From contig NZ_BBZB01000002.1 in assembly GCF_001269985.1 (NCBI RefSeq), positions 682,001-746,000 of the forward strand: a stretch of DNA of 64,000 nt, in the 5' to 3' direction. The first letter of the stretch is position 1. Each line of letters begins with the position of its first letter. The notes beneath the pieces are model-generated. The model was not told where the DNA came from, did not search any database, and was given only the letters and a program-made list of their open reading frames with translations. A program made the translations under genes and the position numbers. Below are positions 1 to 64,000 of this stretch, piece after piece. The stretch is from Pseudoalteromonas sp. '520P1 No. 423'. Lineage in GTDB: Bacteria > Pseudomonadota > Gammaproteobacteria > Enterobacterales > Alteromonadaceae.

Positions 1-2503
1 CTTTAAACTCACCTTTATCTGAGTTATTCAGTGTCAAAGCACAAGGGCTGGCATCCATGATGACGGGTATTGAATTATCTTGGTTTAATGATTTTATTAA
101 AGTGATAAGTTCATTAGCTTTTGTATTTGCGCTATGGGTATCACCTTTACTTTGCCACGGCATACCACAGCAGAGGTTATTAATAGCAGGGGGGATTAAT
201 ACTTCAAAATTGGCTTTGTTTAAAATCGAAGATATGACTTCAAATAAAGGACGTTGATCGGCTGCACTTTTATCTGGCGCAAAAGTTCTGCCACCGCAGC
301 TCGGAATATAAATTACCTTTTTTTTCTGCGTGGTAAATGCGTGCTTGGTTGCGCTTATTTTTTTTTCGCCTTTAGGCCAAGCAGGATAATATAAAGGAAT
401 GCGGTTGTTACTAATGGTATTTAAAACTATAAAAGACTTCTCTAATATGGGTGTTGGTAACGCAGCGCTCAGTGCTGCCACTGAAGATAAACCCATTTTT
501 GCAGTAGAAAGTGTTTTATCTAAATGGGTTGCTGCAAAATGAGAAAGTTTTAATGCGGTTTTACTATCGTTTAATTTATTTGCGTGTAACGACTTTATAA
601 ACTCGCCAGTATTAATACCAACAGGGCATTTTAAACCACATAACCCTGTTGTTGCGCATGAGTCAATGGCTAGCTTTTGATAATCTTGTTGTAAGGTATC
701 TAGTTTTTGTTTTATAGCAACATCAACATCACTGTGATTTAGCTTATTTTCAAGTTCAACGATACGTCGCCAAACGCTGATCCTTTGTCTAGGCGTGAGT
801 GTATATTCATTTGATGGGCAAACGGATTCACAAAAACCACACTCTACACATTTATCTATTATATCATCTGCAGGTGGCAGTGTTTTTAGGTTTTCTAAAT
901 GTATGTTTTTATTATCACTTATTAAAACATCAGGGTTTAATATGCCATTGGGATCAAAAGCCTGTTTTACCTGTTGCATTAACTTATAAGCATCAGTGCC
1001 CCATTCTAATTCAACAAATGGCGCCATATTTCGCCCTGTGCCATGTTCCGCTTTTAATGCACCTTTAAACTCAATAGCAACAAGTTGTGAGACTTCTTGC
1101 ATAAATGCACTGTATCTATCGGTTTGGCTTTGCTCGTTGAATGATTGAGTGAAAACAAAATGTAAATTGCCATCTAATGCATGACCAAAAATAATGGCTT
1201 CATTATATTGATATTTTTTAAATAAACTTTGTAATGCTTTTACACCTAAAGCGAGCTTTTCGATAGGAAAGGTCACATCTTCAATTATAACTGTAGTGCC
1301 TTTTTGCCTAACAGCACCTACTGCAGGAAAGGTTGCTTTGCGTATTTGCCAAAGTTCGCTACTTATTTGCTGATCTTTAGTAAATGCAACTTTGGCTTGT
1401 ATATTAGCCTGTAACTTTGCAATTAAATTTTGGCATTGTTGGTGAATGATTGCTAATTCATCAGCATTTTTAGCATGTACCTCAATCAGTAAAGCGGCTG
1501 AATTTTCGGTTAGTTGTGTATTTTGGGTGTCTGGATTTTGATTTAAACATTGCTGCATTAACGGTTTATTTGCAACACTATTGAGTGCTCTAAAATCAAG
1601 TAACTCAAGTGCCGTCACATTTAAATTAGCAAGCTCTGGTACTAAATTGCAGGCTAAATTTAAATCATCAAAAATATAAAAGCCGGTTATTTTATGTTGG
1701 TGATCATCAACCGTATGATAAGTAATATCGGCGATAAAACCTAAAGTACCTTCACTGCCTATCATTAAATGTTTAATGACATCGATAGGGTGTTGAAAAT
1801 CTAGCAATGAATTAATACCGTAGCCACAGGTGTTTTTATAACGATATTTTTGTTTAATTAGCTCTGCTATTTCAGGATTATTTTGTACGCTTAACAATAA
1901 CTGCGAAATTTGATTTATTAACTGCGGCTGGTTATTTAAAAAGTGATTACAACTGTGTTGGTCTGATGTATCAAGCTCTGTCCCATCGGCAAAAATAATC
2001 GTCATATCTGCTAAGGTATGGTAACTGTTTTGTTTTACGCCACAGCACATGCCAGATGAATTATTTGCTGCGATACCGCCAATTTTACAACTATCTATTG
2101 ATGCCGGATCAGGCCCTAATTTTTTATTAAAAGGGTGTAATAATTGGTTCGCTTTAGCGCCAATGATCCCAGGCTGTAAGGTGATTTTTTCACCTAAGTG
2201 GGTAATGTCGTAATTTTGCCAATCGCGCGATAAAGTAATTAATACAGAATCTGTAATGGCTTGTCCTGATAAGCTAGTACCTGCGGCTCTAAAAGTAACC
2301 GGTACTTTATATTGGTTAGCCAAACTTAAAACTTGTTTTACTTGGTTTTTGTTTTTAAGTTTTAAGACCAGTTTAGGTATAAGTCGATAAAAGCTGGCGT
2401 CAGTGCCAAAAGCATATCGTTGGGTGTAGGCATCTATGATTTCTTCTGGGAGTAAGAAATTACTTAGATGAGATTTGAATTTTGTAAATTGCTGATGTGA
2501 CAT
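1..2503 (-). CDS. FAD/4Fe-4S D-lactate dehydrogenase (Dld-II type), 3' end cut by window edge
   Basis: Reading leftward from an ATG at 2503, the frame stays open to base 1 (about 834 codons), so the C-terminal end lies outside the window. Order of domains: FAD-binding PCMH domain (TFRAAGTSLSGQA near residue 80, then GPDPAS and GGIAANNSSGMCCG), FAD-oxidase C-terminal domain (GHALDGNLHF, EHGTGRN), a 4Fe-4S ferredoxin region (CVECGFCESVCPS, then CGLKCPVGINTGE), and the start of a CCG cysteine-rich domain (CCGMPWQSKG). This matches the membrane-associated Fe-S D-lactate dehydrogenases known from Shewanella, which oxidise D-lactate to pyruvate and pass electrons to quinone. No lactate permease or lld gene is visible. 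A related glycolate or 2-hydroxyglutarate oxidase cannot be excluded. Confidence 0.87.
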   Translation of the reverse strand, partial: MSHQQFTKFKSHLSNFLLPEEIIDAYTQRYAFGTDASFYRLIPKLVLKLKNKNQVKQVLSLANQYKVPVTFRAAGTSLSGQAITDSVLITLSRDWQNYDITHLGEKITLQPGIIGAKANQLLHPFNKKLGPDPASIDSCKIGGIAANNSSGMCCGVKQNSYHTLADMTIIFADGTELDTSDQHSCNHFLNNQPQLINQISQLLLSVQNNPEIAELIKQKYRYKNTCGYGINSLLDFQHPIDVIKHLMIGSEGTLGFIADITYHTVDDHQHKITGFYIFDDLNLACNLVPELANLNVTALELLDFRALNSVANKPLMQQCLNQNPDTQNTQLTENSAALLIEVHAKNADELAIIHQQCQNLIAKLQANIQAKVAFTKDQQISSELWQIRKATFPAVGAVRQKGTTVIIEDVTFPIEKLALGVKALQSLFKKYQYNEAIIFGHALDGNLHFVFTQSFNEQSQTDRYSAFMQEVSQLVAIEFKGALKAEHGTGRNMAPFVELEWGTDAYKLMQQVKQAFDPNGILNPDVLISDNKNIHLENLKTLPPADDIIDKCVECGFCESVCPSNEYTLTPRQRISVWRRIVELENKLNHSDVDVAIKQKLDTLQQDYQKLAIDSCATTGLCGLKCPVGINTGEFIKSLHANKLNDSKTALKLSHFAATHLDKTLSTAKMGLSSVAALSAALPTPILEKSFIVLNTISNNRIPLYYPAWPKGEKKISATKHAFTTQKKKVIYIPSCGGRTFAPDKSAADQRPLFEVISSILNKANFEVLIPPAINNLCCGMPWQSKGDTHSANTKANELITLIKSLNQDNSIPVIMDASPCALTLNNSDKGEFK

Positions 2504-2574
2504 ACAGCTCCCAGAATAATAATGCTTTGTTGCTTAATAACAAAATTGTCATTAATTACCAAAGCATTATATAT

Positions 2575-2637
2575 CCAAGCACCTTCATTTTGAAGCAACT
2601 TGGCTATGCCTATATTTATGGAGTTAAATATAGGCAT
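2575..2637. repeat. Tandem intergenic hairpins
   Basis: Two stem-loops sit back to back. The first pairs CCAAG (2575-2579) with CTTGG (2599-2603) around an inner CTTCA/TGAAG stem with a 3-nt loop. The second is a perfect 13-bp inverted repeat (2606-2618 with 2625-2637, ATGCCTATATTTA arm, 6-nt loop). Neither has a U-tract, so they look more like a dispersed palindromic repeat or an mRNA end stabiliser than a classical terminator. They lie between the small gene at 2652 and the lactate dehydrogenase start. Confidence 0.5.
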
Positions 2638-2651
2638 GGAGGGGCATAAAT

Positions 2652-2834
2652 TTATTCACATTCGTTTAATCTATGTGCATCAGATACAGGTGATGCTGCT
2701 TTAACCAGATTTAACTGTGTTCTCACCTGTTTATGCATACTTAGCATTTGCTCAAAGTTTTCTTCTTCGCTAACTTCTAGTTGTTCAGTTAATACTTGAT
2801 CTAAATGAGATACTTCTTTTTTCCAGTTATTCAT
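2652..2834 (-). CDS. Small hypothetical protein (60 aa)
   Basis: I do not recognise this protein. The start at 2834 (MNNWKKEVSH) is chosen because a GGAG ribosome-binding site lies about 8 bases upstream on the minus strand; the frame extends 15 codons further without a comparable site. The product is acidic, Glu/Gln-rich and probably mainly helical (EQLEVSEEENFEQML), with no signal peptide or membrane segment, so it should be cytoplasmic. It lies upstream of the lactate dehydrogenase on the same strand, but tandem hairpins separate the two, so co-transcription is uncertain. Confidence 0.55.
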   Translation of the reverse strand: MNNWKKEVSHLDQVLTEQLEVSEEENFEQMLSMHKQVRTQLNLVKAASPVSDAHRLNECE

Positions 2835-2879
2835 AATAATACTCCGGCTAAAATTGTAATAGTGCAAATTCAGGGCCAT

Positions 2880-3267
2880 AGGAAAAACCCTATAAATACA
2901 TCAAAATCAGCATTCTGCTTTGCAAAATGCGATGCAATAAGAAGTGAGAGACATCTTAAGTTGCGGATTATACCTTAATGGTTAAAATTTGTATTATTTT
3001 GATTCATTATGTCTCATATATTTAACGCAAATGTGTAAACTGCTTTAAATATGCCCACTTAACCTAATTAACTCAGCTAAAGCTATTTATATGAAGCATA
3101 ACTTGAGATAATCGTTAGATATAACTCACAATACACCACATTAATTTACTATGTGAAAGTATTGCTCAGGCCGAAGTTTATTTGGCCTTGGTGCTAGCGG
3201 ATTAACAGTCACTTATTAGTTTTTGTATTGTGTTAAGTAAAGAACAGCATTTCTTTTTTAGGTATAC
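2880..3267. other. Intergenic region between divergent genes
   Basis: AT-rich spacer between the small minus-strand gene and sbcD. I see no open frame. An imperfect stem (AGGCCGAA with TTTGGCCT, near 3170-3192) precedes sbcD by about 75 bases and could be a leader structure. No LexA-type box is evident upstream of sbcD. Confidence 0.4.
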
Positions 3268-4506
3268 ATGAAAATATTACACACATCAGATTGGCATTTA
3301 GGTCAGCATTTTATTGGTAAAAGCCGCGCAGGTGAGCATCAAGCATTTATTAACTGGATTTTAGTTCAAATTGTTGAGCAACAGATAGATGCAGTGATCA
3401 TAGCTGGTGATGTATTTGATACAGGTGCACCGCCCAGTTATGCCCGTGAAATCTATAACCGTTTTGTGGTTGAAGTGAATAAATTAGGCTGCCAATTAAT
3501 TGTATTAGGCGGTAATCATGACTCTGTATCTACCTTAAATGAATCAAAAGAATTGTTGGCTTATTTAAATACCCAAGTGATTGCTAATGTATGTGGTGAT
3601 TTGAGTGAGCAGATCATAGTTTTAAATCATAGCTTTGGTGAACATAAAGGAAAACCGGGCGCAGTATTGTGCGCCATTCCTTTTATTCGCCCGAAAGATG
3701 TGATGACAAGTCGTGCTGGTGAAACAGGTCAAGAAAAACAACAAGCGTTAGGGCAAGCAATTAAAGACCATTATGCTAATTTATATCAACTCGCAGATGA
3801 TAAACGTAAAACTTTAGAGTGTGAATTGCCAATTGTTGCCACAGGTCATTTAACGGCTTTAGGTGTAAAAACATCTGACTCAGTGCGTGATATTTATATT
3901 GGTAGTTTAGAAGCGTTTTCAGCTTCAGAATTCCCACCTGCGGATTACATTGCCCTTGGCCATATTCATCGTCCACAAATTGTCGCAAAATCTGAACATA
4001 TTCGTTATAGCGGTTCACCAATTCCTTTAAGCTTTGATGAACTGGGCACTGAAAAACAAGTATTACTCGCTGAGTTTGATGGCGGCAAATTAAACACAGT
4101 TACTCCTTTGAAAGTGCCATTATTTCAGCCTATGCAATCAATTAAAGGTGATTTAGAAAGCATTGAAACACAGTTGAATAAACTTGAAAATGATGATGAT
4201 ACCTTGCCTACTTGGTTACATATTGAAGTAAAAACGCAAGATTATTTAAATGATTTACAACAGCGTATTGCCACTTTAGTTGAAGATTTAAATGTCGAAG
4301 TGCTACAACTGCGCAGAGCACGTACTAATCGTCAAGTTTCAATTGAAAAACAACAAAAACAAGTTTTAGCAGAGTTAACACCATTAGATGTATTTGAGCA
4401 ACGCTTGGCACAAGAGTCATTTGAAACAGAGCAAGAACAACAAAGGCGAACACGTATTATCACGACTTTTCAAAATATCGTTGAAGATGTAAAGGAGGCT
4501 AAATAA
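3268..4506 (+). CDS. sbcD: Exonuclease SbcD, nuclease subunit of SbcCD
   Basis: Mre11-family metallophosphoesterase of 412 aa, the usual length. The di-metal phosphodiesterase motifs appear in order: DWHLGQ (D7, H9), GDVFDTGAPP, GGNHDS, then GHLTA and GHIHRPQ. With SbcC it forms the SbcCD (Rad50-Mre11 type) complex, an ATP-dependent double-strand exonuclease and hairpin endonuclease that trims palindromes and DNA ends. Its stop codon overlaps the sbcC start (TAATG at 4504-4508), indicating translational coupling. The C-terminal 120 residues are the charged, helical capping/Rad50-binding part. Confidence 0.95.
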   Translation: MKILHTSDWHLGQHFIGKSRAGEHQAFINWILVQIVEQQIDAVIIAGDVFDTGAPPSYAREIYNRFVVEVNKLGCQLIVLGGNHDSVSTLNESKELLAYLNTQVIANVCGDLSEQIIVLNHSFGEHKGKPGAVLCAIPFIRPKDVMTSRAGETGQEKQQALGQAIKDHYANLYQLADDKRKTLECELPIVATGHLTALGVKTSDSVRDIYIGSLEAFSASEFPPADYIALGHIHRPQIVAKSEHIRYSGSPIPLSFDELGTEKQVLLAEFDGGKLNTVTPLKVPLFQPMQSIKGDLESIETQLNKLENDDDTLPTWLHIEVKTQDYLNDLQQRIATLVEDLNVEVLQLRRARTNRQVSIEKQQKQVLAELTPLDVFEQRLAQESFETEQEQQRRTRIITTFQNIVEDVKEAK

Positions 4507-7500
4507 TGAAAATTTTAAGCCTCAGATTTCAAAATATTAATTCACTTAAAGGTGAATGGAAAATTGACTTTAGCCAAGCACCTTTTAACGATAACGGTTT
4601 ATTTGCTATTACAGGCTCTACGGGAGCCGGTAAAACTACGATATTAGATGCCATTTGTTTAGCGCTTTATCATAGAACGCCACGACTCAGTAACATTTCT
4701 AAAACAACCAATGAGTTAATGACTCGCGATACCGTTGAATGTATGGCAGAGGTTGAATTTGAAGTAAAAGGCATTGCATATCGTGCTTTTTGGAGCCAAA
4801 AACGCTCTCGCGGTAAAATTGATGGCAATTTACAAGAAGCTAAAGTTGAATTGGCTAAATTAGAAGATAGCGGTGATGACAGTATTTTAGCGTCACAAGT
4901 TAAAACTAAAATTCAATTAACAGAAGAGATCAGCGGTTTGGATTTTGCGCGTTTTACAAAATCTATGTTGTTATCTCAAGGTCAATTCGCTGCATTTTTA
5001 AATGCTGAGCCTAATGAGCGAGCTGAGTTATTAGAACAATTAACGGGGACAGAAATTTTTAGTTTAATCTCTGAAAAAGTACATCAAGATTTCAGTGTCA
5101 TTAAAAATGCGTTAGCGCGTTTAAAAGACAAACAGCAAGATTTTGAAGTGTTATCTGAAGAAGATTTAGAGCTGTTAAAACAGCAGCAAACAGATAATCA
5201 AACCAGCCTAGAAGATAATCAAAAAAGTAAAACAATTTTAATTGAGCAGCAAGCTTGGTTAAAAAAACGTGATGAGGCGAAAAATAACTTATTACAATCA
5301 GATAATAATTTATTATCTGCACAAAAAAATACTGATGAGCAACACAGTAATTTTGAAAAACTGGCAAAGTGTGAACCTGCCGAAAAAATCAGAGCGCAAT
5401 TTGTTTTATTAAATAAAGTAAAACAACAATTAACAAGCATAAGCGATAAACATAAAGTATTAAGTGTTGAGCAAGAAGCTGCTGATAAAGTATCTACGGA
5501 TTTGTCTCAAACACTTAATACAACAAACAGCGAGCTTGAAACACTTACAAAATCTTATACTGAACTCAATACGCTATTAAATGACAAAATAGTGCCGTTA
5601 GATGCAATATGTAAGCAGCTAAGTGATGATGTTGCTAAAAGTCAGCAGCAAATAGAAGCACTTACAACAACAGAGCAAAGCCAAACAAGTGAGCTAAAAT
5701 CTCATGTTGAAATGCAGCAAAAAATGCAAGCTGAACATATACAATTTACTGAGTATTTAGAGTCTCATAAACAAGATGAAAATTTAGCTGAGCAATTGCC
5801 TGTTTGGCAAGTAAAGTTTGATGGTTTAACTAAATTAAATACGCAAAAATTAGCGTTAGATAAAACGCTTAAAATGTCGCAAAAAGATGTCACAGCACAA
5901 CAAACCGCACTTGAAAAAACACAAGAAACAATTAAACAAGGTGAGCTAAGTGCAAAATCACAGCAAGATGAGCTAAATAAACAAAAACAAAATTTGGCCA
6001 CTTTGTTAAATGGTGATGAGTTAGCAAATTTGAAGCAACAGTTATTATTATTAAATCAGCAGCAAGAACATCGCTCGACATTAAGCTTTAATAGCGAACA
6101 ATGGCAAAAATCTCAAAATGAATATCACCAGTTAACGCAGCAACATCAAGTACTACAACAAAATGTGACTCAATTTGAACACCAAATTCAGCAATTAAGA
6201 GCAGATTACCGCCCTAAGCTACAAATGCAAAAAGATTTACAAAAAATCTTAGAGCAAGAGCGTAAAATCACTGATTTAACACAAGCGAGATCGCAATTAC
6301 AGCCAGGCGATGCCTGTCCATTATGTGGCTCTTATGAACATCCTTCTGTGCAGCAATATCAAACAGTGAATGTGTCAGATACTGAGCAAAGGTTAAATGC
6401 GGTTACCACTGAGTTAGATGCCATTAAAGTTAATGGTGAAAACCTTAAAACTCAGCAAGCAGTGGCTAATGAGCAATTAGCTGCCATTATTAAACAACAG
6501 CAAGAACTATCAAATACAGGTCAAACATTATCAGCGCAATGGCAAAATATTTGTAATGAGTTACAGCTGCAAATTACTATAGATAATATCACTGCATTTA
6601 ATGATTACATCAATCAATGCTCTGAGCAAAAAAACTATTTAGAACAGCATATAAAACAAATAGAACAGCAAGAAGTCACACTAAGAGGGTTACAAACCCA
6701 AGTTGATGCTGCAATCAGTGAACAAACAAAACATAGCCACCAAGTTGAATTAGCACAACAGCAAATTGCTACGTTGCAACAGCAAGTAAAAGCAACTGAG
6801 TTAGAGCTTACAAATATTGATGAGCAATACAAGACAGATGAAAGTGAATTAAAAACTACATTTGAAAGTTTATCTCTGAGCTTGCCTGAACTAGAAAGTG
6901 CCAGTGAGTGGTTTGATAATAAACAGCAAGATTCACAAAACTACACCCACGCTAAAGAGCAAACGACAGCATTACAAGAGCAGTTAACAGCAGCGGGTGT
7001 TAAGAGCGATAACTTAGAAAAGCTAATAGTTGAATCTCAGGCGCAATTAAAGCAACACAGTGATGTTTTAAATGAATTTAAACAAAAGCTTGAAGTAGAG
7101 CAGAAAACACGTTTCGAATTATTTGCTGATAAAGATGTATCAGAGCAAAGGTTGCTTAGTGAAAAAGCACTTGCGCATATTCAAGAAAAACAAAAACAAG
7201 TTCAAACGCAATCGCACAATGCGGCTCAAGCGTTGACAGAAATTAAGGGCCAGTTAAATGCACTAAACATAGAGCTTGAAACTGCCAATACTGAACAAAC
7301 ACAACAAACAGATAAATGGCAAAAACAGTTAGCTGATAGCCCATTTAAAGAGCAAGTTGAGTTTGAAGCTGCATTACTTGATGAAGATGAGCGAGAAGCC
7401 CTGATCAAGTTAAAGCAAACATTACAAACAGAACTTGATGGTGCAAAAGCAGTTCAAATTGAAGCTAAAAAACAATTAGAACTTGTTGAAAATTTAGAGC

Positions 7501-8207
7501 AAAGCAATCAAGCATCGAAATCGAGTTTAAGTGAAGTCACTGAGCAATTAGCAAAACTGGAATCTGATATTTTATTATTAACAGAAAATATCGCTAACGC
7601 TAAGTTTAAATTGACAGAAAATGACAAAAAACAAACAAGTCAGGCATTACTAATTGAGCAAATTGCACAAAGCCAAATTGAATTTGATGATATGGCTTAT
7701 TTACATAGTTTAATTGGCTCACAAAAAGGCGCTAAGTTTAATAAGTTTGCACAAGGTTTGACGCTAGATCATTTAGTGTTCTTAGCCAATAAACAGCTTG
7801 ATAAACTGCATGGTCGTTATTTATTACAAAGAAAACAAACTGAAGCATTAGAACTACAAGTCATTGATACTTGGCAGGGCGATACAGTGCGCGATACTAA
7901 AACCTTATCTGGTGGAGAAAGCTTTTTAGTTAGTCTTGCTTTAGCATTGGCTTTATCTGATTTAGTGAGCCATAAAACCAGCATTGATTCGCTATTTTTA
8001 GATGAAGGTTTTGGTACATTAGATAGTGAAACCTTAGATATCGCCCTTAATGCATTAGATAGCTTAAATGCCAGTGGTAAAATGATAGGTGTGATCAGTC
8101 ATATTGAAGCCATGAAAGAGCGTATTCCTGTGCAAATATTAGTTAAAAAAATGAATGGTCTAGGTGTCAGTAAATTGGAAGATAAATTTAAATTTATCAA
8201 GGAGTAA
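4506..8207 (+). CDS. sbcC: Exonuclease SbcC, SMC-like ATPase subunit
   Basis: Rad50-family protein of 1233 aa. Walker A is GSTGAGKT at residues 37-44; a Gln-rich coiled coil follows, broken by the zinc hook CPLC at 604-607, then the returning coil, the ABC signature LSGGE at 1134-1138 and Walker B LFLDE ending at D1166-E1167. The hook sits almost exactly mid-protein, as expected for antiparallel arms. ATP-driven head engagement controls SbcD nuclease access to DNA ends. The start is fixed by overlap with the sbcD stop. The gene is followed four bases later by a small NTF2-like gene, so the operon continues. Confidence 0.95.
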   Translation: MKILSLRFQNINSLKGEWKIDFSQAPFNDNGLFAITGSTGAGKTTILDAICLALYHRTPRLSNISKTTNELMTRDTVECMAEVEFEVKGIAYRAFWSQKRSRGKIDGNLQEAKVELAKLEDSGDDSILASQVKTKIQLTEEISGLDFARFTKSMLLSQGQFAAFLNAEPNERAELLEQLTGTEIFSLISEKVHQDFSVIKNALARLKDKQQDFEVLSEEDLELLKQQQTDNQTSLEDNQKSKTILIEQQAWLKKRDEAKNNLLQSDNNLLSAQKNTDEQHSNFEKLAKCEPAEKIRAQFVLLNKVKQQLTSISDKHKVLSVEQEAADKVSTDLSQTLNTTNSELETLTKSYTELNTLLNDKIVPLDAICKQLSDDVAKSQQQIEALTTTEQSQTSELKSHVEMQQKMQAEHIQFTEYLESHKQDENLAEQLPVWQVKFDGLTKLNTQKLALDKTLKMSQKDVTAQQTALEKTQETIKQGELSAKSQQDELNKQKQNLATLLNGDELANLKQQLLLLNQQQEHRSTLSFNSEQWQKSQNEYHQLTQQHQVLQQNVTQFEHQIQQLRADYRPKLQMQKDLQKILEQERKITDLTQARSQLQPGDACPLCGSYEHPSVQQYQTVNVSDTEQRLNAVTTELDAIKVNGENLKTQQAVANEQLAAIIKQQQELSNTGQTLSAQWQNICNELQLQITIDNITAFNDYINQCSEQKNYLEQHIKQIEQQEVTLRGLQTQVDAAISEQTKHSHQVELAQQQIATLQQQVKATELELTNIDEQYKTDESELKTTFESLSLSLPELESASEWFDNKQQDSQNYTHAKEQTTALQEQLTAAGVKSDNLEKLIVESQAQLKQHSDVLNEFKQKLEVEQKTRFELFADKDVSEQRLLSEKALAHIQEKQKQVQTQSHNAAQALTEIKGQLNALNIELETANTEQTQQTDKWQKQLADSPFKEQVEFEAALLDEDEREALIKLKQTLQTELDGAKAVQIEAKKQLELVENLEQSNQASKSSLSEVTEQLAKLESDILLLTENIANAKFKLTENDKKQTSQALLIEQIAQSQIEFDDMAYLHSLIGSQKGAKFNKFAQGLTLDHLVFLANKQLDKLHGRYLLQRKQTEALELQVIDTWQGDTVRDTKTLSGGESFLVSLALALALSDLVSHKTSIDSLFLDEGFGTLDSETLDIALNALDSLNASGKMIGVISHIEAMKERIPVQILVKKMNGLGVSKLEDKFKFIKE

Positions 8208-8211
8208 TATT

Positions 8212-8592
8212 TTGGATATGGCGCAGCTGAAACAAGATTTAATCGCATTGGAACTTAAGTTAATTGAGCCTGACGTGCGTCGTTGTAAAACAACTTTAAA
8301 TCAATTAATTGCTGAGGATTTTATGGAATATCCAGCAAGTGGTGGCGCGCCATATTCAAAAAATGATGTATATGACAGGCTTGCAGGTGAAATGCCTTTT
8401 ACCGTTGAGCAACAGGATTATCAGTTAAGAATATTAGCTGATAATGTTGCTCAGTTGGTTTATCGTGCGAAAATCACCTTAATTGATACTGATACAATCA
8501 AGTATTCTCATAGAAGTTCACTCTATAAATTTAATGGCGAGCATTGGCAAATGCAATTTCATCAGGGCACACCCTGTGAGCGCTTTATTTAG
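8212..8592 (+). CDS. NTF2-like (DUF4440-type) protein
   Basis: About 126 aa with the cone-like NTF2 pattern: an N-terminal helix (LIALELKLIEPDVRRCKTTL), then LIAEDFMEYPASGG and a run of beta strands ending in HWQMQFHQGTPCE, typical of DUF4440 proteins. I chose TTG at 8212 because AAGGAG (8199-8204) lies 7 bases upstream; ATG at 8218 is two codons downstream but at a less favourable 13-base spacing. It follows sbcC by four bases and precedes a phosphotransferase by 12, so it is probably co-transcribed. No catalytic residues can be assigned; members range from enzymes to simple ligand binders. Confidence 0.75.
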   Translation: MDMAQLKQDLIALELKLIEPDVRRCKTTLNQLIAEDFMEYPASGGAPYSKNDVYDRLAGEMPFTVEQQDYQLRILADNVAQLVYRAKITLIDTDTIKYSHRSSLYKFNGEHWQMQFHQGTPCERFI

Positions 8593-8604
8593 GTTTGGCA
8601 AAAT

Positions 8605-9570
8605 ATGAATTTAAGTGATTTAACACGTAGTACTTTGTATCAAGTATTTGGTAAACAAATCCAAATAGCTGATGTAGTGCTGATCCAATCATTATGGAGT
8701 GATTTTGGTCAACTTTTACGTGTAAAGTTAACTAATGCGCCAATTCAGAGCGTGATCGTAAAATATATTAAAGTGCCTAACGAAATAAGCCATCCAAAAG
8801 GGTGGCAATCAGATTTATCTACTCAAAGAAAATTAAAGTCATATCAAGTAGAAAGTGCATGGTATCAAGACTTCTCTGCATTATGCGACTCATCAGTTGC
8901 AGAGTCATATGCCTCTAACACTGTAAATAATGAAACTGTGATAATATTAGCTGATTTAGCATGTTCGGATTATGCGCCATTGAGCTGTGATGCTAACGAG
9001 CGCCAAATAAAACAAGCTTTAAATTGGCTAGCGCAATTTCATGCGCAACACTTACAAGTATGCCCGCAAAAATTATGGCAAACCGGCAGTTATTGGCATT
9101 TAGCAACACGACCTGATGAACTTGCAGTGCTAACAGATTTAGGCTTAAAAGCACAAGCTAACAATATTAATGATGAATTAAATCAATGTGAGTATCAAAG
9201 CATTATTCATGGTGATGCAAAGTTGGCTAACTTTTTATTTAAAACCGAAGGTGCCGCAGCTGTCGATTTTCAGTACGTGGGCGGTGGCGTTGGTATTAAA
9301 GATGTCATGTTGTTGCTAAGTAGCATGCCTCAAGCGTTAATGACAAATGAAGCTGAGTATTTAGAATATTACTTTACTCAGTTAGCAAGTTATTTATCAC
9401 ACTATCATGCACATATTGATGCTGAGGAAGTTTGTAAACAATGGCAAGATTTATATAAATTTGCATGGGCAGATTTTGTTCGCTTTTTAAAAGGTTGGTC
9501 ACCCAATCACTTTAAATTAAATCAACATAGTTTAGCGATAACTGAATTGGCGCTCAGTGAATTAGCCTAA
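8605..9570 (+). CDS. Phosphotransferase of the ecdysteroid/choline kinase-like group
   Basis: A 321-aa protein-kinase-like fold phosphotransferase. The Brenner-type catalytic loop is IIHGDAKLANFLF (about residues 202-214) and the metal-binding Asp is in AAVDFQYVGGG about 10 residues later; an N-terminal VIVKYIK resembles the ATP-binding lysine strand. These motifs fit the EcKL/APH superfamily, which phosphorylates small-molecule hydroxyls. The substrate is unknown. It is the last gene of the sbcDC run and is followed by a strong terminator, so it is probably part of that transcript. Confidence 0.75.
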   Translation: MNLSDLTRSTLYQVFGKQIQIADVVLIQSLWSDFGQLLRVKLTNAPIQSVIVKYIKVPNEISHPKGWQSDLSTQRKLKSYQVESAWYQDFSALCDSSVAESYASNTVNNETVIILADLACSDYAPLSCDANERQIKQALNWLAQFHAQHLQVCPQKLWQTGSYWHLATRPDELAVLTDLGLKAQANNINDELNQCEYQSIIHGDAKLANFLFKTEGAAAVDFQYVGGGVGIKDVMLLLSSMPQALMTNEAEYLEYYFTQLASYLSHYHAHIDAEEVCKQWQDLYKFAWADFVRFLKGWSPNHFKLNQHSLAITELALSELA

Positions 9571-9593
9571 CGTGGCCTTTAATATTATCACAT

Positions 9594-9628
9594 AAAAAAC
9601 CCTATTCATTGATGGAATAGGGTTTTGT
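9594..9628. terminator. Bidirectional rho-independent terminator
   Basis: Perfect stem CCCTATTC (9600-9607) with GAATAGGG (9615-9622), 7-nt loop, extended by flanking A and T runs on both sides. It separates the convergent phosphotransferase and S9 peptidase genes and can serve both strands. Confidence 0.88.
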
Positions 9629-9646
9629 TTTAATTAGCTGGTGGAT

Positions 9647-11572
9647 TTATGGATTTAAATGTTGCTTTAAAAACTTGTCCATAGCTTGGTAGGCTTCAAG
9701 ACGGTTCTCTAAACTTCTAAAACCATGGCCTTCATTTTCTTTTACGATATATTCTACATCGATACCGCGTTTAGTAAGTGCGTCAACAATCTGATCTGAC
9801 TCAGCTTTAACTACTCTTGGGTCTTTCGCGCCTTGCAATACCAATAACGGTGCTTTAATTTTATCTACGTTATATACCGGAGAATATTTGGTCATCATCT
9901 CTTTATCATGCTCTGGATGACCAACCATTTCATGTAACATTGCTAAGTATTGCTTCCAATAGGGTGGGATAGACTCCATAAAAGTAAATAGATTTGATAC
10001 ACCAACATAATCGATACCACATTTGTATAGATCAGGTGTATAAGTCACACCCGCAAGTGTTGCATAACCACCATAAGAGCCGCCATAAATACATACATTA
10101 TCTTTATTGACTATACCTTGATCAATAGTCCAGTTTACGCCATCAGTAATATCATTTTGCATGGCTTGGCCCCATTGCTTAAATGATTTTTCCCAAAACT
10201 CACGGCCATAACCCGTAGACCCTCTAAAGTTTACCTGTAGTACAGCATAACCGCGGTTAGCGAACATTTGTACTTCAGGTTGGAAGCCCCAAGAATCTCG
10301 TGCCCAAGGACCGCCATGCGGTAGCATAACTAAAGGTAAATCTTTAGCTTCTTTTCCTCTTGGTGTTGTTAAATAACCATGAATTTTTAGCCCATCACGT
10401 GATTTAAACTCAATTGGTTTCATGTACGACATATGCTCTGAATTATGCCAAGGTGCATTTTGCGCAAGTGGTGATAAAGAATCAGATTTTACATCATAAT
10501 GATAATAAACAGGGCGTTCTACATCACTATAACTGACCACTATCATTTGTTGCTCATCACGAGAGCTGCTACTAATAGATAATTGACTGTTAGGTAGTTT
10601 AGATTGGATCTTTTTAAATGTTTGTTCAGCACCTTTATCTAAGAAATGATGCTGGTTTTTCCATGTTGTATAGTTCACTGAAGTGATTTTATTGTGCACA
10701 TCAGAGTAACTTATCCCACTAATATCAACATCTGGGTGAGAGAAAATCTCTTTTACTTCTTTATCTTGAGCAATATCATATTCAATTAGTGTTGCTTTAT
10801 CACGTGTGATACGAGTGCTTACATAAAGGTTTTTATTGTCAGGTGTAAAACCTAGTGGCTCAAAACCTTGCTTAAAGTTAAGTTGTTTTAATACTTTAAA
10901 CGGCTGTGATTCATCATCGCGATATAATACTTGCGTATTTACTCCATCTGTTTGCATTGCGACTCTGATTTTACCGTCGTGATCTGTCATCCAGCCACTA
11001 TAACTACCAGGATTTTGTGCAACTAAAGATGTCGCTTTGGTTTTTAGGTTGTAGCGGTAAACATCAAAAATGCGTTTATCACGTTGATTTGTTGATATTA
11101 AAATTTCATTTTTTTGATTTGGTAATACATCTACTACTCTTGCTACTACACCACTTTTTGGCGTTATCGCTAATTCTTCGCCTGAGTGAATATTAACTGT
11201 TACTAGATAGTAATTTTCGTCGCCACCGGTATCTCTTGCATAAATCACTGTATCATCTGATATCCAGCCATAACCGGCAACATCGCGGTCGATTTGATTT
11301 GAAATACGTTTTGCTTTTTCTGGTTGGTTAATTGGGTGAAAGAAAATATTCATGCGATCTTTATAAGGTTTAAGCATCGCAACATAGTTTGCATTTGGAG
11401 AAATGGTCACACTGCGTGTAACACTGTTTCTGAAAAAATAATCGACTGGGTATTCTGGAATTTGAATGTTTTGTACTTGCGCACTTTGTGTATTTGTTTG
11501 GTTTTCTTCTGTTGCGTTACAACCGACTAATGTTGCTGATATTGCAGCTGCGATGAATAATTTTTTAAACAT
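9647..11572 (-). CDS. S9 family prolyl oligopeptidase-type lipoprotein peptidase
   Basis: A 641-aa exported serine peptidase. The N-terminus has a lipoprotein signal peptide ending in LVGC (Cys18), so it should be membrane-anchored on the periplasmic side. Residues from about 50 to 370 form a beta-propeller (DYFFRNSVTRSVTISPN and repeated blades), followed by an alpha/beta-hydrolase domain. The catalytic triad reads S499 (GGSYGGY), D584 (GAKDPRVV) and H616 (EGHGF). These enzymes cleave short peptides, often after proline or with dipeptidyl specificity. It is monocistronic: a terminator follows, and a long non-coding region lies upstream. Confidence 0.92.
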   Translation of the reverse strand: MFKKLFIAAAISATLVGCNATEENQTNTQSAQVQNIQIPEYPVDYFFRNSVTRSVTISPNANYVAMLKPYKDRMNIFFHPINQPEKAKRISNQIDRDVAGYGWISDDTVIYARDTGGDENYYLVTVNIHSGEELAITPKSGVVARVVDVLPNQKNEILISTNQRDKRIFDVYRYNLKTKATSLVAQNPGSYSGWMTDHDGKIRVAMQTDGVNTQVLYRDDESQPFKVLKQLNFKQGFEPLGFTPDNKNLYVSTRITRDKATLIEYDIAQDKEVKEIFSHPDVDISGISYSDVHNKITSVNYTTWKNQHHFLDKGAEQTFKKIQSKLPNSQLSISSSSRDEQQMIVVSYSDVERPVYYHYDVKSDSLSPLAQNAPWHNSEHMSYMKPIEFKSRDGLKIHGYLTTPRGKEAKDLPLVMLPHGGPWARDSWGFQPEVQMFANRGYAVLQVNFRGSTGYGREFWEKSFKQWGQAMQNDITDGVNWTIDQGIVNKDNVCIYGGSYGGYATLAGVTYTPDLYKCGIDYVGVSNLFTFMESIPPYWKQYLAMLHEMVGHPEHDKEMMTKYSPVYNVDKIKAPLLVLQGAKDPRVVKAESDQIVDALTKRGIDVEYIVKENEGHGFRSLENRLEAYQAMDKFLKQHLNP

Positions 11573-12306
11573 GTTGATTCCCTTTTTTACAAACTATTAT
11601 TTTTGAGTTGTGTGCATTATGAAGAGATTGATGTTGTTGATGCGCCAAAAATGAAAACAGGCTAAATAACATGATTTTAGGTAAAAATAGATGATATAAG
11701 GTTTTTATACTTTTTGATTAAAAAACTTTCACTCTACAAAATTTTATTTTTACAGGCTAAATGTATTGTTGGTGTTGATTGTTTTCTAAAAAGACTAAGT
11801 AGCTTTATATCTGACTTTGATATAGCAATCCGTTTTAATTTATCTTGTTTATCAAATGTGATGGCAATCGCATCTGAATTTCTGTAAATAGAAATCGTTT
11901 ATTCACAATACTTGAGCAATACAATGAGAACGTATATTGATAATAGGTGATAAAAATTTAGCCTGCAGACATAAAACCAAAAAATGATAAACTTCCATTG
12001 CAAACGATTTAAATTAGATAAATTTTGCTTTCTTAAATCTAAAAAATTTTAAATAATTCGATGCCCTTTAAGAAATGTAATCAGTTTATATCGTATTATA
12101 AACTCACAATGTATCTATTAACTTATAAATATTAGAACCATGAAAAACGCATATTAACCTTAAACTGCACAAAACCTCATTCCCTATGGGTATTCAATTA
12201 ACAAGCACAACAATATTTATTGTCTATAATTCATACTGGTTGTATATGTGTTTTATAACAAAAACTGAGCTCACTATGATTGAAGTTTTAATCGCTCAGT
12301 TGTTAT
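11573..12306. other. Long non-coding stretch upstream of the S9 peptidase
   Basis: About 730 bases, very AT-rich, with stops in every frame and no recognisable protein remnant. It must hold the S9 peptidase promoter. An 8-bp inverted repeat (AGTTTATA 12083-12090 with TATAAACT 12097-12104) is the only obvious structure. It borders a decayed gene cluster, so it may itself be eroded coding DNA. Confidence 0.4.
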
Positions 12307-12698
12307 GTGTCGCATCTTAAGAGATTTATTATACCGGAGCAAATTACGCATGAATCAGAGCATTATCGACAACATGTTAGGTTTATAATTCCAACAGTAT
12401 TTCAACTTGAGGGAGAGTCTTTTACGCTAGCTGATTGGTCGGTATCTGGTGTTGTAATGGAAGATTTCCTGAGGAACTTGGTAATAAATCGATTTTAACT
12501 GGATACTTAATTTTTGACTTTCAAATTTATGATTTTCGGGTAGCCATAGAAATTGAAAAAGTCAGGTTTAATAAAGAAACTAAGCGTGGGCAGGAAGATT
12601 TAATCAAAAGTAACAAAATTGACTCTCAGATGAAAGTTCCTTCCTTAGATAAAATAACGGTAGAATATCTGAGAAATAAAGTCCTAAGCCTTCATTAG
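12307..12698 (+). pseudogene. Frameshifted PilZ-domain protein, Alg44-like
   Basis: Two overlapping frames give one PilZ-like protein. The first (GTG 12307 to about 12465) reads ITHESEHYRQHVRF, then LADWSVSGVV; the second picks up after a frameshift near 12465 as RFPEELGNKSILTGYLIF and DFRVAIEIEKVRF. The HESE-RQHVR start and DWSxSG element resemble the c-di-GMP-binding domain of Alg44 from alginate synthesis. The hallmark RxxxR and DxSxxG residues are there, but the frame is broken. The membrane-fusion part of Alg44 is not visible. Alg44 identity is a likely but unproven reading. Confidence 0.6.
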
Positions 12699-13240
12699 AT
12701 GAAGGCATTGAAGTACTGCCCTTGCATTTTATTTATACTTTTAGTTCTAGAAATTATTACGAGCTTGTCAATACGCTAAAAGATAATAAAGGACTTGAAG
12801 ATATTGAACCCTTAGCTATCTAGATTAGTGATGGTAATTATGGTTTAAATGATATTTATAGGTTGGTAAATAACAAAAGCTATTTTAATAAATTAAATGA
12901 TTCAGTCTATATTTCTTACCTGCCTATACTGATCGCCAATGATGCAAGTTTAACAATAAAAAAGCAGGAACTTAGACTATCGGTTCAGGATGTTGCATTT
13001 ATTGCTTATGAGGAGATTTATTTGTCATAGATGCTAAGGTGACCAGTTGGTAGCAAGCTACCGCTGGTTATGGACCCAGGAAAGTGATAAAAAAGAAAAA
13101 CTTGATGCTATATGGTATTCAACCTGCACGACCTTATTTGTTAGGTATGAGAGGTTCAAAAAGTTATTTTGCTAATTTTCATTTTAATGGTTTGGGCTAT
13201 CAAGTTGAATTAATTATGCACGACATGATCCGTTAAGTTT
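12691..13240 (+). pseudogene. Degenerate unrecognised gene
   Basis: One frame reads LDEGIEVLPLHFIYTFSSRN through DIEPLAI, meets TAG, resumes in the same frame (ISDGNYGLNDIYRLVNNKS to VAFIAYEEIYL) and stops again at about 13028. A further frame switch gives ARPYLLGMRGSKSYFANFHF and GLGYQVELIMHDMIR up to about 13236. The residue patterns look like former coding sequence, but I do not recognise the family. It lies between the PilZ remnant and the Sel1-like pseudogene, so the three probably decayed together from one operon. Confidence 0.45.
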
Positions 13241-13284
13241 CAAGATACTGCAGGTTATAGTTATTGTAATTTGGGTATTAAATT

Positions 13285-13893
13285 ATGCGATTAATAATTG
13301 TGTTGTTTATAGGATTCTTTACCCATTGTTTATTGGGAGAAATGAGCTTAATGTATCGTCTTGGTCATCTTTTGATTCGAGCTAATACAGCGCAGCTTCA
13401 TTCATTTCACACTGGTATCAAATTAATTACCAGAGCCGCTTTGTTAGGTTATGGCAAAGCGATGGCAGATATAAGATTATTACCTAGTGTTATTAAATTC
13501 CCAGAGTAAGTATATGTTAATGCTTTTATTGAAAGTTTAGATGAGCTACAAAACAACCAAGGTATTGAATGTGATAGCTGGCAAAGACTATGTAACGACG
13601 TGAAACAGGAAACTGATTATAGTGGTAATCAATTTATACAAGGCCTAAGGAAAGGCCAAGTTAATACTTTAGTTGATATTCATCATTTTTTTTATCAATT
13701 TAATAGTAAACTAATTGCTAAAAACTTCACTGAAGTTGCTAATTTTAAAAACGAAATTAAACAAAAAAATAAACTTAAAAAACGCAGTTATAATCCAGAG
13801 GAACGGTTAGCCAAATTGACCCAATTAGATTGGCAAAAAAAAATCATATTTAAGCATGATAGGTTTAGTGTTTATAAAGATACTGAGGAATAA
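13285..13893 (+). pseudogene. Sel1-like exported protein interrupted by an in-frame stop
   Basis: ATG 13285 begins a signal-like segment (MRLIIVLFIGFFTHCLLG), then a Sel1/TPR-like unit (MYRLGHLLIR, LITRAALLGYGKAMAD). A TAA at 13507-13509 stops it at 74 residues, but the same frame continues at once (VYVNAFIESLDELQNNQGIE) to a second stop at 13891-13893, for a former protein of about 202 aa. The second half is Lys-rich at its end. A GTG at 13600 could start an internal fragment but has no good ribosome site. Sel1 repeats occur in AlgK, which would fit the Alg44-like neighbour; that link is inference. Confidence 0.6.
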
Positions 13894-14183
13894 ACAACTG
13901 CCTATTTTTCCCCATTTTATTGCGTTGCTAAAACCAACGTTCTGAATCCAACTAATGATTTGTTACTTTTTATCTTTGGGTATCTGTTCCTATTTATGTA
14001 ATATAGCGGGTGTTTTATAAGATATTTTATTGGTTTATGTTGTACTTTAAAGCAGCTAATTGGTTGTTCATCTATTTACATTTGCATACCGCTAGTATTG
14101 TTATAATATCACAAAACCCGCTTAGAGCGGTGTTCAATAATAAAAAGTGATGGTCCTACATCATCTTATTAAAGGAAGTAATA

Positions 14184-17100
14184 ATGCATAAGTCAAAGTA
14201 TGCGTTGTCAGCCCTGGCTATGTTTGCCAGTGTTGCCAGTGCAGCTGAAAAAAGCGAAGAATGGTTTTTACATAGTAGTATTTCACCTGATAGTAAAACC
14301 ATTGCATTTTCATATAAAGGTGATATCTATACTGTGCCAGCTAAAGGTGGTACAGCGCGCCCTTTAACGATTCATAATGATTGGGATGGTCATCCTATTT
14401 GGTCACGAGATGGTAAAAGTATTGCTTTTGCCAGTGACAGAAATGGCAATTTAGACGTATACGTAATGCCTGCTAAAGGTGGTAAAGCAAAGCGTTTAAC
14501 ATACCATTCTTCTCATGATATTCCACAAGATTTTACTAAAAATGGTGAAGGTGTTTTATTTACTTCGAGCCGAATGGATTCAACGCAATCAACGGTTTTT
14601 CCAACCTCGCGATTAACTGAAAGTTATACTGTTTCAATCAAAGGCGGCACGCCTCAGATGCTTGCAACAATTCCAGCTTCTGAACTTCAGTTTTCTCCAA
14701 ATGGTAAGCAAGTTCTCTATCGTGATGAAAAGTCATATGAAAATCAGTTTAGAAAACACGATGTGTCTGCTTTTGCGCGCGATATTTGGTTACATGATTT
14801 AAAGTCTGGTTCACATACTCAGATCACTTCATTTAAAGGCGCTGATCATAACCCTGTATGGAAAGACAAAAATACTTTTTATTACACAACTGAAGAAAAA
14901 TCAGGTGCTTTTAATGTATGGCAATCAGATTTAGATGGTAGTAACAAAAAGCAAATAACAAAATTTAAATCTCATCCTGTTCGTAGTTTATCTATTAGTA
15001 ACAATGGTACGTTAGCCTTTGCTCATCATGGCAGTGTTTACACGCGTAAGAATGGGTCTGCTAAACATGTTAAAATCTCAATAGCCAACGATATACAAGA
15101 AGATGAGTTATTGCCGGTATCATTAGGCGGTAAAATTACAGAATATGCTGTATCTCCTAATGGTAAAGAAGTGGCTTTTGTTGCCCGCGGTGAGGTATTT
15201 GTTGCTAGCACTGAATTTAAAACAACACGTGCAATCACGAATACTCCACAGCAAGAACGTTCAGTTTCATTTCACAAAGACGGTAAAACATTATTATATG
15301 CAGCTGAGCGAAAAGGGCATTGGGGCTTATACGAAACAAGTATTAAAAATGAGTCTGAGCCATATTTTTTTGCTGCAACAACTTTAAAAGAAGAAGTTGT
15401 TCATTTAGCTGATTCTGATAGTTTCCAACCAGTTTATTCACCTGATGGCAAAAAAATCGCGTTTTTATCGAATCGAGATGAAATTCAAGTTATTGATCGT
15501 CAGAGCAAAAAAGTAAATGTAGCGCTAGGGAAACAGCATAATTACTCTTATGCAGATGGCGATATTTCGTTTGCTTGGTCGCCAGATAGTTACTGGATGA
15601 CAGCAAGTTTTTCCCCCAGAAGCCGTTTATTTATCAATAATATAGGTGTTTTTCCAGCGGATGGTTCAGCTGAACCAAAAGACATTAGTTTATCTGGTTA
15701 CAATGATGCAGCGCCAACTTGGCATACTGATGGCGAAGCTGTGCTTTGGTGGAGCTCACGTTTTGGTAAAAGAGATCATGGTAGTTGGGGTCGACAAGGT
15801 GATGTTCTGGCTGCATTCTTAACGAAAGACAGTTATGACAAATTCAGCATGTCAAAAGAAGAGTACGCGCTACAAAAAGAGTTAGAAACTAAAAAAGATG
15901 AAGCCAAATCTAAAGATGAAAAAGCTGACAAAGATACCGACACAGATGTGAAACCAGTCGATATTGAGTGGGACAATTTAGATAGCCGTACTGTTCGTTT
16001 AACGGTTCACTCTTCAAGTTTAGGTCAAGCATATTTAACTAAAGATGCCAAAGCGCTTTATTATTTAGCCCGCTTCGAGAAAGGTTATGATTTATGGCGT
16101 CAATCTATTCGAGATAAAAAAACAGAGCTTGTGGCAAAACTGAATGCTCGCTCAGCAAGTATGTCTTTTAGTGAAGACGGCAAGAAAATCTTTATTCTTG
16201 CTGATGGGCAGTTAAAGCAAGGTGATATAGGTAAAAAGATTGCTTTGAAGCCAATCAGTGTCAACCCTGTAATGCAATTGAAAGCAGCTTCTGAGCGTGA
16301 GTTTATGTTTGATCACAGCTGGCGCATTATAAAAGACAAGTTTTATCGAGATGATTTTCACGGTATAGATTTGGATGATGTAGGTAGCGATTATCGTAAA
16401 AAGCTTTCTGCTATTGGTCACGGTCGTGATTTTGCCAATATGTTTGCTGAAATGACAGGTGAGTTAAATGCATCACATATCGGTTCATCTTATAGACCTA
16501 AACCAACAAGCACTGATGATAATACAGGACGTTTAGGGCTGTTCTTTGATTCTAGTAAAGGTTTGTTAGTTGAAGAAGTTTTAGCAAAAGGACCATTTGA
16601 TACTGCAGATAGCCAAGTAAAGCCTGGTGTTGAACTAACTGCGGTTAATGGCATAAAGCTTACTAAAAACCAAAATTTATATCAGTTGCTAAATCATACT
16701 GTTGGCAAACGAGTCAGATTCACGTTTGAAGATGCTAAGGGTAAAAGTTTTGATGAAGTAATAAAACCTGCACCTGCGCAAGCAATAGATAACTTATTGT
16801 ACGAACGTTGGGTCAGTAATCGTGAAGCATTAGTAGATAAATTATCAAATGGTCGTCTTGCTTATGTTCACGTAAGAGGGATGAATGATCCAAGTTTTAG
16901 AACGGTTTATTCTCGTTTGCTAGGTAAGCATTTTGATAAAGAAGCTGTAGTAGTTGATACGCGTTTTAATGGTGGTGGCTGGTTACATAACGATTTAGCT
17001 AAATTGCTAAGTGGTAATGAATATTTCACTATGCACGTTCGTGGACGTCAATATGCTGGTGATCCGCTTGATCAGTGGAATAAACCATCAGTGCTATTAA

Positions 17101-17405
17101 TTAATGAAGGTAACTATAGTGACGCGCATGCTTTCTCTTATACTTATGATGAATTAGATTTAGGTGAAATGGTCGGTATGCCAGTTCCAGGTACTATGAC
17201 AGCAGTATGGTGGGAAATGGGGATTTCAGGTGATTTCCGTGCAGGTGTGCCACAAGTAGGTATGAAAGATACAAAAGGTCAGTATCTAGAAAATAGCCAA
17301 ACAATGCCAGATCATATGGTTAAAAATGACCCTAAATCTACCTCCCAAGGGCAAGATAAGCAAATAGAAAAAGCGGTAGAAGTATTACTTAAAAAATTGA
17401 AATAG
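14184..17405 (+). CDS. Tricorn-like S41 family protease with beta-propeller and PDZ domains
   Basis: A 1073-aa secreted protein with a cleavable signal peptide (cleavage near ASVASA-AEK). Residues about 25-600 carry TolB/WD40-like blades (SPDSKTIAF, WSRDGKSIAFAS, YSPDGKKIAFLSN). A Lys/Asp-rich linker near 570-590 is followed by a second propeller segment, a PDZ domain around 790-860, and a C-terminal S41 core with NGGGWLHNDL and GNYSDAHAF, whose Ser979 is the predicted nucleophile. Tricorn relatives in Alteromonadales degrade peptides in the periplasm or outside the cell. A ribosome site (AAAGGAAG) precedes the ATG, and a strong terminator follows, so the gene appears monocistronic. Confidence 0.92.
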   Translation: MHKSKYALSALAMFASVASAAEKSEEWFLHSSISPDSKTIAFSYKGDIYTVPAKGGTARPLTIHNDWDGHPIWSRDGKSIAFASDRNGNLDVYVMPAKGGKAKRLTYHSSHDIPQDFTKNGEGVLFTSSRMDSTQSTVFPTSRLTESYTVSIKGGTPQMLATIPASELQFSPNGKQVLYRDEKSYENQFRKHDVSAFARDIWLHDLKSGSHTQITSFKGADHNPVWKDKNTFYYTTEEKSGAFNVWQSDLDGSNKKQITKFKSHPVRSLSISNNGTLAFAHHGSVYTRKNGSAKHVKISIANDIQEDELLPVSLGGKITEYAVSPNGKEVAFVARGEVFVASTEFKTTRAITNTPQQERSVSFHKDGKTLLYAAERKGHWGLYETSIKNESEPYFFAATTLKEEVVHLADSDSFQPVYSPDGKKIAFLSNRDEIQVIDRQSKKVNVALGKQHNYSYADGDISFAWSPDSYWMTASFSPRSRLFINNIGVFPADGSAEPKDISLSGYNDAAPTWHTDGEAVLWWSSRFGKRDHGSWGRQGDVLAAFLTKDSYDKFSMSKEEYALQKELETKKDEAKSKDEKADKDTDTDVKPVDIEWDNLDSRTVRLTVHSSSLGQAYLTKDAKALYYLARFEKGYDLWRQSIRDKKTELVAKLNARSASMSFSEDGKKIFILADGQLKQGDIGKKIALKPISVNPVMQLKAASEREFMFDHSWRIIKDKFYRDDFHGIDLDDVGSDYRKKLSAIGHGRDFANMFAEMTGELNASHIGSSYRPKPTSTDDNTGRLGLFFDSSKGLLVEEVLAKGPFDTADSQVKPGVELTAVNGIKLTKNQNLYQLLNHTVGKRVRFTFEDAKGKSFDEVIKPAPAQAIDNLLYERWVSNREALVDKLSNGRLAYVHVRGMNDPSFRTVYSRLLGKHFDKEAVVVDTRFNGGGWLHNDLAKLLSGNEYFTMHVRGRQYAGDPLDQWNKPSVLLINEGNYSDAHAFSYTYDELDLGEMVGMPVPGTMTAVWWEMGISGDFRAGVPQVGMKDTKGQYLENSQTMPDHMVKNDPKSTSQGQDKQIEKAVEVLLKKLK

Positions 17406-17440
17406 TATGCTTTAAATTTTAACTATTTGATTTGCTATAT

Positions 17441-17469
17441 GGTCCGCATTTTATGCGGACCTTTTTTTT
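17441..17469 (+). terminator. Rho-independent terminator of the tricorn-like gene
   Basis: Perfect 9-bp stem GGTCCGCAT (17441-17449) with ATGCGGACC (17453-17461), 3-nt loop and eight T residues (17462-17469). Confidence 0.95.
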
Positions 17470-17598
17470 ACTTGATAGTAGCCTACTTGAAAAAAATGCA
17501 ATTGATTCAGTGTTGTTCTTACAAATAAACAATGATTTTTATATAATGCTCCAGTACGATAGGCTTTCATTTCAACTTGATCAGAAGGATTACTTTTA

Positions 17599-18495
17599 AT
17601 GAAAAAAATTGAACATGTTTCAGTTGTCGGTGGCACGCATGGCAATGAGTTCAGTGGTATATATCTATTAAAAAAATGGCAAAAATCGTTGCAGTTAATC
17701 GCAAGAGAAGGATTAAATGTTAATACCTTATTTGCCAATCCTAATGGTTTTAAAGAGAACAAACGATATATTGATTGCGATTTAAATCGTCAATTTGCAA
17801 TAAAAGACCTAGCCAATGAGACGCTTGCTAATTACGAACAAAGTCGAGCAAAGGTGATTAACGCACAACTTGGGCCTAAAGGTAATGCAAAATCTGATTT
17901 CATAATTGATTTACATAACACCACTAGTAATATGGGACCTACGCTTATTTTATTAAAATCTGATGATTTCAATAAAAAAATGGGGGCGTATGTACTATCT
18001 AAAATGCCCGAAGCCATCATAGTATTTGAAGATCATGTTGATATGCATGAACATTATTTTTTGGCTTCGATTGCTGAGCAAGGTGTTATTGTTGAAATCG
18101 GGCCGCAACCGCAATCTGTGATCCGCCAAGATGTATTAGATTGGATGGAAACTATGACACACGCTATTTTAGATTTTGTCGCACTTTATAATAAAGATGA
18201 AGTACCTAGTTTACCTAAGTGTTATGAAGCTTATCGTTATGTTGAAAGCCTTAAATTGCCAGAGGACGATGATGGCGAACGAATAGGAATGGTGCATAAA
18301 AATGTGCAAGATAATGATTTTAAACCGATAAAATCTGGTGATGCCATTTTCACCTTATTTGATGGCACAGAAGTTACCTATCAAGGTGATTATGAGGCCT
18401 ATCCGCACTTTATAAACGAAGCCGCTTATTATGACAATAATCTCGCAATGTCACTGGGAGAAAAGATTATAATCGAATTAGATAATGATAAATAG
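17599..18495 (+). CDS. Aspartoacylase (AspA/AstE family)
   Basis: A 298-aa zinc-dependent M14-like deacylase. The zinc site motif GGTHGNE (H14, E17) opens the protein, followed by NPNGF and RYIDCDLNRQF substrate-binding elements and DLHNTTSNMG with the third zinc ligand His. This arrangement fits aspartoacylase, which hydrolyses N-acyl-aspartate to aspartate and a carboxylate, better than succinylglutamate desuccinylase, because the NRQF and TTSNMG motifs are those of the AspA group. AGAAGGA lies nine bases before the ATG. Terminators flank it on both sides, so it is expressed alone. Confidence 0.88.
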   Translation: MKKIEHVSVVGGTHGNEFSGIYLLKKWQKSLQLIAREGLNVNTLFANPNGFKENKRYIDCDLNRQFAIKDLANETLANYEQSRAKVINAQLGPKGNAKSDFIIDLHNTTSNMGPTLILLKSDDFNKKMGAYVLSKMPEAIIVFEDHVDMHEHYFLASIAEQGVIVEIGPQPQSVIRQDVLDWMETMTHAILDFVALYNKDEVPSLPKCYEAYRYVESLKLPEDDDGERIGMVHKNVQDNDFKPIKSGDAIFTLFDGTEVTYQGDYEAYPHFINEAAYYDNNLAMSLGEKIIIELDNDK

Positions 18496-18862
18496 GTTTA
18501 TAGATTTATAGGTTTATAGGTATTAAATAAAGCACTTCTCTAAATTAGAGTGCTTTTTTGCAATAAATATTTATGGCGTTTTATTTTTTCTTTTTATTCA
18601 TGATAAACCTTTGGTCAGTTTTGCTTGTTAATCTGAAAATCCTTCAAAAAACATAGAACATGCAGAAATTTATAATGCAAAGATAGAACAATGATAAAGT
18701 CTACCGGGTATGTTTCATAACAGATATGTACATGGTTTTATATCAATAGATGCTTCAATTTATATCATTTGTGGCACTTGTAAAATTTGTTTTGAAGTTA
18801 CTTTAGCTTCACTTTTAGTTTTGTCTGGTAGTTTGGTTCTATAGCAAAAAGGAGTTGGAAAA
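18496..18862. other. Intergenic region with terminator
   Basis: After the aspartoacylase stop, short direct repeats of TATAGGTTTA/TAGATTTATA occur, then the terminator at 18529-18558. From there to 18862 I see no open frame and only AT-rich sequence that presumably holds the promoter of the next gene. Confidence 0.5.
18529..18558 (+). terminator. Rho-independent terminator of the aspartoacylase gene
   Basis: AAAGCACT (18529-18536) can pair with AGTGCTTT (18549-18556), with an alternative inner CTCTA/TAGAG stem, followed by a T-tract to 18559. Confidence 0.85.
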
Positions 18863-19423
18863 TTGAACTATTTTAAAGTCCCTGAATTTCTTTTTGATGT
18901 ACTAGGAGAAAAACAATCAATATTTGAAGTGAGCTGTACAATATTGTTTGCTTTAATAGGTAGCGGTATTGTTTATTTTGTAGCAGATTTTCACTTAGAT
19001 AATTGGAAATCAATTATCGCTTTTATATTAATTACAGATGTATTAGCAGGTTGTATTGCCAATTTTAGCCTAGGAACTAATGATTTTTATGCGCACAGGG
19101 CTAAAAATCGTCTTATATTCATAGCGATTCATGTTCATATTCTAGCTATCGCATGGTTACTTTCAGAACCTATGAGCAACGCTTTTATTATTTGGGGTTA
19201 CACTATTGTTTCTGCATCAGTTGTTAATTCGTTAAACGCAAAACCGATTCAAATGTTTGTTGCTGCAAACCTAATGTGTTACGGCATATTCTTATTACTG
19301 TCTTTATCACTTCCAGTTTGGTTTTTAATGGTGAGTATGTTTTTTATGATCAAGGTGTTATTTAGCTTTGCTGTAGATCATTTTACACAAATAAATCGGG
19401 CTTCATTGAAAAATAAAATATAA
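18863..19423 (+). CDS. Hypothetical integral membrane protein (186 aa)
   Basis: I do not recognise the family. A strong AAAGGAG (18851-18857) precedes the TTG start at 18863. The sequence shows about five hydrophobic helices: ILFALIGSGIVYFVA, IIAFILITDVLAGCI, IFIAIHVHILAIAWLL, VAANLMCYGIFLLLSL and LMVSMFFMIKVLFSFAV, with a polar HRAKNR loop. It is therefore an inner-membrane protein. It stands at the left edge of an accessory stretch and is followed by a truncated YciI gene. It could be a small transporter or an immunity-like protein; nothing in the sequence decides. Confidence 0.7.
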   Translation: MNYFKVPEFLFDVLGEKQSIFEVSCTILFALIGSGIVYFVADFHLDNWKSIIAFILITDVLAGCIANFSLGTNDFYAHRAKNRLIFIAIHVHILAIAWLLSEPMSNAFIIWGYTIVSASVVNSLNAKPIQMFVAANLMCYGIFLLLSLSLPVWFLMVSMFFMIKVLFSFAVDHFTQINRASLKNKI

Positions 19424-19438
19424 ATATTTAATCAAATA

Positions 19439-19636
19439 TTAGGTGAAACTTATTATACAACTAATAAATTTATTGCTTCAGGACGCAAAGAGCCAAGAAC
19501 GGGCGGAGTTATATTAATAAATGCACAAGATAAAGCTGAAGTAGATGCAACTATAAAAGAAGATCCTTTTTATATCGCGGATGTTGCTAATTATGACGTT
19601 ACTGAGTTTATCCCTACCATGGCTGCTAAAATCATA
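19439..19636 (+). pseudogene. 5'-truncated YciI-family remnant
   Basis: Only the C-terminal two thirds of a YciI domain remain: YYTTNKFIASGRKEPRTGG, VILINAQDKAEVDATIKEDP and FYIADVANYDVTEFIP. The SGRxxPRTGG motif is characteristic of the family. The frame opens directly after the preceding membrane-protein gene, with no start codon or N-terminal strand, so a deletion removed the beginning. Confidence 0.7.
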
Positions 19637-19932
19637 CACACAAAAATTACCTATAAGATTAACCGGTCAAAATAATGTATGTGAAAACGGTAATACAGAT
19701 TCTGATAAAATATTCGAGTTAAGTCCATAGTCATGGGATGTAATATTAAACCCTGAAGTAGATGATGCCTAAATTGAATGTTAATTGTTCAGTTATAATA
19801 ATTAACGATTATGACTGAACAAGAATATCCATACTTCGAAAGTAGGATTTAACTAATATTAGGCAATATAATTAAAAATTCTTTACTCTATCTCCATATT
19901 TTTTACTTTAATTACTTTTATCGGATATTAAA

Positions 19933-20289
19933 ATGACAAACCCTGAACACTCTTTTGCGGCTTCTATTAGTGATGAGTTAAATAATACATCAGACGCACT
20001 GCAAACCCTGCATGATTATGCAAATAACAATAGAATAAAACAGTCTCATAATACAGACTCAGATACACCTAGATTTACCTTAGCTACAGCCCAAGGCAAT
20101 GTTATTTCAGTTTGGCCAACTAGCAATGAAACATTTTCGGTAGATATTGGTTTTGAAGATAAATTATCTGAATATGGCCGTTTTAGAGCTTGTCACAAAT
20201 ATGTTGATTTGAAAGAGATAGAAAGTTTAGTCAGCGATGATTGGCACTTACCTGAAACTTTACGCTTTTGGCAACCAAATAAAGAATAA
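19933..20289 (+). CDS. Hypothetical protein (118 aa)
   Basis: I do not recognise this protein. It is soluble, acidic and begins with a Ser/Asn-rich segment (HSFAASISDELNNTSDALQ), then a strand-rich part (RFTLATAQGNVISVWPTSNE) ending in WHLPETLRFWQPN. No signal peptide or membrane segment is visible. The ribosome site is weak (GGAT). Codon use and the long acidic frame support a real gene, but there is no family-level clue. It lies upstream of the CHMI gene with about 100 bases between them, so they may share a transcript. Confidence 0.6.
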   Translation: MTNPEHSFAASISDELNNTSDALQTLHDYANNNRIKQSHNTDSDTPRFTLATAQGNVISVWPTSNETFSVDIGFEDKLSEYGRFRACHKYVDLKEIESLVSDDWHLPETLRFWQPNKE

Positions 20290-20389
20290 TTTTGTTACAT
20301 ATTGAATTTATTACACCAATTGATTTGTGATAGTGTATTAAGCAAGATTAATTTATTTTGAGTTTAATTCATTATATACAGGAGCTTGC

Positions 20390-20743
20390 GTGCCACATTT
20401 TGTTTTAGATTGTTCCGAAGATATTCTAGCTATTGTGCCTGAAGTTGAAATTTTAAGGCAGCTTCATGGTGTTGCTAAAGCATCAGGTTTATTTGATGAA
20501 AGTGACATAAAAGTAAGAATCAATCCATTTAAAAATTACTTAGTGGGTAATAATAAAACAGCTTTTATGCACGTTTTTGCGCATATTATGCAAGGTAGAA
20601 CAACTGAGCAAAAAGCAAAGCTATCAAAAACCATAGTGACAAAGTTGAGTGAGATGTTTCCGCAAGTTTCAAATATCGCAATGAATGTAAGTGAATTTGA
20701 AAAAGCGACCTATTGTAATAAAAGTAGGCTCATTAATAGGTAA
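20390..20743 (+). CDS. 5-carboxymethyl-2-hydroxymuconate delta-isomerase family protein
   Basis: A 117-aa tautomerase-superfamily protein. The GTG start is followed by Pro (MPHFVLDCSEDIL), and after Met removal this Pro1 would be the catalytic base, the hallmark of the family. AGGAG lies six bases upstream and confirms the start. Further family elements are KVRINPFKNYLVG and FMHVFAHIMQGRT. CHMI isomerises an intermediate of homoprotocatechuate degradation, but no other hpa/hpc gene is present, so here it may act on another keto-enol substrate. Confidence 0.85.
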   Translation: MPHFVLDCSEDILAIVPEVEILRQLHGVAKASGLFDESDIKVRINPFKNYLVGNNKTAFMHVFAHIMQGRTTEQKAKLSKTIVTKLSEMFPQVSNIAMNVSEFEKATYCNKSRLINR

Positions 20744-20750
20744 GTAAATC

Positions 20751-21350
20751 GTGATATATATTGTTTTAACAAGTGTTTTTATGCTTATAGGTTTGATTAC
20801 TTTTATACCTAGACTACAAAGCAGATTTCAAAAATATAACTTAGGCATAAATTATTTTTTAACTTTGATTGCAACATTAGTCGGTGTATTACTTGCAATT
20901 ACAATAACAAATTTTGAAGAGTCCCAAAAAGAAAAAAGCGATGTAATAAAACTCCTTAATGCTTCTATAGAGTCTGTAGATACAAGTTATGACTATACTG
21001 ACGAACTATTGCAATATGAAACAACTTTAAAAGATAACGATTCAAGGAAAGTTGATTTTTTTATTAAGAATCCAGCGCCTTATCCTGATTATTTAGATAC
21101 GTTTATTATGCAAAATATTGTGAGTAAAAATTTATCTGAGCCTGTTTTGTCGGACCTAAATGCTTTGCTTATCAATTTAAAAGTTTCTAAAAGAAAATCA
21201 ATACCGTTATATTTAAAATTTTTAAAGCAAACAATAAAAACTTTGGAACTAGAGATTTTATATCAAAAAGGTTTATTAACTAATCTGCAATTAGAGAGTA
21301 ATCTAGATATGTTAGAAAAAGCAACGTTGAAAGTTATCAATGATGAATAG
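20751..21350 (+). CDS. Hypothetical membrane protein with two N-terminal helices
   Basis: A 199-aa protein of unknown family starting at GTG 20751, seven bases after the CHMI stop, so co-transcription is likely. Two hydrophobic segments (IYIVLTSVFMLIGLITFI, then YFLTLIATLVGVLLAITITNF) flank a short basic loop; the remaining 140 residues are charged and helical (LLNASIESVDTSYDYTDELL), likely a coiled cytoplasmic or periplasmic domain. The architecture resembles small DUF-type membrane proteins that work with cell-envelope or defence genes, but there is no specific match. Confidence 0.65.
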   Translation: MIYIVLTSVFMLIGLITFIPRLQSRFQKYNLGINYFLTLIATLVGVLLAITITNFEESQKEKSDVIKLLNASIESVDTSYDYTDELLQYETTLKDNDSRKVDFFIKNPAPYPDYLDTFIMQNIVSKNLSEPVLSDLNALLINLKVSKRKSIPLYLKFLKQTIKTLELEILYQKGLLTNLQLESNLDMLEKATLKVINDE

Positions 21351-21362
21351 ACGTTGAATCGT

Positions 21363-21863
21363 ATGAGAAATATATGCTGGGTTATATTGTTATTACTAAA
21401 TATAAACTTAATGGCCCAAGAAATAGAAATAGGTGGTACTTTATTTAAGGTCACTAAAAGCGAGACTAGTATTGAATGTGAAAACTTTTCAATTAAAGCT
21501 GAAGCTTCAAAACTGCCTTCACACTTACATCATAGTCAAATTCCAAAAGGGCTGAGTATTGGGCATGTTGGTGGAAATTATATTGGCCATAAACTGCAAT
21601 ATATTTCTCAATCGGTAAGTACTAAGGTAGTTGGAATAAAACAGCAACTAAAAGGTTATGAGAAATTAGACAAAAAACGTGTTTATATTACCAAGCCCGT
21701 TAAGTGTTAATCAAATAATCATGTACTTATATCATTATACGGTGGCGGTAATTGCAATACTGTATTTGAAGCGTATGCAAGCTTAGAGTTTAATAAACAA
21801 GGTGAACTAGTAAATGCGCAAGGGCTCACTTATCAGGAGTTTAAACATTTAAAACAAAATTGA
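21363..21863 (+). pseudogene. Exported protein gene with premature in-frame TAA
   Basis: An ATG at 21363 begins a signal peptide (MRNICWVILLLLNINLMA). The frame stops at TAA 21708-21710 after IECENFSIKAEA and KLDKKRVYITKPVKC, but the same frame continues (SNNHVLISLYGGGNCNTVFE) through YQEFKHLKQN to TGA 21861-21863. The downstream part has normal protein-like composition, so this was one secreted protein of about 166 aa broken by a single nonsense codon. I do not recognise the family. An upstream TTG at 21354 is an alternative start. A truncated 115-residue product could still be made. Confidence 0.6.
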
Positions 21864-21895
21864 GTTTAGATTATTCCATAATTAAAGGAGAAAAT

Positions 21896-22111
21896 ATGAA
21901 TAACGATATTAAAGGTATGTGTCTGTTTTTGGGGATGATAGGGCTAGCTTATGTTGCTTTATTAATATTAGTAGCGCTGTTTACTGGGGCTAAAATTATT
22001 AAAAGTATTATGTTTATTTTAGCGTTTTCTACTGGATTAATCAGTTTAGGTTTAACTTCACAAGTTAAAAGCCGATTATTTTTTTATGCCAAATCTGTTA
22101 TTTCAAAATAA
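21896..22111 (+). CDS. Small two-helix membrane protein (71 aa)
   Basis: ATG 21896 follows a strong AAAGGAG (21884-21890); the in-frame sequence further upstream lacks such a site. The product has two hydrophobic helices (LFLGMIGLAYVALLILVALF and IMFILAFSTGLISLGLTS), separated by a short basic loop (GAKIIK), and a basic C-terminus. It is an inner-membrane protein of unknown function, positioned between two pseudogenes. Confidence 0.55.
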   Translation: MNNDIKGMCLFLGMIGLAYVALLILVALFTGAKIIKSIMFILAFSTGLISLGLTSQVKSRLFFYAKSVISK

Positions 22112-22123
22112 AGCTTTTTAAAT

Positions 22124-22563
22124 ATGATGGAATTAATCCCAGCACAAATACAGGACTTACCAAAAGTAATTGAGATGGAAAGTGCTGCTGGTACGTCGAA
22201 ATTTATAATGGCTTATTCAGAAGAGCAGCATAAAATTGAAATGAGCAGGCCTAATGTTATTTACCTTTCAATTATCAACCAAAATGCTATATCGGGATTT
22301 ATCATATTACAACTGAAAACAACTTTAAATATGTTGAATTTCGACGCATTGTTGTTGATTCAAAAGGTAAAGGAATAGGGCAATTAGCGATCAAATCTAT
22401 GGAGCTATATTGCACAAGAATATTACAAGCTAATCGTATTTGGCACGATGTATTTGAAGCTAATACAAGAGGCTTGCATATCTATCAAAAGTTGGGTTAT
22501 AAAGTTTTTAAGACTGAAAACTTAAATAGTAAGGCTTTGTTATATATGGATAAAGCTATTTGA
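22124..22563 (+). pseudogene. Frameshifted GNAT N-acetyltransferase
   Basis: The first frame (MMELIPAQIQDLPKVIEMES to AISGFIILQL) and the second (NNFKYVEFRRIVVDSKGKGI, then RIWHDVFEANTRGLHIYQKL and GYKVFKTE) together make a complete GNAT domain. The switch falls near 22313-22316 and needs only a one-base change. The acetyl-CoA loop (RxxxGxG/A equivalent: SKGKGIGQ) and the terminal YQKLGY element are intact in the second frame. A single recent lesion is the simplest explanation. Confidence 0.8.
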
Positions 22564-22614
22564 TTGTTATTTTAAAACTATTATTTGTTCAGATTAAAAT
22601 TTAAGGTAGATGAT

Positions 22615-23709
22615 ATGATAGGTAAAATGAGTTTTATAGCACTGTTTGTATTACTCGTTTATACATTAGCGGGTTGTAGTTGGAAGTCTGAAACAGTCGA
22701 AGAAAAAATAACAAATCAGTTAATAAATAATTCGATAGATCATGGTATACCTAAGCAGTCATTATTGGTGATACATAATAAAAATATCATTTATCATAAT
22801 AATTTGAACTCAGATAATACCGATAAAAAATCAATTTATCCAATATATTCAGTGACAAAATTGTTTGCGAGTACTTTGATCATGCAACTTTATGAAGCTG
22901 GAAAACTCAAGTTAACAGATCCTGCATCAAAATATGTTTCAAATTTACCTGAGTCTTGGAAAAACATCAGAATTGAGCAGTTTTTAAATCATAGTTCAGG
23001 TGTACCAGAGTATTGGTCATTTGATAATGATGAATTGATTTTTCCTTCAACTATAAACGAAGCATTTAGTTTATTAGAAAATGAACCTTTATTATTTTTA
23101 CCTGATTCACAAATACAGTACACGCAAACAAATTATTTAGTGATAAAAACTATCTTAGAAAATATCACACAACTGCCATATAAAGAACTAGCTAATAAAC
23201 GAATAATCAAAAAGTTAGATTTAAAAGATACTTGGTTAGGTAGATTAAATGTTCCTAAGGAAAACTTAATAGCTGGATACTTGCCTAATAGTGGGGATAA
23301 ATTAATAGCAAATGAGGTTAAATTTCCAGATTATGCAAGTTCCCATTCAGATGCTTATACAACTTTAGAAGATTTAGGCAAGTTTATATCGTCATTGGCA
23401 CAAGGGGAGTTAGTTTCTAAACCGTTATTAATTAAACTATGGCAACCTTACATACTTTTAGATGGTGATAAAGGGTATTTCGCAAGTGGTTGGGATTACG
23501 ATACTTCAGGCGCGTGGCAAGAATTAGGTCACGATGGCGGTGGTGTGTTACGGGTTCGACTCATGTTCCAATCTGATTTAAATGATTATTATATTTTAGT
23601 ATATTTAACGAATGGCAATAAAGATGGTGTATGGTCACGCACTTTAGTCGATTCAGTTCAATACTATGTAATGCCAGATTTAATTTCTCGATTAACAACA
23701 CTTTTTTAA
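22615..23709 (+). CDS. Serine hydrolase of the class C beta-lactamase family, lipoprotein
   Basis: A 364-aa penicillin-binding-protein-like hydrolase. ATG 22615 is preferred over an upstream TTG because AAGG lies upstream and the lipoprotein signal (IALFVLLVYTLAGC) then starts normally. The SxxK motif is SVTK (in YPIYSVTKLFAS); the second motif is YTQ in QYTQTNY, with Gln where class C enzymes have Asn, as in many peptidase/esterase relatives; the third is HDG in GHDGGG. It likely acts in the periplasm on D-amino-acid peptides or esters rather than beta-lactams. Confidence 0.85.
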   Translation: MIGKMSFIALFVLLVYTLAGCSWKSETVEEKITNQLINNSIDHGIPKQSLLVIHNKNIIYHNNLNSDNTDKKSIYPIYSVTKLFASTLIMQLYEAGKLKLTDPASKYVSNLPESWKNIRIEQFLNHSSGVPEYWSFDNDELIFPSTINEAFSLLENEPLLFLPDSQIQYTQTNYLVIKTILENITQLPYKELANKRIIKKLDLKDTWLGRLNVPKENLIAGYLPNSGDKLIANEVKFPDYASSHSDAYTTLEDLGKFISSLAQGELVSKPLLIKLWQPYILLDGDKGYFASGWDYDTSGAWQELGHDGGGVLRVRLMFQSDLNDYYILVYLTNGNKDGVWSRTLVDSVQYYVMPDLISRLTTLF

Positions 23710-23769
23710 GGGGCTGTGTTCAGATAAAATGGTATTAATTACACGCATTCTTGCATTTTTGGATAATAA

Positions 23770-24246
23770 ATGAATTTAAAAAAAATACTATTGTTACTAA
23801 TTTCACATTTCATGATTGGTTTATTAGGTGTTTTTATAGGTATTTATAGTTTGCCACTATTAACTGCACCAGATGCACCAAGCAAAAATAAAGTGAAGCG
23901 CGTCTCATTAAATGCCAGCTATACAACTGAATTTAAAAGAAACCTTAAAGATAGCGACATATTTCATTGGGGCGAAGGCACGGTTTCAATAGGTGAAGGT
24001 TATGTCACTTTAATGGGGGAACTTGCACCAGGGCCCGATTATAAGCTTTATTTATCGCCTAAATTTATTGAAACCGAAGCACAATTTGAACAATTTCAAC
24101 ATTCAATGATTCAACTAGGTGATGTTAATACTTTTAATAATTTTGTAGTTGAAATTGCACCAGATACGCCTTTAGAAGAATTTAACACTATCGTGGTTTG
24201 GTGTGAGTCATTTGGAGAGTTTATTACATCGGCAAAATACCGTTAA
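23770..24246 (+). CDS. DM13-domain exported protein
   Basis: A 158-aa protein with an N-terminal membrane anchor or signal (ILLLLISHFMIGLLGVFIGI) and a DM13 domain from about residue 55: GEGTVSIGEGYVTLMGEL, PDYKLYLSPKFI, and the closing VVWCESFGEFITSAKY with its conserved Cys. DM13 domains are thought to bind redox cofactors or take part in electron transfer outside the cytoplasm. The gene stands alone after the serine hydrolase; a hairpin with a T-rich tail lies about 170 bases downstream. Confidence 0.85.
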   Translation: MNLKKILLLLISHFMIGLLGVFIGIYSLPLLTAPDAPSKNKVKRVSLNASYTTEFKRNLKDSDIFHWGEGTVSIGEGYVTLMGELAPGPDYKLYLSPKFIETEAQFEQFQHSMIQLGDVNTFNNFVVEIAPDTPLEEFNTIVVWCESFGEFITSAKYR

Positions 24247-24420
24247 ATTTAATTCTCGAAGATAGTTTTTATTATTAAGTGTTTAATGAAGTTAGAAACT
24301 TAAAAAATAGTATTTATCGGCGATAATGACTGTTTCTTCTGATCCATTTACATAAGAAAAAATGTAACAAATTTTTATATAAGGCAATTTATTAGAAGTG
24401 AGTGAGTATTAATTTAAAAT

Positions 24421-24460
24421 AAGTAAACCAGCTATAATTAACCGGTTTACTTAGTTTTTA
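24421..24460. terminator. Possible terminator hairpin
   Basis: AAGTAAACC (24421-24429) pairs with GGTTTACTT (24444-24452) across a 14-nt loop and is followed by a short T-rich tail (AGTTTTTA). It lies about 175 bases after the DM13 stop. Confidence 0.45.
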
Positions 24461-24465
24461 AATTT

Positions 24466-24690
24466 TAATGATGCTTCCAATAAGTGTCTGGCAACAGCAT
24501 TGGAACCCAAGTTTATAAGTTCCCTTGTGGTACATCATAAAGTAATGGGTAAGGTGAGTTATTTTTAATATCGTCAAAATAGTTTTTGCTTAAAGGCTGC
24601 CAAAATGTAAAGTGATGACCAACAAAGCCAAATTCAGCTTTTTTATGATCATACATATTAAGTGTGCCAGCATGTAGTTGCTTTAGTTGG
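24466..24690 (-). pseudogene. Minus-strand coding remnant of unknown family
   Basis: On the minus strand one frame reads LKQLHAGTLNMYDHKKAEFG, FVGHHFTFWQPLSKNYFDDI and NNSPYPLLYDVPQGNL, meets a stop, and continues WVPMLLPDTYWKHH to a final stop near 24466. The aromatic-rich composition is that of a real protein C-terminus, but I cannot name it. It has no start and runs into the sterol desaturase remnant, so it was cut by a rearrangement. Confidence 0.4.
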
Positions 24691-25243
24691 TGCGTTATAT
24701 ATTAGTGTATTATTTTATGTTTATGACAACTTTAGGCTAGTAGATTTACCATTAAATGGTTGGACAATTTTATACTGTATCGTTTTGGTCCATTAGATTT
24801 GTTTTTCCATTATTTTTCCACCTTCCGCTCGCATTGCTAGGTTTTCATCCATTTATGATATTTTTAGCTGAAAAAAATGTGCAAGTGTACCAAACATTAT
24901 TACATACAGGGACAGTAAAAAAATTACCTACATTTATTGAAAAGGTATTTAATACGCCATCGCACTATAGAGTACACCATGCAACCAATATCTTGACAAA
25001 AACTATGCTGGAATTTTTATCATTTGGGATCGTATGTTTAGTACATTTGCGGAGGAAAATTAAACGGTCAAATATGGTGTATTCCCTAAAGTGAATAGCA
25101 TTAACCCAATTAAAGTATTCTTTGGGGGTTATGTGACTTTAATAAAGCGTTTATGGCGAGCACCAAATTGGCGTTATCGTATTAATCTTTTAGTCAAGTC
25201 GCCTAATTGGGCATGGCAGCAAGAGCAAAAGTCTGTTAAATAA
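24672..25243 (+). pseudogene. Sterol desaturase / fatty acid hydroxylase remnant
   Basis: Pieces of a membrane-bound di-iron hydroxylase appear in changing frames: ALYISVLFYVYDNFRLVDLP and LNGWTILYCIVLV, then ALLGFHPFMIFLAEKN, LLHTGTVKKLPTFIEKVFNT and PSHYRVHHATN, and finally GVFPKVNSINPIKVFFGGYV to SPNWAWQQEQKSVK at TAA 25241-25243. The SHxRVHHxxN box binds iron in this family. The first two histidine boxes are deleted and there are at least two frameshifts, so the gene is dead. Confidence 0.75.
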
Positions 25244-25284
25244 CTCATAGATGCCTGTAATATTTATTACAGGCATATTAATAT

Positions 25285-25431
25285 TGTTGGTGCAATGGTA
25301 AATATTTTTCTTCGACTAAAGAATTTCGACGGAGAATTAGTGACTTTTTTACAACAACATTACCTGATATTGCCGATACACTTGGCAGTTGGAACAATTA
25401 CAATTTTCAAATTTTAAAACCTGCACTTTGA
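25285..25431 (+). mobile_element. 3' tail of an IS630-like transposase
   Basis: The frame ending at TGA 25429-25431 reads NGKYFSSTKEFRRRISDFF, TTTLPDIADTLGSW and NNYNFQILKPAL. The pattern TKEFR-FF-TLP-IADxL-NFQxL(K/N)PA is the typical C-terminus of IS630-family transposases. The catalytic DDE region and both inverted repeats are missing, so only a scar remains, between the sterol desaturase and dehydrogenase remnants. Confidence 0.65.
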
Positions 25432-25668
25432 ATGGTGATGGGTATAGTACATGGTGGCTCTGGTGGCTCTGGTGGCTCTGGTGGCTCTGGTGGCTCTGGT
25501 GGCTCTGGTGGCTCTGGTGGCTCTGGTGGCTCTGGTGGTGTTGGTCATGTGGCTTTAAAGTTAGCTAATCATTTTGGTGCTCAAGTTTATGCTACTGGTG
25601 ATGCACAATTGGCGCTAATAGACCAATTAGGCGCTAAGGGAATTAACACAATTATCTGCTGTGGATGA
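25432..25668 (+). pseudogene. Zinc-binding/quinone dehydrogenase (MDR) fragment with expanded glycine loop
   Basis: The fragment covers only the start of the Rossmann domain of a medium-chain dehydrogenase: IVHGGS, then GGVGHVALKLANHFGAQVYA, TGDAQLALIDQLGAKGI. The normal family motif is HGGSGGVGHVA; here the GGS unit is repeated nine times in frame by a perfect DNA repeat. The N-terminal catalytic domain is replaced by the IS630 tail, and the C-terminus stops at 25666-25668 where it runs into SDR sequence. Confidence 0.75.
25453..25539. repeat. Nine perfect tandem copies of GGTGGCTCT
   Basis: Copies run without mismatch from 25453 to 25533 in 9-bp steps, followed by a partial GGTGGT. Each unit encodes Gly-Gly-Ser in the dehydrogenase frame. 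The unit is GC-rich in an otherwise AT-rich region. Replication slippage at the natural GGSGG codons is the obvious origin. Confidence 0.97.
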
Positions 25669-26102
25669 TATTGATACTGTTTGTGCTGATTTATCATAAT
25701 TAACTGAAGTGATCAATTTAGCAGATAAACTCAAATCTAAGTATCAACATATAGATGTAATGTTCAACAATGCAGGTGTGTTTAAAACCCCTCATCGAAT
25801 GACACAAGATGGCTTAGATATTCGTTTTAGTGTTAATACAATAGCGCCTTATATATTATCGATGAATTTACTAAAAACTTTAGGCCGTAACGGTCGTGGT
25901 ATTAATTTATCTTCTGCAGCGCAATCATCTGTTGAAATAGATGCACTTACAGGCAATAAATCCGCAAATGGATTCTAAAAGTGGTCAGTATTTTGGTAAT
26001 GATAAAGGATCGTTTAGTACACCGAATATTGATAGTATTGATGATAATACAACCAATAATGTTATGTCGGCAATAGAATCTATTTCAAGTAAATATAGCT
26101 AG
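25650..26102 (+). pseudogene. Short-chain dehydrogenase/reductase remnant
   Basis: Reading from LSAVDDIDTVCADLS through an in-frame TAA, the sequence continues LTEVINLADKLKSKYQHIDV, MFNNAGVFKTPHRMTQDGLD, RFSVNTIAPYILSMNLLKTL and RGINLSSAAQSSVEIDALTG. The NNAG and NLSSAAQ elements are SDR landmarks. The catalytic YxxxK segment is deleted. After TAA at 25976 a second frame (MDSKSGQYFGNDKGSFSTPN to IESISSKYS) gives what looks like the original C-terminus, ending at TAG 26100-26102. Confidence 0.75.
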
Positions 26103-26160
26103 ATATACTAAACGCATTTTTACGCTAACTTATTTTAAATAAGTATTTATTACTCCATTA

Positions 26161-26184
26161 GAAATATTTGCTCATAAATATTTC
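26161..26184. promoter_or_regulatory. Inverted repeat upstream of the His-rich gene
   Basis: Perfect 9-bp arms GAAATATTT (26161-26169) and AAATATTTC (26176-26184) with a 6-base spacer, about 65 bases before the His-rich protein start. It is operator-like in size and position, but does not match the Zur consensus. Confidence 0.4.
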
Positions 26185-26247
26185 AAATTACCTATTAAAT
26201 TAATTTTGTACTATATTTATTTTGCTATAAATCAAAAGGAGAGAAAA

Positions 26248-26595
26248 ATGAAAGCAGGTGCTTTGGTTCTAGTTGGATTGTCTTGTGTGGTAAATGTTGC
26301 AATCGCAAATCAGCATGACATTCATGATAATCACAAACATAGTCATAAAAATACATGTGGCCATGCGGCCGAATGGCATGTTGATCATTTTGATTATGAA
26401 CATGATGGACATGATCATCATAGTCACGCGAATGAATCGCATGAAGCAACAATAAAAAAACATAATAAACATAATCATGGGCATAGTTTAGAATGTTCAC
26501 ATGAAAGTAGGGTTATAAACGGGCGGGTAGAATACAAGCATGATGGGCATTGGCATCATCAACATGGTTCGCACTTTCATGAATCCCATACCTAA
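26248..26595 (+). CDS. His-rich exported metal-binding protein
   Basis: A 115-aa protein with a signal peptide (MKAGALVLVGLSCVVNVAIA) and a mature part of about 95 residues that holds 27 histidines plus two Cys (in TCGH and ECSH). Clusters include HDGHDHHSH, HNKHNHGH and HDGHWHHQHGSHFH. AAAGGAGAG lies just upstream of ATG 26248, which I prefer over an upstream in-frame start. Composition indicates binding of zinc or another transition metal in the periplasm. It lies next to a zinc-type ABC operon that lacks a recognisable ZrgA (DUF2796) binding protein, so it may supply that role; this is inference. Confidence 0.75.
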   Translation: MKAGALVLVGLSCVVNVAIANQHDIHDNHKHSHKNTCGHAAEWHVDHFDYEHDGHDHHSHANESHEATIKKHNKHNHGHSLECSHESRVINGRVEYKHDGHWHHQHGSHFHESHT

Positions 26596-26751
26596 AATAT
26601 AACGAGTTAATGATGCGCTTAGATTATAAGTTTATCATTAACTCTGCTTGCTGAGCCTTAGCTGTTACTAAGCTATTGTATATTGATTCATTAAAAGTAC
26701 TTTATCGTTAAACTATTTTGTCTAGATATTATTTTAATATAAAACATATGG

Positions 26752-27126
26752 TTAAATATCTATTTCAGGCATTCGTGATGAGTGTTGTTCTATAATTGAC
26801 CATTTTTTGCCATCTCTGCGGTATATAAAAGTAAAACGTGCTTGAACTTTATTGCCATCTTTAAATGTAAATGTATAAATCCCGGAGTTAATCGCTATTT
26901 CATCAAAAAATCGAATGTTGTATTCATCGATAACGCCATGGGGTTCTAAAGCTAAAAAATCTTCGAAGTAAGCTTCCATCTCTTCATGGTTATGGCGAAT
27001 TTGATTGGATATCGTAGGTAAAAGTATTGCATCTTTATCATATAGCTTCACAACATTTTTAGCTTGTTTTGTTTGTAAAGCATCATTCCATTGTTCAAAT
27101 AATGCTAAAATTTCTGAGTTATTCAT
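26752..27126 (-). CDS. SgcJ/EcaC-type NTF2-like protein
   Basis: A 124-aa protein with the DUF4440/CaMKII-association-domain pattern: an N-terminal helix with LFEQWNDALQTKQAKNVVKL, YDKDAILLPT, an EEMEAYFEDFLALEP helix, then strands ending FTFIYRRDGKKWSIIEQHSS. The last motif is characteristic of SgcJ/EcaC family members. No signal peptide is seen. Its function is unknown in most genomes. It is on the same strand as the zinc transporter operon but about 160 bases downstream, so it is probably separate. Confidence 0.8.
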   Translation of the reverse strand: MNNSEILALFEQWNDALQTKQAKNVVKLYDKDAILLPTISNQIRHNHEEMEAYFEDFLALEPHGVIDEYNIRFFDEIAINSGIYTFTFKDGNKVQARFTFIYRRDGKKWSIIEQHSSRMPEIDI

Positions 27127-27284
27127 GGCTTTTTCTTCTTCTTGGTACTAATAACTTGCTACTGATAAATAGTAGAGTTAATAGTACGGATTAATAATAT
27201 ATTTTAGGGCTATGGTGTATTTCTGACATGTTAAGAAATTAACTATTTAGATAAAGTACGTTCAAAACCCTTTGTTTTCTTTAC

Positions 27285-28007
27285 TTACCAAGCATCTATA
27301 GTTTGATTAATTTTTATAGATGTCGTCTCAAGGCTATAACTTGTTGTAACAGGCTGCGTGCCATCAACAAGAGTAAGCTCAGGGGATTTTAATTCACTTG
27401 TTAGAAAACCTTTTACTGTTACTGAGGTAAATGTATTTAACTCAGAAAAATTGATTGGTTTTTTTAACTTGGCATAAATCACTTGATTGGGTGGTGGGGC
27501 TGGTTTATGGATGCAAGCACCTATAAAAGGCACTAATAAAAACTCTGATAGTTTTTTACCTTGCCATTCTAAGGGTAATACAAAACCCTCAATTTCAATA
27601 TTTTGATTTACAATGAGTGGATTAACTGACTCATTTTGTTCTTCCCATTGCGCTATCATTTGTAATCTTATTTCAAGTAACTGATCTACATTGATTGCTT
27701 GTTTTTCAAGCTCAATTTTTAATTTATCATGTTCTTGAGTTTGCTGCTTTGACATTGAACTGCCAGCGGATTTTGCATCTTGATAGTTAACAATTATCGC
27801 GAGCTTATCTAACTCCTCATAATCTAGTAGCCCAAAAGGATCATCAAATTCTTCATAAATTACGTGATTCGTCAGCGTTAGAAAATCGATTTTTTGATGT
27901 TTTTGTGATTTGACTGTTATATCTAACAACTGGTTATCACTTTGGTTCGACAGTACGTGTTCGCTGTAAAAAATACTCAATAAAACTAATAAAACCATGG
28001 ACAACAT
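27285..28007 (-). CDS. DUF3299 periplasmic protein (ZrgD/E-like)
   Basis: A 240-aa exported protein. The start at 28007 is chosen because TAGGAG lies seven bases upstream and the signal peptide (MLSMVLLVLLSIFYSEHVLS) then begins at Met1. The C-terminal DUF3299 domain reads NIEIEGFVLPLEWQGKK, LLVPFIGACIHKPAPPPNQV and IYAKLKKPI. The Cys-Ile-His element in GACIHKP could bind metal. DUF3299 genes accompany an FtsX-like permease and ATPase in the zinc-regulated zrg locus known from Vibrio cholerae, the same set as here. It follows the permease by 13 bases. Confidence 0.8.
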   Translation of the reverse strand: MLSMVLLVLLSIFYSEHVLSNQSDNQLLDITVKSQKHQKIDFLTLTNHVIYEEFDDPFGLLDYEELDKLAIIVNYQDAKSAGSSMSKQQTQEHDKLKIELEKQAINVDQLLEIRLQMIAQWEEQNESVNPLIVNQNIEIEGFVLPLEWQGKKLSEFLLVPFIGACIHKPAPPPNQVIYAKLKKPINFSELNTFTSVTVKGFLTSELKSPELTLVDGTQPVTTSYSLETTSIKINQTIDAW

Positions 28008-28020
28008 GCAACATCTCCTA

Positions 28021-29457
28021 TTATGATTTAACAGAAATACCATCTGATAATGTGTATCTATATGCTTGAAAGCTCGGCCATAAACTGGTTATTACACTAG
28101 CAAGTCCCATTAATACTATAAGCTTTATTTCACTTGTTGTTGGCGCCGAAAGTGCTATGTGAACGCCTAAATGACTGAGTACAAAGGGCTGTAATATAAT
28201 AAGTACGCAATAAAGAATGATTAATCCTAAAATGATACCGCTGATCACTATAAAGCTGACTTCACCAACTAATAGCGCGAGTATATGCTTTGGTTTTGCT
28301 CCTATCGCTCTTAAAATAGCCATTTCCCTGCGACGCTGATTTAAGTTGGTTATTAGAATAATCAACATGCTTGTTAACGCAATCGCGACAACTAATATTG
28401 AAATTAAAAACAATACTTGCTCCACCACAGACAACATAGACCAAAGTTCCAATAAAGCGACTCCAGGCATAATTGCCATTAAAGCTTCATTGTCGTATTT
28501 GTTTATAAAAGCCATCATAGATAAAGCCTGTGTTTTATGTGTGAGGCCTAAATAAAATCCAGAAAGCCTATCAGTTTGATGACTATGTTGGTGGTGATCT
28601 GTTTTAGTATTTTTGTCATGATGTTCAGTGTCATGATGTTCAGTGTCATGATGTTCAGTGTCATGATGTTCAGAACTATGGTTATGCTCTTCGTGATGTT
28701 TACCATAGTGGTGATTGTCATGGTAATCTTCATGAGATTCTATTTTTGTGATTGCTTGCTTACGCGGACGCTTTTTATTTTTTAAAGCGGCTAGTGGATC
28801 AGCTCCGCGTTCAAAATTGTTCTGTTTTACATGTAAAATATCCATATCTTGTAAGCTAATATATAAACTTCTATCAATAGGTGTTGAAGTCGGTGCTAAG
28901 ATACCTGAAATGGTAAACACAATATTATCGTGCTCAATATGACTATCGCTTTCACCATGGCTGACTGTTATCTTATCATTGAGTTTGTAATTCAATTTTT
29001 TTGCTACAGTAGCGCCCACCACTATGTTGGCTGAACTGTTAAACCAATTACCTGTATCCATAGTTAAATTTTGTTTTTTTCCGTACTTATAATGCTCAAA
29101 AAATTGCTTGGTAGTGCCTATAACACGAAACCCTTTATGTGAGTCACCAAAACTAAAAGGAATCGACCAACTGATCTGTGGTTGTTTAATTACATCTTGA
29201 TAAGATGCGATATCAATACCATTTGTTTGAGTGCCCATTTGAAATACGGACGATAATAATAAGTTAACAGAACTGCTTCTTGCCCCTACGATTAAATCGG
29301 TTCCAGAAATTGTTGAAGTAAAACTGGTTTTGGTTTGCTCTCTCACTCTTTCAACGCCTAGTAATAAAGCAACGCTTAAACTAATTGATATCACCGCTAA
29401 TAAAGTCGAAAACTTTCGGTTTCTGAAGCTTTTAATCGCTAAACTTAATATTGCCAT
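28021..29457 (-). CDS. FtsX/MacB-like ABC permease with His-rich periplasmic loop (ZrgB-like)
   Basis: A 478-aa permease: TM1 near residues 12-32 (FSTLLAVISISLSVALLLG), a large periplasmic domain, and three C-terminal helices (LFLISILVVAIALTSMLIIL, EVSFIVISGIILGLIILYCV, LIVLMGLASVITSLWP) with the conserved LRAIGAKPKHIL coupling motif. Within the periplasmic domain, about residues 238-293, lies a loop packed with histidines, including a five-residue repeat (HHDTE). Such a loop is expected in a zinc transporter and not in lipoprotein-release permeases. Its start overlaps the ATPase stop (TAATG). Confidence 0.85.
   Translation of the reverse strand: MAILSLAIKSFRNRKFSTLLAVISISLSVALLLGVERVREQTKTSFTSTISGTDLIVGARSSSVNLLLSSVFQMGTQTNGIDIASYQDVIKQPQISWSIPFSFGDSHKGFRVIGTTKQFFEHYKYGKKQNLTMDTGNWFNSSANIVVGATVAKKLNYKLNDKITVSHGESDSHIEHDNIVFTISGILAPTSTPIDRSLYISLQDMDILHVKQNNFERGADPLAALKNKKRPRKQAITKIESHEDYHDNHHYGKHHEEHNHSSEHHDTEHHDTEHHDTEHHDKNTKTDHHQHSHQTDRLSGFYLGLTHKTQALSMMAFINKYDNEALMAIMPGVALLELWSMLSVVEQVLFLISILVVAIALTSMLIILITNLNQRRREMAILRAIGAKPKHILALLVGEVSFIVISGIILGLIILYCVLIILQPFVLSHLGVHIALSAPTTSEIKLIVLMGLASVITSLWPSFQAYRYTLSDGISVKS
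28616..28673. repeat. 15-bp tandem repeat in the permease His loop
   Basis: TCATGATGTTCAGTG repeats from 28616 in three full units (to 28660) plus 13 bases of a fourth. On the minus strand it encodes the pentapeptide repeat His-His-Asp-Thr-Glu. Unit length is a multiple of three, so copy-number change keeps the frame. Confidence 0.93.
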
Positions 29458-30191
29458 TACTTCTGATCCCGATCTTTTGAAAGTGAAATAAAATTTGCTG
29501 TATTTGTGACATCATTGAAACAAAGAGTGAGGCTGCTATCGAAGTGAGTTCTTAACCTTTCATCATGGCTTACAAAGAGAAGCGTGGCTTCACATGCCTG
29601 AGCTTCTTCAATTAATAATTTCATGAAAGTGTTACATCTAACAGCATCTAGAGATGAAGTAGGTTCATCTGCAATAATAATCTCGGGCGAACCAATGAGT
29701 GCACGTGCAGCAGCAACTCTTTGCTGTTGACCAACACTTAACTCGTTAATTGGTTTTTTAAGTAATGCTTTATTAGATATTTCTAAATTGGAAAGTAATC
29801 GTTCAGCTTCTTGCTTAACGCAAAGTGATTTATTTAATATTCTTTGTTTTCTCATAGGAGAAAAATCACAAGCAAGTAAAACATTTTCTAATGCAGTTAA
29901 ATAAGGAAGTAAATTAAACTGTTGAAAAATAATGCCAATATGGTCTGCTCTAAATTGATCTCTTTGACTACTACTCAATGTATTTAAATCAGTATTAAAT
30001 ATTGTGAGCTTGCCACTATTAGGTAAATTAACGCCGCATAATAAGCTTAAAAGCGTGGATTTTCCGCAACCGCTTGGACCTTGAATAAAGATTTTTTCAG
30101 CTTTAGAAACTGATAGTTGTTTGATTAATAATTTGAATTCTGAATTTGGCCAGTTGAATGTAATATTGTTGGCTTCTATGATTGGGGTCAA
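29457..30191 (-). CDS. ABC transporter ATPase (ZrgC-like)
   Basis: A 244-aa LolD/MacB-type ATPase. From the TTG start at 30191, Walker A is GPSGCGKST (residues 38-46), the Q-loop lies in IIFQQFNLLPYLTALENVLL, the signature is LSVGQQQRVAAARAL and Walker B is IIIADEPTSSLD, followed by the H-loop FVSHDER. The TTG at 30191 has AGGA eight bases upstream; an in-frame TTG at 30218 gives a longer product but no better site. It is the promoter-proximal gene of the ATPase-permease-DUF3299 operon and lies behind a Zur-like box. Confidence 0.85.
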   Translation of the reverse strand: MTPIIEANNITFNWPNSEFKLLIKQLSVSKAEKIFIQGPSGCGKSTLLSLLCGVNLPNSGKLTIFNTDLNTLSSSQRDQFRADHIGIIFQQFNLLPYLTALENVLLACDFSPMRKQRILNKSLCVKQEAERLLSNLEISNKALLKKPINELSVGQQQRVAAARALIGSPEIIIADEPTSSLDAVRCNTFMKLLIEEAQACEATLLFVSHDERLRTHFDSSLTLCFNDVTNTANFISLSKDRDQK

Positions 30192-30231
30192 CGCGCTTTT
30201 CCTAAATAAGCAGTACAAAGTAAACAGATAT

Positions 30232-30259
30232 ACTATAACTAATTACGCATATATCACAA
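30232..30259 (-). promoter_or_regulatory. Predicted promoter of the zinc ABC operon
   Basis: On the minus strand, TTGTGA (30259-30254) and TATAGT (30237-30232) are separated by 16 bases, giving a sigma-70-type promoter about 40 bases upstream of the ATPase start. Confidence 0.55.
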
Positions 30260-30267
30260 CTATTGAT

Positions 30268-30284
30268 ATGTTATATTGTAACAT
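30268..30284. promoter_or_regulatory. Zur box upstream of the zinc ABC operon
   Basis: ATGTTATATTGTAACAT is a near-perfect palindrome that differs by one base from the gammaproteobacterial Zur core ATGTTATANTATAACAT as I recall it. It lies directly upstream of the predicted -35 element, so zinc-loaded Zur could repress the operon. Confidence 0.72.
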
Positions 30285-30434
30285 TAAATTAAAGTGCTCA
30301 ATACTTAAATTTAAATTTTTATATTGGGGAAGAATGGATATATGATTAACCAATGTTTACTTGTTGAGTATTTTAGCTGTCAAACCTGAGTCTTAAGTAA
30401 TTCCTATGTTGGACTCTTATGTTTAGAACAGCTG

Positions 30435-31685
30435 TTAAATTACTAAAATTGAAGAGATATAACTATCAACTTTATCTAATGTAATATTATAGCGAATGTA
30501 TTGCGCGTTATTTAAGAATAAATAACCGCGTGTATCATCCCATTTTAAGGCTGATTGAATATTTTTAGCATAAGGCTCAAGCCCTTGCCAGTTGGCGTTA
30601 TTGATTGTTTTGGGGTAGCCACTATCTAAAGTATTATTAGATAAATTAATTCTTAAATAAGTACCATCATTTAAAAATAAATAAACGCGTTCACCTTGCC
30701 ATTTTAGTGCAGCAGTAATTCTTTTAGCGTAATTTTGTAAGCTTGGCCAAGTTGATTCATCTAAATTAGATAATGTCGTTCTGTAGCCTACTGGTGTTTT
30801 ATTTTTTCAAATACATAATCTACTTTGTCACTAATAGACACATCATCTTGCCACGTATTTTGTTGTGCGCTGAGCGTCTCTACAAAAACTTCATTTCTGA
30901 ACACTTTGATTTGGTAAGCTTGTAACTACATTACTAAATTCATCATTTAATGTTTGATTACTCGATATAAAAATAGTCTTTTCTTGACATGTTTGGTTCC
31001 CGTGATGACAACCTGATATTGGTGTCCTGCCATGATCAGTTGTGACAAGCACTAACCAGTTTTCACCATTACTTTGTCTTTTCTGTATTTCATCTAATAA
31101 TACGTTTAATTTACTATCCGCTTTTTGAATTGAATCATTATAAGCACTACCGAAACACTGACTATGTGCTATAACATCTGGTTCATCGAGGTGTAAAAAG
31201 ATAAAATCGGGATCGTTATTTTTTAATGTATCCAGTGCAAGATTAAAATTAGTTTCATCTGTACCACCTGCATGGGCTCTTGTTAATAATGCTAAATCAT
31301 TTTTAAAAAACTGACTATGAATGGGTGCCCATGTACGAAAACTTGATATATCTGCAGTTGGATAATTGTTTTTAATATGTCTGAAAACGCTTTCAAATTG
31401 ATTATCGGCTAAGTTCTAGGTACTTGAAGTAACTTGATGTTTATTAGCCCATACGCTGGTTAAATCGTAGCTCAGCCAGGGCCGCTTTTGGTGTCTTGCT
31501 GGCTTTGTGTACCAGTAATGCCACCTGTATAAGCTTTTTTTGTTGTTAATCTGTCAAATCCGGGGGTATGAATTTTTTGCAATATTTTCAAATTGCCCGC
31601 CATCTATGCCTATTAACGGCACTTTTTGTTCTAATGCATGGCTATTAAAGCTTAATAATGAGGATGCGATGAGTTTTGTTTTCAT
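30435..31685 (-). pseudogene. Alkaline phosphatase-superfamily protein with hemopexin-like repeats, decayed
   Basis: From ATG 31685 (MKTKLIASSLLSFNSHALEQ signal, then VPLIGIDGGQFENI) the frame breaks several times. Long readable pieces follow: NLADNQFESVFRHIKNNYPT, TWAPIHSQFFKNDLALLTRA, DFIFLHLDEPDVIAHSQCFG and LVLVTTDHGRTPISGCHHGN, the metal-site motifs of type I phosphodiesterases/alkaline phosphatases. The C-terminus carries two hemopexin-like repeats (ITAALKWQGERVYLFLNDGT and IQSALKWDDTRGYLFLNNAQ). At least three frameshifts or stops show that the gene is dead. Confidence 0.75.
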
Positions 31686-32059
31686 TTATTTAATCCTTAG
31701 GTGTTATCTGGCCTAGTTCATATTCTTAGATATTAAGATTTAAAAATGAATGATTAATGACAATAAAGTGAATAAACTATGTGCAAATTATGACGTTTCA
31801 ATTTCAAGTATCATTAGCGCCAAAGTACGATGTTTTAACAAATGATTAATAAATATGACTTGTAAATGTCATTCAATAGTCAATATTTAGCTTTATAGTA
31901 AAAACTGTTAGCTTGATATAATCCAAGATGACTTACTGTAAATAAAATGACATATTTTTAAAACAAAAGTGTCACCTATTCGAAATCTAAGTGTAATTAT
32001 TTCCCCCTAAACTCCTGTGTAATGTTTTTGTAAAGTAAATTACCTATAGGGTTGTAGTG
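31686..32059. other. Intergenic region with divergent promoters
   Basis: AT-rich spacer between the decayed phosphatase (-) and the TonB2 operon (+). I see no open frame and no convincing Fur box. The promoter of the TonB2 operon must lie here. Confidence 0.4.
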
Positions 32060-32812
32060 ATGAAATGCGTTAAACCTCTGTTGTTAGCCACAACAATTGC
32101 AATGAGCTTAAATAGCTTTGCCAGCGACTTAGATAAAGTGGTTGATTCTAGTAATAAAATCAATCAATCAGCAATAAAATCACAAGATAAAATCGATAAA
32201 ATTGCAGATTCAATGCAATCTAGATTACAGCAATTTAAAACCTTAAATAAAGAAATTGATGGACTTGAGGTTTATAACCAACAGATCACAAAGCAAATCA
32301 AAAATCAGATCACTGAAATGGATGAACTAAATGCATCTATGGATCAAGTCTCTGTTATTGAACGTCAAATTACACCATTAATGTTACGTATGATTACAGG
32401 TCTTGAGCAATTTATTGCTTTAGATATTCCTTTTTTAACACAAGAACGTACGGAACGTATCAGCAAATTAAAAACAATGATGGATAAAGCTGATGTCGCT
32501 TCGAGTGAAAAATTTAGACGTGTATTAGAAGCATATCAAGTTGAAGTGGATTACGGGCGCACAATAGAAGCATATACGCAGCTATTAACTGTAGATGAAA
32601 TGGAGCGTGAAGTTGATTATTTACGCATTGGACGCTTAGATTTAATTTATTTGACTCGTGATGGCAAAAAAGCAGGTATCTGGGATAAAGAAGCTCAATC
32701 TTTCGTTGCTTTACCTGATTCAAACATTAGTCAAATTAGTAAAGGTTTACGCATAGCACGTAAGCAACTAGCTCCAAACATGATCAGTTTACCAGTACAA
32801 GCAGCAGAGTAG
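32060..32812 (+). CDS. DUF3450 exported coiled-coil protein of the TonB2 operon
   Basis: A 250-aa periplasmic protein with a signal peptide (cleavage near LNSFAS) and a long coiled coil (KVVDSSNKINQSAIKSQDKI, DKIADSMQSRLQQFKTLNKE), followed by the conserved DUF3450 end containing DYLRIGRLDLIYLTRDGKKA. ATG 32060 is chosen; a GTG immediately before it is in frame. DUF3450 genes regularly start operons with TtpC, ExbB2, ExbD2 and TonB2 in marine gammaproteobacteria, and the same order follows here, so it probably assists TonB2 energy transduction. The exact role is unknown. Confidence 0.87.
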   Translation: MKCVKPLLLATTIAMSLNSFASDLDKVVDSSNKINQSAIKSQDKIDKIADSMQSRLQQFKTLNKEIDGLEVYNQQITKQIKNQITEMDELNASMDQVSVIERQITPLMLRMITGLEQFIALDIPFLTQERTERISKLKTMMDKADVASSEKFRRVLEAYQVEVDYGRTIEAYTQLLTVDEMEREVDYLRIGRLDLIYLTRDGKKAGIWDKEAQSFVALPDSNISQISKGLRIARKQLAPNMISLPVQAAE

Positions 32813-32822
32813 GAAAATAGTA

Positions 32823-34193
32823 ATGAAATTTATTAAATCACTTATTTTAACGGGTGTACTCTCTTGTACTTCTTATGCAAATGCACAAGCGGTTAACTTA
32901 GATGACCTATTAAAAACAATTGAGCAAGGCCAAAAGGCGCAAACGGCTGAAAATATTTCTCGTGAAAAAGCATTTATAGCGAGCCAGTCAGAACAAGTTG
33001 CGAAATTGAAGCAAGTTACTCAGAACAGAAATAACTTGTTGCAACAATCTTCAAATTTAGAAACTCAGTTTGAAGAAAATGAAATAAAGCTTGGTAATTT
33101 AACCGGTGCACTGAATAAGCGTATGGGTTCATTAAAAGAACTTTTTGGTGTATTACAACAAGTTGCTGGCGATACTAAAAATAAGTTTGCGACATCTAAT
33201 GTGTCTGCACAGTTACCAGGTCGCGGCGTATTTATGGATGAACTTGCGCAAAAAATGGGTGCAAGTTCGAAGCTTGCGTCAATCGAAGATATTGAAAAAG
33301 TATGGTTCGAATTACAACGCGAAATGACAGAGCAAGGCAAAGTAAAGCGCTTTGAATCACAAGTAATTATTGCAGGTGGTCAAAAAGTACAGCAAGAAGT
33401 TGTTCGAGTTGGTGCGTTTAATTTAATTTCAAACGGTAAATACTTAGAGTACAACGATGCAACTAACACGTTAGCTGAATTAACGCGTCAGCCAACGGGA
33501 CGTTTCTTAGCAAGTGCGCAAGCTATGCAAGATGCTAAATCAGGTTTTGTTGATTTTACGTTAGATCCAACAGGCGGTTCAATTTTAGGTTTATTGGTGC
33601 AAGCACCGGGTACTGAAGAACAGGTTCATCAAGGTGGTACTGTAGGATATGTAATCTTAGCTGTTGGTTTAATTGCATTACTTATCTCTTTAGAGCGTTT
33701 TATTTCACTGTTTATTATTGGTGGAAAAATGCGTCGTCAATTAAAAGATACTGTTGCACGTGACGATAATCCATTAGGCCGTGTAATGAAAGTGAAAGAC
33801 CAATTTCCACATGTTACTTATGACACGTTAGAGCTTAAATTAAGTGAAGCAATATTACGTGAAATGCCAAAAATAACACGTAACTTAACATTGATTAAAA
33901 TTATCTCAGTTGTGGCACCTTTATTAGGTTTACTAGGTACTGTTACGGGCATGATTAATACTTTCCAAGCGATTACATTGTTCGGTACAGGTGACCCTAA
34001 ACTGATGGCCGGTGGTATTTCACAAGCGCTTGTTACAACTGTTTTAGGTCTTGTTGTCGCCATTCCAACAGTTTTCCTTTACACAATTTTAAATACGCGT
34101 TCTAAGGGCCTGTTATTAACACTACAAGAACAAAGTGCGGGCATTATCGCTGAGCGAAGTGAAGCTGCTGAGCCAAATAAAGAAGGAGCTTAA
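32823..34193 (+). CDS. ttpC: TtpC: large MotA/TolQ/ExbB-family protein of the TonB2 system
   Basis: A 456-aa protein made of a signal peptide (cleavage near SYANAQA), a periplasmic coiled coil (ISREKAFIASQSEQVAKLKQ onward) and a C-terminal proton-channel domain from about residue 275 with three helices: VGYVILAVGLIALLISLERF, LIKIISVVAPLLGLLGTVTG and ALVTTVLGLVVAIPTVFLY. The GLLGTVTGMI motif is typical of ExbB/TolQ. The extra N-terminal domain identifies TtpC, required for TonB2-dependent siderophore uptake in Vibrio. It lies 10 bases after the DUF3450 gene and three bases before exbB2. Confidence 0.9.
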   Translation: MKFIKSLILTGVLSCTSYANAQAVNLDDLLKTIEQGQKAQTAENISREKAFIASQSEQVAKLKQVTQNRNNLLQQSSNLETQFEENEIKLGNLTGALNKRMGSLKELFGVLQQVAGDTKNKFATSNVSAQLPGRGVFMDELAQKMGASSKLASIEDIEKVWFELQREMTEQGKVKRFESQVIIAGGQKVQQEVVRVGAFNLISNGKYLEYNDATNTLAELTRQPTGRFLASAQAMQDAKSGFVDFTLDPTGGSILGLLVQAPGTEEQVHQGGTVGYVILAVGLIALLISLERFISLFIIGGKMRRQLKDTVARDDNPLGRVMKVKDQFPHVTYDTLELKLSEAILREMPKITRNLTLIKIISVVAPLLGLLGTVTGMINTFQAITLFGTGDPKLMAGGISQALVTTVLGLVVAIPTVFLYTILNTRSKGLLLTLQEQSAGIIAERSEAAEPNKEGA

Positions 34194-34196
34194 GTC

Positions 34197-34724
34197 ATGG
34201 TTCTGATTCTGGATGCAATTACTGCTATCCGTGAATTTTTAGACACCGGTGGCCAGGTATTAGTTGTCATTGGTGTGCTGATATTTGCAATGTGGTTATT
34301 GATATTAGAACGCTTTATTTTCTTATTTGGTGGATTTAAAGCGTATAAAAAATCATTACAAGAGAAGTGGTTTGGGCGTGCTGAACGTAATAGTTGGAAT
34401 GCGCAACAAATCAAACAAGCAAATGTGTGTAAAGCGTCAATGAAACTGAATGCCAACTTGCCGATGATCAATGTAATGGTGGCACTGTGTCCATTACTTG
34501 GTTTGATGGGAACAGTAACAGGCATGATTGAAGTCTTTGATGTGATGGCAATTACAGGTACGGGTAGTGCTCGTTCTATGGCTTCTGGGGTATCAAAAGC
34601 AACAATCCCTACAATGGCCGGAATGGTAGGCGCGTTATCAGGTGTATTTGCATCTACTTATTTACAGCGCAAAGCAAAAAGAGAAGTTGAACTGTTAGAA
34701 GACAAAATGGTTTTAGATCATTAA
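34197..34724 (+). CDS. exbB2: ExbB2 proton channel subunit
   Basis: A 175-aa MotA/TolQ/ExbB protein of the short, second type. Helices: VLVVIGVLIFAMWLLILERF, MINVMVALCPLLGLMGTVTG and TIPTMAGMVGALSGVFAST. The channel helix motif PLLGLMGTVTGMIEVFD is intact. AAGGAG (34184-34189) gives a well-spaced start three bases after ttpC. It forms the proton-conducting pentamer that, with ExbD2, drives TonB2. Confidence 0.9.
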   Translation: MVLILDAITAIREFLDTGGQVLVVIGVLIFAMWLLILERFIFLFGGFKAYKKSLQEKWFGRAERNSWNAQQIKQANVCKASMKLNANLPMINVMVALCPLLGLMGTVTGMIEVFDVMAITGTGSARSMASGVSKATIPTMAGMVGALSGVFASTYLQRKAKREVELLEDKMVLDH

Positions 34725-34742
34725 TACAGTTTACACAGTTAA

Positions 34743-34765
34743 TTAGAGCGAGTCTCTCGCTCTAA
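34743..34765. other. Intercistronic hairpin between exbB2 and exbD2
   Basis: Perfect 10-bp stem TTAGAGCGAG (34743-34752) with CTCGCTCTAA (34756-34765), loop TCT. The tail is ATATTTC without a real U-run, so it is more likely an RNA processing or stability element than a terminator. Confidence 0.7.
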
Positions 34766-34798
34766 ATATTTCACTCAAATAGTGATGAGATTAAGATT

Positions 34799-35209
34799 AT
34801 GAGAGCACCATTAGCACAAATTTTTCAAGAAGATGAAGCTGAAGAAATTAATATGACACCTATGTTAGATGTTGTATTTATCATGCTTATCTTCTTTATC
34901 GTAACAGCTACTTTTGTAAAAGAATCTGGTATTGATGTTAATCGCCCTGAAGCGGCTACTGCTGTAAAAAAAGAACGTGCCAATATCCTTGTCGCGATTT
35001 CTGATGAAGGTGCGATTTGGATCAATAAACGTCAAATTGATATTCGCGCAGTACAGGCTAATATTGAGCGTTTAAAAGCAGAGAACCCACAGGGTTCAGT
35101 GGTGATCCAAGCGGATAAAAAATCAACAACAGATACTTTAATTAAAGTGATGGATGCAGCACGTGCGGCAGGTGTATTTGATGTATCAATCGCTGCGCAA
35201 GAAGCATAG
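34799..35209 (+). CDS. exbD2: ExbD2 biopolymer transport protein
   Basis: A 136-aa ExbD/TolR protein with a short cytoplasmic N-terminus, one membrane helix (MTPMLDVVFIMLIFFIVTATFV, in which the Asp of MLDVV is the conserved proton-carrying residue) and a periplasmic domain (ILVAISDEGAIWINKRQIDI ... VVIQADKKSTTDTLIKVMD). It is separated from exbB2 by 74 bases containing a hairpin, but its position in the TonB2 set leaves little doubt about its role. Confidence 0.92.
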   Translation: MRAPLAQIFQEDEAEEINMTPMLDVVFIMLIFFIVTATFVKESGIDVNRPEAATAVKKERANILVAISDEGAIWINKRQIDIRAVQANIERLKAENPQGSVVIQADKKSTTDTLIKVMDAARAAGVFDVSIAAQEA

Positions 35210-35232
35210 TTGATAATAAGAGGATAAAAACA

Positions 35233-35838
35233 ATGCGTTATTTAGTGTCATTTTTTATCGCTGTATTTATTACTTTAGCTTTATTTTGGGGCATGCAATC
35301 TTTAATACAAAGTGGTGATGGCCAGTTAAGTGAGCCTGCCAAAGGCAATGTATTAGATTTTGTACGTTTAAAAACAGAGCAAGCGGTTGAGAAAAAACAG
35401 CGTAAACCACAAAAACCACCAAAACCTAAAGAGCCACCTCCGCCGATGAATTCGCCTAAAATGGATCAAAGCAATGCACAAGCTCAAACTGGAAATTTTG
35501 ATTTTGGCGCCAATATTGAAGCTGATTTAAATTTATCGGGTGGTTTATCTTTAGGTTCAAGTGATGGCGAATATTTACCAATTGTTAAGGTATCACCGGT
35601 TTATCCAAGACGTGCATTATCTCGCGGCATTGAAGGTTATGTCATCGTCGAATTTACGGTAACTAAAAGTGGTACTGTGACTGCGCCGAGTGTAGTAAAT
35701 GCAAAACCTGAAGGTATTTTTGATCGTGCTGCAATGGATGCTGCACTAAAATTTAAATACAAACCACGTGTTGTAAACGGTGAAGCAGTTGAAGTGGCTG
35801 GTGTTCAAAACAAAATCAGTTTTCAAATTAGCGGTTAA
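35233..35838 (+). CDS. tonB2: TonB2 energy transducer
   Basis: A 201-aa TonB. One N-terminal helix (LVSFFIAVFITLALFWGMQS) anchors it; a Lys/Pro-rich spacer (KQRKPQKPPKPKEPPPPM) spans the periplasm, shorter than in TonB1 proteins; the C-terminal domain (VSPVYPRRALSRGIEGYVIV, GTVTAPSVVNAKPEGIFDRA, ALKFKYKPR) contacts TonB boxes. It transfers the energy of ExbB2/ExbD2 to outer-membrane receptors, two of which are encoded further along this window. AGAGGA precedes the start by several bases. Confidence 0.92.
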   Translation: MRYLVSFFIAVFITLALFWGMQSLIQSGDGQLSEPAKGNVLDFVRLKTEQAVEKKQRKPQKPPKPKEPPPPMNSPKMDQSNAQAQTGNFDFGANIEADLNLSGGLSLGSSDGEYLPIVKVSPVYPRRALSRGIEGYVIVEFTVTKSGTVTAPSVVNAKPEGIFDRAAMDAALKFKYKPRVVNGEAVEVAGVQNKISFQISG

Positions 35839-35917
35839 TTAATCTATGCCTAAGCCTTATCAAGCGGTTTAGGTATAAATAGGCGTTTTCATTCGCCTTT
35901 TATAAGAGAGAGCTCAA

Positions 35918-37225
35918 ATGAAATTTTTAAAATCGACTTTAATCTACAGTGCTTATTTTACTGCTGCTATTACTTTGCCAAGTATGAGCGCGATAATTCC
36001 TGGTATCAACGTTGATACTGTTTTTGCCAATGAAGTGAAAACTAAAAAAGTACCTTCCTTACGAAATAAAGTGTATTCGCAGTTAGCAAGAGCGCAAAAA
36101 TTAGCAGATGACGGTAAAGTTGATGAAGGTTTGGCTGCACTCGATGATATTGCGCGTAAAAAATCAAGTATGAATGATTATGAAGTTGCGATGATGTATA
36201 ACTTTTATGGTTTCATTCATTACAATCAAAATGATTTATCAAAAGCGATGACTGCTTTTGAATTAGTAGTAGCTCAAGAAGCGATCCCGGAATCATTAAA
36301 GCTTTCTACATTATTCAGCCTAGCGCAACTTGCTATGGCTGATGGCAAATATAAAAAAGTGACAACTTATTTAGCCCGCTGGGATAAAGTAAATTCAAAA
36401 CCTAAATCTGATGCTTATTATGTATTAAAGTCGCAAGCTTTATACCAAGATAAGCAATATCAAGCGTCACTTGAGAGTATCTCACAAGCGATTTCACTGG
36501 CCGAAGGCAAGCAAAAAATACCCAAAGAAAATTGGTTAGTATTACAGCGTGCTTTATTTTATTCATTGAATAAACCACAACAAGTGGCTGACGTTTTAGA
36601 GAAAATGGTTAAATTATTCAATAAACCTGAATATTGGCTACAGCTGGGCAATATGTATGGTGAGTTAGGTGAAGAAACTAAGCAATTGGCAATATTAGAA
36701 GCTGCTAAACAGCAAGGTTTTATAACTAAAAAGTCGGATGTTCGTAACTTAGCCCAAGTTTATTTATTTAATGGTTTAGCTTTTAAAGCGGCAGAAACAA
36801 TGAAGTCAGGTTTAGATACCGGTTTGATTGAAAATACCAATAAGAACTTGGCTTTTGTTGCTGAATCTTTTATGCAAGCAAAAGAAGATAGCAAAGCAAT
36901 AACCTTCTTTGATAAAGCATCAAAATTGACTCAAACAGGTGAGTACGACCAAAGGTTAGCCGAACTGTATTTAAATAATGAAATGTTTGAAGAAGCAGCT
37001 GATTCAGCCCGTGAAGCATTAGATAAAGGCCTAAAAAATGGTGACTCAAATACCTATATAGCATTAGGTATGGCGCAATATAATTTAGAGAACTTTGATG
37101 CGTCAATTTTAGCGTTTGAACAAGCAGAAAAGCATAAAAAAGCTAAAAAGCTCGCATCACAATGGCTTAAATTTGTAAAGCGTGAGCAAATGAATGCTAA
37201 AGCAATGAAAACAGCTTATTTGTAA
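35918..37225 (+). CDS. TPR repeat periplasmic protein of the TonB2 operon
   Basis: A 435-aa exported protein with a signal-like N-terminus and tetratricopeptide helices through most of its length (VYSQLARAQKLADDGKVDEG, NFYGFIHYNQNDLSKAMTAF, YIALGMAQYNLENFDASILA). TPR genes close the TonB2 operon in Vibrio and Shewanella-type genomes, where the product is thought to help TonB2 assembly or function in the periplasm. An imperfect hairpin with a short T-tail (AGGCG/CGCCT near 35881-35901) separates it from tonB2, which may reduce its expression relative to the upstream genes. Confidence 0.85.
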   Translation: MKFLKSTLIYSAYFTAAITLPSMSAIIPGINVDTVFANEVKTKKVPSLRNKVYSQLARAQKLADDGKVDEGLAALDDIARKKSSMNDYEVAMMYNFYGFIHYNQNDLSKAMTAFELVVAQEAIPESLKLSTLFSLAQLAMADGKYKKVTTYLARWDKVNSKPKSDAYYVLKSQALYQDKQYQASLESISQAISLAEGKQKIPKENWLVLQRALFYSLNKPQQVADVLEKMVKLFNKPEYWLQLGNMYGELGEETKQLAILEAAKQQGFITKKSDVRNLAQVYLFNGLAFKAAETMKSGLDTGLIENTNKNLAFVAESFMQAKEDSKAITFFDKASKLTQTGEYDQRLAELYLNNEMFEEAADSAREALDKGLKNGDSNTYIALGMAQYNLENFDASILAFEQAEKHKKAKKLASQWLKFVKREQMNAKAMKTAYL

Positions 37226-37317
37226 TTACCTGCATAAATCTTACCTATCTTTATGAATTGACAATCCTTTCATAAATTCAGTATTGTATACAAAACTGAT
37301 TTTATGAACTGATGCAA

Positions 37318-37960
37318 ATGTTTAAATTTAATAAGGCTATTTTACTAGCCTTTTTTTTATTTTGTTTTCATTAAATTCCCACGGAAAAATTGAAATAATA
37401 ACCAGTAGTTATGATGATAAACAGTATGATTCATTTATCTTGGATAATGGTTTATCAGTAATGGTCATTTCAGATCCTAAAGCTCAGTTTCAGCCGCATC
37501 TCTAACTGTAGCAGTAGGGTCTAAACATAGCCCCAATCATCGTTTAGGGTTAGCGCATTGATTAGAACATATCGTTTTATTAGGGAGTGAAAAATTTCCC
37601 GATATAGGCAGCTTTTATCAATTTTTTAAACAACAAAATGGTTGGTCAAATGGCTCTACAAGACCTGATAATACGCGTTATCATTTTTAATTAAATGAAC
37701 CTGCATTTGAACTAAGGTTGGATAGGCTTGCAGATGCACTTTATGACCCACTGTTATCTGACAAAATAATTAAAACTGCAACAACATATTTATAAAGCTT
37801 TGTAGCTAAAAAAATTCAAGCCGTTTTTAGTTCGTCAAAAGAAGTTACGAATCAAGTAGAGCCACACTACAACATACCTTATTCAGTTATCACTTTTAGC
37901 GATGAGCAGTTAAAAATTTGGCTAAAGCCCAAAGGAAATGATTATTTTAATTTACAATAA
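37318..37960 (+). pseudogene. M16 (pitrilysin/insulinase-like) zinc peptidase remnant
   Basis: ATG 37318 opens a signal peptide (MFKFNKAILLAFF). The frame is lost at an eight-T run (37351-37358); one more T would restore SLNSHGKIEIITSSYDDKQY and ILDNGLSVMVISDPKAQF. A second frameshift follows near 37490, then SLTVAVGSKHSPNHRLGLAH, a TGA in the middle of the zinc motif (H-stop-LEH), LLGSEKFPDIGSFYQFFKQQ, a TAA inside RYHF-stop-LNEPAFE, and a deletion before the last piece (KKIQAVFSSSKEVTNQVEPH). The active-site stop and the other lesions leave no function. Confidence 0.85.
37333..37358 (+). other. Terminator-like hairpin within the M16 pseudogene signal sequence
   Basis: AAGGCTA (37333-37339) pairs with TAGCCTT (37346-37352), followed by a run of eight T. 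It looks like a perfect rho-independent terminator and may now end the TonB2-TPR transcript, yet it codes for KAILLAFF in the signal peptide of the former peptidase. Confidence 0.6.
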
Positions 37961-38186
37961 GTTATGTTGTATTTATGGTCAGGTTAGGTAGGAGTAAACA
38001 TCTAAAATCACGATCTACCCGTTTATCTTTAGATAAGTTAATACTTAAAATAGCGTGGTTGGTGTGCAGTTTAAATTTGTTATGAGTTATATGATTCTAT
38101 TATTTCCCAAGTCATAGGCGTTACTTTGATAATATCTAATATATTTAAATAATAAGGCTTTGGATTTGATAAATACTTTAATAATA

Positions 38187-38318
38187 ATGAGTGTATTTAT
38201 ATGCATTTTCATATCACTTTTTACACAAGGGCTAGTCTCTGCTGCACTAGATCTCATTGCATTCATTTTACTAGTGGCATATTATTTTAGAGCTAAAAGA
38301 CAGAAAGTAAGTCTCTAA
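38187..38318 (+). CDS. Possible small membrane protein (43 aa)
   Basis: ATG 38187 opens a short frame (MSVFICIFISLFTQGLVSAA, LDLIAFILLVAYYFRAKRQK) with two hydrophobic helices joined by a tight turn and a basic tail, ending at TAA 38316-38318. The positive-inside pattern is what one expects of a real small inner-membrane protein, but the ribosome site is poor and it lies beside a pseudogene, so it may be spurious. An in-frame TTG at 38166 is an alternative start. Confidence 0.35.
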   Translation: MSVFICIFISLFTQGLVSAALDLIAFILLVAYYFRAKRQKVSL

Positions 38319-38328
38319 CATCATATAT

Positions 38329-39273
38329 TTACATAAAACATAATATATAACTTAGCGAGCTGATACTGATCACCCCCCAAAGCATTATGCCCAAAAGTAG
38401 CGGCTTTAAACCGGACTCTTTTATTTTTTGAATGCTGATACTTGTACCTATTAAAAACAAACATACGACTAAAACACGTTTTGAGATATTGAATATACTG
38501 TCAAATAAATATTGAAATTCAGGCAGTAAATAAGCAATCAGGATCGTTAAACAATAAAATAAAATGAAAAAAGGGATTTTAATTTTATTATCGCCTTTAC
38601 ACAACAATGCATTAATCAAGGCAATAGGAATAATCCATAATGCGCGTGCAAGCTTTAACGTTGTAGCGGTCAATAATGCCTCATCTCCATATGCAGAAGC
38701 AGCTCCAACTACAGAAGAGGTATCATGTATGGCTATCGCACTCCAAACACCAAAAGTATACTGTTCCATTTCTAGTAAATGGCCAATAAATGGAAAAACA
38801 AATAAAGCGACAGAGTTAAGAATAAATATTGTAACCAATGCTAATGAAGTTTGATCATTTTTAGCATTGATGGCGGGAGCAACAGCTGCTATAGCACTAC
38901 CACCACAAATTGCAGTGCCAGTAGAAATTAAATAACCTGTTTTATGATCAATTTTGAGTATTTTAGTCAGGTAGTAACCTAGTATTAATGTGCTAAAGAT
39001 TGATACTACTATAATACCGAATCCATCTTTGGTCGCTGAAATTGCTTCATTTAAATTTATACCAAACCCTAAGCCAACAATTGAATAAGCTAATAAAATT
39101 TTTGTGAGCGTATTTAAATTAATATTTTTTGGTGTATAACCCAAGGTAGATAATGTGAAACCAATTAATAATGCTACAGGTGATGAAATAATAGGGACTA
39201 AGCAAAATAGCCCGATAGTAATAAATATTATATCGGTTTTGTGTAATGTGAAATATTTTATAGATTTAAACAT
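38329..39273 (-). CDS. YeiH-family putative sulfate exporter
   Basis: A 314-aa UPF0324/PSE membrane protein with about ten hydrophobic helices. Family landmarks include LLAYSIVGLGFGINLNEA, the central GYLISTGTAICGGSAIAAVA and IAIHDTSSVVGAASAYGDEA with its conserved HDTSSVVGAA. Members are thought to export sulfate or related anions, for example during taurine or cysteate degradation, but substrates are rarely proven. It is transcribed alone; there is no adjacent LysR regulator, which often accompanies yeiH. AAGGAG-like bases precede the start on the minus strand. Confidence 0.9.
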   Translation of the reverse strand: MFKSIKYFTLHKTDIIFITIGLFCLVPIISSPVALLIGFTLSTLGYTPKNINLNTLTKILLAYSIVGLGFGINLNEAISATKDGFGIIVVSIFSTLILGYYLTKILKIDHKTGYLISTGTAICGGSAIAAVAPAINAKNDQTSLALVTIFILNSVALFVFPFIGHLLEMEQYTFGVWSAIAIHDTSSVVGAASAYGDEALLTATTLKLARALWIIPIALINALLCKGDNKIKIPFFILFYCLTILIAYLLPEFQYLFDSIFNISKRVLVVCLFLIGTSISIQKIKESGLKPLLLGIMLWGVISISSLSYILCFM

Positions 39274-39349
39274 ACCGCTCCTTTATTAAGTAAAGGATAC
39301 CTTTAAACGCCAAAGAAGGGGATTCGAATAACTTGAACCAAAGGTTAAA

Positions 39350-39541
39350 TTATATTTAACAGAGCGTAGCGAAAATCTCGGGGGCTTGCCCCCGTGCTGG
39401 ATAGTGTAGACTGAGCTTGCCTTAGTCTGTCGTATCCACTACATGGAACTTCAAAGAAATTCTTATCATGTTTTAAGACTAATGTATTACTTTTTGTGGA
39501 TACCTAAGTATCGACGTAAAGTTTTTTCTGAGCCTTACCGT
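39350..39541 (+). mobile_element. IS200/IS605-type element, left-end fragment
   Basis: The fragment begins with hairpins typical of IS200-type ends: CGGGGGC/GCCCCCG (39379-39385 with 39388-39394) and a second stem GGATA...TATCC enclosing AGACTGAG/CTTAGTCT. ATG 39443 then starts the TnpA N-terminus (MELQRNSYHVLRLMYYFLWI, PKYRRKVFSEPYR), matching the family's WxPKYRRKV motif. The gene breaks off about 33 codons in; the HUH and catalytic Tyr regions are missing, so the element is inactive. Confidence 0.7.
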
Positions 39542-39608
39542 GTAATCTCGCATAGGTTGTTTCCTCTTTACTTTTGGTCGGTCAAAGAGATTACATATAT
39601 CGCTCACA

Positions 39609-39824
39609 ATGTTAAGCCTAACCTTAGATTATTCAGATGATTTTACTTATTCTGATGATCAGCAAGACAAAAGTACTGCGATTAAATCTAAGCTTATATA
39701 TAGTCTTAATGACAGTTTTGATATCTTTCTTGTAGCAGAAAAAACAAAGCGAGACTCAGATCAATATGATGGCATTCAAAGCGATAAGTCTCTGTTAAAA
39801 GCCGGTGTTCGTTTGAATTTTTAG
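39609..39824 (+). pseudogene. C-terminal piece of an outer-membrane beta-barrel protein
   Basis: A 71-codon frame with alternating strands: LSLTLDYSDDFTYSDDQQDK, KSKLIYSLNDSFDIFLVAEK, and a terminal SLLKAGVRLNF. The ending in an aromatic residue after alternating hydrophobics is the signature of a barrel's last strand. There is no signal peptide or start with a ribosome site; the gene was truncated, probably with the IS200 insertion just upstream. Confidence 0.55.
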
Positions 39825-39870
39825 TAAGTTTAATAATATGAATGGATCTGTAAGCTGTTAAAGGAAAATA

Positions 39871-40290
39871 ATGCATAATAAATTCAGTATATCGACGGAT
39901 AAGAAGCTGTTAGATGTATCAAAAATTCATGACTATCTTTCAAATGAATCATATTGGGCCAAAGGTAGAACTTTAAAGCAAGTTGAAGCAAGTATTGATA
40001 ATTCACTATGTTTTGGTATGTATTGTAATAATCAACAAGTTGCTTTTGCTCGCGTAGTCACAGATACAGTTTCTATTGCTTATTTATTAGATGTATTTGT
40101 TTTTGACGAATTTCAAAAACAAGGAATAAGTAAACGATTACTTGATGAAATATTTAGTCATCATGCATTACAAAATGTAAATTGGCTATTAAGAACCAGT
40201 GATGCACAAAGCCTTTATCAAAGGTATGGCTTTAATAGTATTGATAATCCTGCTACCTATATGAAAAAACTAAGCCAAGGAAATAATTAA
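39871..40290 (+). CDS. GNAT family N-acetyltransferase
   Basis: A 139-aa GNAT protein: SNESYWAKGRTLKQVEASID, FGMYCNNQQVAFARVVTDT, then the acetyl-CoA-binding strand and loop AYLLDVFVFDEFQKQGISKR, and the late YQRYGFNSIDNPATYMKK. The Q/RxxGxG/S loop is EFQKQGISK. The substrate is unknown. AAGGAAA precedes the ATG. A VOC protein and a GGCT follow closely, so these three small genes may form a unit. Confidence 0.88.
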   Translation: MHNKFSISTDKKLLDVSKIHDYLSNESYWAKGRTLKQVEASIDNSLCFGMYCNNQQVAFARVVTDTVSIAYLLDVFVFDEFQKQGISKRLLDEIFSHHALQNVNWLLRTSDAQSLYQRYGFNSIDNPATYMKKLSQGNN

Positions 40291-40292
40291 TT

Positions 40293-40655
40293 ATGATATT
40301 AGGCGTATCGACTTTACTTGTAGTACATGACCTTACAATTTCTAAGAAATTCTATATAGACATATTAGGTTTAGAATTAGCTTCTGAGCATGAAAACTGT
40401 GTCCAGTTAAAAATTGGTGATCAAGAGGTTGCTATTTTTGAAGGCGATAACACTGCCGTAAGCTATCGACATGGATATGAGTCAAACTCGACATTAGTGT
40501 TAACTGTGAATAACCTCGATGAAAAAATTATCTACTTAAAAAAACAAGGTGTTGAATTTGTGCATCAAACGCCAAATGAAAATCAATGGGGTCGCTATGC
40601 GGCATTTAAAGATCCATCAGGTATCGTCCATGAGATTTTTGAATTAAAATTTTAA
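40293..40655 (+). CDS. VOC (glyoxalase/bleomycin resistance) family protein
   Basis: A 120-aa vicinal-oxygen-chelate protein with the two beta-alpha-beta-beta-beta modules: VSTLLVVHDLTISKKFYIDI, LGLELASEHENCVQLKIGDQ, and the C-terminal RYAAFKDPSGIVHEIFEL. The terminal FxDPSGxxxE(L/I)FE motif carries a metal-ligand Glu. The family includes isomerases, dioxygenases and antibiotic-sequestering proteins; the specific function is not deducible. It starts two bases after the GNAT stop, so the genes are almost certainly co-transcribed. Confidence 0.87.
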   Translation: MILGVSTLLVVHDLTISKKFYIDILGLELASEHENCVQLKIGDQEVAIFEGDNTAVSYRHGYESNSTLVLTVNNLDEKIIYLKKQGVEFVHQTPNENQWGRYAAFKDPSGIVHEIFELKF

Positions 40656-40690
40656 TATTAAAGGTTTAGTTAAGGGAAGGTTCATATTCA

Positions 40691-41182
40691 GTGAAGTATT
40701 TTGCATATGGTTCAAATATGTCTTTAGCCAGATTGAAACAAAGAGCACCTAGTGCAAAGCGTTATGGTTGCTTTAAATTAGTTGGCTTCAGTTTAAGGTT
40801 TCATAAAGTAGGGCAAGATAAGTCAGGTAAATGTGATGCGTTATATACTGCAAACAAATCTGATTATGTGTTGGGCGTTTTATTTGAAATTGATGAAGCA
40901 GACAAAATTCATTTGGATAAAGCTGAAGGTCTAGGTTTTGGATACGATGAAAAGCAAATATCACTGATCAATGAGCACAATGAAAAAGCTCAGGCTTTTT
41001 TATATAGTGCCACACAGATTGATGTTCATCTAATGCCTTACTCTTGGTATAAAAATCACGTTTTAATAGGTGCCATCGAGTCAAGTTTACCAAAAGAATA
41101 TATAGATAGAATCAAATCAGTTGAAAGTTTAGATGATTTAGATAAGAACAGAGATGCGTTGCAACGAGCAATACATAATTAA
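40691..41182 (+). CDS. Gamma-glutamylcyclotransferase-family protein
   Basis: A 163-aa GGCT/AIG2-like protein. The glycine-rich YGSNMS motif at residues 5-10 opens the protein and binds the substrate's alpha-amino/carboxyl groups; the general acid Glu lies in DKAEGLGFGY. The GTG start at 40691 has GGGAAGG ten bases upstream. Family enzymes release 5-oxoproline from gamma-glutamyl amines or peptides. It follows the VOC gene by 35 bases. Confidence 0.87.
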   Translation: MKYFAYGSNMSLARLKQRAPSAKRYGCFKLVGFSLRFHKVGQDKSGKCDALYTANKSDYVLGVLFEIDEADKIHLDKAEGLGFGYDEKQISLINEHNEKAQAFLYSATQIDVHLMPYSWYKNHVLIGAIESSLPKEYIDRIKSVESLDDLDKNRDALQRAIHN

Positions 41183-41215
41183 ATGACTTTTTATTAGAAA
41201 ATAATAGGAAACCCT

Positions 41216-41938
41216 ATGAAATTAATCACTTCTATTGCACTAGTGGCAATGTCTTTTACAAGTGTAGCAAATACGCAATTACCAAATAACCGCCATATTT
41301 CAGTTACCGGGAACGCAGAACTCAGTGCTAAACCAGATATTGCAGTGATCCATTTACATGTAGAAAATAACAATAAAACAAGCTCAGCAGCTAAAACAGA
41401 GGTTGACGCTCGCGTTAATAATTTACTTGATGGTTTAAATAAATTTAAAGTAGACGAGAGCAATGTATCTGCTTCTAGTATTTCAACTGAGCCTAGATAT
41501 TCATATCGCAATAATGAAAACCCAACAATTACAGGTTATGTTGCCAAACGTACTTTAAAAGTGACTTTAAATGATATTAAAAAACTAAATACATTTATTG
41601 ATTTTGCGCTCAGTGTAAAAATAAACTCAGTGAGAAATATCGAATTAAAATCGTCTAAAGAAGCAGTATTTAAAGATGAAGTGAATGCATTAGCTGTAAA
41701 ACATGCTAAAGAAAAAGGGCGCTCTTTAGCAAACGCTTTTGATGCCGATTTAGGCCGAATTTATAGCATTAATGCAAATTCAAATAGTAGCGCATATCGC
41801 TATGGTGCAAATCAAGATGCTGAAATGGTACAAATGAGTGCAATGAAAGGGACTGCACCAAAGCCTGGACGCTACTTACAAGAAAACATTAAATTTTCAG
41901 CTTCTATTAGTGTTGTTTTTGATTTAGAAGTAAAGTAG
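41216..41938 (+). CDS. SIMPL-domain (DUF541) periplasmic protein
   Basis: A 240-aa exported protein with a signal peptide (cleavage near TSVANT) and a SIMPL domain: HISVTGNAELSAKPDIAVIH, a central NPTITGYVAKRTLKVTLNDI, and the terminal LQENIKFSASISVVFDLEV. The ISVTGxGxxxxxPD opening and the repeated VTL strands are diagnostic. Relatives such as BP26 of Brucella and YggE of E. coli form periplasmic oligomers linked to oxidative stress tolerance; the molecular role is unclear. AGGAAA precedes the ATG, and the gene appears monocistronic. Confidence 0.9.
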   Translation: MKLITSIALVAMSFTSVANTQLPNNRHISVTGNAELSAKPDIAVIHLHVENNNKTSSAAKTEVDARVNNLLDGLNKFKVDESNVSASSISTEPRYSYRNNENPTITGYVAKRTLKVTLNDIKKLNTFIDFALSVKINSVRNIELKSSKEAVFKDEVNALAVKHAKEKGRSLANAFDADLGRIYSINANSNSSAYRYGANQDAEMVQMSAMKGTAPKPGRYLQENIKFSASISVVFDLEVK

Positions 41939-41975
41939 TCTACGCTGTTTTTTAGATTAAACATCAGGGCTTTAA

Positions 41976-42316
41976 ATGATTGATATATCGATTTTACCAT
42001 TATTTTTCACTGCGGTTTTCTTTTTAGTAATATCGCCTGGTCCTGATTTAATTCTGATATCTTCATATTCATCCACCAAAGGGTTTAAAGCAGGCTTACT
42101 GATCGCCCTTGGAATATTTTTTGCCGGTATTTTACAAACTTTACTGGTAGCTTTTGGCTTAGCTTAGTTGGATTAATTTCAAATACGATATTTGCACTTT
42201 CTTTTAGTCAATTGGCTAGGTTAATTGGCAATAAGTTCAAACTTGGTCGTCATATTGATGGCTTATTAGGTTTTATCTTTTTGGGCTTAGCTACACGTTT
42301 AGCGACAAGTAAATAA
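41976..42316 (+). pseudogene. LysE/RhtB family exporter with internal deletion
   Basis: The first 63 codons (MIDISILPLFFTAVFFLVIS, PGPDLILISSYSSTKGFKAG, LLIALGIFFAGILQTLLVAF) are a normal LysE N-terminus with its SPGPDL motif. After TAG at 42165, a different frame gives only the family's C-terminal end (LVGLISNTIFALSFSQLARL, GLLGFIFLGLATRLATSK), so the central part of the ~205-aa protein is deleted and the frame shifted. Confidence 0.8.
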
Positions 42317-42435
42317 CTGCACAGTCAATCTATGTATCGCTTCTTTAATATATAAATTGTAAAAAAGTGATTGATTATAGTTATATATATATGATTTAAT
42401 TAAGTTATTTTCAGATTTTTTTGCAACTGATATAT

Positions 42436-44589
42436 TTAATGCATAGTGCGGTGCACATCACCTTCAATACTTTCTATATCACTTAGCATTATCTTACCGT
42501 TATAAACATCGTAACTATTAAAACCATTTATAAGATATTTATTACTTTTATTATTGCCATTTAATGGAATTGCATTTAAATAATCGCCATCATTTTCGCC
42601 GCTGCCATAATACAAAATGTTTGAGTCAATTTTAACGTGAAAAAAACCTGTAGGTAGCGTAAGTTGAGTATGAGTTAGGTTATGTTGATTTATATCTACC
42701 TCATCAGATATTATAAATGTATTGATTCGGTATAAAGCATTAGTATATTGTTCAATTAAATAGCTATAGTCTAGATGTTGGCTATCCCTTTTCCCATATG
42801 CCCATTTCCCTTTAAGTTTGACCTCTTTATTATTAGCCAAATTAATAAGTTTTAATTCTGGTGTGCCATTTTTAACGATAGTAATTGCAGCGCCATTTTT
42901 TGTCAGCCAATCGAGTGAGATTATGGGATGTTCACTTGTGAAAATGAGTTGCTCTTTGTTAAGTTCCTTTACTGGATCTAAGGTATTTAAATCGCTTATC
43001 GGAATATGATATACCTTATTTTCTATATTTATTAAAATACTTTGGTCATCTGCTGATATTGATAAATAGTTCAGTGAAAGTAGTTTTGAAAAATTAGTAA
43101 CTATCTGTGCATGATTTATATCCTGGCGTCCTAAATATAATTGTCTTCGACCACTGCGTTTGGAAACAAATAAATAGTCTGAGCTATTATGAAATAAAGC
43201 AGGGTTAACATCATGAACACTTGAGTTATCAATATCACTCATTGACTCTGGAGCAATTAACCAGCGATTGCTAAAGTTTTTTTGCTCTGTGCTAAATAGT
43301 AGGTTCTGACCATCTGGAAATAATGACATCTGAGGTGATAAATACTCAGATACGCTCACAAGAGTAGTGGCATTTTTTCCATTGAGATCACTTTTAATTA
43401 TTTGGTGTAAAGGTGGTGCTGCATAATAAAGGACTTGCTCGGAGTCATGATGCCAAATTGCTTCAATGACTGGGTGATTAAATTTAAAGCCTTTAGTAAT
43501 TTGGTTGCTAGCCAGATCTAAAGCTAATAATTGGGTTTTGTAATTACTATCTGTACTCATTATGAGTAACTTATTACCATCTGGTGAAATATCAATGCCG
43601 TGATGCCCCCAACCTTTAGGCTCATCTTGTGTAACAAAGCGATGACTTTTAGTTTTAAGGTCAAATAAATAAATTTGATTAGGCCATAAATCTTGCGGTT
43701 GAGCAGCATAGTAGATCTCCTGTCGCGTTTCATGGTAATCAATATCTTTTATTCGTTTGTGACTGCATTTAAATAGTTTTTCACTTTGTTTCCAGTTCAT
43801 TACTAAATTAGCTTGGCTTGATTGCTCTATTTGACTGGTTGCAGTAAGCCTTGCTTTATAAACCCCACAAGTATCTTGTGTTTTATCAAAATAAAATAAA
43901 TTGGTGGTTTCATCCTTCGAGTCTTTTGCCACTGCAACAATACTGCTAATAGTTGCTTTACCTATGTCGACTTTATGTACTTTTGAACTGTGAATGTTTT
44001 TTATCCAAAGTTGATTTGCGGTATTTTGTGAGTTCATTTTCAAATAATAAAGATGCTTTTTGTCTGGATGCATTTTCGCAGATTTTTCAGCCCCTTTTGA
44101 ACGTGTTAATTCTATGGTGTCAGCTTTAATATTTGGCTGTTCTGTAGGGCTAACAACTTGCCAAAGAACCACACTAAAAAACATTAATATCACAGCTATT
44201 TTTGCAATACTAAATGTACTTAATTTAACTTTATTTATGCTGGTATTGTGTTGCGGTATTTGTGGACGTGTATTTGAAGTTTCAAGTAAAGTTACTTCAC
44301 ATATTAATCGGTAACCGCGTTTTGGTACGGTTTGAATATACTGAGGTTGCTTAGGATCATCACTTAACACTTTACGCAAGTTTGCGATTAACTTATTAAT
44401 TGCATTATCTGTAACGATAGAACCTGACCATAGGTGATCTAAAATATAGTCCCGAGAAATTATGATATTAGGTTGATTTACAAATATCACCAGTAGCTCA
44501 AATAGTTTCGGATCAATCGCTAACTCTTGACCTTGGTATAATAATCTTGTTTGTTTGCTATCAAGGATGAAACCACCAAATTGAATCAT
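42436..44589 (-). CDS. CadC-like membrane transcriptional regulator with C-terminal propeller
   Basis: A 717-aa one-component regulator. Residues 1-95 form an OmpR/ToxR-type winged helix (LDPKLFELL region, RDYILDHLWSGSIVTDNAIN, YIQTVPKRGYRLI). A single membrane helix follows near 125-145 (FSIAKIAVILMFFSVVLWQV), and the periplasmic part (about 150-717) has TolB/WD40-like blades (DISPDGNKLLIMSTDS, LFPDGQNLLFSTEQ). It senses an unknown periplasmic signal and controls DNA directly. It is divergent from the esterase gene at 44817, its most likely target. Confidence 0.87.
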   Translation of the reverse strand: MIQFGGFILDSKQTRLLYQGQELAIDPKLFELLVIFVNQPNIIISRDYILDHLWSGSIVTDNAINKLIANLRKVLSDDPKQPQYIQTVPKRGYRLICEVTLLETSNTRPQIPQHNTSINKVKLSTFSIAKIAVILMFFSVVLWQVVSPTEQPNIKADTIELTRSKGAEKSAKMHPDKKHLYYLKMNSQNTANQLWIKNIHSSKVHKVDIGKATISSIVAVAKDSKDETTNLFYFDKTQDTCGVYKARLTATSQIEQSSQANLVMNWKQSEKLFKCSHKRIKDIDYHETRQEIYYAAQPQDLWPNQIYLFDLKTKSHRFVTQDEPKGWGHHGIDISPDGNKLLIMSTDSNYKTQLLALDLASNQITKGFKFNHPVIEAIWHHDSEQVLYYAAPPLHQIIKSDLNGKNATTLVSVSEYLSPQMSLFPDGQNLLFSTEQKNFSNRWLIAPESMSDIDNSSVHDVNPALFHNSSDYLFVSKRSGRRQLYLGRQDINHAQIVTNFSKLLSLNYLSISADDQSILINIENKVYHIPISDLNTLDPVKELNKEQLIFTSEHPIISLDWLTKNGAAITIVKNGTPELKLINLANNKEVKLKGKWAYGKRDSQHLDYSYLIEQYTNALYRINTFIISDEVDINQHNLTHTQLTLPTGFFHVKIDSNILYYGSGENDGDYLNAIPLNGNNKSNKYLINGFNSYDVYNGKIMLSDIESIEGDVHRTMH

Positions 44590-44816
44590 ACTGAATTGTT
44601 ATCCAAAAACTTAATTGTCTGTGTACTTAAAAGAAAATGAGTTTAGCATGCAGTAAAACAGATATAAAACAAAGGATTAATTAAATGTCTATTTTGATAA
44701 CAATATGGTGAATTCACTTATTTTTCACTTTTTTTCCTTAAAATTTCATTACTTTTCTATTCAAAAACATAACTGTAGCTTTAAAACACTAACCAAGTTA
44801 AATTAAAGGATATCTT

Positions 44817-45986
44817 ATGTTTAAACACATAATTACTGTTTTCATTGTTACATTATTTCTCAATATCGAGGTGACTAATGCCAAGGTGCGAGGGGAATCA
44901 TTAGTTGATGGATTGCCTTCAAAAATATTAGCAGAACAACGAGAACTACTGGTTCACTTACCTAACAATTATCACAAAAATACACATAAAAACTATCCCG
45001 TACTTTACCTATTAGACGGTCAGAGAAATTTCAATCATGCTATCGGTTCATTAGATTTATTAAACCAATCTTACATGGCGCAAGAAATGATTATTATCGC
45101 CATTAAAAATACGCACCGTACCAGAGATTTTACGCCAACTTATGATGAAAGTTATAACCGCTGGGGAATATCAGGTGGTGCAGATAAGTTTTTAGATTTT
45201 ATGGAGCAAGAACTTATTCCTTATGTCGATAAAAGCTATCGTACAAATAATTTTAAAATATTATCAGGTCATTCTTTAAGTGGTTTATTAGCCATATATG
45301 CGCTGCAATCAAGACCACAATTGTTTCAAGCACATTTTGCGTTCAGCCCAAGTTTATGGTGGCATGACCAAGTAATTTTTAAGCAAGCTGAAAGCTTTTT
45401 AGCTAATACAACTGAGCTTAATAACTATTTATATCTAAATTTGGCTGATGAAGGTGGTAATATGCTGAGCGCTTTTGAGAAATATACTAAGTTACTAAAA
45501 AAACAGACTATTAATGGTTTTAACTATCATTCAGAAATTGACGAACGAGAAAATCATGGTACTTCTGCGCTGATAGGGCAAACACTCGCATTCAGATATT
45601 TATATAACACATTGCAATGCCCACAAGAGATAATTGTCCAGGGATTACCTGCAATTGAGAATTTTTATAAGAAACAATCTACAAAATATGGTTATCAAAT
45701 AAAGCCTAGTTACTCGACTATTACTCAAGCAGGGAAAAATGCGCTATATAATAAAGATATTATCAATGCGATTAATTTCTTTGAGTTCAATGTCAAAAAC
45801 TATCCTAATATCGCTGATGGTTATTCTCGATTAGCTTATGCTTTAGAAGCTGATGGTCAATTTGAAAAGGCGTTAAAAATGACAAACCTTGCTCTTAAAA
45901 AGAGTGTACAAGAAAATGTTGAGAGCAACTCATTTAAGCATCATAAAGCCCACTTATTGGCTTTAATTAACAATAATAAGTTATAA
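44817..45986 (+). CDS. Alpha/beta-hydrolase esterase (Fes/EsteraseD-type) with C-terminal TPR
   Basis: A 389-aa exported hydrolase with a signal peptide (MFKHIITVFIVTLFLNIEVT). The esterase domain reads LPNNYHKNTHKNYPVLYLLD, GQRNFNHAIG, and has the nucleophile Ser153 in SGHSLSG; the acid and His lie in NLADEGGNM and ENHGTSAL. A short C-terminal helical TPR-like part follows (AINFFEFNVKNYPNIADGYS). Homologues include siderophore esterases such as IroE/Fes and S-formylglutathione hydrolase-like proteins; a siderophore role is tempting but unproven. AAAGGA precedes the start. A CadC-like regulator is divergent upstream. Confidence 0.85.
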   Translation: MFKHIITVFIVTLFLNIEVTNAKVRGESLVDGLPSKILAEQRELLVHLPNNYHKNTHKNYPVLYLLDGQRNFNHAIGSLDLLNQSYMAQEMIIIAIKNTHRTRDFTPTYDESYNRWGISGGADKFLDFMEQELIPYVDKSYRTNNFKILSGHSLSGLLAIYALQSRPQLFQAHFAFSPSLWWHDQVIFKQAESFLANTTELNNYLYLNLADEGGNMLSAFEKYTKLLKKQTINGFNYHSEIDERENHGTSALIGQTLAFRYLYNTLQCPQEIIVQGLPAIENFYKKQSTKYGYQIKPSYSTITQAGKNALYNKDIINAINFFEFNVKNYPNIADGYSRLAYALEADGQFEKALKMTNLALKKSVQENVESNSFKHHKAHLLALINNNKL

Positions 45987-46046
45987 CCTTATTTCTGGTT
46001 AAGTTAAAAACCGCCTATTACATTGTTTAATATCAATTTTACAGGC

Positions 46047-46073
46047 AAAAAAAAAGCCCTAAAGGGCTTTTTT
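46047..46073. terminator. Bidirectional terminator shared by the esterase gene and the minus-strand sRNA
   Basis: AGCCCT (46055-46060) pairs with AGGGCT (46063-46068), flanked by nine A (46047-46055) and six T (46068-46073), so it gives a U-tract in both directions: U6 for the esterase transcript and U9 for the sRNA. Confidence 0.9.
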
Positions 46074-46295
46074 GAGAATCCATATCAACCGTCACCGATA
46101 TGAGCAATGTAGCAAGTAATAAGGGGTGAGCATTGATAGCCTAGTAGCAAGGGGCGATTGTTTCCAAGCTATCAATGATCTTACAGTTTAACGTACTGCT
46201 TAACGTTTACAGGGTTCTTTCTGTATCTTAATAAAGCATGGCCTCCTGCCAAAATATCGTCCTTGTGGTCTGAGGTTAGGTACTGCGTTTCGTTG
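46047..46295 (-). ncRNA. Candidate Fur-regulated RyhB-like small RNA
   Basis: On the minus strand a promoter (TTGACT, 17-base spacer, GATAAT) predicts a transcript start near 46295, and the terminator at 46055-46068 with nine T ends it near 46047, giving about 245 nt. The Fur box overlaps the -10. The core ACATTGCTCATAT (46110-46098) matches 12 of 13 bases of ACATTGCTCACAT, the conserved pairing core of E. coli RyhB. A GATAGC/GCTATC stem lies in the middle. No ORF fills the space. Vibrio RyhB is of similar, longer length. The RNA would spare iron by repressing iron-protein mRNAs. Confidence 0.78.
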
Positions 46296-46330
46296 ATAAT
46301 GATTATCAATTAGAATCATACCCAAGTCAA
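46295..46330 (-). promoter_or_regulatory. Promoter and Fur box of the RyhB-like RNA
   Basis: Minus strand: -35 TTGACT (46330-46325), 17-base spacer, -10 GATAAT (46307-46302). The plus-strand sequence GATAATGATTATCAATTAG from 46295 matches 14 of 19 positions of the Fur consensus and overlaps the -10, the expected site for repression by Fe-Fur. Confidence 0.8.
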
Positions 46331-46370
46331 CATCTAAATGATAATTATTTGCAATAAGCGCGATTGATTT

Positions 46371-46396
46371 GTCCGCGGACTGTTCGGTGTCCGTCC
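46371..46396. other. GC-rich palindromic patch
   Basis: GTCCGCGGAC (46371-46380) is a perfect 10-bp palindrome, and CGGAC with GTCCG can form a second stem just beyond. It is far GC-richer than its surroundings and lies between the sRNA promoter and the ankyrin gene; function unknown. Confidence 0.5.
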
Positions 46397-46468
46397 GGTG
46401 GAGATGAAAATCAAATATTTATTACACATTATATCTATTTTTCAATTAGTTATGTTTTGGCATGATGC

Positions 46469-46495
46469 TTGACATACCTTATATGAATTTATAAC
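46469..46495 (+). promoter_or_regulatory. Possible promoter of the ankyrin-repeat gene
   Basis: TTGACA (46469-46474) is followed after 15 bases by TATAAC (46490-46495), 37 bases before the ankyrin start. The spacer is short; TAACTG at 17 bases is an alternative -10. Confidence 0.45.
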
Positions 46496-46531
46496 TGAAC
46501 AACTACATAAAATTCATAAAGGAACAATGAA

Positions 46532-47170
46532 ATGCTAAAAATAAACAACAAATCAAAACTATTAAGTATCGCTATTAGCTGTATTGCTATTTCTACTGCG
46601 ACAATCAGTATCGCCCACGATAATAAAGCAGCTATTGTAGTCTCAAAAGGATATCATAAAGCACATTCTAGCAATCCTAATAGTGAGTTGATGATCCGAG
46701 CAATTAGACACAATGACTTAAATAAAGTGAGATCGTTATTAAATAATGGTGTGGGTATTAATGAGAATCTTGAAGGTGATGGCACACCATTAATTATAGC
46801 TGTGCAACGAAATAAAATTGAGCTTGTACAAGCATTAATTGATTTAGGTGCTGATGTTAATCAAGCCACAGATATAGATGGTAATGCTTTAATTAATGCA
46901 GCGATGAAAAATAATGTTGAAATTGCTAAGCTACTTTTAGATCAAGGTGCAAATTTAGACGCGATTGTTATTAATGATGAAACAGCTTTGATCACGGCAT
47001 CACGTGCTGGACATTTTGAAATGGTAAAGTTTTTAGTAGAAAGAGGCGCTGATGTTAATTTAGGTGTGCAGGTAAAACTGGTGAAAGGAACTGAATATCG
47101 CAGCCCATTAAATGGTGCTAGAAATATGAAGATAACGCAATATTTAGAAAATAATGGCGCTAAAGCATAG
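46532..47170 (+). CDS. Ankyrin-repeat exported protein
   Basis: A 212-aa protein with a signal peptide (LLSIAISCIAISTATISIAH) and four to five ankyrin repeats: ELMIRAIRHNDLNKVRSLLN, GTPLIIAVQRNKIELVQALI, GNALINAAMKNNVEIAKLLL and ETALITASRAGHFEMVKFLV. Ankyrin repeats bind other proteins; exported bacterial versions often protect against oxidative stress (AnkB type) or act as inhibitors of secreted effectors, and no partner is evident here. AAAGGAA sits nine bases before ATG 46532. A terminator follows directly, so the gene is transcribed alone. Confidence 0.85.
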   Translation: MLKINNKSKLLSIAISCIAISTATISIAHDNKAAIVVSKGYHKAHSSNPNSELMIRAIRHNDLNKVRSLLNNGVGINENLEGDGTPLIIAVQRNKIELVQALIDLGADVNQATDIDGNALINAAMKNNVEIAKLLLDQGANLDAIVINDETALITASRAGHFEMVKFLVERGADVNLGVQVKLVKGTEYRSPLNGARNMKITQYLENNGAKA

Positions 47171-47196
47171 TTTTTTATTCTATATTTATACAATAG

Positions 47197-47219
47197 AGGC
47201 CGCTTACGCGGTCTTTTTT
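47197..47219 (+). terminator. Terminator after the ankyrin gene
   Basis: AGGCCGC (47197-47203) pairs with GCGGTCT (47208-47214) through one G-T pair, with a 4-nt loop and six T (47214-47219). Confidence 0.88.
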
Positions 47220-47257
47220 ATTTAAAACAAATCTATCTAAACTACTCATTTAGTTTA

Positions 47258-47277
47258 TACTGTTTTTATATACAGTA
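47258..47277. promoter_or_regulatory. LexA (SOS) box of umuDC
   Basis: TACTGTTTTTATATACAGTA contains CTGT-N8-ACAG and agrees closely with the gammaproteobacterial LexA consensus. It ends 14 bases before umuD and should overlap the promoter, so umuDC is repressed until DNA damage activates RecA. Confidence 0.93.
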
Positions 47278-47291
47278 TTTAGGGTTGTAAA

Positions 47292-47705
47292 ATGAAAGTA
47301 ATTCCAATTTATATTGATGCAGGGATCTCTGGCTTTGAATCACCTGCGACAGAATATAAAGAGTTAGGTTTATCGTTAGACCAATTATTGATAAAACATC
47401 CAAATGCGACTTTTATTGGTATTGCCTCTGGGCAGTCAATGCAGGGCGTCGGTATTTTTGAAGGTGATTTATTATTAGTAGATAGGGCTGAAGATCTTAG
47501 ATGTGGTGATGTCATTGTTGCAAATTTCAATGGCAATTTTGTATGTAAATTATTAGATAAAAACAATGCGTTATTGTTATCGGCTTCGCCTATGCATCCA
47601 CCAGTTAAAGTGAGTCAGGCTGATGAATTTCAGGTAGAGGGGGTCGTTACCCGTTCGATTCGTTTACATCGTCAAGCAAGTGAATTATTGCAATGTTTGC
47701 CTTAG
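47292..47705 (+). CDS. umuD: UmuD, autoproteolytic subunit of DNA polymerase V
   Basis: A 137-aa S24 peptidase-family protein. The catalytic dyad is Ser49 (SGQSMQG) and Lys86 (FVCKLL), spaced exactly as in E. coli UmuD (S60/K97). The cleavage region is ISGFESPA near residues 12-19, with Ser before the Gly where E. coli has Cys and many others Ala, and an N-terminal arm only about 13 residues long. RecA-induced self-cleavage gives UmuD', which activates UmuC for translesion synthesis. It overlaps umuC by 13 bases. Confidence 0.92.
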   Translation: MKVIPIYIDAGISGFESPATEYKELGLSLDQLLIKHPNATFIGIASGQSMQGVGIFEGDLLLVDRAEDLRCGDVIVANFNGNFVCKLLDKNNALLLSASPMHPPVKVSQADEFQVEGVVTRSIRLHRQASELLQCLP

Positions 47706-48949
47706 TTGATGCAGTCTCTTTTTATGCCAGTGCTGAAAAAGTATTTGATCCTGCCATTCGTTCTAAACCTGTTGTGGTACTCACAAATAACGACGGCTGT
47801 ATTTGTGCTGTATGCCCTATAGCTCGCAAACTTAACATCCCTAAGTTTCAGCCTTATTTTAAAGTTAAAGATTATTTAGCAAAGCATAATGTGGTGATAC
47901 GTTCTTCTAATTATGAATTGTACGCCGATTTAAGTGAAAAGATGATGAATGTGATCGGCCGGTATTGTGATAATCAATATGTATATTCAATAGATGAATC
48001 ATTTTTACAGTTTACAGGATTTAAACATTTAATTGATGATTGGCATGAGTACGGCCACCAGATCAGGAGCGCTGTATGGCGAGAAACTAAATTACCAGTC
48101 GGAGTCGGCTTTGGCACAACACCTACGTTAGCAAAGGCGGCAAATCATGCTGCTAAAAAGTTAAGTGGTTATAATGGGGTGGCGATTATTGATAATGAAT
48201 CAAGCCGTAGAGAAATATTAGCAAAAATGACCGTAACAGATGTTTGGGGAATAGGCCGTCGGTTAGGTAAAAAACTGCAACTTATGAATATCAATACAGC
48301 GCTTGATTTATCAAATTGTAATGCGCGAGACATGGGTCGACTTTTTAGTGTGCTGGTGGAGCGTACCATAAGTGAGTTAAATGGCATTCAATGTTTAAAC
48401 TGGGATGAAGTTAAACAAGCAAAAAAAGAAATATTTTCGACGCGTAGCTTTGGTAAACGCATTGAAGATAGAGATAGTCTTGTCTCTGCATTAACGGCGC
48501 ACAGCGCAATTGTAGCCAGAAAACTCAGACAACAAAACTCACTCACCAAGCGCATTGTTATTTTTGCTGCAAGCTCACCCCATGAAGCGCATTATTATAA
48601 AAAGTCGTTTATCTATGATTTTCCAGTAGCAACCGCAGATACCTGTGTATTAGCCCATGCTGTTAGCACGGTTTTACCAACTTTATTTAAACCTGACGTA
48701 CGTTTTTATCGTTGTGGAGTGGGGGCGATTGATTTAGAAACTGCGCAATTTAAGCAAAGTGATATGTTTAATACAAGCCAAGATAAACCAGAATTAATGG
48801 CCTGTTTTGACAAAATAAACCACAGGTTTGGCCAAGGTACAGTCAAACTAGCCAGTGAGAGTTGCACTGAAAAATGGCAAATGAAACGACATTTTTTATC
48901 GCCTCATTTTACCAGTTGCTGGCAAGATATTCCTAAAATTAGCTGTTAG
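47693..48949 (+). CDS. umuC: UmuC, catalytic subunit of DNA polymerase V
   Basis: A 418-aa Y-family polymerase. The metal-binding motifs are FALVDAVSFYASAEKVFDP at the N-terminus and YSIDESFLQFTG (D and E, about residues 101-110). The helix-hairpin-helix region (VWGIGRRLGKKLQLMNINTA), little finger and C-terminal UmuC-specific domain (ending HFLSPHFTSCWQDIP) are present at normal length. It bypasses lesions with low fidelity. Start ATG 47693 lies inside umuD, in another frame, so the genes are translationally coupled. The downstream gene is convergent, seven bases away. Confidence 0.93.
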   Translation: MFALVDAVSFYASAEKVFDPAIRSKPVVVLTNNDGCICAVCPIARKLNIPKFQPYFKVKDYLAKHNVVIRSSNYELYADLSEKMMNVIGRYCDNQYVYSIDESFLQFTGFKHLIDDWHEYGHQIRSAVWRETKLPVGVGFGTTPTLAKAANHAAKKLSGYNGVAIIDNESSRREILAKMTVTDVWGIGRRLGKKLQLMNINTALDLSNCNARDMGRLFSVLVERTISELNGIQCLNWDEVKQAKKEIFSTRSFGKRIEDRDSLVSALTAHSAIVARKLRQQNSLTKRIVIFAASSPHEAHYYKKSFIYDFPVATADTCVLAHAVSTVLPTLFKPDVRFYRCGVGAIDLETAQFKQSDMFNTSQDKPELMACFDKINHRFGQGTVKLASESCTEKWQMKRHFLSPHFTSCWQDIPKISC

Positions 48950-48956
48950 CTTTAAA

Positions 48957-50090
48957 TTAAGTATTTAAAGCTAAACTACTTTTTTCCTTTCGATTGAGTT
49001 TAGCTTTATTTCTACGACGGTTTCTTTGCCAATATAAATAAAACCCCGTTATAGATAAAAATACAGGGCTTAAACCTAACACGCACCAAATTATTTTACT
49101 GGTTAAGCCGGCAAAATATCCAAAATGAAGCTTACGAAAACTATCTAATGTAATTGTTAAACCATCAGTTTTTCGAATATCTTGAGACATGGTTAGCTCA
49201 CCTGAATATTTATCAAAAGTAACAAGACTGCCATACTCGCTATGAAGTGGATTGGCACTTTCTACAATCCCATAAAAAGTGATATTTAAGTTGGGTTCAA
49301 AGGGTAAAACTAAATAAGTTGGTTTAAAAGAGTTGATTAATTGGCTGGTATTATTTTTTAGTTTTTCAATTGATAGCTTTTGATTATGAAATGGTGCGTT
49401 CATAATGACAGGCTCTTCAATGATATGTTCTGATACTTCATGTATTACAACAGATGCATTCCAATAAGCCCCCGTAAAAGCGAGAATTAATAAAACGGGA
49501 GAAGATGCAATGCCTATCATTTTATGTAAGTCACTGAAGAATATTTGTTTGGCTTTTCCCAGGCGTAGGGTAAAGAATTTCAACCAAAATTGACGATATA
49601 AAATAATGCCACTAATGGCTAAAAATAAAAAAATAAGCGCAATAACAAAACCGACAAATGCACCTTTTGTTGCTAGTAATAACTGATAATGTAAGTCGAG
49701 TAACCAGTCAGTTAAATCATGATCTAAATTAACGGGCTCTGATAAAATATTGCCTGTATATTGGTTGATATAAACCTTTTTCCAAATATTATCCTGATGG
49801 CGAATAATATAAGCTGTATCAGTTCTAGCGCGATTATTGCTAATGTCATCAAATATTTCCCAAGTGCCCACTTCATAGTTAGGAAATTTACTTTTAATAT
49901 TACTGATCAAATCATCTAAAGGTAAACGAGGGGAGTTTGGTAAAACGTTTACTTGCATTTTGTTGGGCATTAGTAAGGTATCAATTTCAACTTTAAAAAC
50001 TAAAATACTACCTGTTATACAAATTATAATTAAAGGTAACATAGCTATTAAAGCTAAATAAGAATGCCATTTAAAGAGTTTTTTTCTCAT
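48957..50090 (-). CDS. PepSY-associated membrane protein (siderophore-linked)
   Basis: A 377-aa PepSY_TM protein with four membrane helices: YLALIAMLPLIIICITGSIL, GFVIALIFLFLAISGIILYR, IASSPVLLILAFTGAYWNAS and IIWCVLGLSPVFLSITGFYL. MRKKLFKWHSYLALI is the usual N-terminus, so I start at 50090. Conserved His residues at the helix ends (WHSY, DLHYQLL, DLHKMIG, KLHFGYF) suggest heme or electron transfer; relatives such as FoxB/FsrB reduce ferric siderophores. It lies downstream of the siderophore receptor and a terminator hairpin, so it is probably expressed by read-through from the receptor promoter. Confidence 0.88.
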   Translation of the reverse strand: MRKKLFKWHSYLALIAMLPLIIICITGSILVFKVEIDTLLMPNKMQVNVLPNSPRLPLDDLISNIKSKFPNYEVGTWEIFDDISNNRARTDTAYIIRHQDNIWKKVYINQYTGNILSEPVNLDHDLTDWLLDLHYQLLLATKGAFVGFVIALIFLFLAISGIILYRQFWLKFFTLRLGKAKQIFFSDLHKMIGIASSPVLLILAFTGAYWNASVVIHEVSEHIIEEPVIMNAPFHNQKLSIEKLKNNTSQLINSFKPTYLVLPFEPNLNITFYGIVESANPLHSEYGSLVTFDKYSGELTMSQDIRKTDGLTITLDSFRKLHFGYFAGLTSKIIWCVLGLSPVFLSITGFYLYWQRNRRRNKAKLNRKEKSSLALNT

Positions 50091-50112
50091 CTGGTTTACC
50101 GTTTCAATAATG

Positions 50113-50143
50113 AAAAAAGTGATACAGATAAACTGTATCACTT
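50113..50143 (-). terminator. Terminator-like hairpin between receptor and PepSY genes
   Basis: Perfect 11-bp stem AAGTGATACAG (50117-50127) with CTGTATCACTT (50133-50143), 5-nt loop. On the minus strand it is followed by six T, as for an intrinsic terminator after the receptor gene. Confidence 0.8.
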
Positions 50144-50184
50144 GGTGTTAGCTCTGAGGGAGCAATTCCATAGTCAGTGGAATG

Positions 50185-52317
50185 TTATAGCTGCCAACTT
50201 AGCGTTGCAGTGTAATTAACTGGCGCGCCGTAATATCCTTGCGCCCAGTACAAGCTATTTATGTATTTTTCATCTGTTACATTATTTGCGTTAACAGAAA
50301 CTGATACTTTTTCGTTGATATCATATTTGGCCATTAAATTAATAACACTGTAAGCATCTTGATAAGTTACGATTTCTTGTCCTTCGTTTGCATGACCTTC
50401 AGCAACAACACCTTGATCGCGAGAAATATCGTCTTGCCAGCGCATATTCATACCTAAACTTAGACCTGTAATAGATTCAACTTGGTAAGTGGCTGCCATT
50501 TTTAATAAACGACTTGGCGTATAGTCACGAACGACATCATCGCCTGAGATATTAAAATCAGTTAAACCTATGCTTACTTGCAGTCCTGGATATAGCTCTC
50601 CAGCAAGTTCTAATTCAAAACCATCACTGCTAATACCATCTGAAGTAATATATCTATGTTGATCTTTTGGTTTGTCAGCTGTTAAAGGATCTAGTTTGGC
50701 TAAGTTAACTTGCTCTACATCAAAATAGGCAAATGAAGTAATTAACTGACTATCAAAAAACTCACTTTTAAAGCCAATTTCCTTACTTTTGCCTGTGACT
50801 GGTTTTAGGATATCATCATTTATATCGAGTTCTTTTTGAGATAAGAATGTTTCTGTATAGCTGCTGTATGCCATTAATTGTGGTGTGATTTGATATACGG
50901 CGCCTAAATATGGAATAAACTCTTTATCTGATGCATCTTGTACTTTGCTATAGGCTTCGCCTTCAACATGCCAGTCATTATATCGACCACCCGTGATCAC
51001 ATGTAAATCATCAATAACATTAAAGCGCGCAGTAAAGTAAGCCGCTTTTTGTTTTGCAGCAACATCACTGCCTCTTTTACTGTCATTGAATGTCGGTTTT
51101 GTTGCATTACCATCCCAATCATTTAGATCAGGCATTGCAGGAAATCCATTGCCTGTAGTGTAGTCATATAATGATGAATCTATGTAGCTGGTTTTAGCAT
51201 AATTGATACCTGTTACTAACTGGTGTTCACGACCAAACAACTCAAATTCACCACTAATGTAAGCATCAAATAAGTCATGTTTATCGTCTAAGTCATATTC
51301 GCTGCCGTAACCAGTTAAGCCTAGACCGGTTGCTTTATCTGGCGTGCCATAAACATAAAATAATTCAGTGTCTTCATCTGTAGTTTTATGAGAATAAGTA
51401 GCACGTAGTCGCCAATCATCGTTAAAGTAATGACTAAGCTCTAATACAGTATTGTTTTTAGTTACTTGCCAGTTAGACCAATCCGCAGATGTATTAGTTG
51501 AAACATCATAATTTGTTGCACTGCCGTCAGTGTAATAAAGCGGTAAAGCCCCCCAATTATTACCCGTTGCATCATTATCAATAAAACTGTGGCTGATAGA
51601 TAAATATGTATTGTCAGATAAGTCTGCACCAATAAAAGCATAAGCTATGCTCTTATCTTGCTGGTATCTATCTAAGTAAGAGTCTTTTTTTTGTTTTACA
51701 GCAACAAAACGTGCACTAACACTATCTGTTAATGGTGTAGATGCATCTAACTCTATGCGTTGATTATTCCAAGAACCTACTGTTGCATTAACACTTAACT
51801 CGGTATCTAAAGTAGGGCGTTTACGGATAAAATTAATGGTTGCAGATGGGTTACCCACACCTGTCATTAAACCATTTGCACCACGAATAACTTCGATACG
51901 TTCATAAATCGCAGTATCTTCATCTGCGTGATTATTACCTGATGTAAGTGGTAAACCAACACCATCGATTTGAAAGTTAGTAATATCAAAACCACGAGCA
52001 GTATAATAAGTACGATCTGTTTCTATGCGTTCTACATTCACACCAGTAGCGGAATCAAGTGCAGAGTTAATATCTTTTAATTGGAAATCTTGCATTTGTG
52101 CACTAGTGATCACAGATACTGATTGTGGTATTTCGATAATAGATAAATCCAATCGAGAAGCACCGCCGACTTCGTTGGCAGCATAACCTTCAATATAAGT
52201 CCCTTGTACATCTATTTTTTCGATATTTTCATCAGCTTTATCGTTTGCCATACTTGATGTAGCAAATAAAATTGAAGCTGTAATTAAACTTAGGTTATAT
52301 GTTTTCAATTGTTTCAT
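50185..52317 (-). CDS. TonB-dependent siderophore receptor
   Basis: A 710-aa outer-membrane receptor with a signal peptide (cleavage near SSMAND). A TonB-box-like IEKIDVQG starts the mature end, followed by the plug (IPQSVSVITSAQMQDFQLKD, ARGFDITNFQIDGVGLP, YERIEVIRGANGLMTGVGNP) and a 22-strand barrel ending in TATLSWQL. The plug motifs IPQSVSVI and RGANGLMTGVGNPSA are those of ferrisiderophore receptors of the FhuE/FpvA group; no N-terminal signalling domain is present. A Fur-like box lies upstream. It is powered by a TonB system such as TonB2 above. Confidence 0.92.
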   Translation of the reverse strand: MKQLKTYNLSLITASILFATSSMANDKADENIEKIDVQGTYIEGYAANEVGGASRLDLSIIEIPQSVSVITSAQMQDFQLKDINSALDSATGVNVERIETDRTYYTARGFDITNFQIDGVGLPLTSGNNHADEDTAIYERIEVIRGANGLMTGVGNPSATINFIRKRPTLDTELSVNATVGSWNNQRIELDASTPLTDSVSARFVAVKQKKDSYLDRYQQDKSIAYAFIGADLSDNTYLSISHSFIDNDATGNNWGALPLYYTDGSATNYDVSTNTSADWSNWQVTKNNTVLELSHYFNDDWRLRATYSHKTTDEDTELFYVYGTPDKATGLGLTGYGSEYDLDDKHDLFDAYISGEFELFGREHQLVTGINYAKTSYIDSSLYDYTTGNGFPAMPDLNDWDGNATKPTFNDSKRGSDVAAKQKAAYFTARFNVIDDLHVITGGRYNDWHVEGEAYSKVQDASDKEFIPYLGAVYQITPQLMAYSSYTETFLSQKELDINDDILKPVTGKSKEIGFKSEFFDSQLITSFAYFDVEQVNLAKLDPLTADKPKDQHRYITSDGISSDGFELELAGELYPGLQVSIGLTDFNISGDDVVRDYTPSRLLKMAATYQVESITGLSLGMNMRWQDDISRDQGVVAEGHANEGQEIVTYQDAYSVINLMAKYDINEKVSVSVNANNVTDEKYINSLYWAQGYYGAPVNYTATLSWQL

Positions 52318-52872
52318 CCCATTATTGAAAAGTTAAAGTTGGCTAACTTTTTGTTGTTCTATGTAAAATTCAGCGATAGAGTAACGGCTCGAAATATGTT
52401 TGTAAATAGAAATAATTATCAATTGTATTTAAGGTTTAAAAGGAATACACAAGGGTGAGAAATGTTAATTTTTTGATAACAATTCTTAAATAAAGTAAGG
52501 AGTTATAATTTTTGATTTACGGTAGTTCGGATCTGTCCAACATTGGGGAGCTCCTCTGGGGATAAAAAGACTGAATCCATTTTATTAAATTCTTCAGGAT
52601 CTTGTAATTCTGCTCACTATTGATAGCGACCTGTTACTTTTTATGGAACAGATTTGTTAAATGGGTTAATTCATTCACATCTATCATATCTCCATTTTTC
52701 TGTCTTTAAAACATGTCTCACCTCCGTATCAAAAACACAGCTTTAAGTATAGCTTTTAAGCATGAGTTTCATATATAAAAATGAGATTTATCTATTAAAA
52801 AAATTTAACCTTTTACGTTTTACTACAATAACTTAAACTCAGGTATCTGTATTTTAAATAGACAGGAAAATT
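52318..52872. other. Intergenic region with possible minus-strand remnant
   Basis: Besides the Fur-like box, this stretch between divergent genes holds no intact gene. On the minus strand, about 52520-52700, short pieces such as MIDVNELTHLTNLF, then after a stop ELQDPEEFNKMDSVFLSPEE can be read and GGAGGTGA precedes an ATG that stops at once, so an eroded small gene is possible, but I cannot name it. Confidence 0.35.
52409..52427 (-). promoter_or_regulatory. Fur-like box upstream of the siderophore receptor
   Basis: Read on the minus strand, TTGATAATTATTTCTA matches one half of the Fur palindrome (TGATAAT-N-ATT) well and the other half poorly. It lies about 95 bases upstream of the receptor start, a plausible place for iron control. 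Confidence 0.5.
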
Positions 52873-53712
52873 ATGCTGAAATTATCAGCGATACAATTAT
52901 GTTCAGCACCTAATGTAGCAGAAAATCTAATATCAATTGAAAATCAATTAAGTGTCTTGATAGAAAGAGACAAGAAATGTAAGCATATTGTTGCTTTACC
53001 TGAATGCTGTTTATTTTTTGGAGGCAAAGAAACACAACAGCTGAATTTGGCACAGCAAAATGATAGTAAGGAATATTTAACGAAAAGTCTTGCTAGGCTA
53101 GCAAAACAGTATCAAATCACCTTGGTTGCGGGCACAATTCCTGTATTAGCACCTTGCGGTAATAAGTTTTTCAATTCAAGTTGTGTATTTTCACCAAAAG
53201 GTGAAATATTAGGACAATATAATAAGATCCATCTATTTGATGTTACTGTAGATGATAACAAAAACAGCTATTTAGAGTCTCGCTATACACAAGCGGGAGA
53301 CTCTATCACTGTGGTACAAACGCCTGAAACAAATATAGGTTTAACAGTGTGTTTTGATATAAGGTTTCCTTCTTTATTTCAAGAGTTACGCTTACAAGGC
53401 GCTGATATTATAACTGTACCAAGTGCTTTTACTTGTGTGACAGGGAAGGCACATTGGCAGGCATTATTACAAGCTCGTGCCATCGAAAACCAAGTTTATA
53501 TAGTTGCACCTGCACAAGAAGGCATACATAAAAATGGCCGCGAAACTTGGGGGCACAGTATGATAATAAGCCCTTGGGGTGAGATACTTTATTGTTTAGA
53601 GCAAGGTGAGGGGATTATTACAACGGAATTTAAACAAACAGAACTGACTACCATCAGAAAAAACATGCCAATACTGATACAAAATCAATTTAAGACATAT
53701 TTAAAGACGTAA
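52873..53712 (+). CDS. Carbon-nitrogen hydrolase (nitrilase superfamily, Nit-type amidase)
   Basis: A 279-aa nitrilase-fold amidase. The catalytic residues are E44 (ALPEC), K118 (NKIHLFD) and C160 (TVCFDIRFP), plus the substrate-positioning Glu of AIENQVYIVAPAQ. The combination KIHLFDV and CFDIRFPSL is that of the Nit1/Nit2 branch, which includes deaminated glutathione amidase. It would hydrolyse deaminated glutathione to alpha-ketoglutarate and Cys-Gly, a metabolite-repair reaction. CAGGAAA precedes the start. A large inverted repeat lies 40 bases after the stop. Confidence 0.88.
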   Translation: MLKLSAIQLCSAPNVAENLISIENQLSVLIERDKKCKHIVALPECCLFFGGKETQQLNLAQQNDSKEYLTKSLARLAKQYQITLVAGTIPVLAPCGNKFFNSSCVFSPKGEILGQYNKIHLFDVTVDDNKNSYLESRYTQAGDSITVVQTPETNIGLTVCFDIRFPSLFQELRLQGADIITVPSAFTCVTGKAHWQALLQARAIENQVYIVAPAQEGIHKNGRETWGHSMIISPWGEILYCLEQGEGIITTEFKQTELTTIRKNMPILIQNQFKTYLKT

Positions 53713-53749
53713 TAATTACTTACATTTAGCTCTTGCCATTTGTGGTAAA

Positions 53750-53786
53750 TATCACTAAAGTGATATCAAAATGATATCACTTTAGT
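53750..53786. promoter_or_regulatory. Inverted repeat with three TATCACT heptads, candidate RHH operator
   Basis: A perfect 15-bp inverted repeat (53754-53768 with 53772-53786, 3-base loop AAA) contains TGATATCA twice. TATCACT occurs at 53750-53756 and 53775-53781, and in inverse orientation at 53759-53765. Such spaced heptads are what Arc/MetJ/omega-type repressors bind. The downstream pair encodes an RHH protein. It could also act as a terminator for the nitrilase gene, although the T-run is short. Confidence 0.6.
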
Positions 53787-53802
53787 TTTAAGGATGTATA
53801 AA

Positions 53803-54639
53803 ATGAAAGAAAAAGATGGATTCTCACTCAATGGTTATATTGCGGTTTTAAGTATTGTTATAATTTCTATTTTTGCCTTGGCAAGCGCAGTTAACAACCC
53901 TGCCTGGCTATTATTACTAGGTATTGATGCAGCCTGTTTATTAGGTTTATTTATGGTTCAGCCAAACCAAGGGCGCGTATTAATGTTATTCGGCAGTTAT
54001 GTTGGTACTGTTAAAGCGCCAGGGTTAAGATGGACAATTCCTTTTTTTATCCGAAAAAATATATCATTAAGATTAAGAAACTTTGAAAGTAGCCGAATTA
54101 AAGTTAATGATGCTCATGGTAACCCAATAGAAATAGCCACAGTGGTTGTTTGGTCAGTAAAAGATACATACGATGCCACATTTGAAGTTGATGATTACGC
54201 CATGTTTGTGAACATTCAAAGTGAAGCTGCACTGAGAAATATGTCTAGCCGATATCCATATGATCAGCAAGATAGCAAAGAAACAGCATTAAGAAGTGAT
54301 CCTGAAATTGTATCTGAAGCACTCAAAGTTGAAATACAAGATAGATTAAATAAGGCGGGTGTGAAAATTCATGAAGCACGAATAAGTCATTTAGCGTATG
54401 CGCCAGAAATCGCAAGCGCCATGTTACAACGCCAGCAAGCATCTGCGATCATTGCTGCGAGACAAAAAATTGTTGATGGTGCGGTTGGTATGGTAGATAT
54501 GGCACTGACACAATTATCACAACGAGAAATTGTTGAACTCGATGAAGAACGTAAAGCCGCTATGGTGAGTAATTTACTAGTTGTATTATGTAGTGAAAGA
54601 AATACGCAACCTGTTGTTAATGCAGGCTCTCTTTATTAA
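53803..54639 (+). CDS. SPFH/band-7 membrane protein
   Basis: A 278-aa prohibitin/stomatin-like protein. I start at ATG 53803, eight bases after AAGGA; ATG 53794 overlaps that site. Two N-terminal hydrophobic segments ([38 protein letters not shown]) precede the SPFH domain: [40 protein letters not shown] and [20 protein letters not shown], followed by a helical end. SPFH proteins scaffold membrane microdomains. Its constant partner here is a ribbon-helix-helix protein 24 bases downstream. Confidence 0.88.
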
Positions 54640-54663
54640 TGTTTATAAATAAAGGTTTAAATT

Positions 54664-54864
54664 GTGGCCAGTAAAAAAAGCTATCCGCTACGAATTAGCC
54701 CAGATGTTTTAGCCGCAGTGCAAAGATGGGCTGATGATGAGTTAAGAAGTGCCAATGCACAAATAGAATATATATTACGGGATGCCTTAGTTAAATCAGG
54801 GCGAGTAAAAATAGTGCAAAAAGTTATCACTGAACTAGAAGATAAGACACAAGAAAAAGATTAG
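54664..54864 (+). CDS. Arc-like ribbon-helix-helix DNA-binding protein
   Basis: A 66-aa Arc/MetJ-type protein starting at GTG 54664. Its beta strand and two helices are SYPLRISPDVLAAVQRWADD and ELRSANAQIEYILRDALVKS, the canonical RHH length, followed by a short acidic tail. The strand residues (YPLRIS) would contact DNA in the major groove. It follows the SPFH gene by 24 bases; this gene pair recurs in many proteobacteria with unknown function. Autoregulation through the TATCACT repeat is a reasonable inference. Confidence 0.85.
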   Translation: MASKKSYPLRISPDVLAAVQRWADDELRSANAQIEYILRDALVKSGRVKIVQKVITELEDKTQEKD

Positions 54865-54963
54865 TGCTTTAAATCCGCTGAAATTGTTTAATGAATTTAG
54901 TGGACTAACGATAACTACTTACTAAACTTTAAATTAAGGTTTAGTAAGTGATATTTTTAATAT

Positions 54964-55260
54964 ATGCGTAATCTTTTGTTCTTGTTATTTTACTTCTCAT
55001 TTATTGAAACAAGTTTGGCACAGGTCAATACGCTGCCGGTAAAAGCGTCGATAAATCATATCGCGTCAAGTATAAACTGGATGACAGAAGATTACCCACC
55101 TTATAACTATATAGAATCAGGAGAAATTAAAGGCATTTCAGTAACATTAATCAAGAAAATATATTCTAATTTAGATATCCAGCCTGAGTTATTAAATCTA
55201 ACCTTATACCCATGGGCTAGGGCGTATAAAACATTACAACAATTTAACCAGACTCAGTAG
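54964..55260 (+). pseudogene. Truncated periplasmic solute-binding protein (SBP_bac_3 type)
   Basis: ATG 54964 gives a signal peptide (MRNLLFLLFYFSFIETSLA) and the first lobe of a family-3 binding protein: WMTEDYPPYNYIESGEIKG, ISVTLIKKIYSNLDIQPELL and LYPWARAYKTLQQF. It ends at TAG 55258-55260 after 98 codons, where related proteins have about 250 residues. The end of the convergent TonB receptor starts nine bases later, so a deletion probably removed the rest. Confidence 0.7.
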
Positions 55261-55268
55261 AGGTTTAA

Positions 55269-58091
55269 CTAAAACTGATATTTCACACCTAAATAATAAT
55301 AAGCACCATTAAATCCAAAAGGGGCTGAACGTCGAGAGTAGGTAAAAACGCCTTCACTACTGACTACAATATTACCTTCACTGTCAATTATCGTACCCGC
55401 ATGAGAGTTACCTATTTTATTTTTATCTGGGTAAATATCAAAAATATTATTTCCGCCAATGCTAAATGACAAATTTGCATTAACTTGGTAATTGACTTGT
55501 AAATCAGTCAGTATTTTTTCTCCGTAGGTTTGCGTGCCGCCATCTATTACAGTGTATTCCCCGTAACGGTTAAATGCTAAATTGAATGTAAAATCATCTA
55601 CTTGGTATAATGTATTGAGGCTAACTCTATCTTTTGGCTGCCACTGAGTGATAATAGAAATAGACTGCTGCGAAAAAATATCTTTAGGTTCGATATTACC
55701 TAGCGCACTATTTTGTGGTGTAAATACATTATCAACTTGCGTATCTGTGAAATTTGCAGCAAAAGTTAAATCTAAATTACCATAGAGAAGTGGAGCATTA
55801 TAAGTTGCAATAATATCTACACCATGTGTATGTGTATCTGCACCATTTAAAAAAAATTGTGCAGCACTTACACCTGAGGTTTTTAAAGTTGTATCTAATG
55901 TTGATGATAAACCTTGGCCTAATGAATTACTTAATACAATGCGATCGTCGATATAAATAGAATAAAAATCGATTGTGAAATCAATTAAATTATTAACTTT
56001 AAGCACCGAACCTAAACTAAAATTAGTCGCTTCTTCTTCTTTTAATTGTGGAATTAATAACGCTTTAGCTAAAAAGCTGTCATTTCTAAATATACCAATT
56101 TGTTGAGCTGATTGGTCACCGCCATCAGAATTACTAAAAAATTGTGTGCTGATATTATCAGTATAAAGCTGTTGCATTGAGGGGGCTCTAAACCCTGAAC
56201 TGGCAGCACCGCGTATTGAAACTTTATCAGAAACACTCCAATTAGCAGCCAGTTTAAAGTTGGTACTTTGACCAAACTCTTTGTAATCATCGAATCTTAG
56301 CGCACTGCTCAAAAGCAATTTTGGCGTTATTTGTGTTTCTATATCTGTATAAAAAGAAACAACATCTCTTATTTCATTAACGGCTTGCCCTGGTGCTGTG
56401 CCAATAAAACCTTGAGTGCCAGCTAAAGCGTCAGTTTTAAATAGGCTATTTCCTAAATTATCTGTATCAAAGTCTTTATAAGCATATTCATCGCCGGGAA
56501 GTACTTTAAACTCATCGGTTCTAAATTCAGCTCCCATTGCCAAAGAAAGAAAATCAAATTCATGGATAAAATCGAAATTGATTGTTCTCAAACTCAGTGA
56601 TAACCCATACGCATATGCTTCGTTTGGTAGGCTTTGTCTTATTTTTTGTGCTGTTAAGTTTGAGGTATATTGCAGTGCGTTAGCATATGAAGCATTGATT
56701 GAATCGCGCGTTGTATAATCTATGGTGTTTTCACCATAGGTATAAGATAGGTCAATAAACGAATTATTACTAAAGGTATTTTGATAACCGAAATTATATG
56801 AAACATCTTTAATTGCTGAATTGATTTTAGGTAAAAATCCAGAAGGAATAACAGCATCATTATCCTGTAATTTGGGGTTAGAACTTTGATTCGCGTTGTG
56901 CCTAAAAAAAGCAGCTGATTCATTATCCCGATGAGAATAAGTAACAAAACCATAAAACTCTCCTTGATCGACTTCATAAGCAGAGTTTATCGTAAGCCCT
57001 ATTTGTTTTGTGTCAGTATCACCAATCCGAAAGGTTTTTCTGGGAGCATTATGCTCTCGAAAATTGTTTGAAAGTTTAATATTAGCATTAATGGAAGAGC
57101 AACCTTCAAATTGACACGAACCATGTAAACCAGCGCGGTTAGTTGGTTTCGCATTTTTTATATCTAAAGTAGCAGTTAAAAAACCAGAATCATTTAAATT
57201 AAAGCCTCTAGATAAAGTAAGATTGATATTATCGCCATCACCTAAGGTATACTTTCCTAAAGTTAAACCAGATATGCCACCTTGTGAAATATCATTTAGA
57301 ACAATATTAATTACACCTGCGATAGCATCAGAGCCATATTGTGCGGCAGCCCCATCCCTTAAAACCTCAATTCTTTTTATTGCTGATACAGGTATCGCAT
57401 TGATATCTGTACCTGCAGTGCCGCGACCAACAGTAGGATTAATATGTATTAAGCTTGCTTGGTGGCGTCTTTTGCCATTTATCAGTACTAAAGTTTGATC
57501 TGGTCCTAAACCTCTGAGTGTTACGGGGCGAAGTGCGTCGGTACCATCACTAATGGCAGAGTTGGAAAAGTTAAAAGAGGGGGCAATAGTTTGCAATATT
57601 TTACCAAGTTCAGTTTGACCAGTATGGTTCAAAATATCATTTGTTAAAATATCTACCGGAACAGGTAAGTCATCGGCTGAACGCCCGGCGACTCGGCTAC
57701 CAATAATTGATATTTTCTCAGTTGGTTCGACTTCTTCTATTATTTTACTTGCAGCAACTGGAATTGTTTTCAGAATATCATTCATTTGCGCTATTTTATC
57801 ATCAGCACTAATGGTCACCTTGCCTGTATCTGTGATTTGTGCACGTAAGCCTGAGTGTAATAAAAGTTGGTTTAGACCTGCTGCAAAAGAGTAAAAGCCA
57901 TGAATGTCATTAGCATGATATTGTTTAGTTAATTCAAAAGAAAAAAGAATGGTTTGGTTTGATTGTTTGGCAAAGGAAATTAAAGCTTTATCGGCACGTT
58001 GCTTTTTTATGTCAAACTTTAGCATGGTTTGTGCAAAACATGCGGGAGCAGCAAAAATTAAAATTAAAAAAAATTTAATTTTAAGTTGCAT
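55269..58091 (-). CDS. TonB-dependent receptor with N-terminal STN signalling domain
   Basis: A 940-aa outer-membrane receptor. I start at 58091 (MQLKIKFFLILIFAAPACFA, a signal peptide) and not at the upstream ATG that adds 19 residues. An STN (secretin/TonB N-terminal) domain spans about residues 24-95, the plug 125-245 (IGSRVAGRSADDLPVPVDIL, RGLGPDQTLVLINGKRRHQA, IEVLRDGAAAQYGSDAIAGV), and a large barrel the rest, ending YLGVKYQF. The QYGSDAIAGVINI plug resembles receptors for larger organic substrates. STN plus the upstream FecR and FecI indicate transmembrane signalling. Its ligand is unknown. Confidence 0.88.
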   Translation of the reverse strand: MQLKIKFFLILIFAAPACFAQTMLKFDIKKQRADKALISFAKQSNQTILFSFELTKQYHANDIHGFYSFAAGLNQLLLHSGLRAQITDTGKVTISADDKIAQMNDILKTIPVAASKIIEEVEPTEKISIIGSRVAGRSADDLPVPVDILTNDILNHTGQTELGKILQTIAPSFNFSNSAISDGTDALRPVTLRGLGPDQTLVLINGKRRHQASLIHINPTVGRGTAGTDINAIPVSAIKRIEVLRDGAAAQYGSDAIAGVINIVLNDISQGGISGLTLGKYTLGDGDNINLTLSRGFNLNDSGFLTATLDIKNAKPTNRAGLHGSCQFEGCSSINANIKLSNNFREHNAPRKTFRIGDTDTKQIGLTINSAYEVDQGEFYGFVTYSHRDNESAAFFRHNANQSSNPKLQDNDAVIPSGFLPKINSAIKDVSYNFGYQNTFSNNSFIDLSYTYGENTIDYTTRDSINASYANALQYTSNLTAQKIRQSLPNEAYAYGLSLSLRTINFDFIHEFDFLSLAMGAEFRTDEFKVLPGDEYAYKDFDTDNLGNSLFKTDALAGTQGFIGTAPGQAVNEIRDVVSFYTDIETQITPKLLLSSALRFDDYKEFGQSTNFKLAANWSVSDKVSIRGAASSGFRAPSMQQLYTDNISTQFFSNSDGGDQSAQQIGIFRNDSFLAKALLIPQLKEEEATNFSLGSVLKVNNLIDFTIDFYSIYIDDRIVLSNSLGQGLSSTLDTTLKTSGVSAAQFFLNGADTHTHGVDIIATYNAPLLYGNLDLTFAANFTDTQVDNVFTPQNSALGNIEPKDIFSQQSISIITQWQPKDRVSLNTLYQVDDFTFNLAFNRYGEYTVIDGGTQTYGEKILTDLQVNYQVNANLSFSIGGNNIFDIYPDKNKIGNSHAGTIIDSEGNIVVSSEGVFTYSRRSAPFGFNGAYYYLGVKYQF

Positions 58092-58300
58092 AAAAAAGGT
58101 ATAGATATGAGATTTGCATACAATAGCGTTTAAAATACTAAATAGCAAAAAAGCCTCAAGAGTTTAATTATTATTTGTAATTAATAATCTATGAAAATGG
58201 CATAAAATGCTAGAGGTACAAAAGTAAATAACCTGTAAAGTTACAAAAACACTTCATCATTTTTAAAATGAGAGTAACGCTGGCTTTACAATGGGGTATT

Positions 58301-59356
58301 CTAAACCCCGATTGTACTCAATTGTATTGTTTTGTTTGGTAATTTTATAAACTGAATATTTAAATTATCAGAAAGTGATTGGAGTAGAGTTTCGATGTCT
58401 CCAGATTTAAAATAACCAGAAATTTTTAAATCTGATAAATTATTATCAGTAAATTCAAACTGAATATCATTATATCGAGATACTTCGTTTAAAGCTGTAT
58501 TTAAAGGTGTAGCGTCAAAAATAAGCATGCCTTGCTGCCACGAAAGCTCTTTTTGAATTTGATCCAACGAAATTTTACTTATTTGAGTATTGTGAGTAAC
58601 GAGTGATTTTTCACCCGAATTAACAACCAAACCCGCTAGTTTATTATGCTCTAAGCTTTTAAGGTTAGATATAATATTATCTAACCTTTGGTCGATAGTA
58701 TTCGTATCACTGATCAAAACTTTTCCTTCAGTAACAACTAACTCTAAGTTATTGGTATCATTCTTCTGGACATTAAAAATAGTGCCTAGCGCTGTGAAAG
58801 ATTGATCTTCAACACTGACCGTAAATGGTCTATCTTTATCTTTGGCAACATCAAACCGAGCTTCACCTTTTAATAAAGAAATTTGCCTATGATTTTCTGT
58901 AAAAGCGACTTGGATTTGGCTATTAGTATTTAATCTAATACTTGTACCATCAGTTAATGAAAAACTGACTTGCTCACCAATTTTTGTTTGGTAATCTTTA
59001 ATTTTTGCAATATGTTGACTTGAAGTTATAAATGGCAATGAAATATCAGTAAAGATTAAAGAAGCACTAGTTAGCATGATGACTGCAAAACTTGCTGCTA
59101 TAGCAATTGGCGCAAAACGTTTTTGTTTACTTTTAGTTTCTAAAGGAAATAAATCACTTAGTTCATTTAAAACCGACAAATCATCCCAAAGTTTAGCTAA
59201 ATTAAACAAAGCATTTCTATGCGCGTCTGATTCTTTTAACCAAATTGACAGTGTTTTTTGTTCATCAGCTGTTAAACCTCGATCCATGCGACTGATCCAA
59301 AGGCTGGCATGCTCTTGAATTGTTTGCTTACTGTTGAATTTGGTGACTTTTGCCAT
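58301..59356 (-). CDS. FecR-like anti-sigma regulator
   Basis: A 351-aa protein. The N-terminal cytoplasmic part has the DUF4880 sigma-binding motif (EHASLWISRMDRGLTADEQK, WLKESDAHRNALFNLAKLWD), then one membrane helix (FAPIAIAASFAVIMLTSASL), the periplasmic FecR domain (QKIGEQVSFSLTDGTSIRLN, LLKGEARFDVAKDKDRPFTV) and a C-terminal DUF4974 end (FEFTDNNLSDLKISGYFKS) that resembles STN domains. It would relay the receptor's signal to the ECF sigma factor. Its ATG directly follows the sigma gene's TAA, indicating coupling. Confidence 0.9.
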   Translation of the reverse strand: MAKVTKFNSKQTIQEHASLWISRMDRGLTADEQKTLSIWLKESDAHRNALFNLAKLWDDLSVLNELSDLFPLETKSKQKRFAPIAIAASFAVIMLTSASLIFTDISLPFITSSQHIAKIKDYQTKIGEQVSFSLTDGTSIRLNTNSQIQVAFTENHRQISLLKGEARFDVAKDKDRPFTVSVEDQSFTALGTIFNVQKNDTNNLELVVTEGKVLISDTNTIDQRLDNIISNLKSLEHNKLAGLVVNSGEKSLVTHNTQISKISLDQIQKELSWQQGMLIFDATPLNTALNEVSRYNDIQFEFTDNNLSDLKISGYFKSGDIETLLQSLSDNLNIQFIKLPNKTIQLSTIGV

Positions 59357-59920
59357 TTATGTACTCTTTTTACCTTTAGATAATGTTGAATAACTAGCCA
59401 TTTTATCATTCGCTTGCTTTTCTTTCCTTGCCATATATTCAGAACAAGTAAGAAGCCCTTTTGCTACGTGTTTTTCAATAGTACTTTCACTTAAATTTAA
59501 ATAATCAGCTATTTCACGTTGGCTTAAGCCATATACTTTTTTAAGAATAAAAGCTTTTTTAACACTTCCTTGTAATTGATCTGTCGCTTTACAAAATAAT
59601 AAAAAACGTTCTTTGCTTTCAAATTCGTTTTCAAAATTCTGTGTTATTAATTGGACAGGTGGCTCGCAAGAATCCTCTAGTGAATCTTTATATTTATTAT
59701 CCCATTTTTGAACGTGATTAAGCGCGAGGTTTTTTGCAGTCTTTAACATGTAGCTACGGGCATATTGTATTTCTTGTTTTAAATCTGCTTCGTAGCTCTT
59801 TATGAAAGTTTCTTGAACAATATCTTCGATATCTTCAGGGCGGACTATTCGGCTAATGTAGTAACGAATATTGGCTGAATAATTGATAAAAATGTCAGTT
59901 ATTTTATTTCCTTTAGCCAT
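59357..59920 (-). CDS. FecI-like ECF sigma factor
   Basis: A 187-aa sigma-70 of the ECF group. Region 2 is FINYSANIRYYISRIVRPED, DIVQETFIKSYEAD; region 4 is KKAFILKKVYGLSQREIADY, LNLSESTIEKHVAKGLLTCS. The IEKHVAKGL signature is typical of FecI-type factors, and the Lys-rich C-terminal tail is an addition of about 25 residues. It is divergent from the exported hypothetical at 60115 and upstream of fecR and the STN receptor (receptor about 210 bases further), all on the minus strand. Confidence 0.9.
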   Translation of the reverse strand: MAKGNKITDIFINYSANIRYYISRIVRPEDIEDIVQETFIKSYEADLKQEIQYARSYMLKTAKNLALNHVQKWDNKYKDSLEDSCEPPVQLITQNFENEFESKERFLLFCKATDQLQGSVKKAFILKKVYGLSQREIADYLNLSESTIEKHVAKGLLTCSEYMARKEKQANDKMASYSTLSKGKKST

Positions 59921-60114
59921 AAACCTTTTACTTTTTATTTGTTATGAAAAGCCAGTGTAGATCGAATTTTGTGAGAGCTCAATAATAAATAAATAATTTC
60001 CAACTTAGATAATACACGCTTTGAAGATAGCCTATTGATTATGGATAAGTTAAAATATGTATTTTATGATTGAAATTTAATGAAAGTTTAATAATTTTCT
60101 GTTCAAGGTGACTT

Positions 60115-60582
60115 TTGCGTCGTTTATTTATATTTTTAACATGTTGTTTTTTCCCCCTCCACACAGTTAATGCAGTAGAAGTAGAAAAGTTTTCAGGTAG
60201 CACCGTTTATCACTCTCAAAATGTTGTAAAAGAACGCTCTGGTGCCTCTGTTATATCTAATGATAATTCAATCATACGCGTGCTTCTTCAAAATGATACT
60301 AAATTACCTACATTTGAAGTTAATTGCGCAAAAGACCATCAGAATATTACTTTAACAATTTCGAAAGGCTCGATTAAGCAGCAATTAAATGGCAAAACTA
60401 TGAGTGCTGAGGTTAATTATGGTGGCAGAGCTTTCAAAATTAAGGTTTTTGGTACAATTACTGATACCGGTAATTCTGAATTAATACTTGATAATAAAAT
60501 AGATCAATCAGCAACAATAAATTCAACTATAGAAGCATTTAAAACACTATATGCAATTGCTGATAAAGGCATAGGGTGGTGA
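60115..60582 (+). CDS. Hypothetical exported protein (155 aa)
   Basis: I do not recognise the family. AAGGTGA lies six bases before the TTG start at 60115. A signal peptide (RRLFIFLTCCFFPLHTVNA) is followed by VEVEKFSGSTVYHSQNVVKE and strand-rich sequence (TFEVNCAKDHQNITLTISKG, YGGRAFKIKVFGTITDTGNS), one Cys only in the mature part, and a C-terminal helix. It is probably periplasmic. Divergence from the FecI-like gene suggests control by the same signal, but there is no direct evidence. Confidence 0.65.
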   Translation: MRRLFIFLTCCFFPLHTVNAVEVEKFSGSTVYHSQNVVKERSGASVISNDNSIIRVLLQNDTKLPTFEVNCAKDHQNITLTISKGSIKQQLNGKTMSAEVNYGGRAFKIKVFGTITDTGNSELILDNKIDQSATINSTIEAFKTLYAIADKGIGW

Positions 60583-60721
60583 AATGCAGATAAAGCTTAA
60601 TAATAAAACAAGTATTATAAATCTTACAGGCATGAGTAACGTGAGTAATATTTATGAATCTAAATGTGAAAATTATCAAAGTCACTAAATCACACAACTT
60701 AAACAGTTTCACGGAATTACA

Positions 60722-61135
60722 ATGTTAGAAATTTCAAATACAGTCATATTATCAGAGTGGGAAATTGAGTTAAGTGCTATTCGAGCTCAAGGCAATGGTG
60801 GTCAAAGAGTTAATAAAGTGGCAACCGCTATCCATTTAAGGTTTGATATAAAAAGATCAACTTTACCTTCAGTATATAAAGAAAGGCTGCTAAAACTCAC
60901 AGACAGTCGTATTACCTCTGACGGCGTAATTATTATCAAAGCGCAATCGTTTAGAACCCAGGAGATGAATAAAGATGATGCACTAAAACGCTTAAAAGAG
61001 ATCGTTTTATCGGCAATGGTAGTGCAAAAATCAAGACGAGCAACAAAACCAAGCCGTAACTCACAACGTAAACGTATGGATAGTAAAACGAAAAAGGGCA
61101 ATACTAAAACTTTACGAGGTAAAGTGAAGTTTTAA
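60722..61135 (+). CDS. arfB: Alternative ribosome-rescue factor ArfB (YaeJ)
   Basis: A 137-aa class-I release factor-like protein. The catalytic motif is GNGGQRVNK (GGQ at about residues 26-28), embedded in IRAQGNGGQRVNKVATAIHL. The C-terminal tail is highly basic (VQKSRRATKPSRNSQRKRMD, KTKKGNTKTLRGKVKF) and, as in E. coli ArfB, would enter the empty mRNA channel. It releases nascent peptides from stalled non-stop ribosomes. A short open frame of about 34 codons (60584-60688) precedes it but looks non-functional. The length is normal for the family. Confidence 0.92.
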   Translation: MLEISNTVILSEWEIELSAIRAQGNGGQRVNKVATAIHLRFDIKRSTLPSVYKERLLKLTDSRITSDGVIIIKAQSFRTQEMNKDDALKRLKEIVLSAMVVQKSRRATKPSRNSQRKRMDSKTKKGNTKTLRGKVKF

Positions 61136-61136
61136 T

Positions 61137-61875
61137 CTACTTGGTGTTTCCATGGGTTACACCTTTGATAGCTAACCGGCTGAGTGCCTCAAGCTCGACC
61201 TCGTAATTATCTACTATGATGCTTTCAGTTACCTCTAAAAATATCTTATTCTTAGTGATGTTAAGTTCTGCTACTTTTGTTAAAAAGAGATCGGTGAACT
61301 CTGAAAATTTGAGTACATAAGGACTGATATAAATAGATAAAGTGATATCTATTCCTTGATTATACCAAGCCACCCAATCAGTGGAGGCTTTATCAATCAC
61401 ATTCAATGTGAGGTGAAATATTAAATCTGTTTCTTCAGATTTATCAATAAATTTATCAGGGGATATGAGGCCAAGGCTAGGGTGTTGTAATCTACAAAGT
61501 GCTTCTACACATACCAATTTACGATTTCTTAATTTCACTTGGGGCTGATAGAAAACTTCAATATCATCATTTTCAAGTGCGCGTATAATTTCATAAATCT
61601 ATAATTGTTGGGTTTCACTTTTTAATTCAGGGAGCTTGTTTTTACCTACTAAAGTAAAAATATGCTCAAAATCTTTTAGGTCGATAGGTTTATGTATGCT
61701 ACCAACAAAATTTAAATTATATTTATTGGCTAGATCTTCCACACTTTGAATTATTTTGGTTGAAGCACCACTAACAATAACGACATAACCCTGAAACTTA
61801 CAAGCTGCGATATTTTTAATAACTGAACACCATCCATACCAAGCATGTTTAAATCTAAAAAAATCATATTAACAC
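61137..61875 (-). pseudogene. REC-EAL response regulator remnant
   Basis: From about 61875 leftward the frames give a receiver part (IFLDLNMLGMDGVQLLK with the phospho-acceptor Asp, then after a frameshift NIAACKFQGYVVIVSGASTK, EHIFTLVGKNKLPELKSETQ), an in-frame TAG near 61600, then an EAL domain start (YEIIRALENDDIEVFYQPQV, KLRNRKLVCVEALCRLQHPS) that ends at 61137 after EVTESIIVDNYEVELEALSR. The second half of EAL and the receiver's N-terminus are missing. The 61137-61538 stretch alone is still open but lacks the catalytic core. Confidence 0.8.
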
Positions 61876-62101
61876 CAAAAGCGTAGAATTAAATATATAA
61901 ATGTCAAAATCACAATATATAAAATGATCATAAAGACGATATATTTTATAATTGTTAATATCAGGATAGTTTTGTCTTGCTGCGGCAATAAATCTTCAAG
62001 CAGTTTCGTTACATACAGATTGACACCGGTGTCAATTGTGTTTATTGTTAACCTATCTGCACAATAGTGCATTACTTAGCTTTGTTAATAAGAGAATAAT
62101 C

Positions 62102-63565
62102 ATGCTTAATCCATTTGATATTGTAATTTTTGGTGGCGGGGGAGACTTATCACTTCGTAAGCTATTACCTGCAATGTATCGTGCATATCAAGAAGGTAAT
62201 TTACCTGAGGGCTCTTCAATTGTACCTACGGTACGTGAATTAGCAGATGAACAAGAATTTATAGAGAAAGTTAATCAAGCCCTACAAGATCATTTATCTC
62301 AAGGTGAATACAATAAAAAAGATTGGCAGAAGTTTAGTACTTTTATTAAACCTTTAGCACTAAATGTGACTGAAGTTGATGATGGCTGGAAAGCACTAAA
62401 AGCCATGTTAGAAACTGATTCTGCAGATAAATCTCGCGTATTTTATTTATCTCTACCACCAGCTGTTTACGGTAGTTGCTCTGAAGTGCTATCAAAGATG
62501 AATTTAATTACTCCGACGTCTCGTGTGGTTGTTGAAAAACCGATTGGTTATTGTGGTGAATCAGCAGAAGTGATCAATGCTAAAGTAGCAGAGTATTTTG
62601 AAGAAGATCAAATTTTTCGAATCGATCATTATTTAGGTAAAGAAACAGTACAAAACTTAATGGCACTGCGTTTCTCAAATGTTATTTTTGAAAATCTTTG
62701 GGATGCTAAAACAATAGATAATATTCAAATTAGCATTTCTGAAACTGTTGGTCTTGAAACCCGCGCTGGTTTTTATGACAAAGCAGGTGCATTACGTGAT
62801 ATGGTTCAAAACCATTTATTACAGCTATTATGTTTAGTTGCGATGGAATCACCAAATAAATTATCTGCAAATAGTATTCGTACAGAAAAGCTAAAAGTTT
62901 TAGAGTCACTTCGTCCATTAGTTGATGAAGCAGTAGATGAAAATGTGATCCGTGGTCAATATGTACCTGGAGAGCTTGATGGCAAAGTGGTACCGGGATA
63001 TTTAGAAGAGCTAAATGCTGCTTCACATACTGAAACTTTTGTTGCTATTAGAGCAAACATTGATAACTGGCGTTGGTCAGGTGTACCATTTTACTTACGT
63101 ACAGGTAAGAGAATGAAAAAACGCTGTGCAGAAATCATTGTAGAATATAAACCTGTTTCTCATAACGTATATCAAAACAATGTGGGTGATATTGCTCCAA
63201 ATCGTTTGGTAATACGCTTACAACCTGAAGAAAGCATTCAGTTAACGCTTATGTCAAAACGATTAGACAGTTTAGATATGCAATTAGAGCCTGTTACTTT
63301 AAATTTAGATTTGTCTAAAGATTATGCTAATGGCTTCCACTCAGATGCATATAAACGATTAATGCTAGATGCAGCTGCAAATAACCCCGCGTTATTTATC
63401 CATAGAAATGAAGTAAAACAAGCATGGGGTTGGATTGATCCTATTATTGAAAAATGGGAAAAAGAAGGTACTCCTGCTTTATACAGAGCGGGTACTTGGG
63501 GACCTGAGGCTGCAGATGAACTACTCGCTCAAAAAGGGCATAAATGGTTTAACGTAGGCGAATAA
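62102..63565 (+). CDS. zwf: Glucose-6-phosphate 1-dehydrogenase
   Basis: A 487-aa G6PDH. ATG 62102 (MLNPFDIVIFGGGGDLSLRK) is the natural start; an upstream in-frame start adds 22 residues without homology. The nucleotide-binding loop GGGGDLSLRKLLP replaces the more usual GASGDL with an extra Gly but keeps DL-RKLLP. The active site RIDHYLGKETVQN contains the catalytic His. It oxidises G6P with NADP to 6-phosphogluconolactone, feeding the pentose-phosphate or Entner-Doudoroff pathway. pgl and edd are not in view; a terminator follows at once, so zwf stands alone. Confidence 0.95.
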   Translation: MLNPFDIVIFGGGGDLSLRKLLPAMYRAYQEGNLPEGSSIVPTVRELADEQEFIEKVNQALQDHLSQGEYNKKDWQKFSTFIKPLALNVTEVDDGWKALKAMLETDSADKSRVFYLSLPPAVYGSCSEVLSKMNLITPTSRVVVEKPIGYCGESAEVINAKVAEYFEEDQIFRIDHYLGKETVQNLMALRFSNVIFENLWDAKTIDNIQISISETVGLETRAGFYDKAGALRDMVQNHLLQLLCLVAMESPNKLSANSIRTEKLKVLESLRPLVDEAVDENVIRGQYVPGELDGKVVPGYLEELNAASHTETFVAIRANIDNWRWSGVPFYLRTGKRMKKRCAEIIVEYKPVSHNVYQNNVGDIAPNRLVIRLQPEESIQLTLMSKRLDSLDMQLEPVTLNLDLSKDYANGFHSDAYKRLMLDAAANNPALFIHRNEVKQAWGWIDPIIEKWEKEGTPALYRAGTWGPEAADELLAQKGHKWFNVGE

Positions 63566-63583
63566 AAATAATTTTATAGACAT

Positions 63584-63612
63584 AAAAAAGGACTGTAATT
63601 CAGTCCTTTTTT
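63584..63612. terminator. Bidirectional terminator between zwf and deoD
   Basis: GGACTG (63590-63595) pairs with CAGTCC (63601-63606), 5-nt loop, flanked by six A (63584-63589) and six T (63607-63612), so it can stop both convergent transcripts. Confidence 0.93.
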
Positions 63613-63630
63613 GTTTTTACTACTTTACTT

Positions 63631-64000
63631 TTAAAGAGATTCTAAAGCGATTTTAACCATTTCATTAAATGTATTTTGACGGTCTTCAGCAGGTAATGCT
63701 TCACCAGTAATTACATGATCGCTCACAGTGAATAATGCCATTGCATTTGCACCGTATTCTGCAGCAACACCGTATAAACCAGCCGTCTCCATATCAACAG
63801 CCATAATGCCTAATTTATCTAACTCTTCATAAAAAGTTGGATCAGCTTGGTAAAAAGTATCCGTTGTAAATACATTACCTACTTTAGCTTCGATATCTAA
63901 AGTACGCGCTGCTTGTACACCTTTCTCTAATAAATCAAAATCTGCAATAGCTGCAAAATCATAACCTCGTACACGAGTACGATTTACATTTGAATCTGTA
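63631..64000 (-). CDS. deoD: DeoD-type purine-nucleoside phosphorylase, 5' part outside the window
   Basis: The C-terminal 123 residues are present, read leftward from the window edge to TAA 63631-63633. Motifs: [40 protein letters not shown], and [20 protein letters not shown] with the phosphate/ribose-binding Glu of DMETAG, then [10 protein letters not shown] with the base-contacting Asp. [13 protein letters not shown] and SDHVITGE are specific to hexameric DeoD enzymes. It splits purine nucleosides with phosphate in salvage. Confidence 0.93.

Follow-up and report, generated by a model that had tools for sequence, protein, structure and literature searches.

We identified in Pseudoalteromonas a family of genes for what is most probably a Fur-repressed, iron-sparing small RNA, present as paralogous copies and predicted to pair with its targets through a hairpin loop together with a stretch that resembles the core of RyhB, a reading to which we give a probability of roughly 0.8. 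The copy described here lies in the window, as we call the whole 64-kb stretch of DNA that was analysed. Computation gave the gene and its family, the conservation of promoter and Fur box, a covarying structure and conserved, complementary target sites. RyhB is the textbook iron-sparing RNA and Pseudoalteromonas a widespread marine genus, and this family may lie behind the rationing of iron in an entire genus. It is missed by the Rfam RyhB model, and the available text of the literature searched, mostly outside subscription papers, describes no comparable RNA for Pseudoalteromonas; the part available of a paper on small RNAs of this genus (PMC9927453) does not mention RyhB.

Table 1. Features of the window copy. 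Fur boxes are scored as identities out of 19 to GATAATGATAATCATTATC.
Feature	Position	Strand	Remark
Complete feature, promoter to terminator	46330-46047	minus	
-35 element TTGACT	46325..46330	minus	promoter pattern kept in the copies
-10 element GATAAT	46302..46307	minus	17-nt spacer after the -35
Fur box across the -10, CTAATTGATAATCATTATC	46295..46313	minus	15/19; the only site of at least 15/19 on both strands of the window
Upstream Fur-like box, CTTATTGCAAATAATTATC	46340..46358	minus	13/19; weaker, second box
Small RNA, about 249 nt	46047..46295	minus	predicted; start taken from the -10, end at the last T of the terminator
Long 5' hairpin	46128..46180	minus	CGCCCC in the apical region; covarying across the family
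TTACTTGCTACATTGCTCATAT	46098..46119	minus	contains the RyhB-like core; first part is the predicted partner of the sdhC leader
RyhB-like core ACATTGCTCATAT (13-mer)	46110-46098	minus	inside TTACTTGCTACATTGCTCATAT
Hairpin CATATC-GGTGACGGTT-GATATG	46081..46102	minus	proposed seed for acnD, ETF-QO and sodB
UGACGG in the hairpin loop	46094-46089	minus	proposed seed letters
Intrinsic terminator AAAAAAGCCC-TTTA-GGGCTTTTTTTTT	46047..46073	minus	stem followed by nine T (46055-46047)

The initial annotation had placed here, on the minus strand, a promoter overlapped by a Fur-like box, a RyhB-like core and an intrinsic terminator, with no open reading frame (ORF) between them, and all of these are present where it put them (Table 1). 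No ORF of at least 80 aa overlaps the feature, and the ATG-started ORFs that end within the predicted RNA are of 13 and 3 aa only. The feature is thus real, the decisive evidence being conservation; what had been overlooked were the second Fur-like box and four other copies in the genome. The gene is flanked by an ankyrin-repeat gene and, on the other side, by a PF00756 esterase gene running towards it. The description of the latter as a possible siderophore esterase is not established (26.5 bits vs. an enterochelin esterase cut-off of 222), and the siderophore receptor reported nearby is indeed there, the gene at 50185-52317 scoring above the TonB-siderophore cut-off (281.9 vs. 223.5 bits). 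This receptor gene has no Fur-like site of at least 15/19 upstream within the window.

In a single sequence the promoter and the terminator prove little, since -35/-10 pairs of such quality are common (4 in 641 bases vs. 3.1 expected in the promoter scan) and the terminator scan listed none at the locus, probably because the T run is taken up by A-T pairing within the stem. Across 58 copies, a loosely defined -35/-10 pattern lies upstream of 56, vs. 8 of 580 shuffles. The best Fur-box score is at least 14/19 for 35 of the 58 copies and for 3 of the 580 shuffles, with a mean best identity of 13.8/19 vs. 11.0, and many other copies also have, just before the -35, a stretch resembling the upstream Fur-like box. 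Over the copies with a promoter, the predicted RNA lengths are 150-277 nt. A putative Fur-box promoter, of the kind that belongs to the functional class of RyhB, is present, and the gene and its predicted link to Fur are supported as firmly as sequence alone allows.

A DNA search with a 294-base stretch gave matches in 26 of 41 genomes, namely the source genome, 24 congeneric genomes and one other (G036); the match in G036, like that in the congeneric G016, spans the terminator region only. What had been called the RyhB gene is not single: it is one of five copies in the source genome, three of them near-complete on the second replicon and two shortened on the first. The last 69 positions of 47 distinct 3' ends, taken from the 58 copies in 24 genomes, served to build a covariance model (R1), which detected 291 copies, often in tandem, in 107 of the 108 genomes of the genus, with none in 1 genome, one in 11, two in 37, three in 34, four in 21 and five in 4. 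The sole genome without an R1 match, G016, is a draft of about 180 contigs. Over 394 genomes of the order, matches at E ≤ 1e-6 occur solely in the four congeneric genomes of that sample, and the best score outside the genus is 34 bits. An exact-pattern scan of named genomes returned 115 stretches, and all 80 listed are labelled Pseudoalteromonas.

Two settings are usual among 42 loci of 24 genomes, the vicinity of ylqF (22 loci), where the copies face the 3' end of ylqF and are frequently in tandem, and the side of a DUF6279 gene (15 loci); the setting genes, ylqF (349.6 bits) and DUF6279, were each identified through one member. The window copy is in neither setting. Next to one of the copies in G003, a close relative, 244 bases match the start of its upstream neighbour, the ankyrin-repeat gene, at 67%, and the source genome's own ylqF (C1:785362) has no copy adjoining it among the five places found.

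Folding of the window RNA gives a weak signal (z = -1.93; 12 of 200 shuffles fold as well). In 33 full-length sequences picked for covariation from the 56 copies with a promoter, compensatory change in the 5' hairpin is strong: 91.4% of the cells are paired, all 11 pairs have changed on both sides (1 of 500 shuffles is as high), and the covariation score of 0.632 is reached by none of 500 shuffles and none of six slid controls. Outside the last 70 nt the sequence drifts. The RNA is most constant in the hairpin CATATC-GGTGACGGT-GATATG, whose loop GTGACGG (GUGACGG in the RNA) is found in 60 of 61 copies from 24 genomes; the core ACATTGCTC is kept in 54 of these copies and altered in 7. The 61 were gathered by loop or core, and a copy without both would escape. 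The RyhB-like 13-mer itself falls within the most conserved block. In the 5' half, ACCC and CGCCCC are nearly invariant, the latter within the long 5' hairpin of the window copy, and these C-rich elements are candidates for pairing with Shine-Dalgarno regions.

Some short copies have lost one of the two elements. L038, on the plus strand of the source genome (C1:334167-334241), is preceded by a promoter and a Fur-like box and has lost the core (ACATAAAAAT) while keeping GGTGACGGT and the terminator; L045 (G003:C146) is also short, with the core lost (ACATAAAAAT) and GGTGACGGT and the terminator kept. A copy of about 150 nt on the minus strand of the source genome (L037, C1:2941059-2941133) keeps ACTTTGCTC, its core being intact but for one base, and has lost the loop GTGACG.

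Of the pairing elements, the loop GUGACGG has the best support, with matching predicted sites at acnD, ETF-QO and sodB, all genes of iron enzymes. The initial annotation had assigned pairing to the core ATTGCTCA, which is indeed conserved. Its expectation of pairing with the leaders of sodB, sdh and the aconitase family is upheld as far as complementary sites go, chiefly to the loop, and has no genome-wide excess of sites behind it. The genes sodB and sdhC were first examined as preselected RyhB targets. The acnD and ETF-QO genes came from a survey of the source genome and were chosen for their site in it, so that the evidence lies in the presence of the site in relatives with changed flanks; several of the congeneric genomes are close kin, and the site counts are not independent.

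For superoxide dismutase, 25 matches were obtained in 16 congeneric genomes, 21 of them with a locus and 12 of the FELPSLPY (FeSOD) type. In all 12, codons 3-7 read TTT GAA CTA CCG TCA, the sole invariant codon run in the first 50. The invariant codons 5-7 (CTA CCG TCA; 12 of 12 readable copies of this type) are followed by C in 11, and they include rare choices (CTA makes up 10% of the Leu codons and CCG 8.5% of the Pro codons). The resulting CTACCGTCAC, present in 11 of the 12 and lacking its last letter in the other, complements GUGACGGUAG. In the window copy GGUA is replaced by GGUU, and 9 base pairs would form with sodB, one of them a wobble. Among 18 congeneric ETF-QO matches (that of G011 unread) there are 15 main-type leaders, and CCGTCA is their commonest hexamer, in 14 of 15 at -22 to -24 (next-best 9 of 15); it is absent from the leader of G002, from two second-replicon paralogues and from all four outgroup leaders. 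For acnD, the commonest hexamer is CGTCAC, which 13 of 16 congeneric leaders carry between -24 and -32, with CCGTCA in 12; the site is missing in G009, G011 and G002 and in the five outgroups, and no such hexamer is among the commonest of nine leaders of second-type Acn paralogues. The acnD leader of G011 (L389), without a loop site, carries GCAATGTAG, complementary to the other element, CUACAUUGC. The loop-complement sites of ETF-QO and acnD lie 22-32 nt before the start on the coding strand, and in the motif-bearing leaders 20 of 30 (ETF-QO) and 28 of 30 (acnD) flanking columns are less than 0.7 identical.

The complete copies of two genomes, G000 and G003, belong to the GGUU type, and in these genomes AACCGTCAC is found at acnD as well as at ETF-QO, lengthening the pairing by one base; this matching change is only suggestive, because the two genomes are close relatives. 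At sdhC, GGCAAGTAA precedes the GTG start in all 16 main congeneric copies and is complementary to UUACUUGCU, and the pairing adds a second short helix. The stretch GCAAGTAA is in 16 of 16 sdhC leaders of the genus, and in none of five paralogues and none of six outgroup leaders. The sdhC leader is conserved throughout, and its match is therefore weak evidence.

In one 800-kb part of the genome (716 ORFs), three starts have CCGTCAC between -45 and +30 (0.9 expected), those of ETF-QO, AcnD and SodB, whose families were confirmed, and nine have CCGTCA (4.4 expected), including those of NadA and of a protein that, judged by its start, may be FadH-like. A second 800 kb (715 ORFs) has CCGTCA at three starts (4.6 expected), none of an iron enzyme as judged by eye, and CCGTCAC at one (0.8 expected). 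A genome-wide excess of loop sites is absent. Candidate sites at the FadH-like and cytochrome oxidase genes were seen in one genome, and nadA was rejected as a target, as CCGTCA occurs in 1 of 14 congeneric leaders (the 14 covered out of 16 genomes), that of the source genome. The core gives no clear excess either, with 25 helices at gene starts at or below -14 kcal/mol (mean 20 and maximum 34 for 30 shuffled cores) and 11 at or below -16 kcal/mol (shuffled mean 5.8, maximum 12).

An ungapped pairing ranking put AcnD 3rd, ETF-QO 6th, sdhC 30th and sodB 83rd of 716, the sodB site being cut by the +20 limit. Its top was a 169-aa ORF without a Pfam match (L317:14498-15007; C1:3194498 of the source genome), the start of which could form a 17-bp helix with the core if G-U pairs are counted. 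A gapped duplex ranking was set aside, as it favours long imperfect duplexes and had the sdhC start wrong; its ranks out of 716 were 285 for sdhC and 274 for sodB when the window core was used, and 62 for sodB when the genus core was used. A scan for antisense 16-mers gave 149 matches in 16 congeneric genomes, 39 of them the RNA genes, vs. 63 for the reversed control, and 43 vs. 14 in nine outgroup genomes; since the outgroups have an excess too, it is not specific and the scan is uninformative. Two sequences that nearly complement the core, ATGATTAATGTAGCAA and ATGCGTAATGTAGCAA, were each met in five genomes of the genus (among G004, G005, G007, G008, G010 and G015).

How the family relates to RyhB is a separate question. 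The likeness of the 13-mer to the RyhB pairing core ACATTGCTCACAT holds: ACATTGCTCATAT matches it at 12 of 13 positions and occurs once in the window, where 0.13 such matches are expected by chance, vs. 0.00024 in the RNA. The proposed check with the Rfam RyhB model (RF00057; gathering cut-off 55 bits) gave no match to the window copy, and Rfam scans of the feature returned nothing at gathering and 14 weak matches far below the cut-offs, many over the terminator. RF00057 has no match at E ≤ 0.01 in the source genome (best 23.1 bits, elsewhere in the genome) or in the 13 listed genomes of the same family; in 197 genomes of the order it matches 73, 47 of them above the cut-off. Twenty RF00057-matched loci of the order have the core GACATTGCTCACATTGCTTCC, ACTATTGCTCACATTGCTATT or near, and the Pseudoalteromonas RNA has TTGCTACATTGCTCATAT. 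The failure bars filing the RNA as a member of that Rfam family. It does not exclude kinship, since the RyhB of S. oneidensis was likewise missed by BLAST and by the Rfam model and was found by synteny with V. cholerae (PMC2964681).

The gene beside ryhB in Vibrio and Shewanella is VC0106/SO4716, according to the part available of PMC2964681. The main Pseudoalteromonas locus lies near ylqF. No gene neighbourhood shared with RyhB loci from other families came to light, and inspection by eye of 30 ylqF loci in the order gave no convincing RyhB-like RNA, only weak core-like words with poor Fur scores. Loci of GTDB family f21, presumably Vibrio-like, have their Fur-like boxes arranged as in the window copy, the first ahead of the -35 and the second close to the -10. 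The naming of the gene as the RyhB orthologue of its lineage is therefore to be divided: a Fur-controlled RNA of the RyhB type is strongly supported, and orthology is unproven, neither an RF00057 match nor synteny having been found. That the RNA would work like RyhB, and a role of it in iron sparing, are both well supported by these features.

Several other explanations have to be weighed. It could be that the RNA is a true orthologue of the RyhB of Vibrio and Enterobacteria which pairs mainly via ACAUUGCUCA, the hairpin loop being only structural. The core match, the twin Fur-like boxes of the f21 loci, the use of the core stretch in the sdhC pairing and the G011 acnD leader all agree with this. 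We nevertheless find it unlikely, as RF00057 recognises neither the copy nor anything in its genome or in the same-family genomes listed, the ylqF loci of the order gave no convincing counterpart, the core is altered in 7 of 61 copies vs. 1 for the loop, and it is the loop, rather than the core, that the conserved sites of acnD, ETF-QO and sodB match. A functional analogue of separate origin, converged on a RyhB-like stretch, has precedents in PrrF, NrrF and FsrA, Fur-regulated RNAs that arose separately. The restriction of strong R1 matches to the four congeneric genomes among 394 and the lack of a synteny found in common speak for such an origin, against which stand the core match and the twin-box layout, both resembling other RyhB loci of the order, and the drift outside the core that is known for RyhB (S. 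oneidensis, PMC2964681); we regard it as possible, with the odds somewhat against it.

The sites rather than the RNA may also be misread. If the CCGTCA before acnD and ETF-QO were bound by a protein regulator and the loop match were accidental, one would expect what is seen in that only short hexamers are conserved and no genome-wide enrichment exists. This is improbable given that they lie on the coding strand 22-32 nt upstream of the start codon, that the same letters are fixed in codons 5-7 of sodB, and that the sites are absent from five acnD and four ETF-QO outgroup leaders, just as no strong match to the loop-bearing RNA was found outside the genus. Finally, several copies per genome, tandem arrays and other places in the source genome are what a dispersed repeat without RNA function would also produce; two recurrent settings (22 loci at ylqF, 15 at DUF6279), the conserved promoter and Fur box and the compensatory changes make this extremely improbable.

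For the iron-sparing small RNA that we favour, the following mechanism can be proposed. When iron is present, Fur-iron would cover and silence the promoter, and in low iron an RNA of about 249 nt would accumulate. At acnD and ETF-QO its loop GGUGACGGU (GUGACGG) would pair with a CCGUCA(C) site in the leader, and at sodB with the site lying in the first codons. The single-stranded stretch UUACUUGCUACAUUGCUC, with the RyhB-like core, would, on weaker grounds, pair with sdhC and perhaps with others, and pairing of either kind would block translation and promote decay of the mRNA. Hindered ribosome binding and the recruitment of RNase E with Hfq are both established for RyhB, and contact 22-32 nt before the start may act in either way; the Hfq-related feature of the sequence is the U-rich 3' end only. 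Transcription, Fur binding, use of Hfq, repression and decay are what we infer from the sequence. Several copies may give a steeper dose response, and copies that lack core or loop may act on a subset of targets. We lean towards a history in which the targeting element moved from the single-stranded core to the loop GUGACGG, acnD, ETF-QO and sodB acquired or fixed CCGUCA, and the paralogues came to divide the elements between them (the loop at C1:334167, the core at C1:2941059). The new part is this proposed change of pairing element, for which the paralogues without one or the other element are a natural series.

Compared with known systems, the RNA is like the RyhB of Enterobacteria and Vibrio (RF00057) in having a Fur box over the promoter, the core ACATTGCTCA, a terminator with a T run, sodB and sdhC as predicted targets and a length above 200 nt, as in V. 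cholerae, where 214 nt (the part available of PMC8545128) or 215 nt (PMC2964681) is given. It is unlike it in failing the Rfam model, in having up to five copies and no synteny found, and in an extra hairpin, the loop of which, GUGACGG, matches the sodB, acnD and ETF-QO sites in place of the core. With the RyhB of S. oneidensis it shares the Fur control predicted here, the blindness of the Rfam model and a likeness confined to the core region, according to the available text of PMC2964681 and PMC5826389, and tandem copies are also reported in S. amazonensis. That RNA was found by synteny with V. cholerae, and is compared here by description, not by sequence; the title of PMC2964681 has the TCA cycle of Shewanella independent of RyhB, whereas sodB, acnD, ETF-QO and sdhC are predicted targets in Pseudoalteromonas.

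Within the order, 13 loci below the Rfam cut-off (L171-L175 and L190 of GTDB family f2; L176-L181 and L184 of GTDB family f16) contain RyhB-like RNAs that resemble ours in their Fur-like boxes, their ATTGCTCACATTGCT core and, in 8 of the 13, close tandem copies about 230-380 bases apart (L178 has two copies 1,190 bases apart); they differ from it in that the core is canonical and doubled, and GTGACGG is nowhere in the 13. In Pseudomonas aeruginosa, PrrF1 and PrrF2 are tandem, Fur-repressed and iron-sparing. The Pseudoalteromonas RNA, often in tandem and with predicted Fur repression and iron sparing, may be likened to them by description only, and their tandem layout is also mentioned in the available part of PMC2964681.
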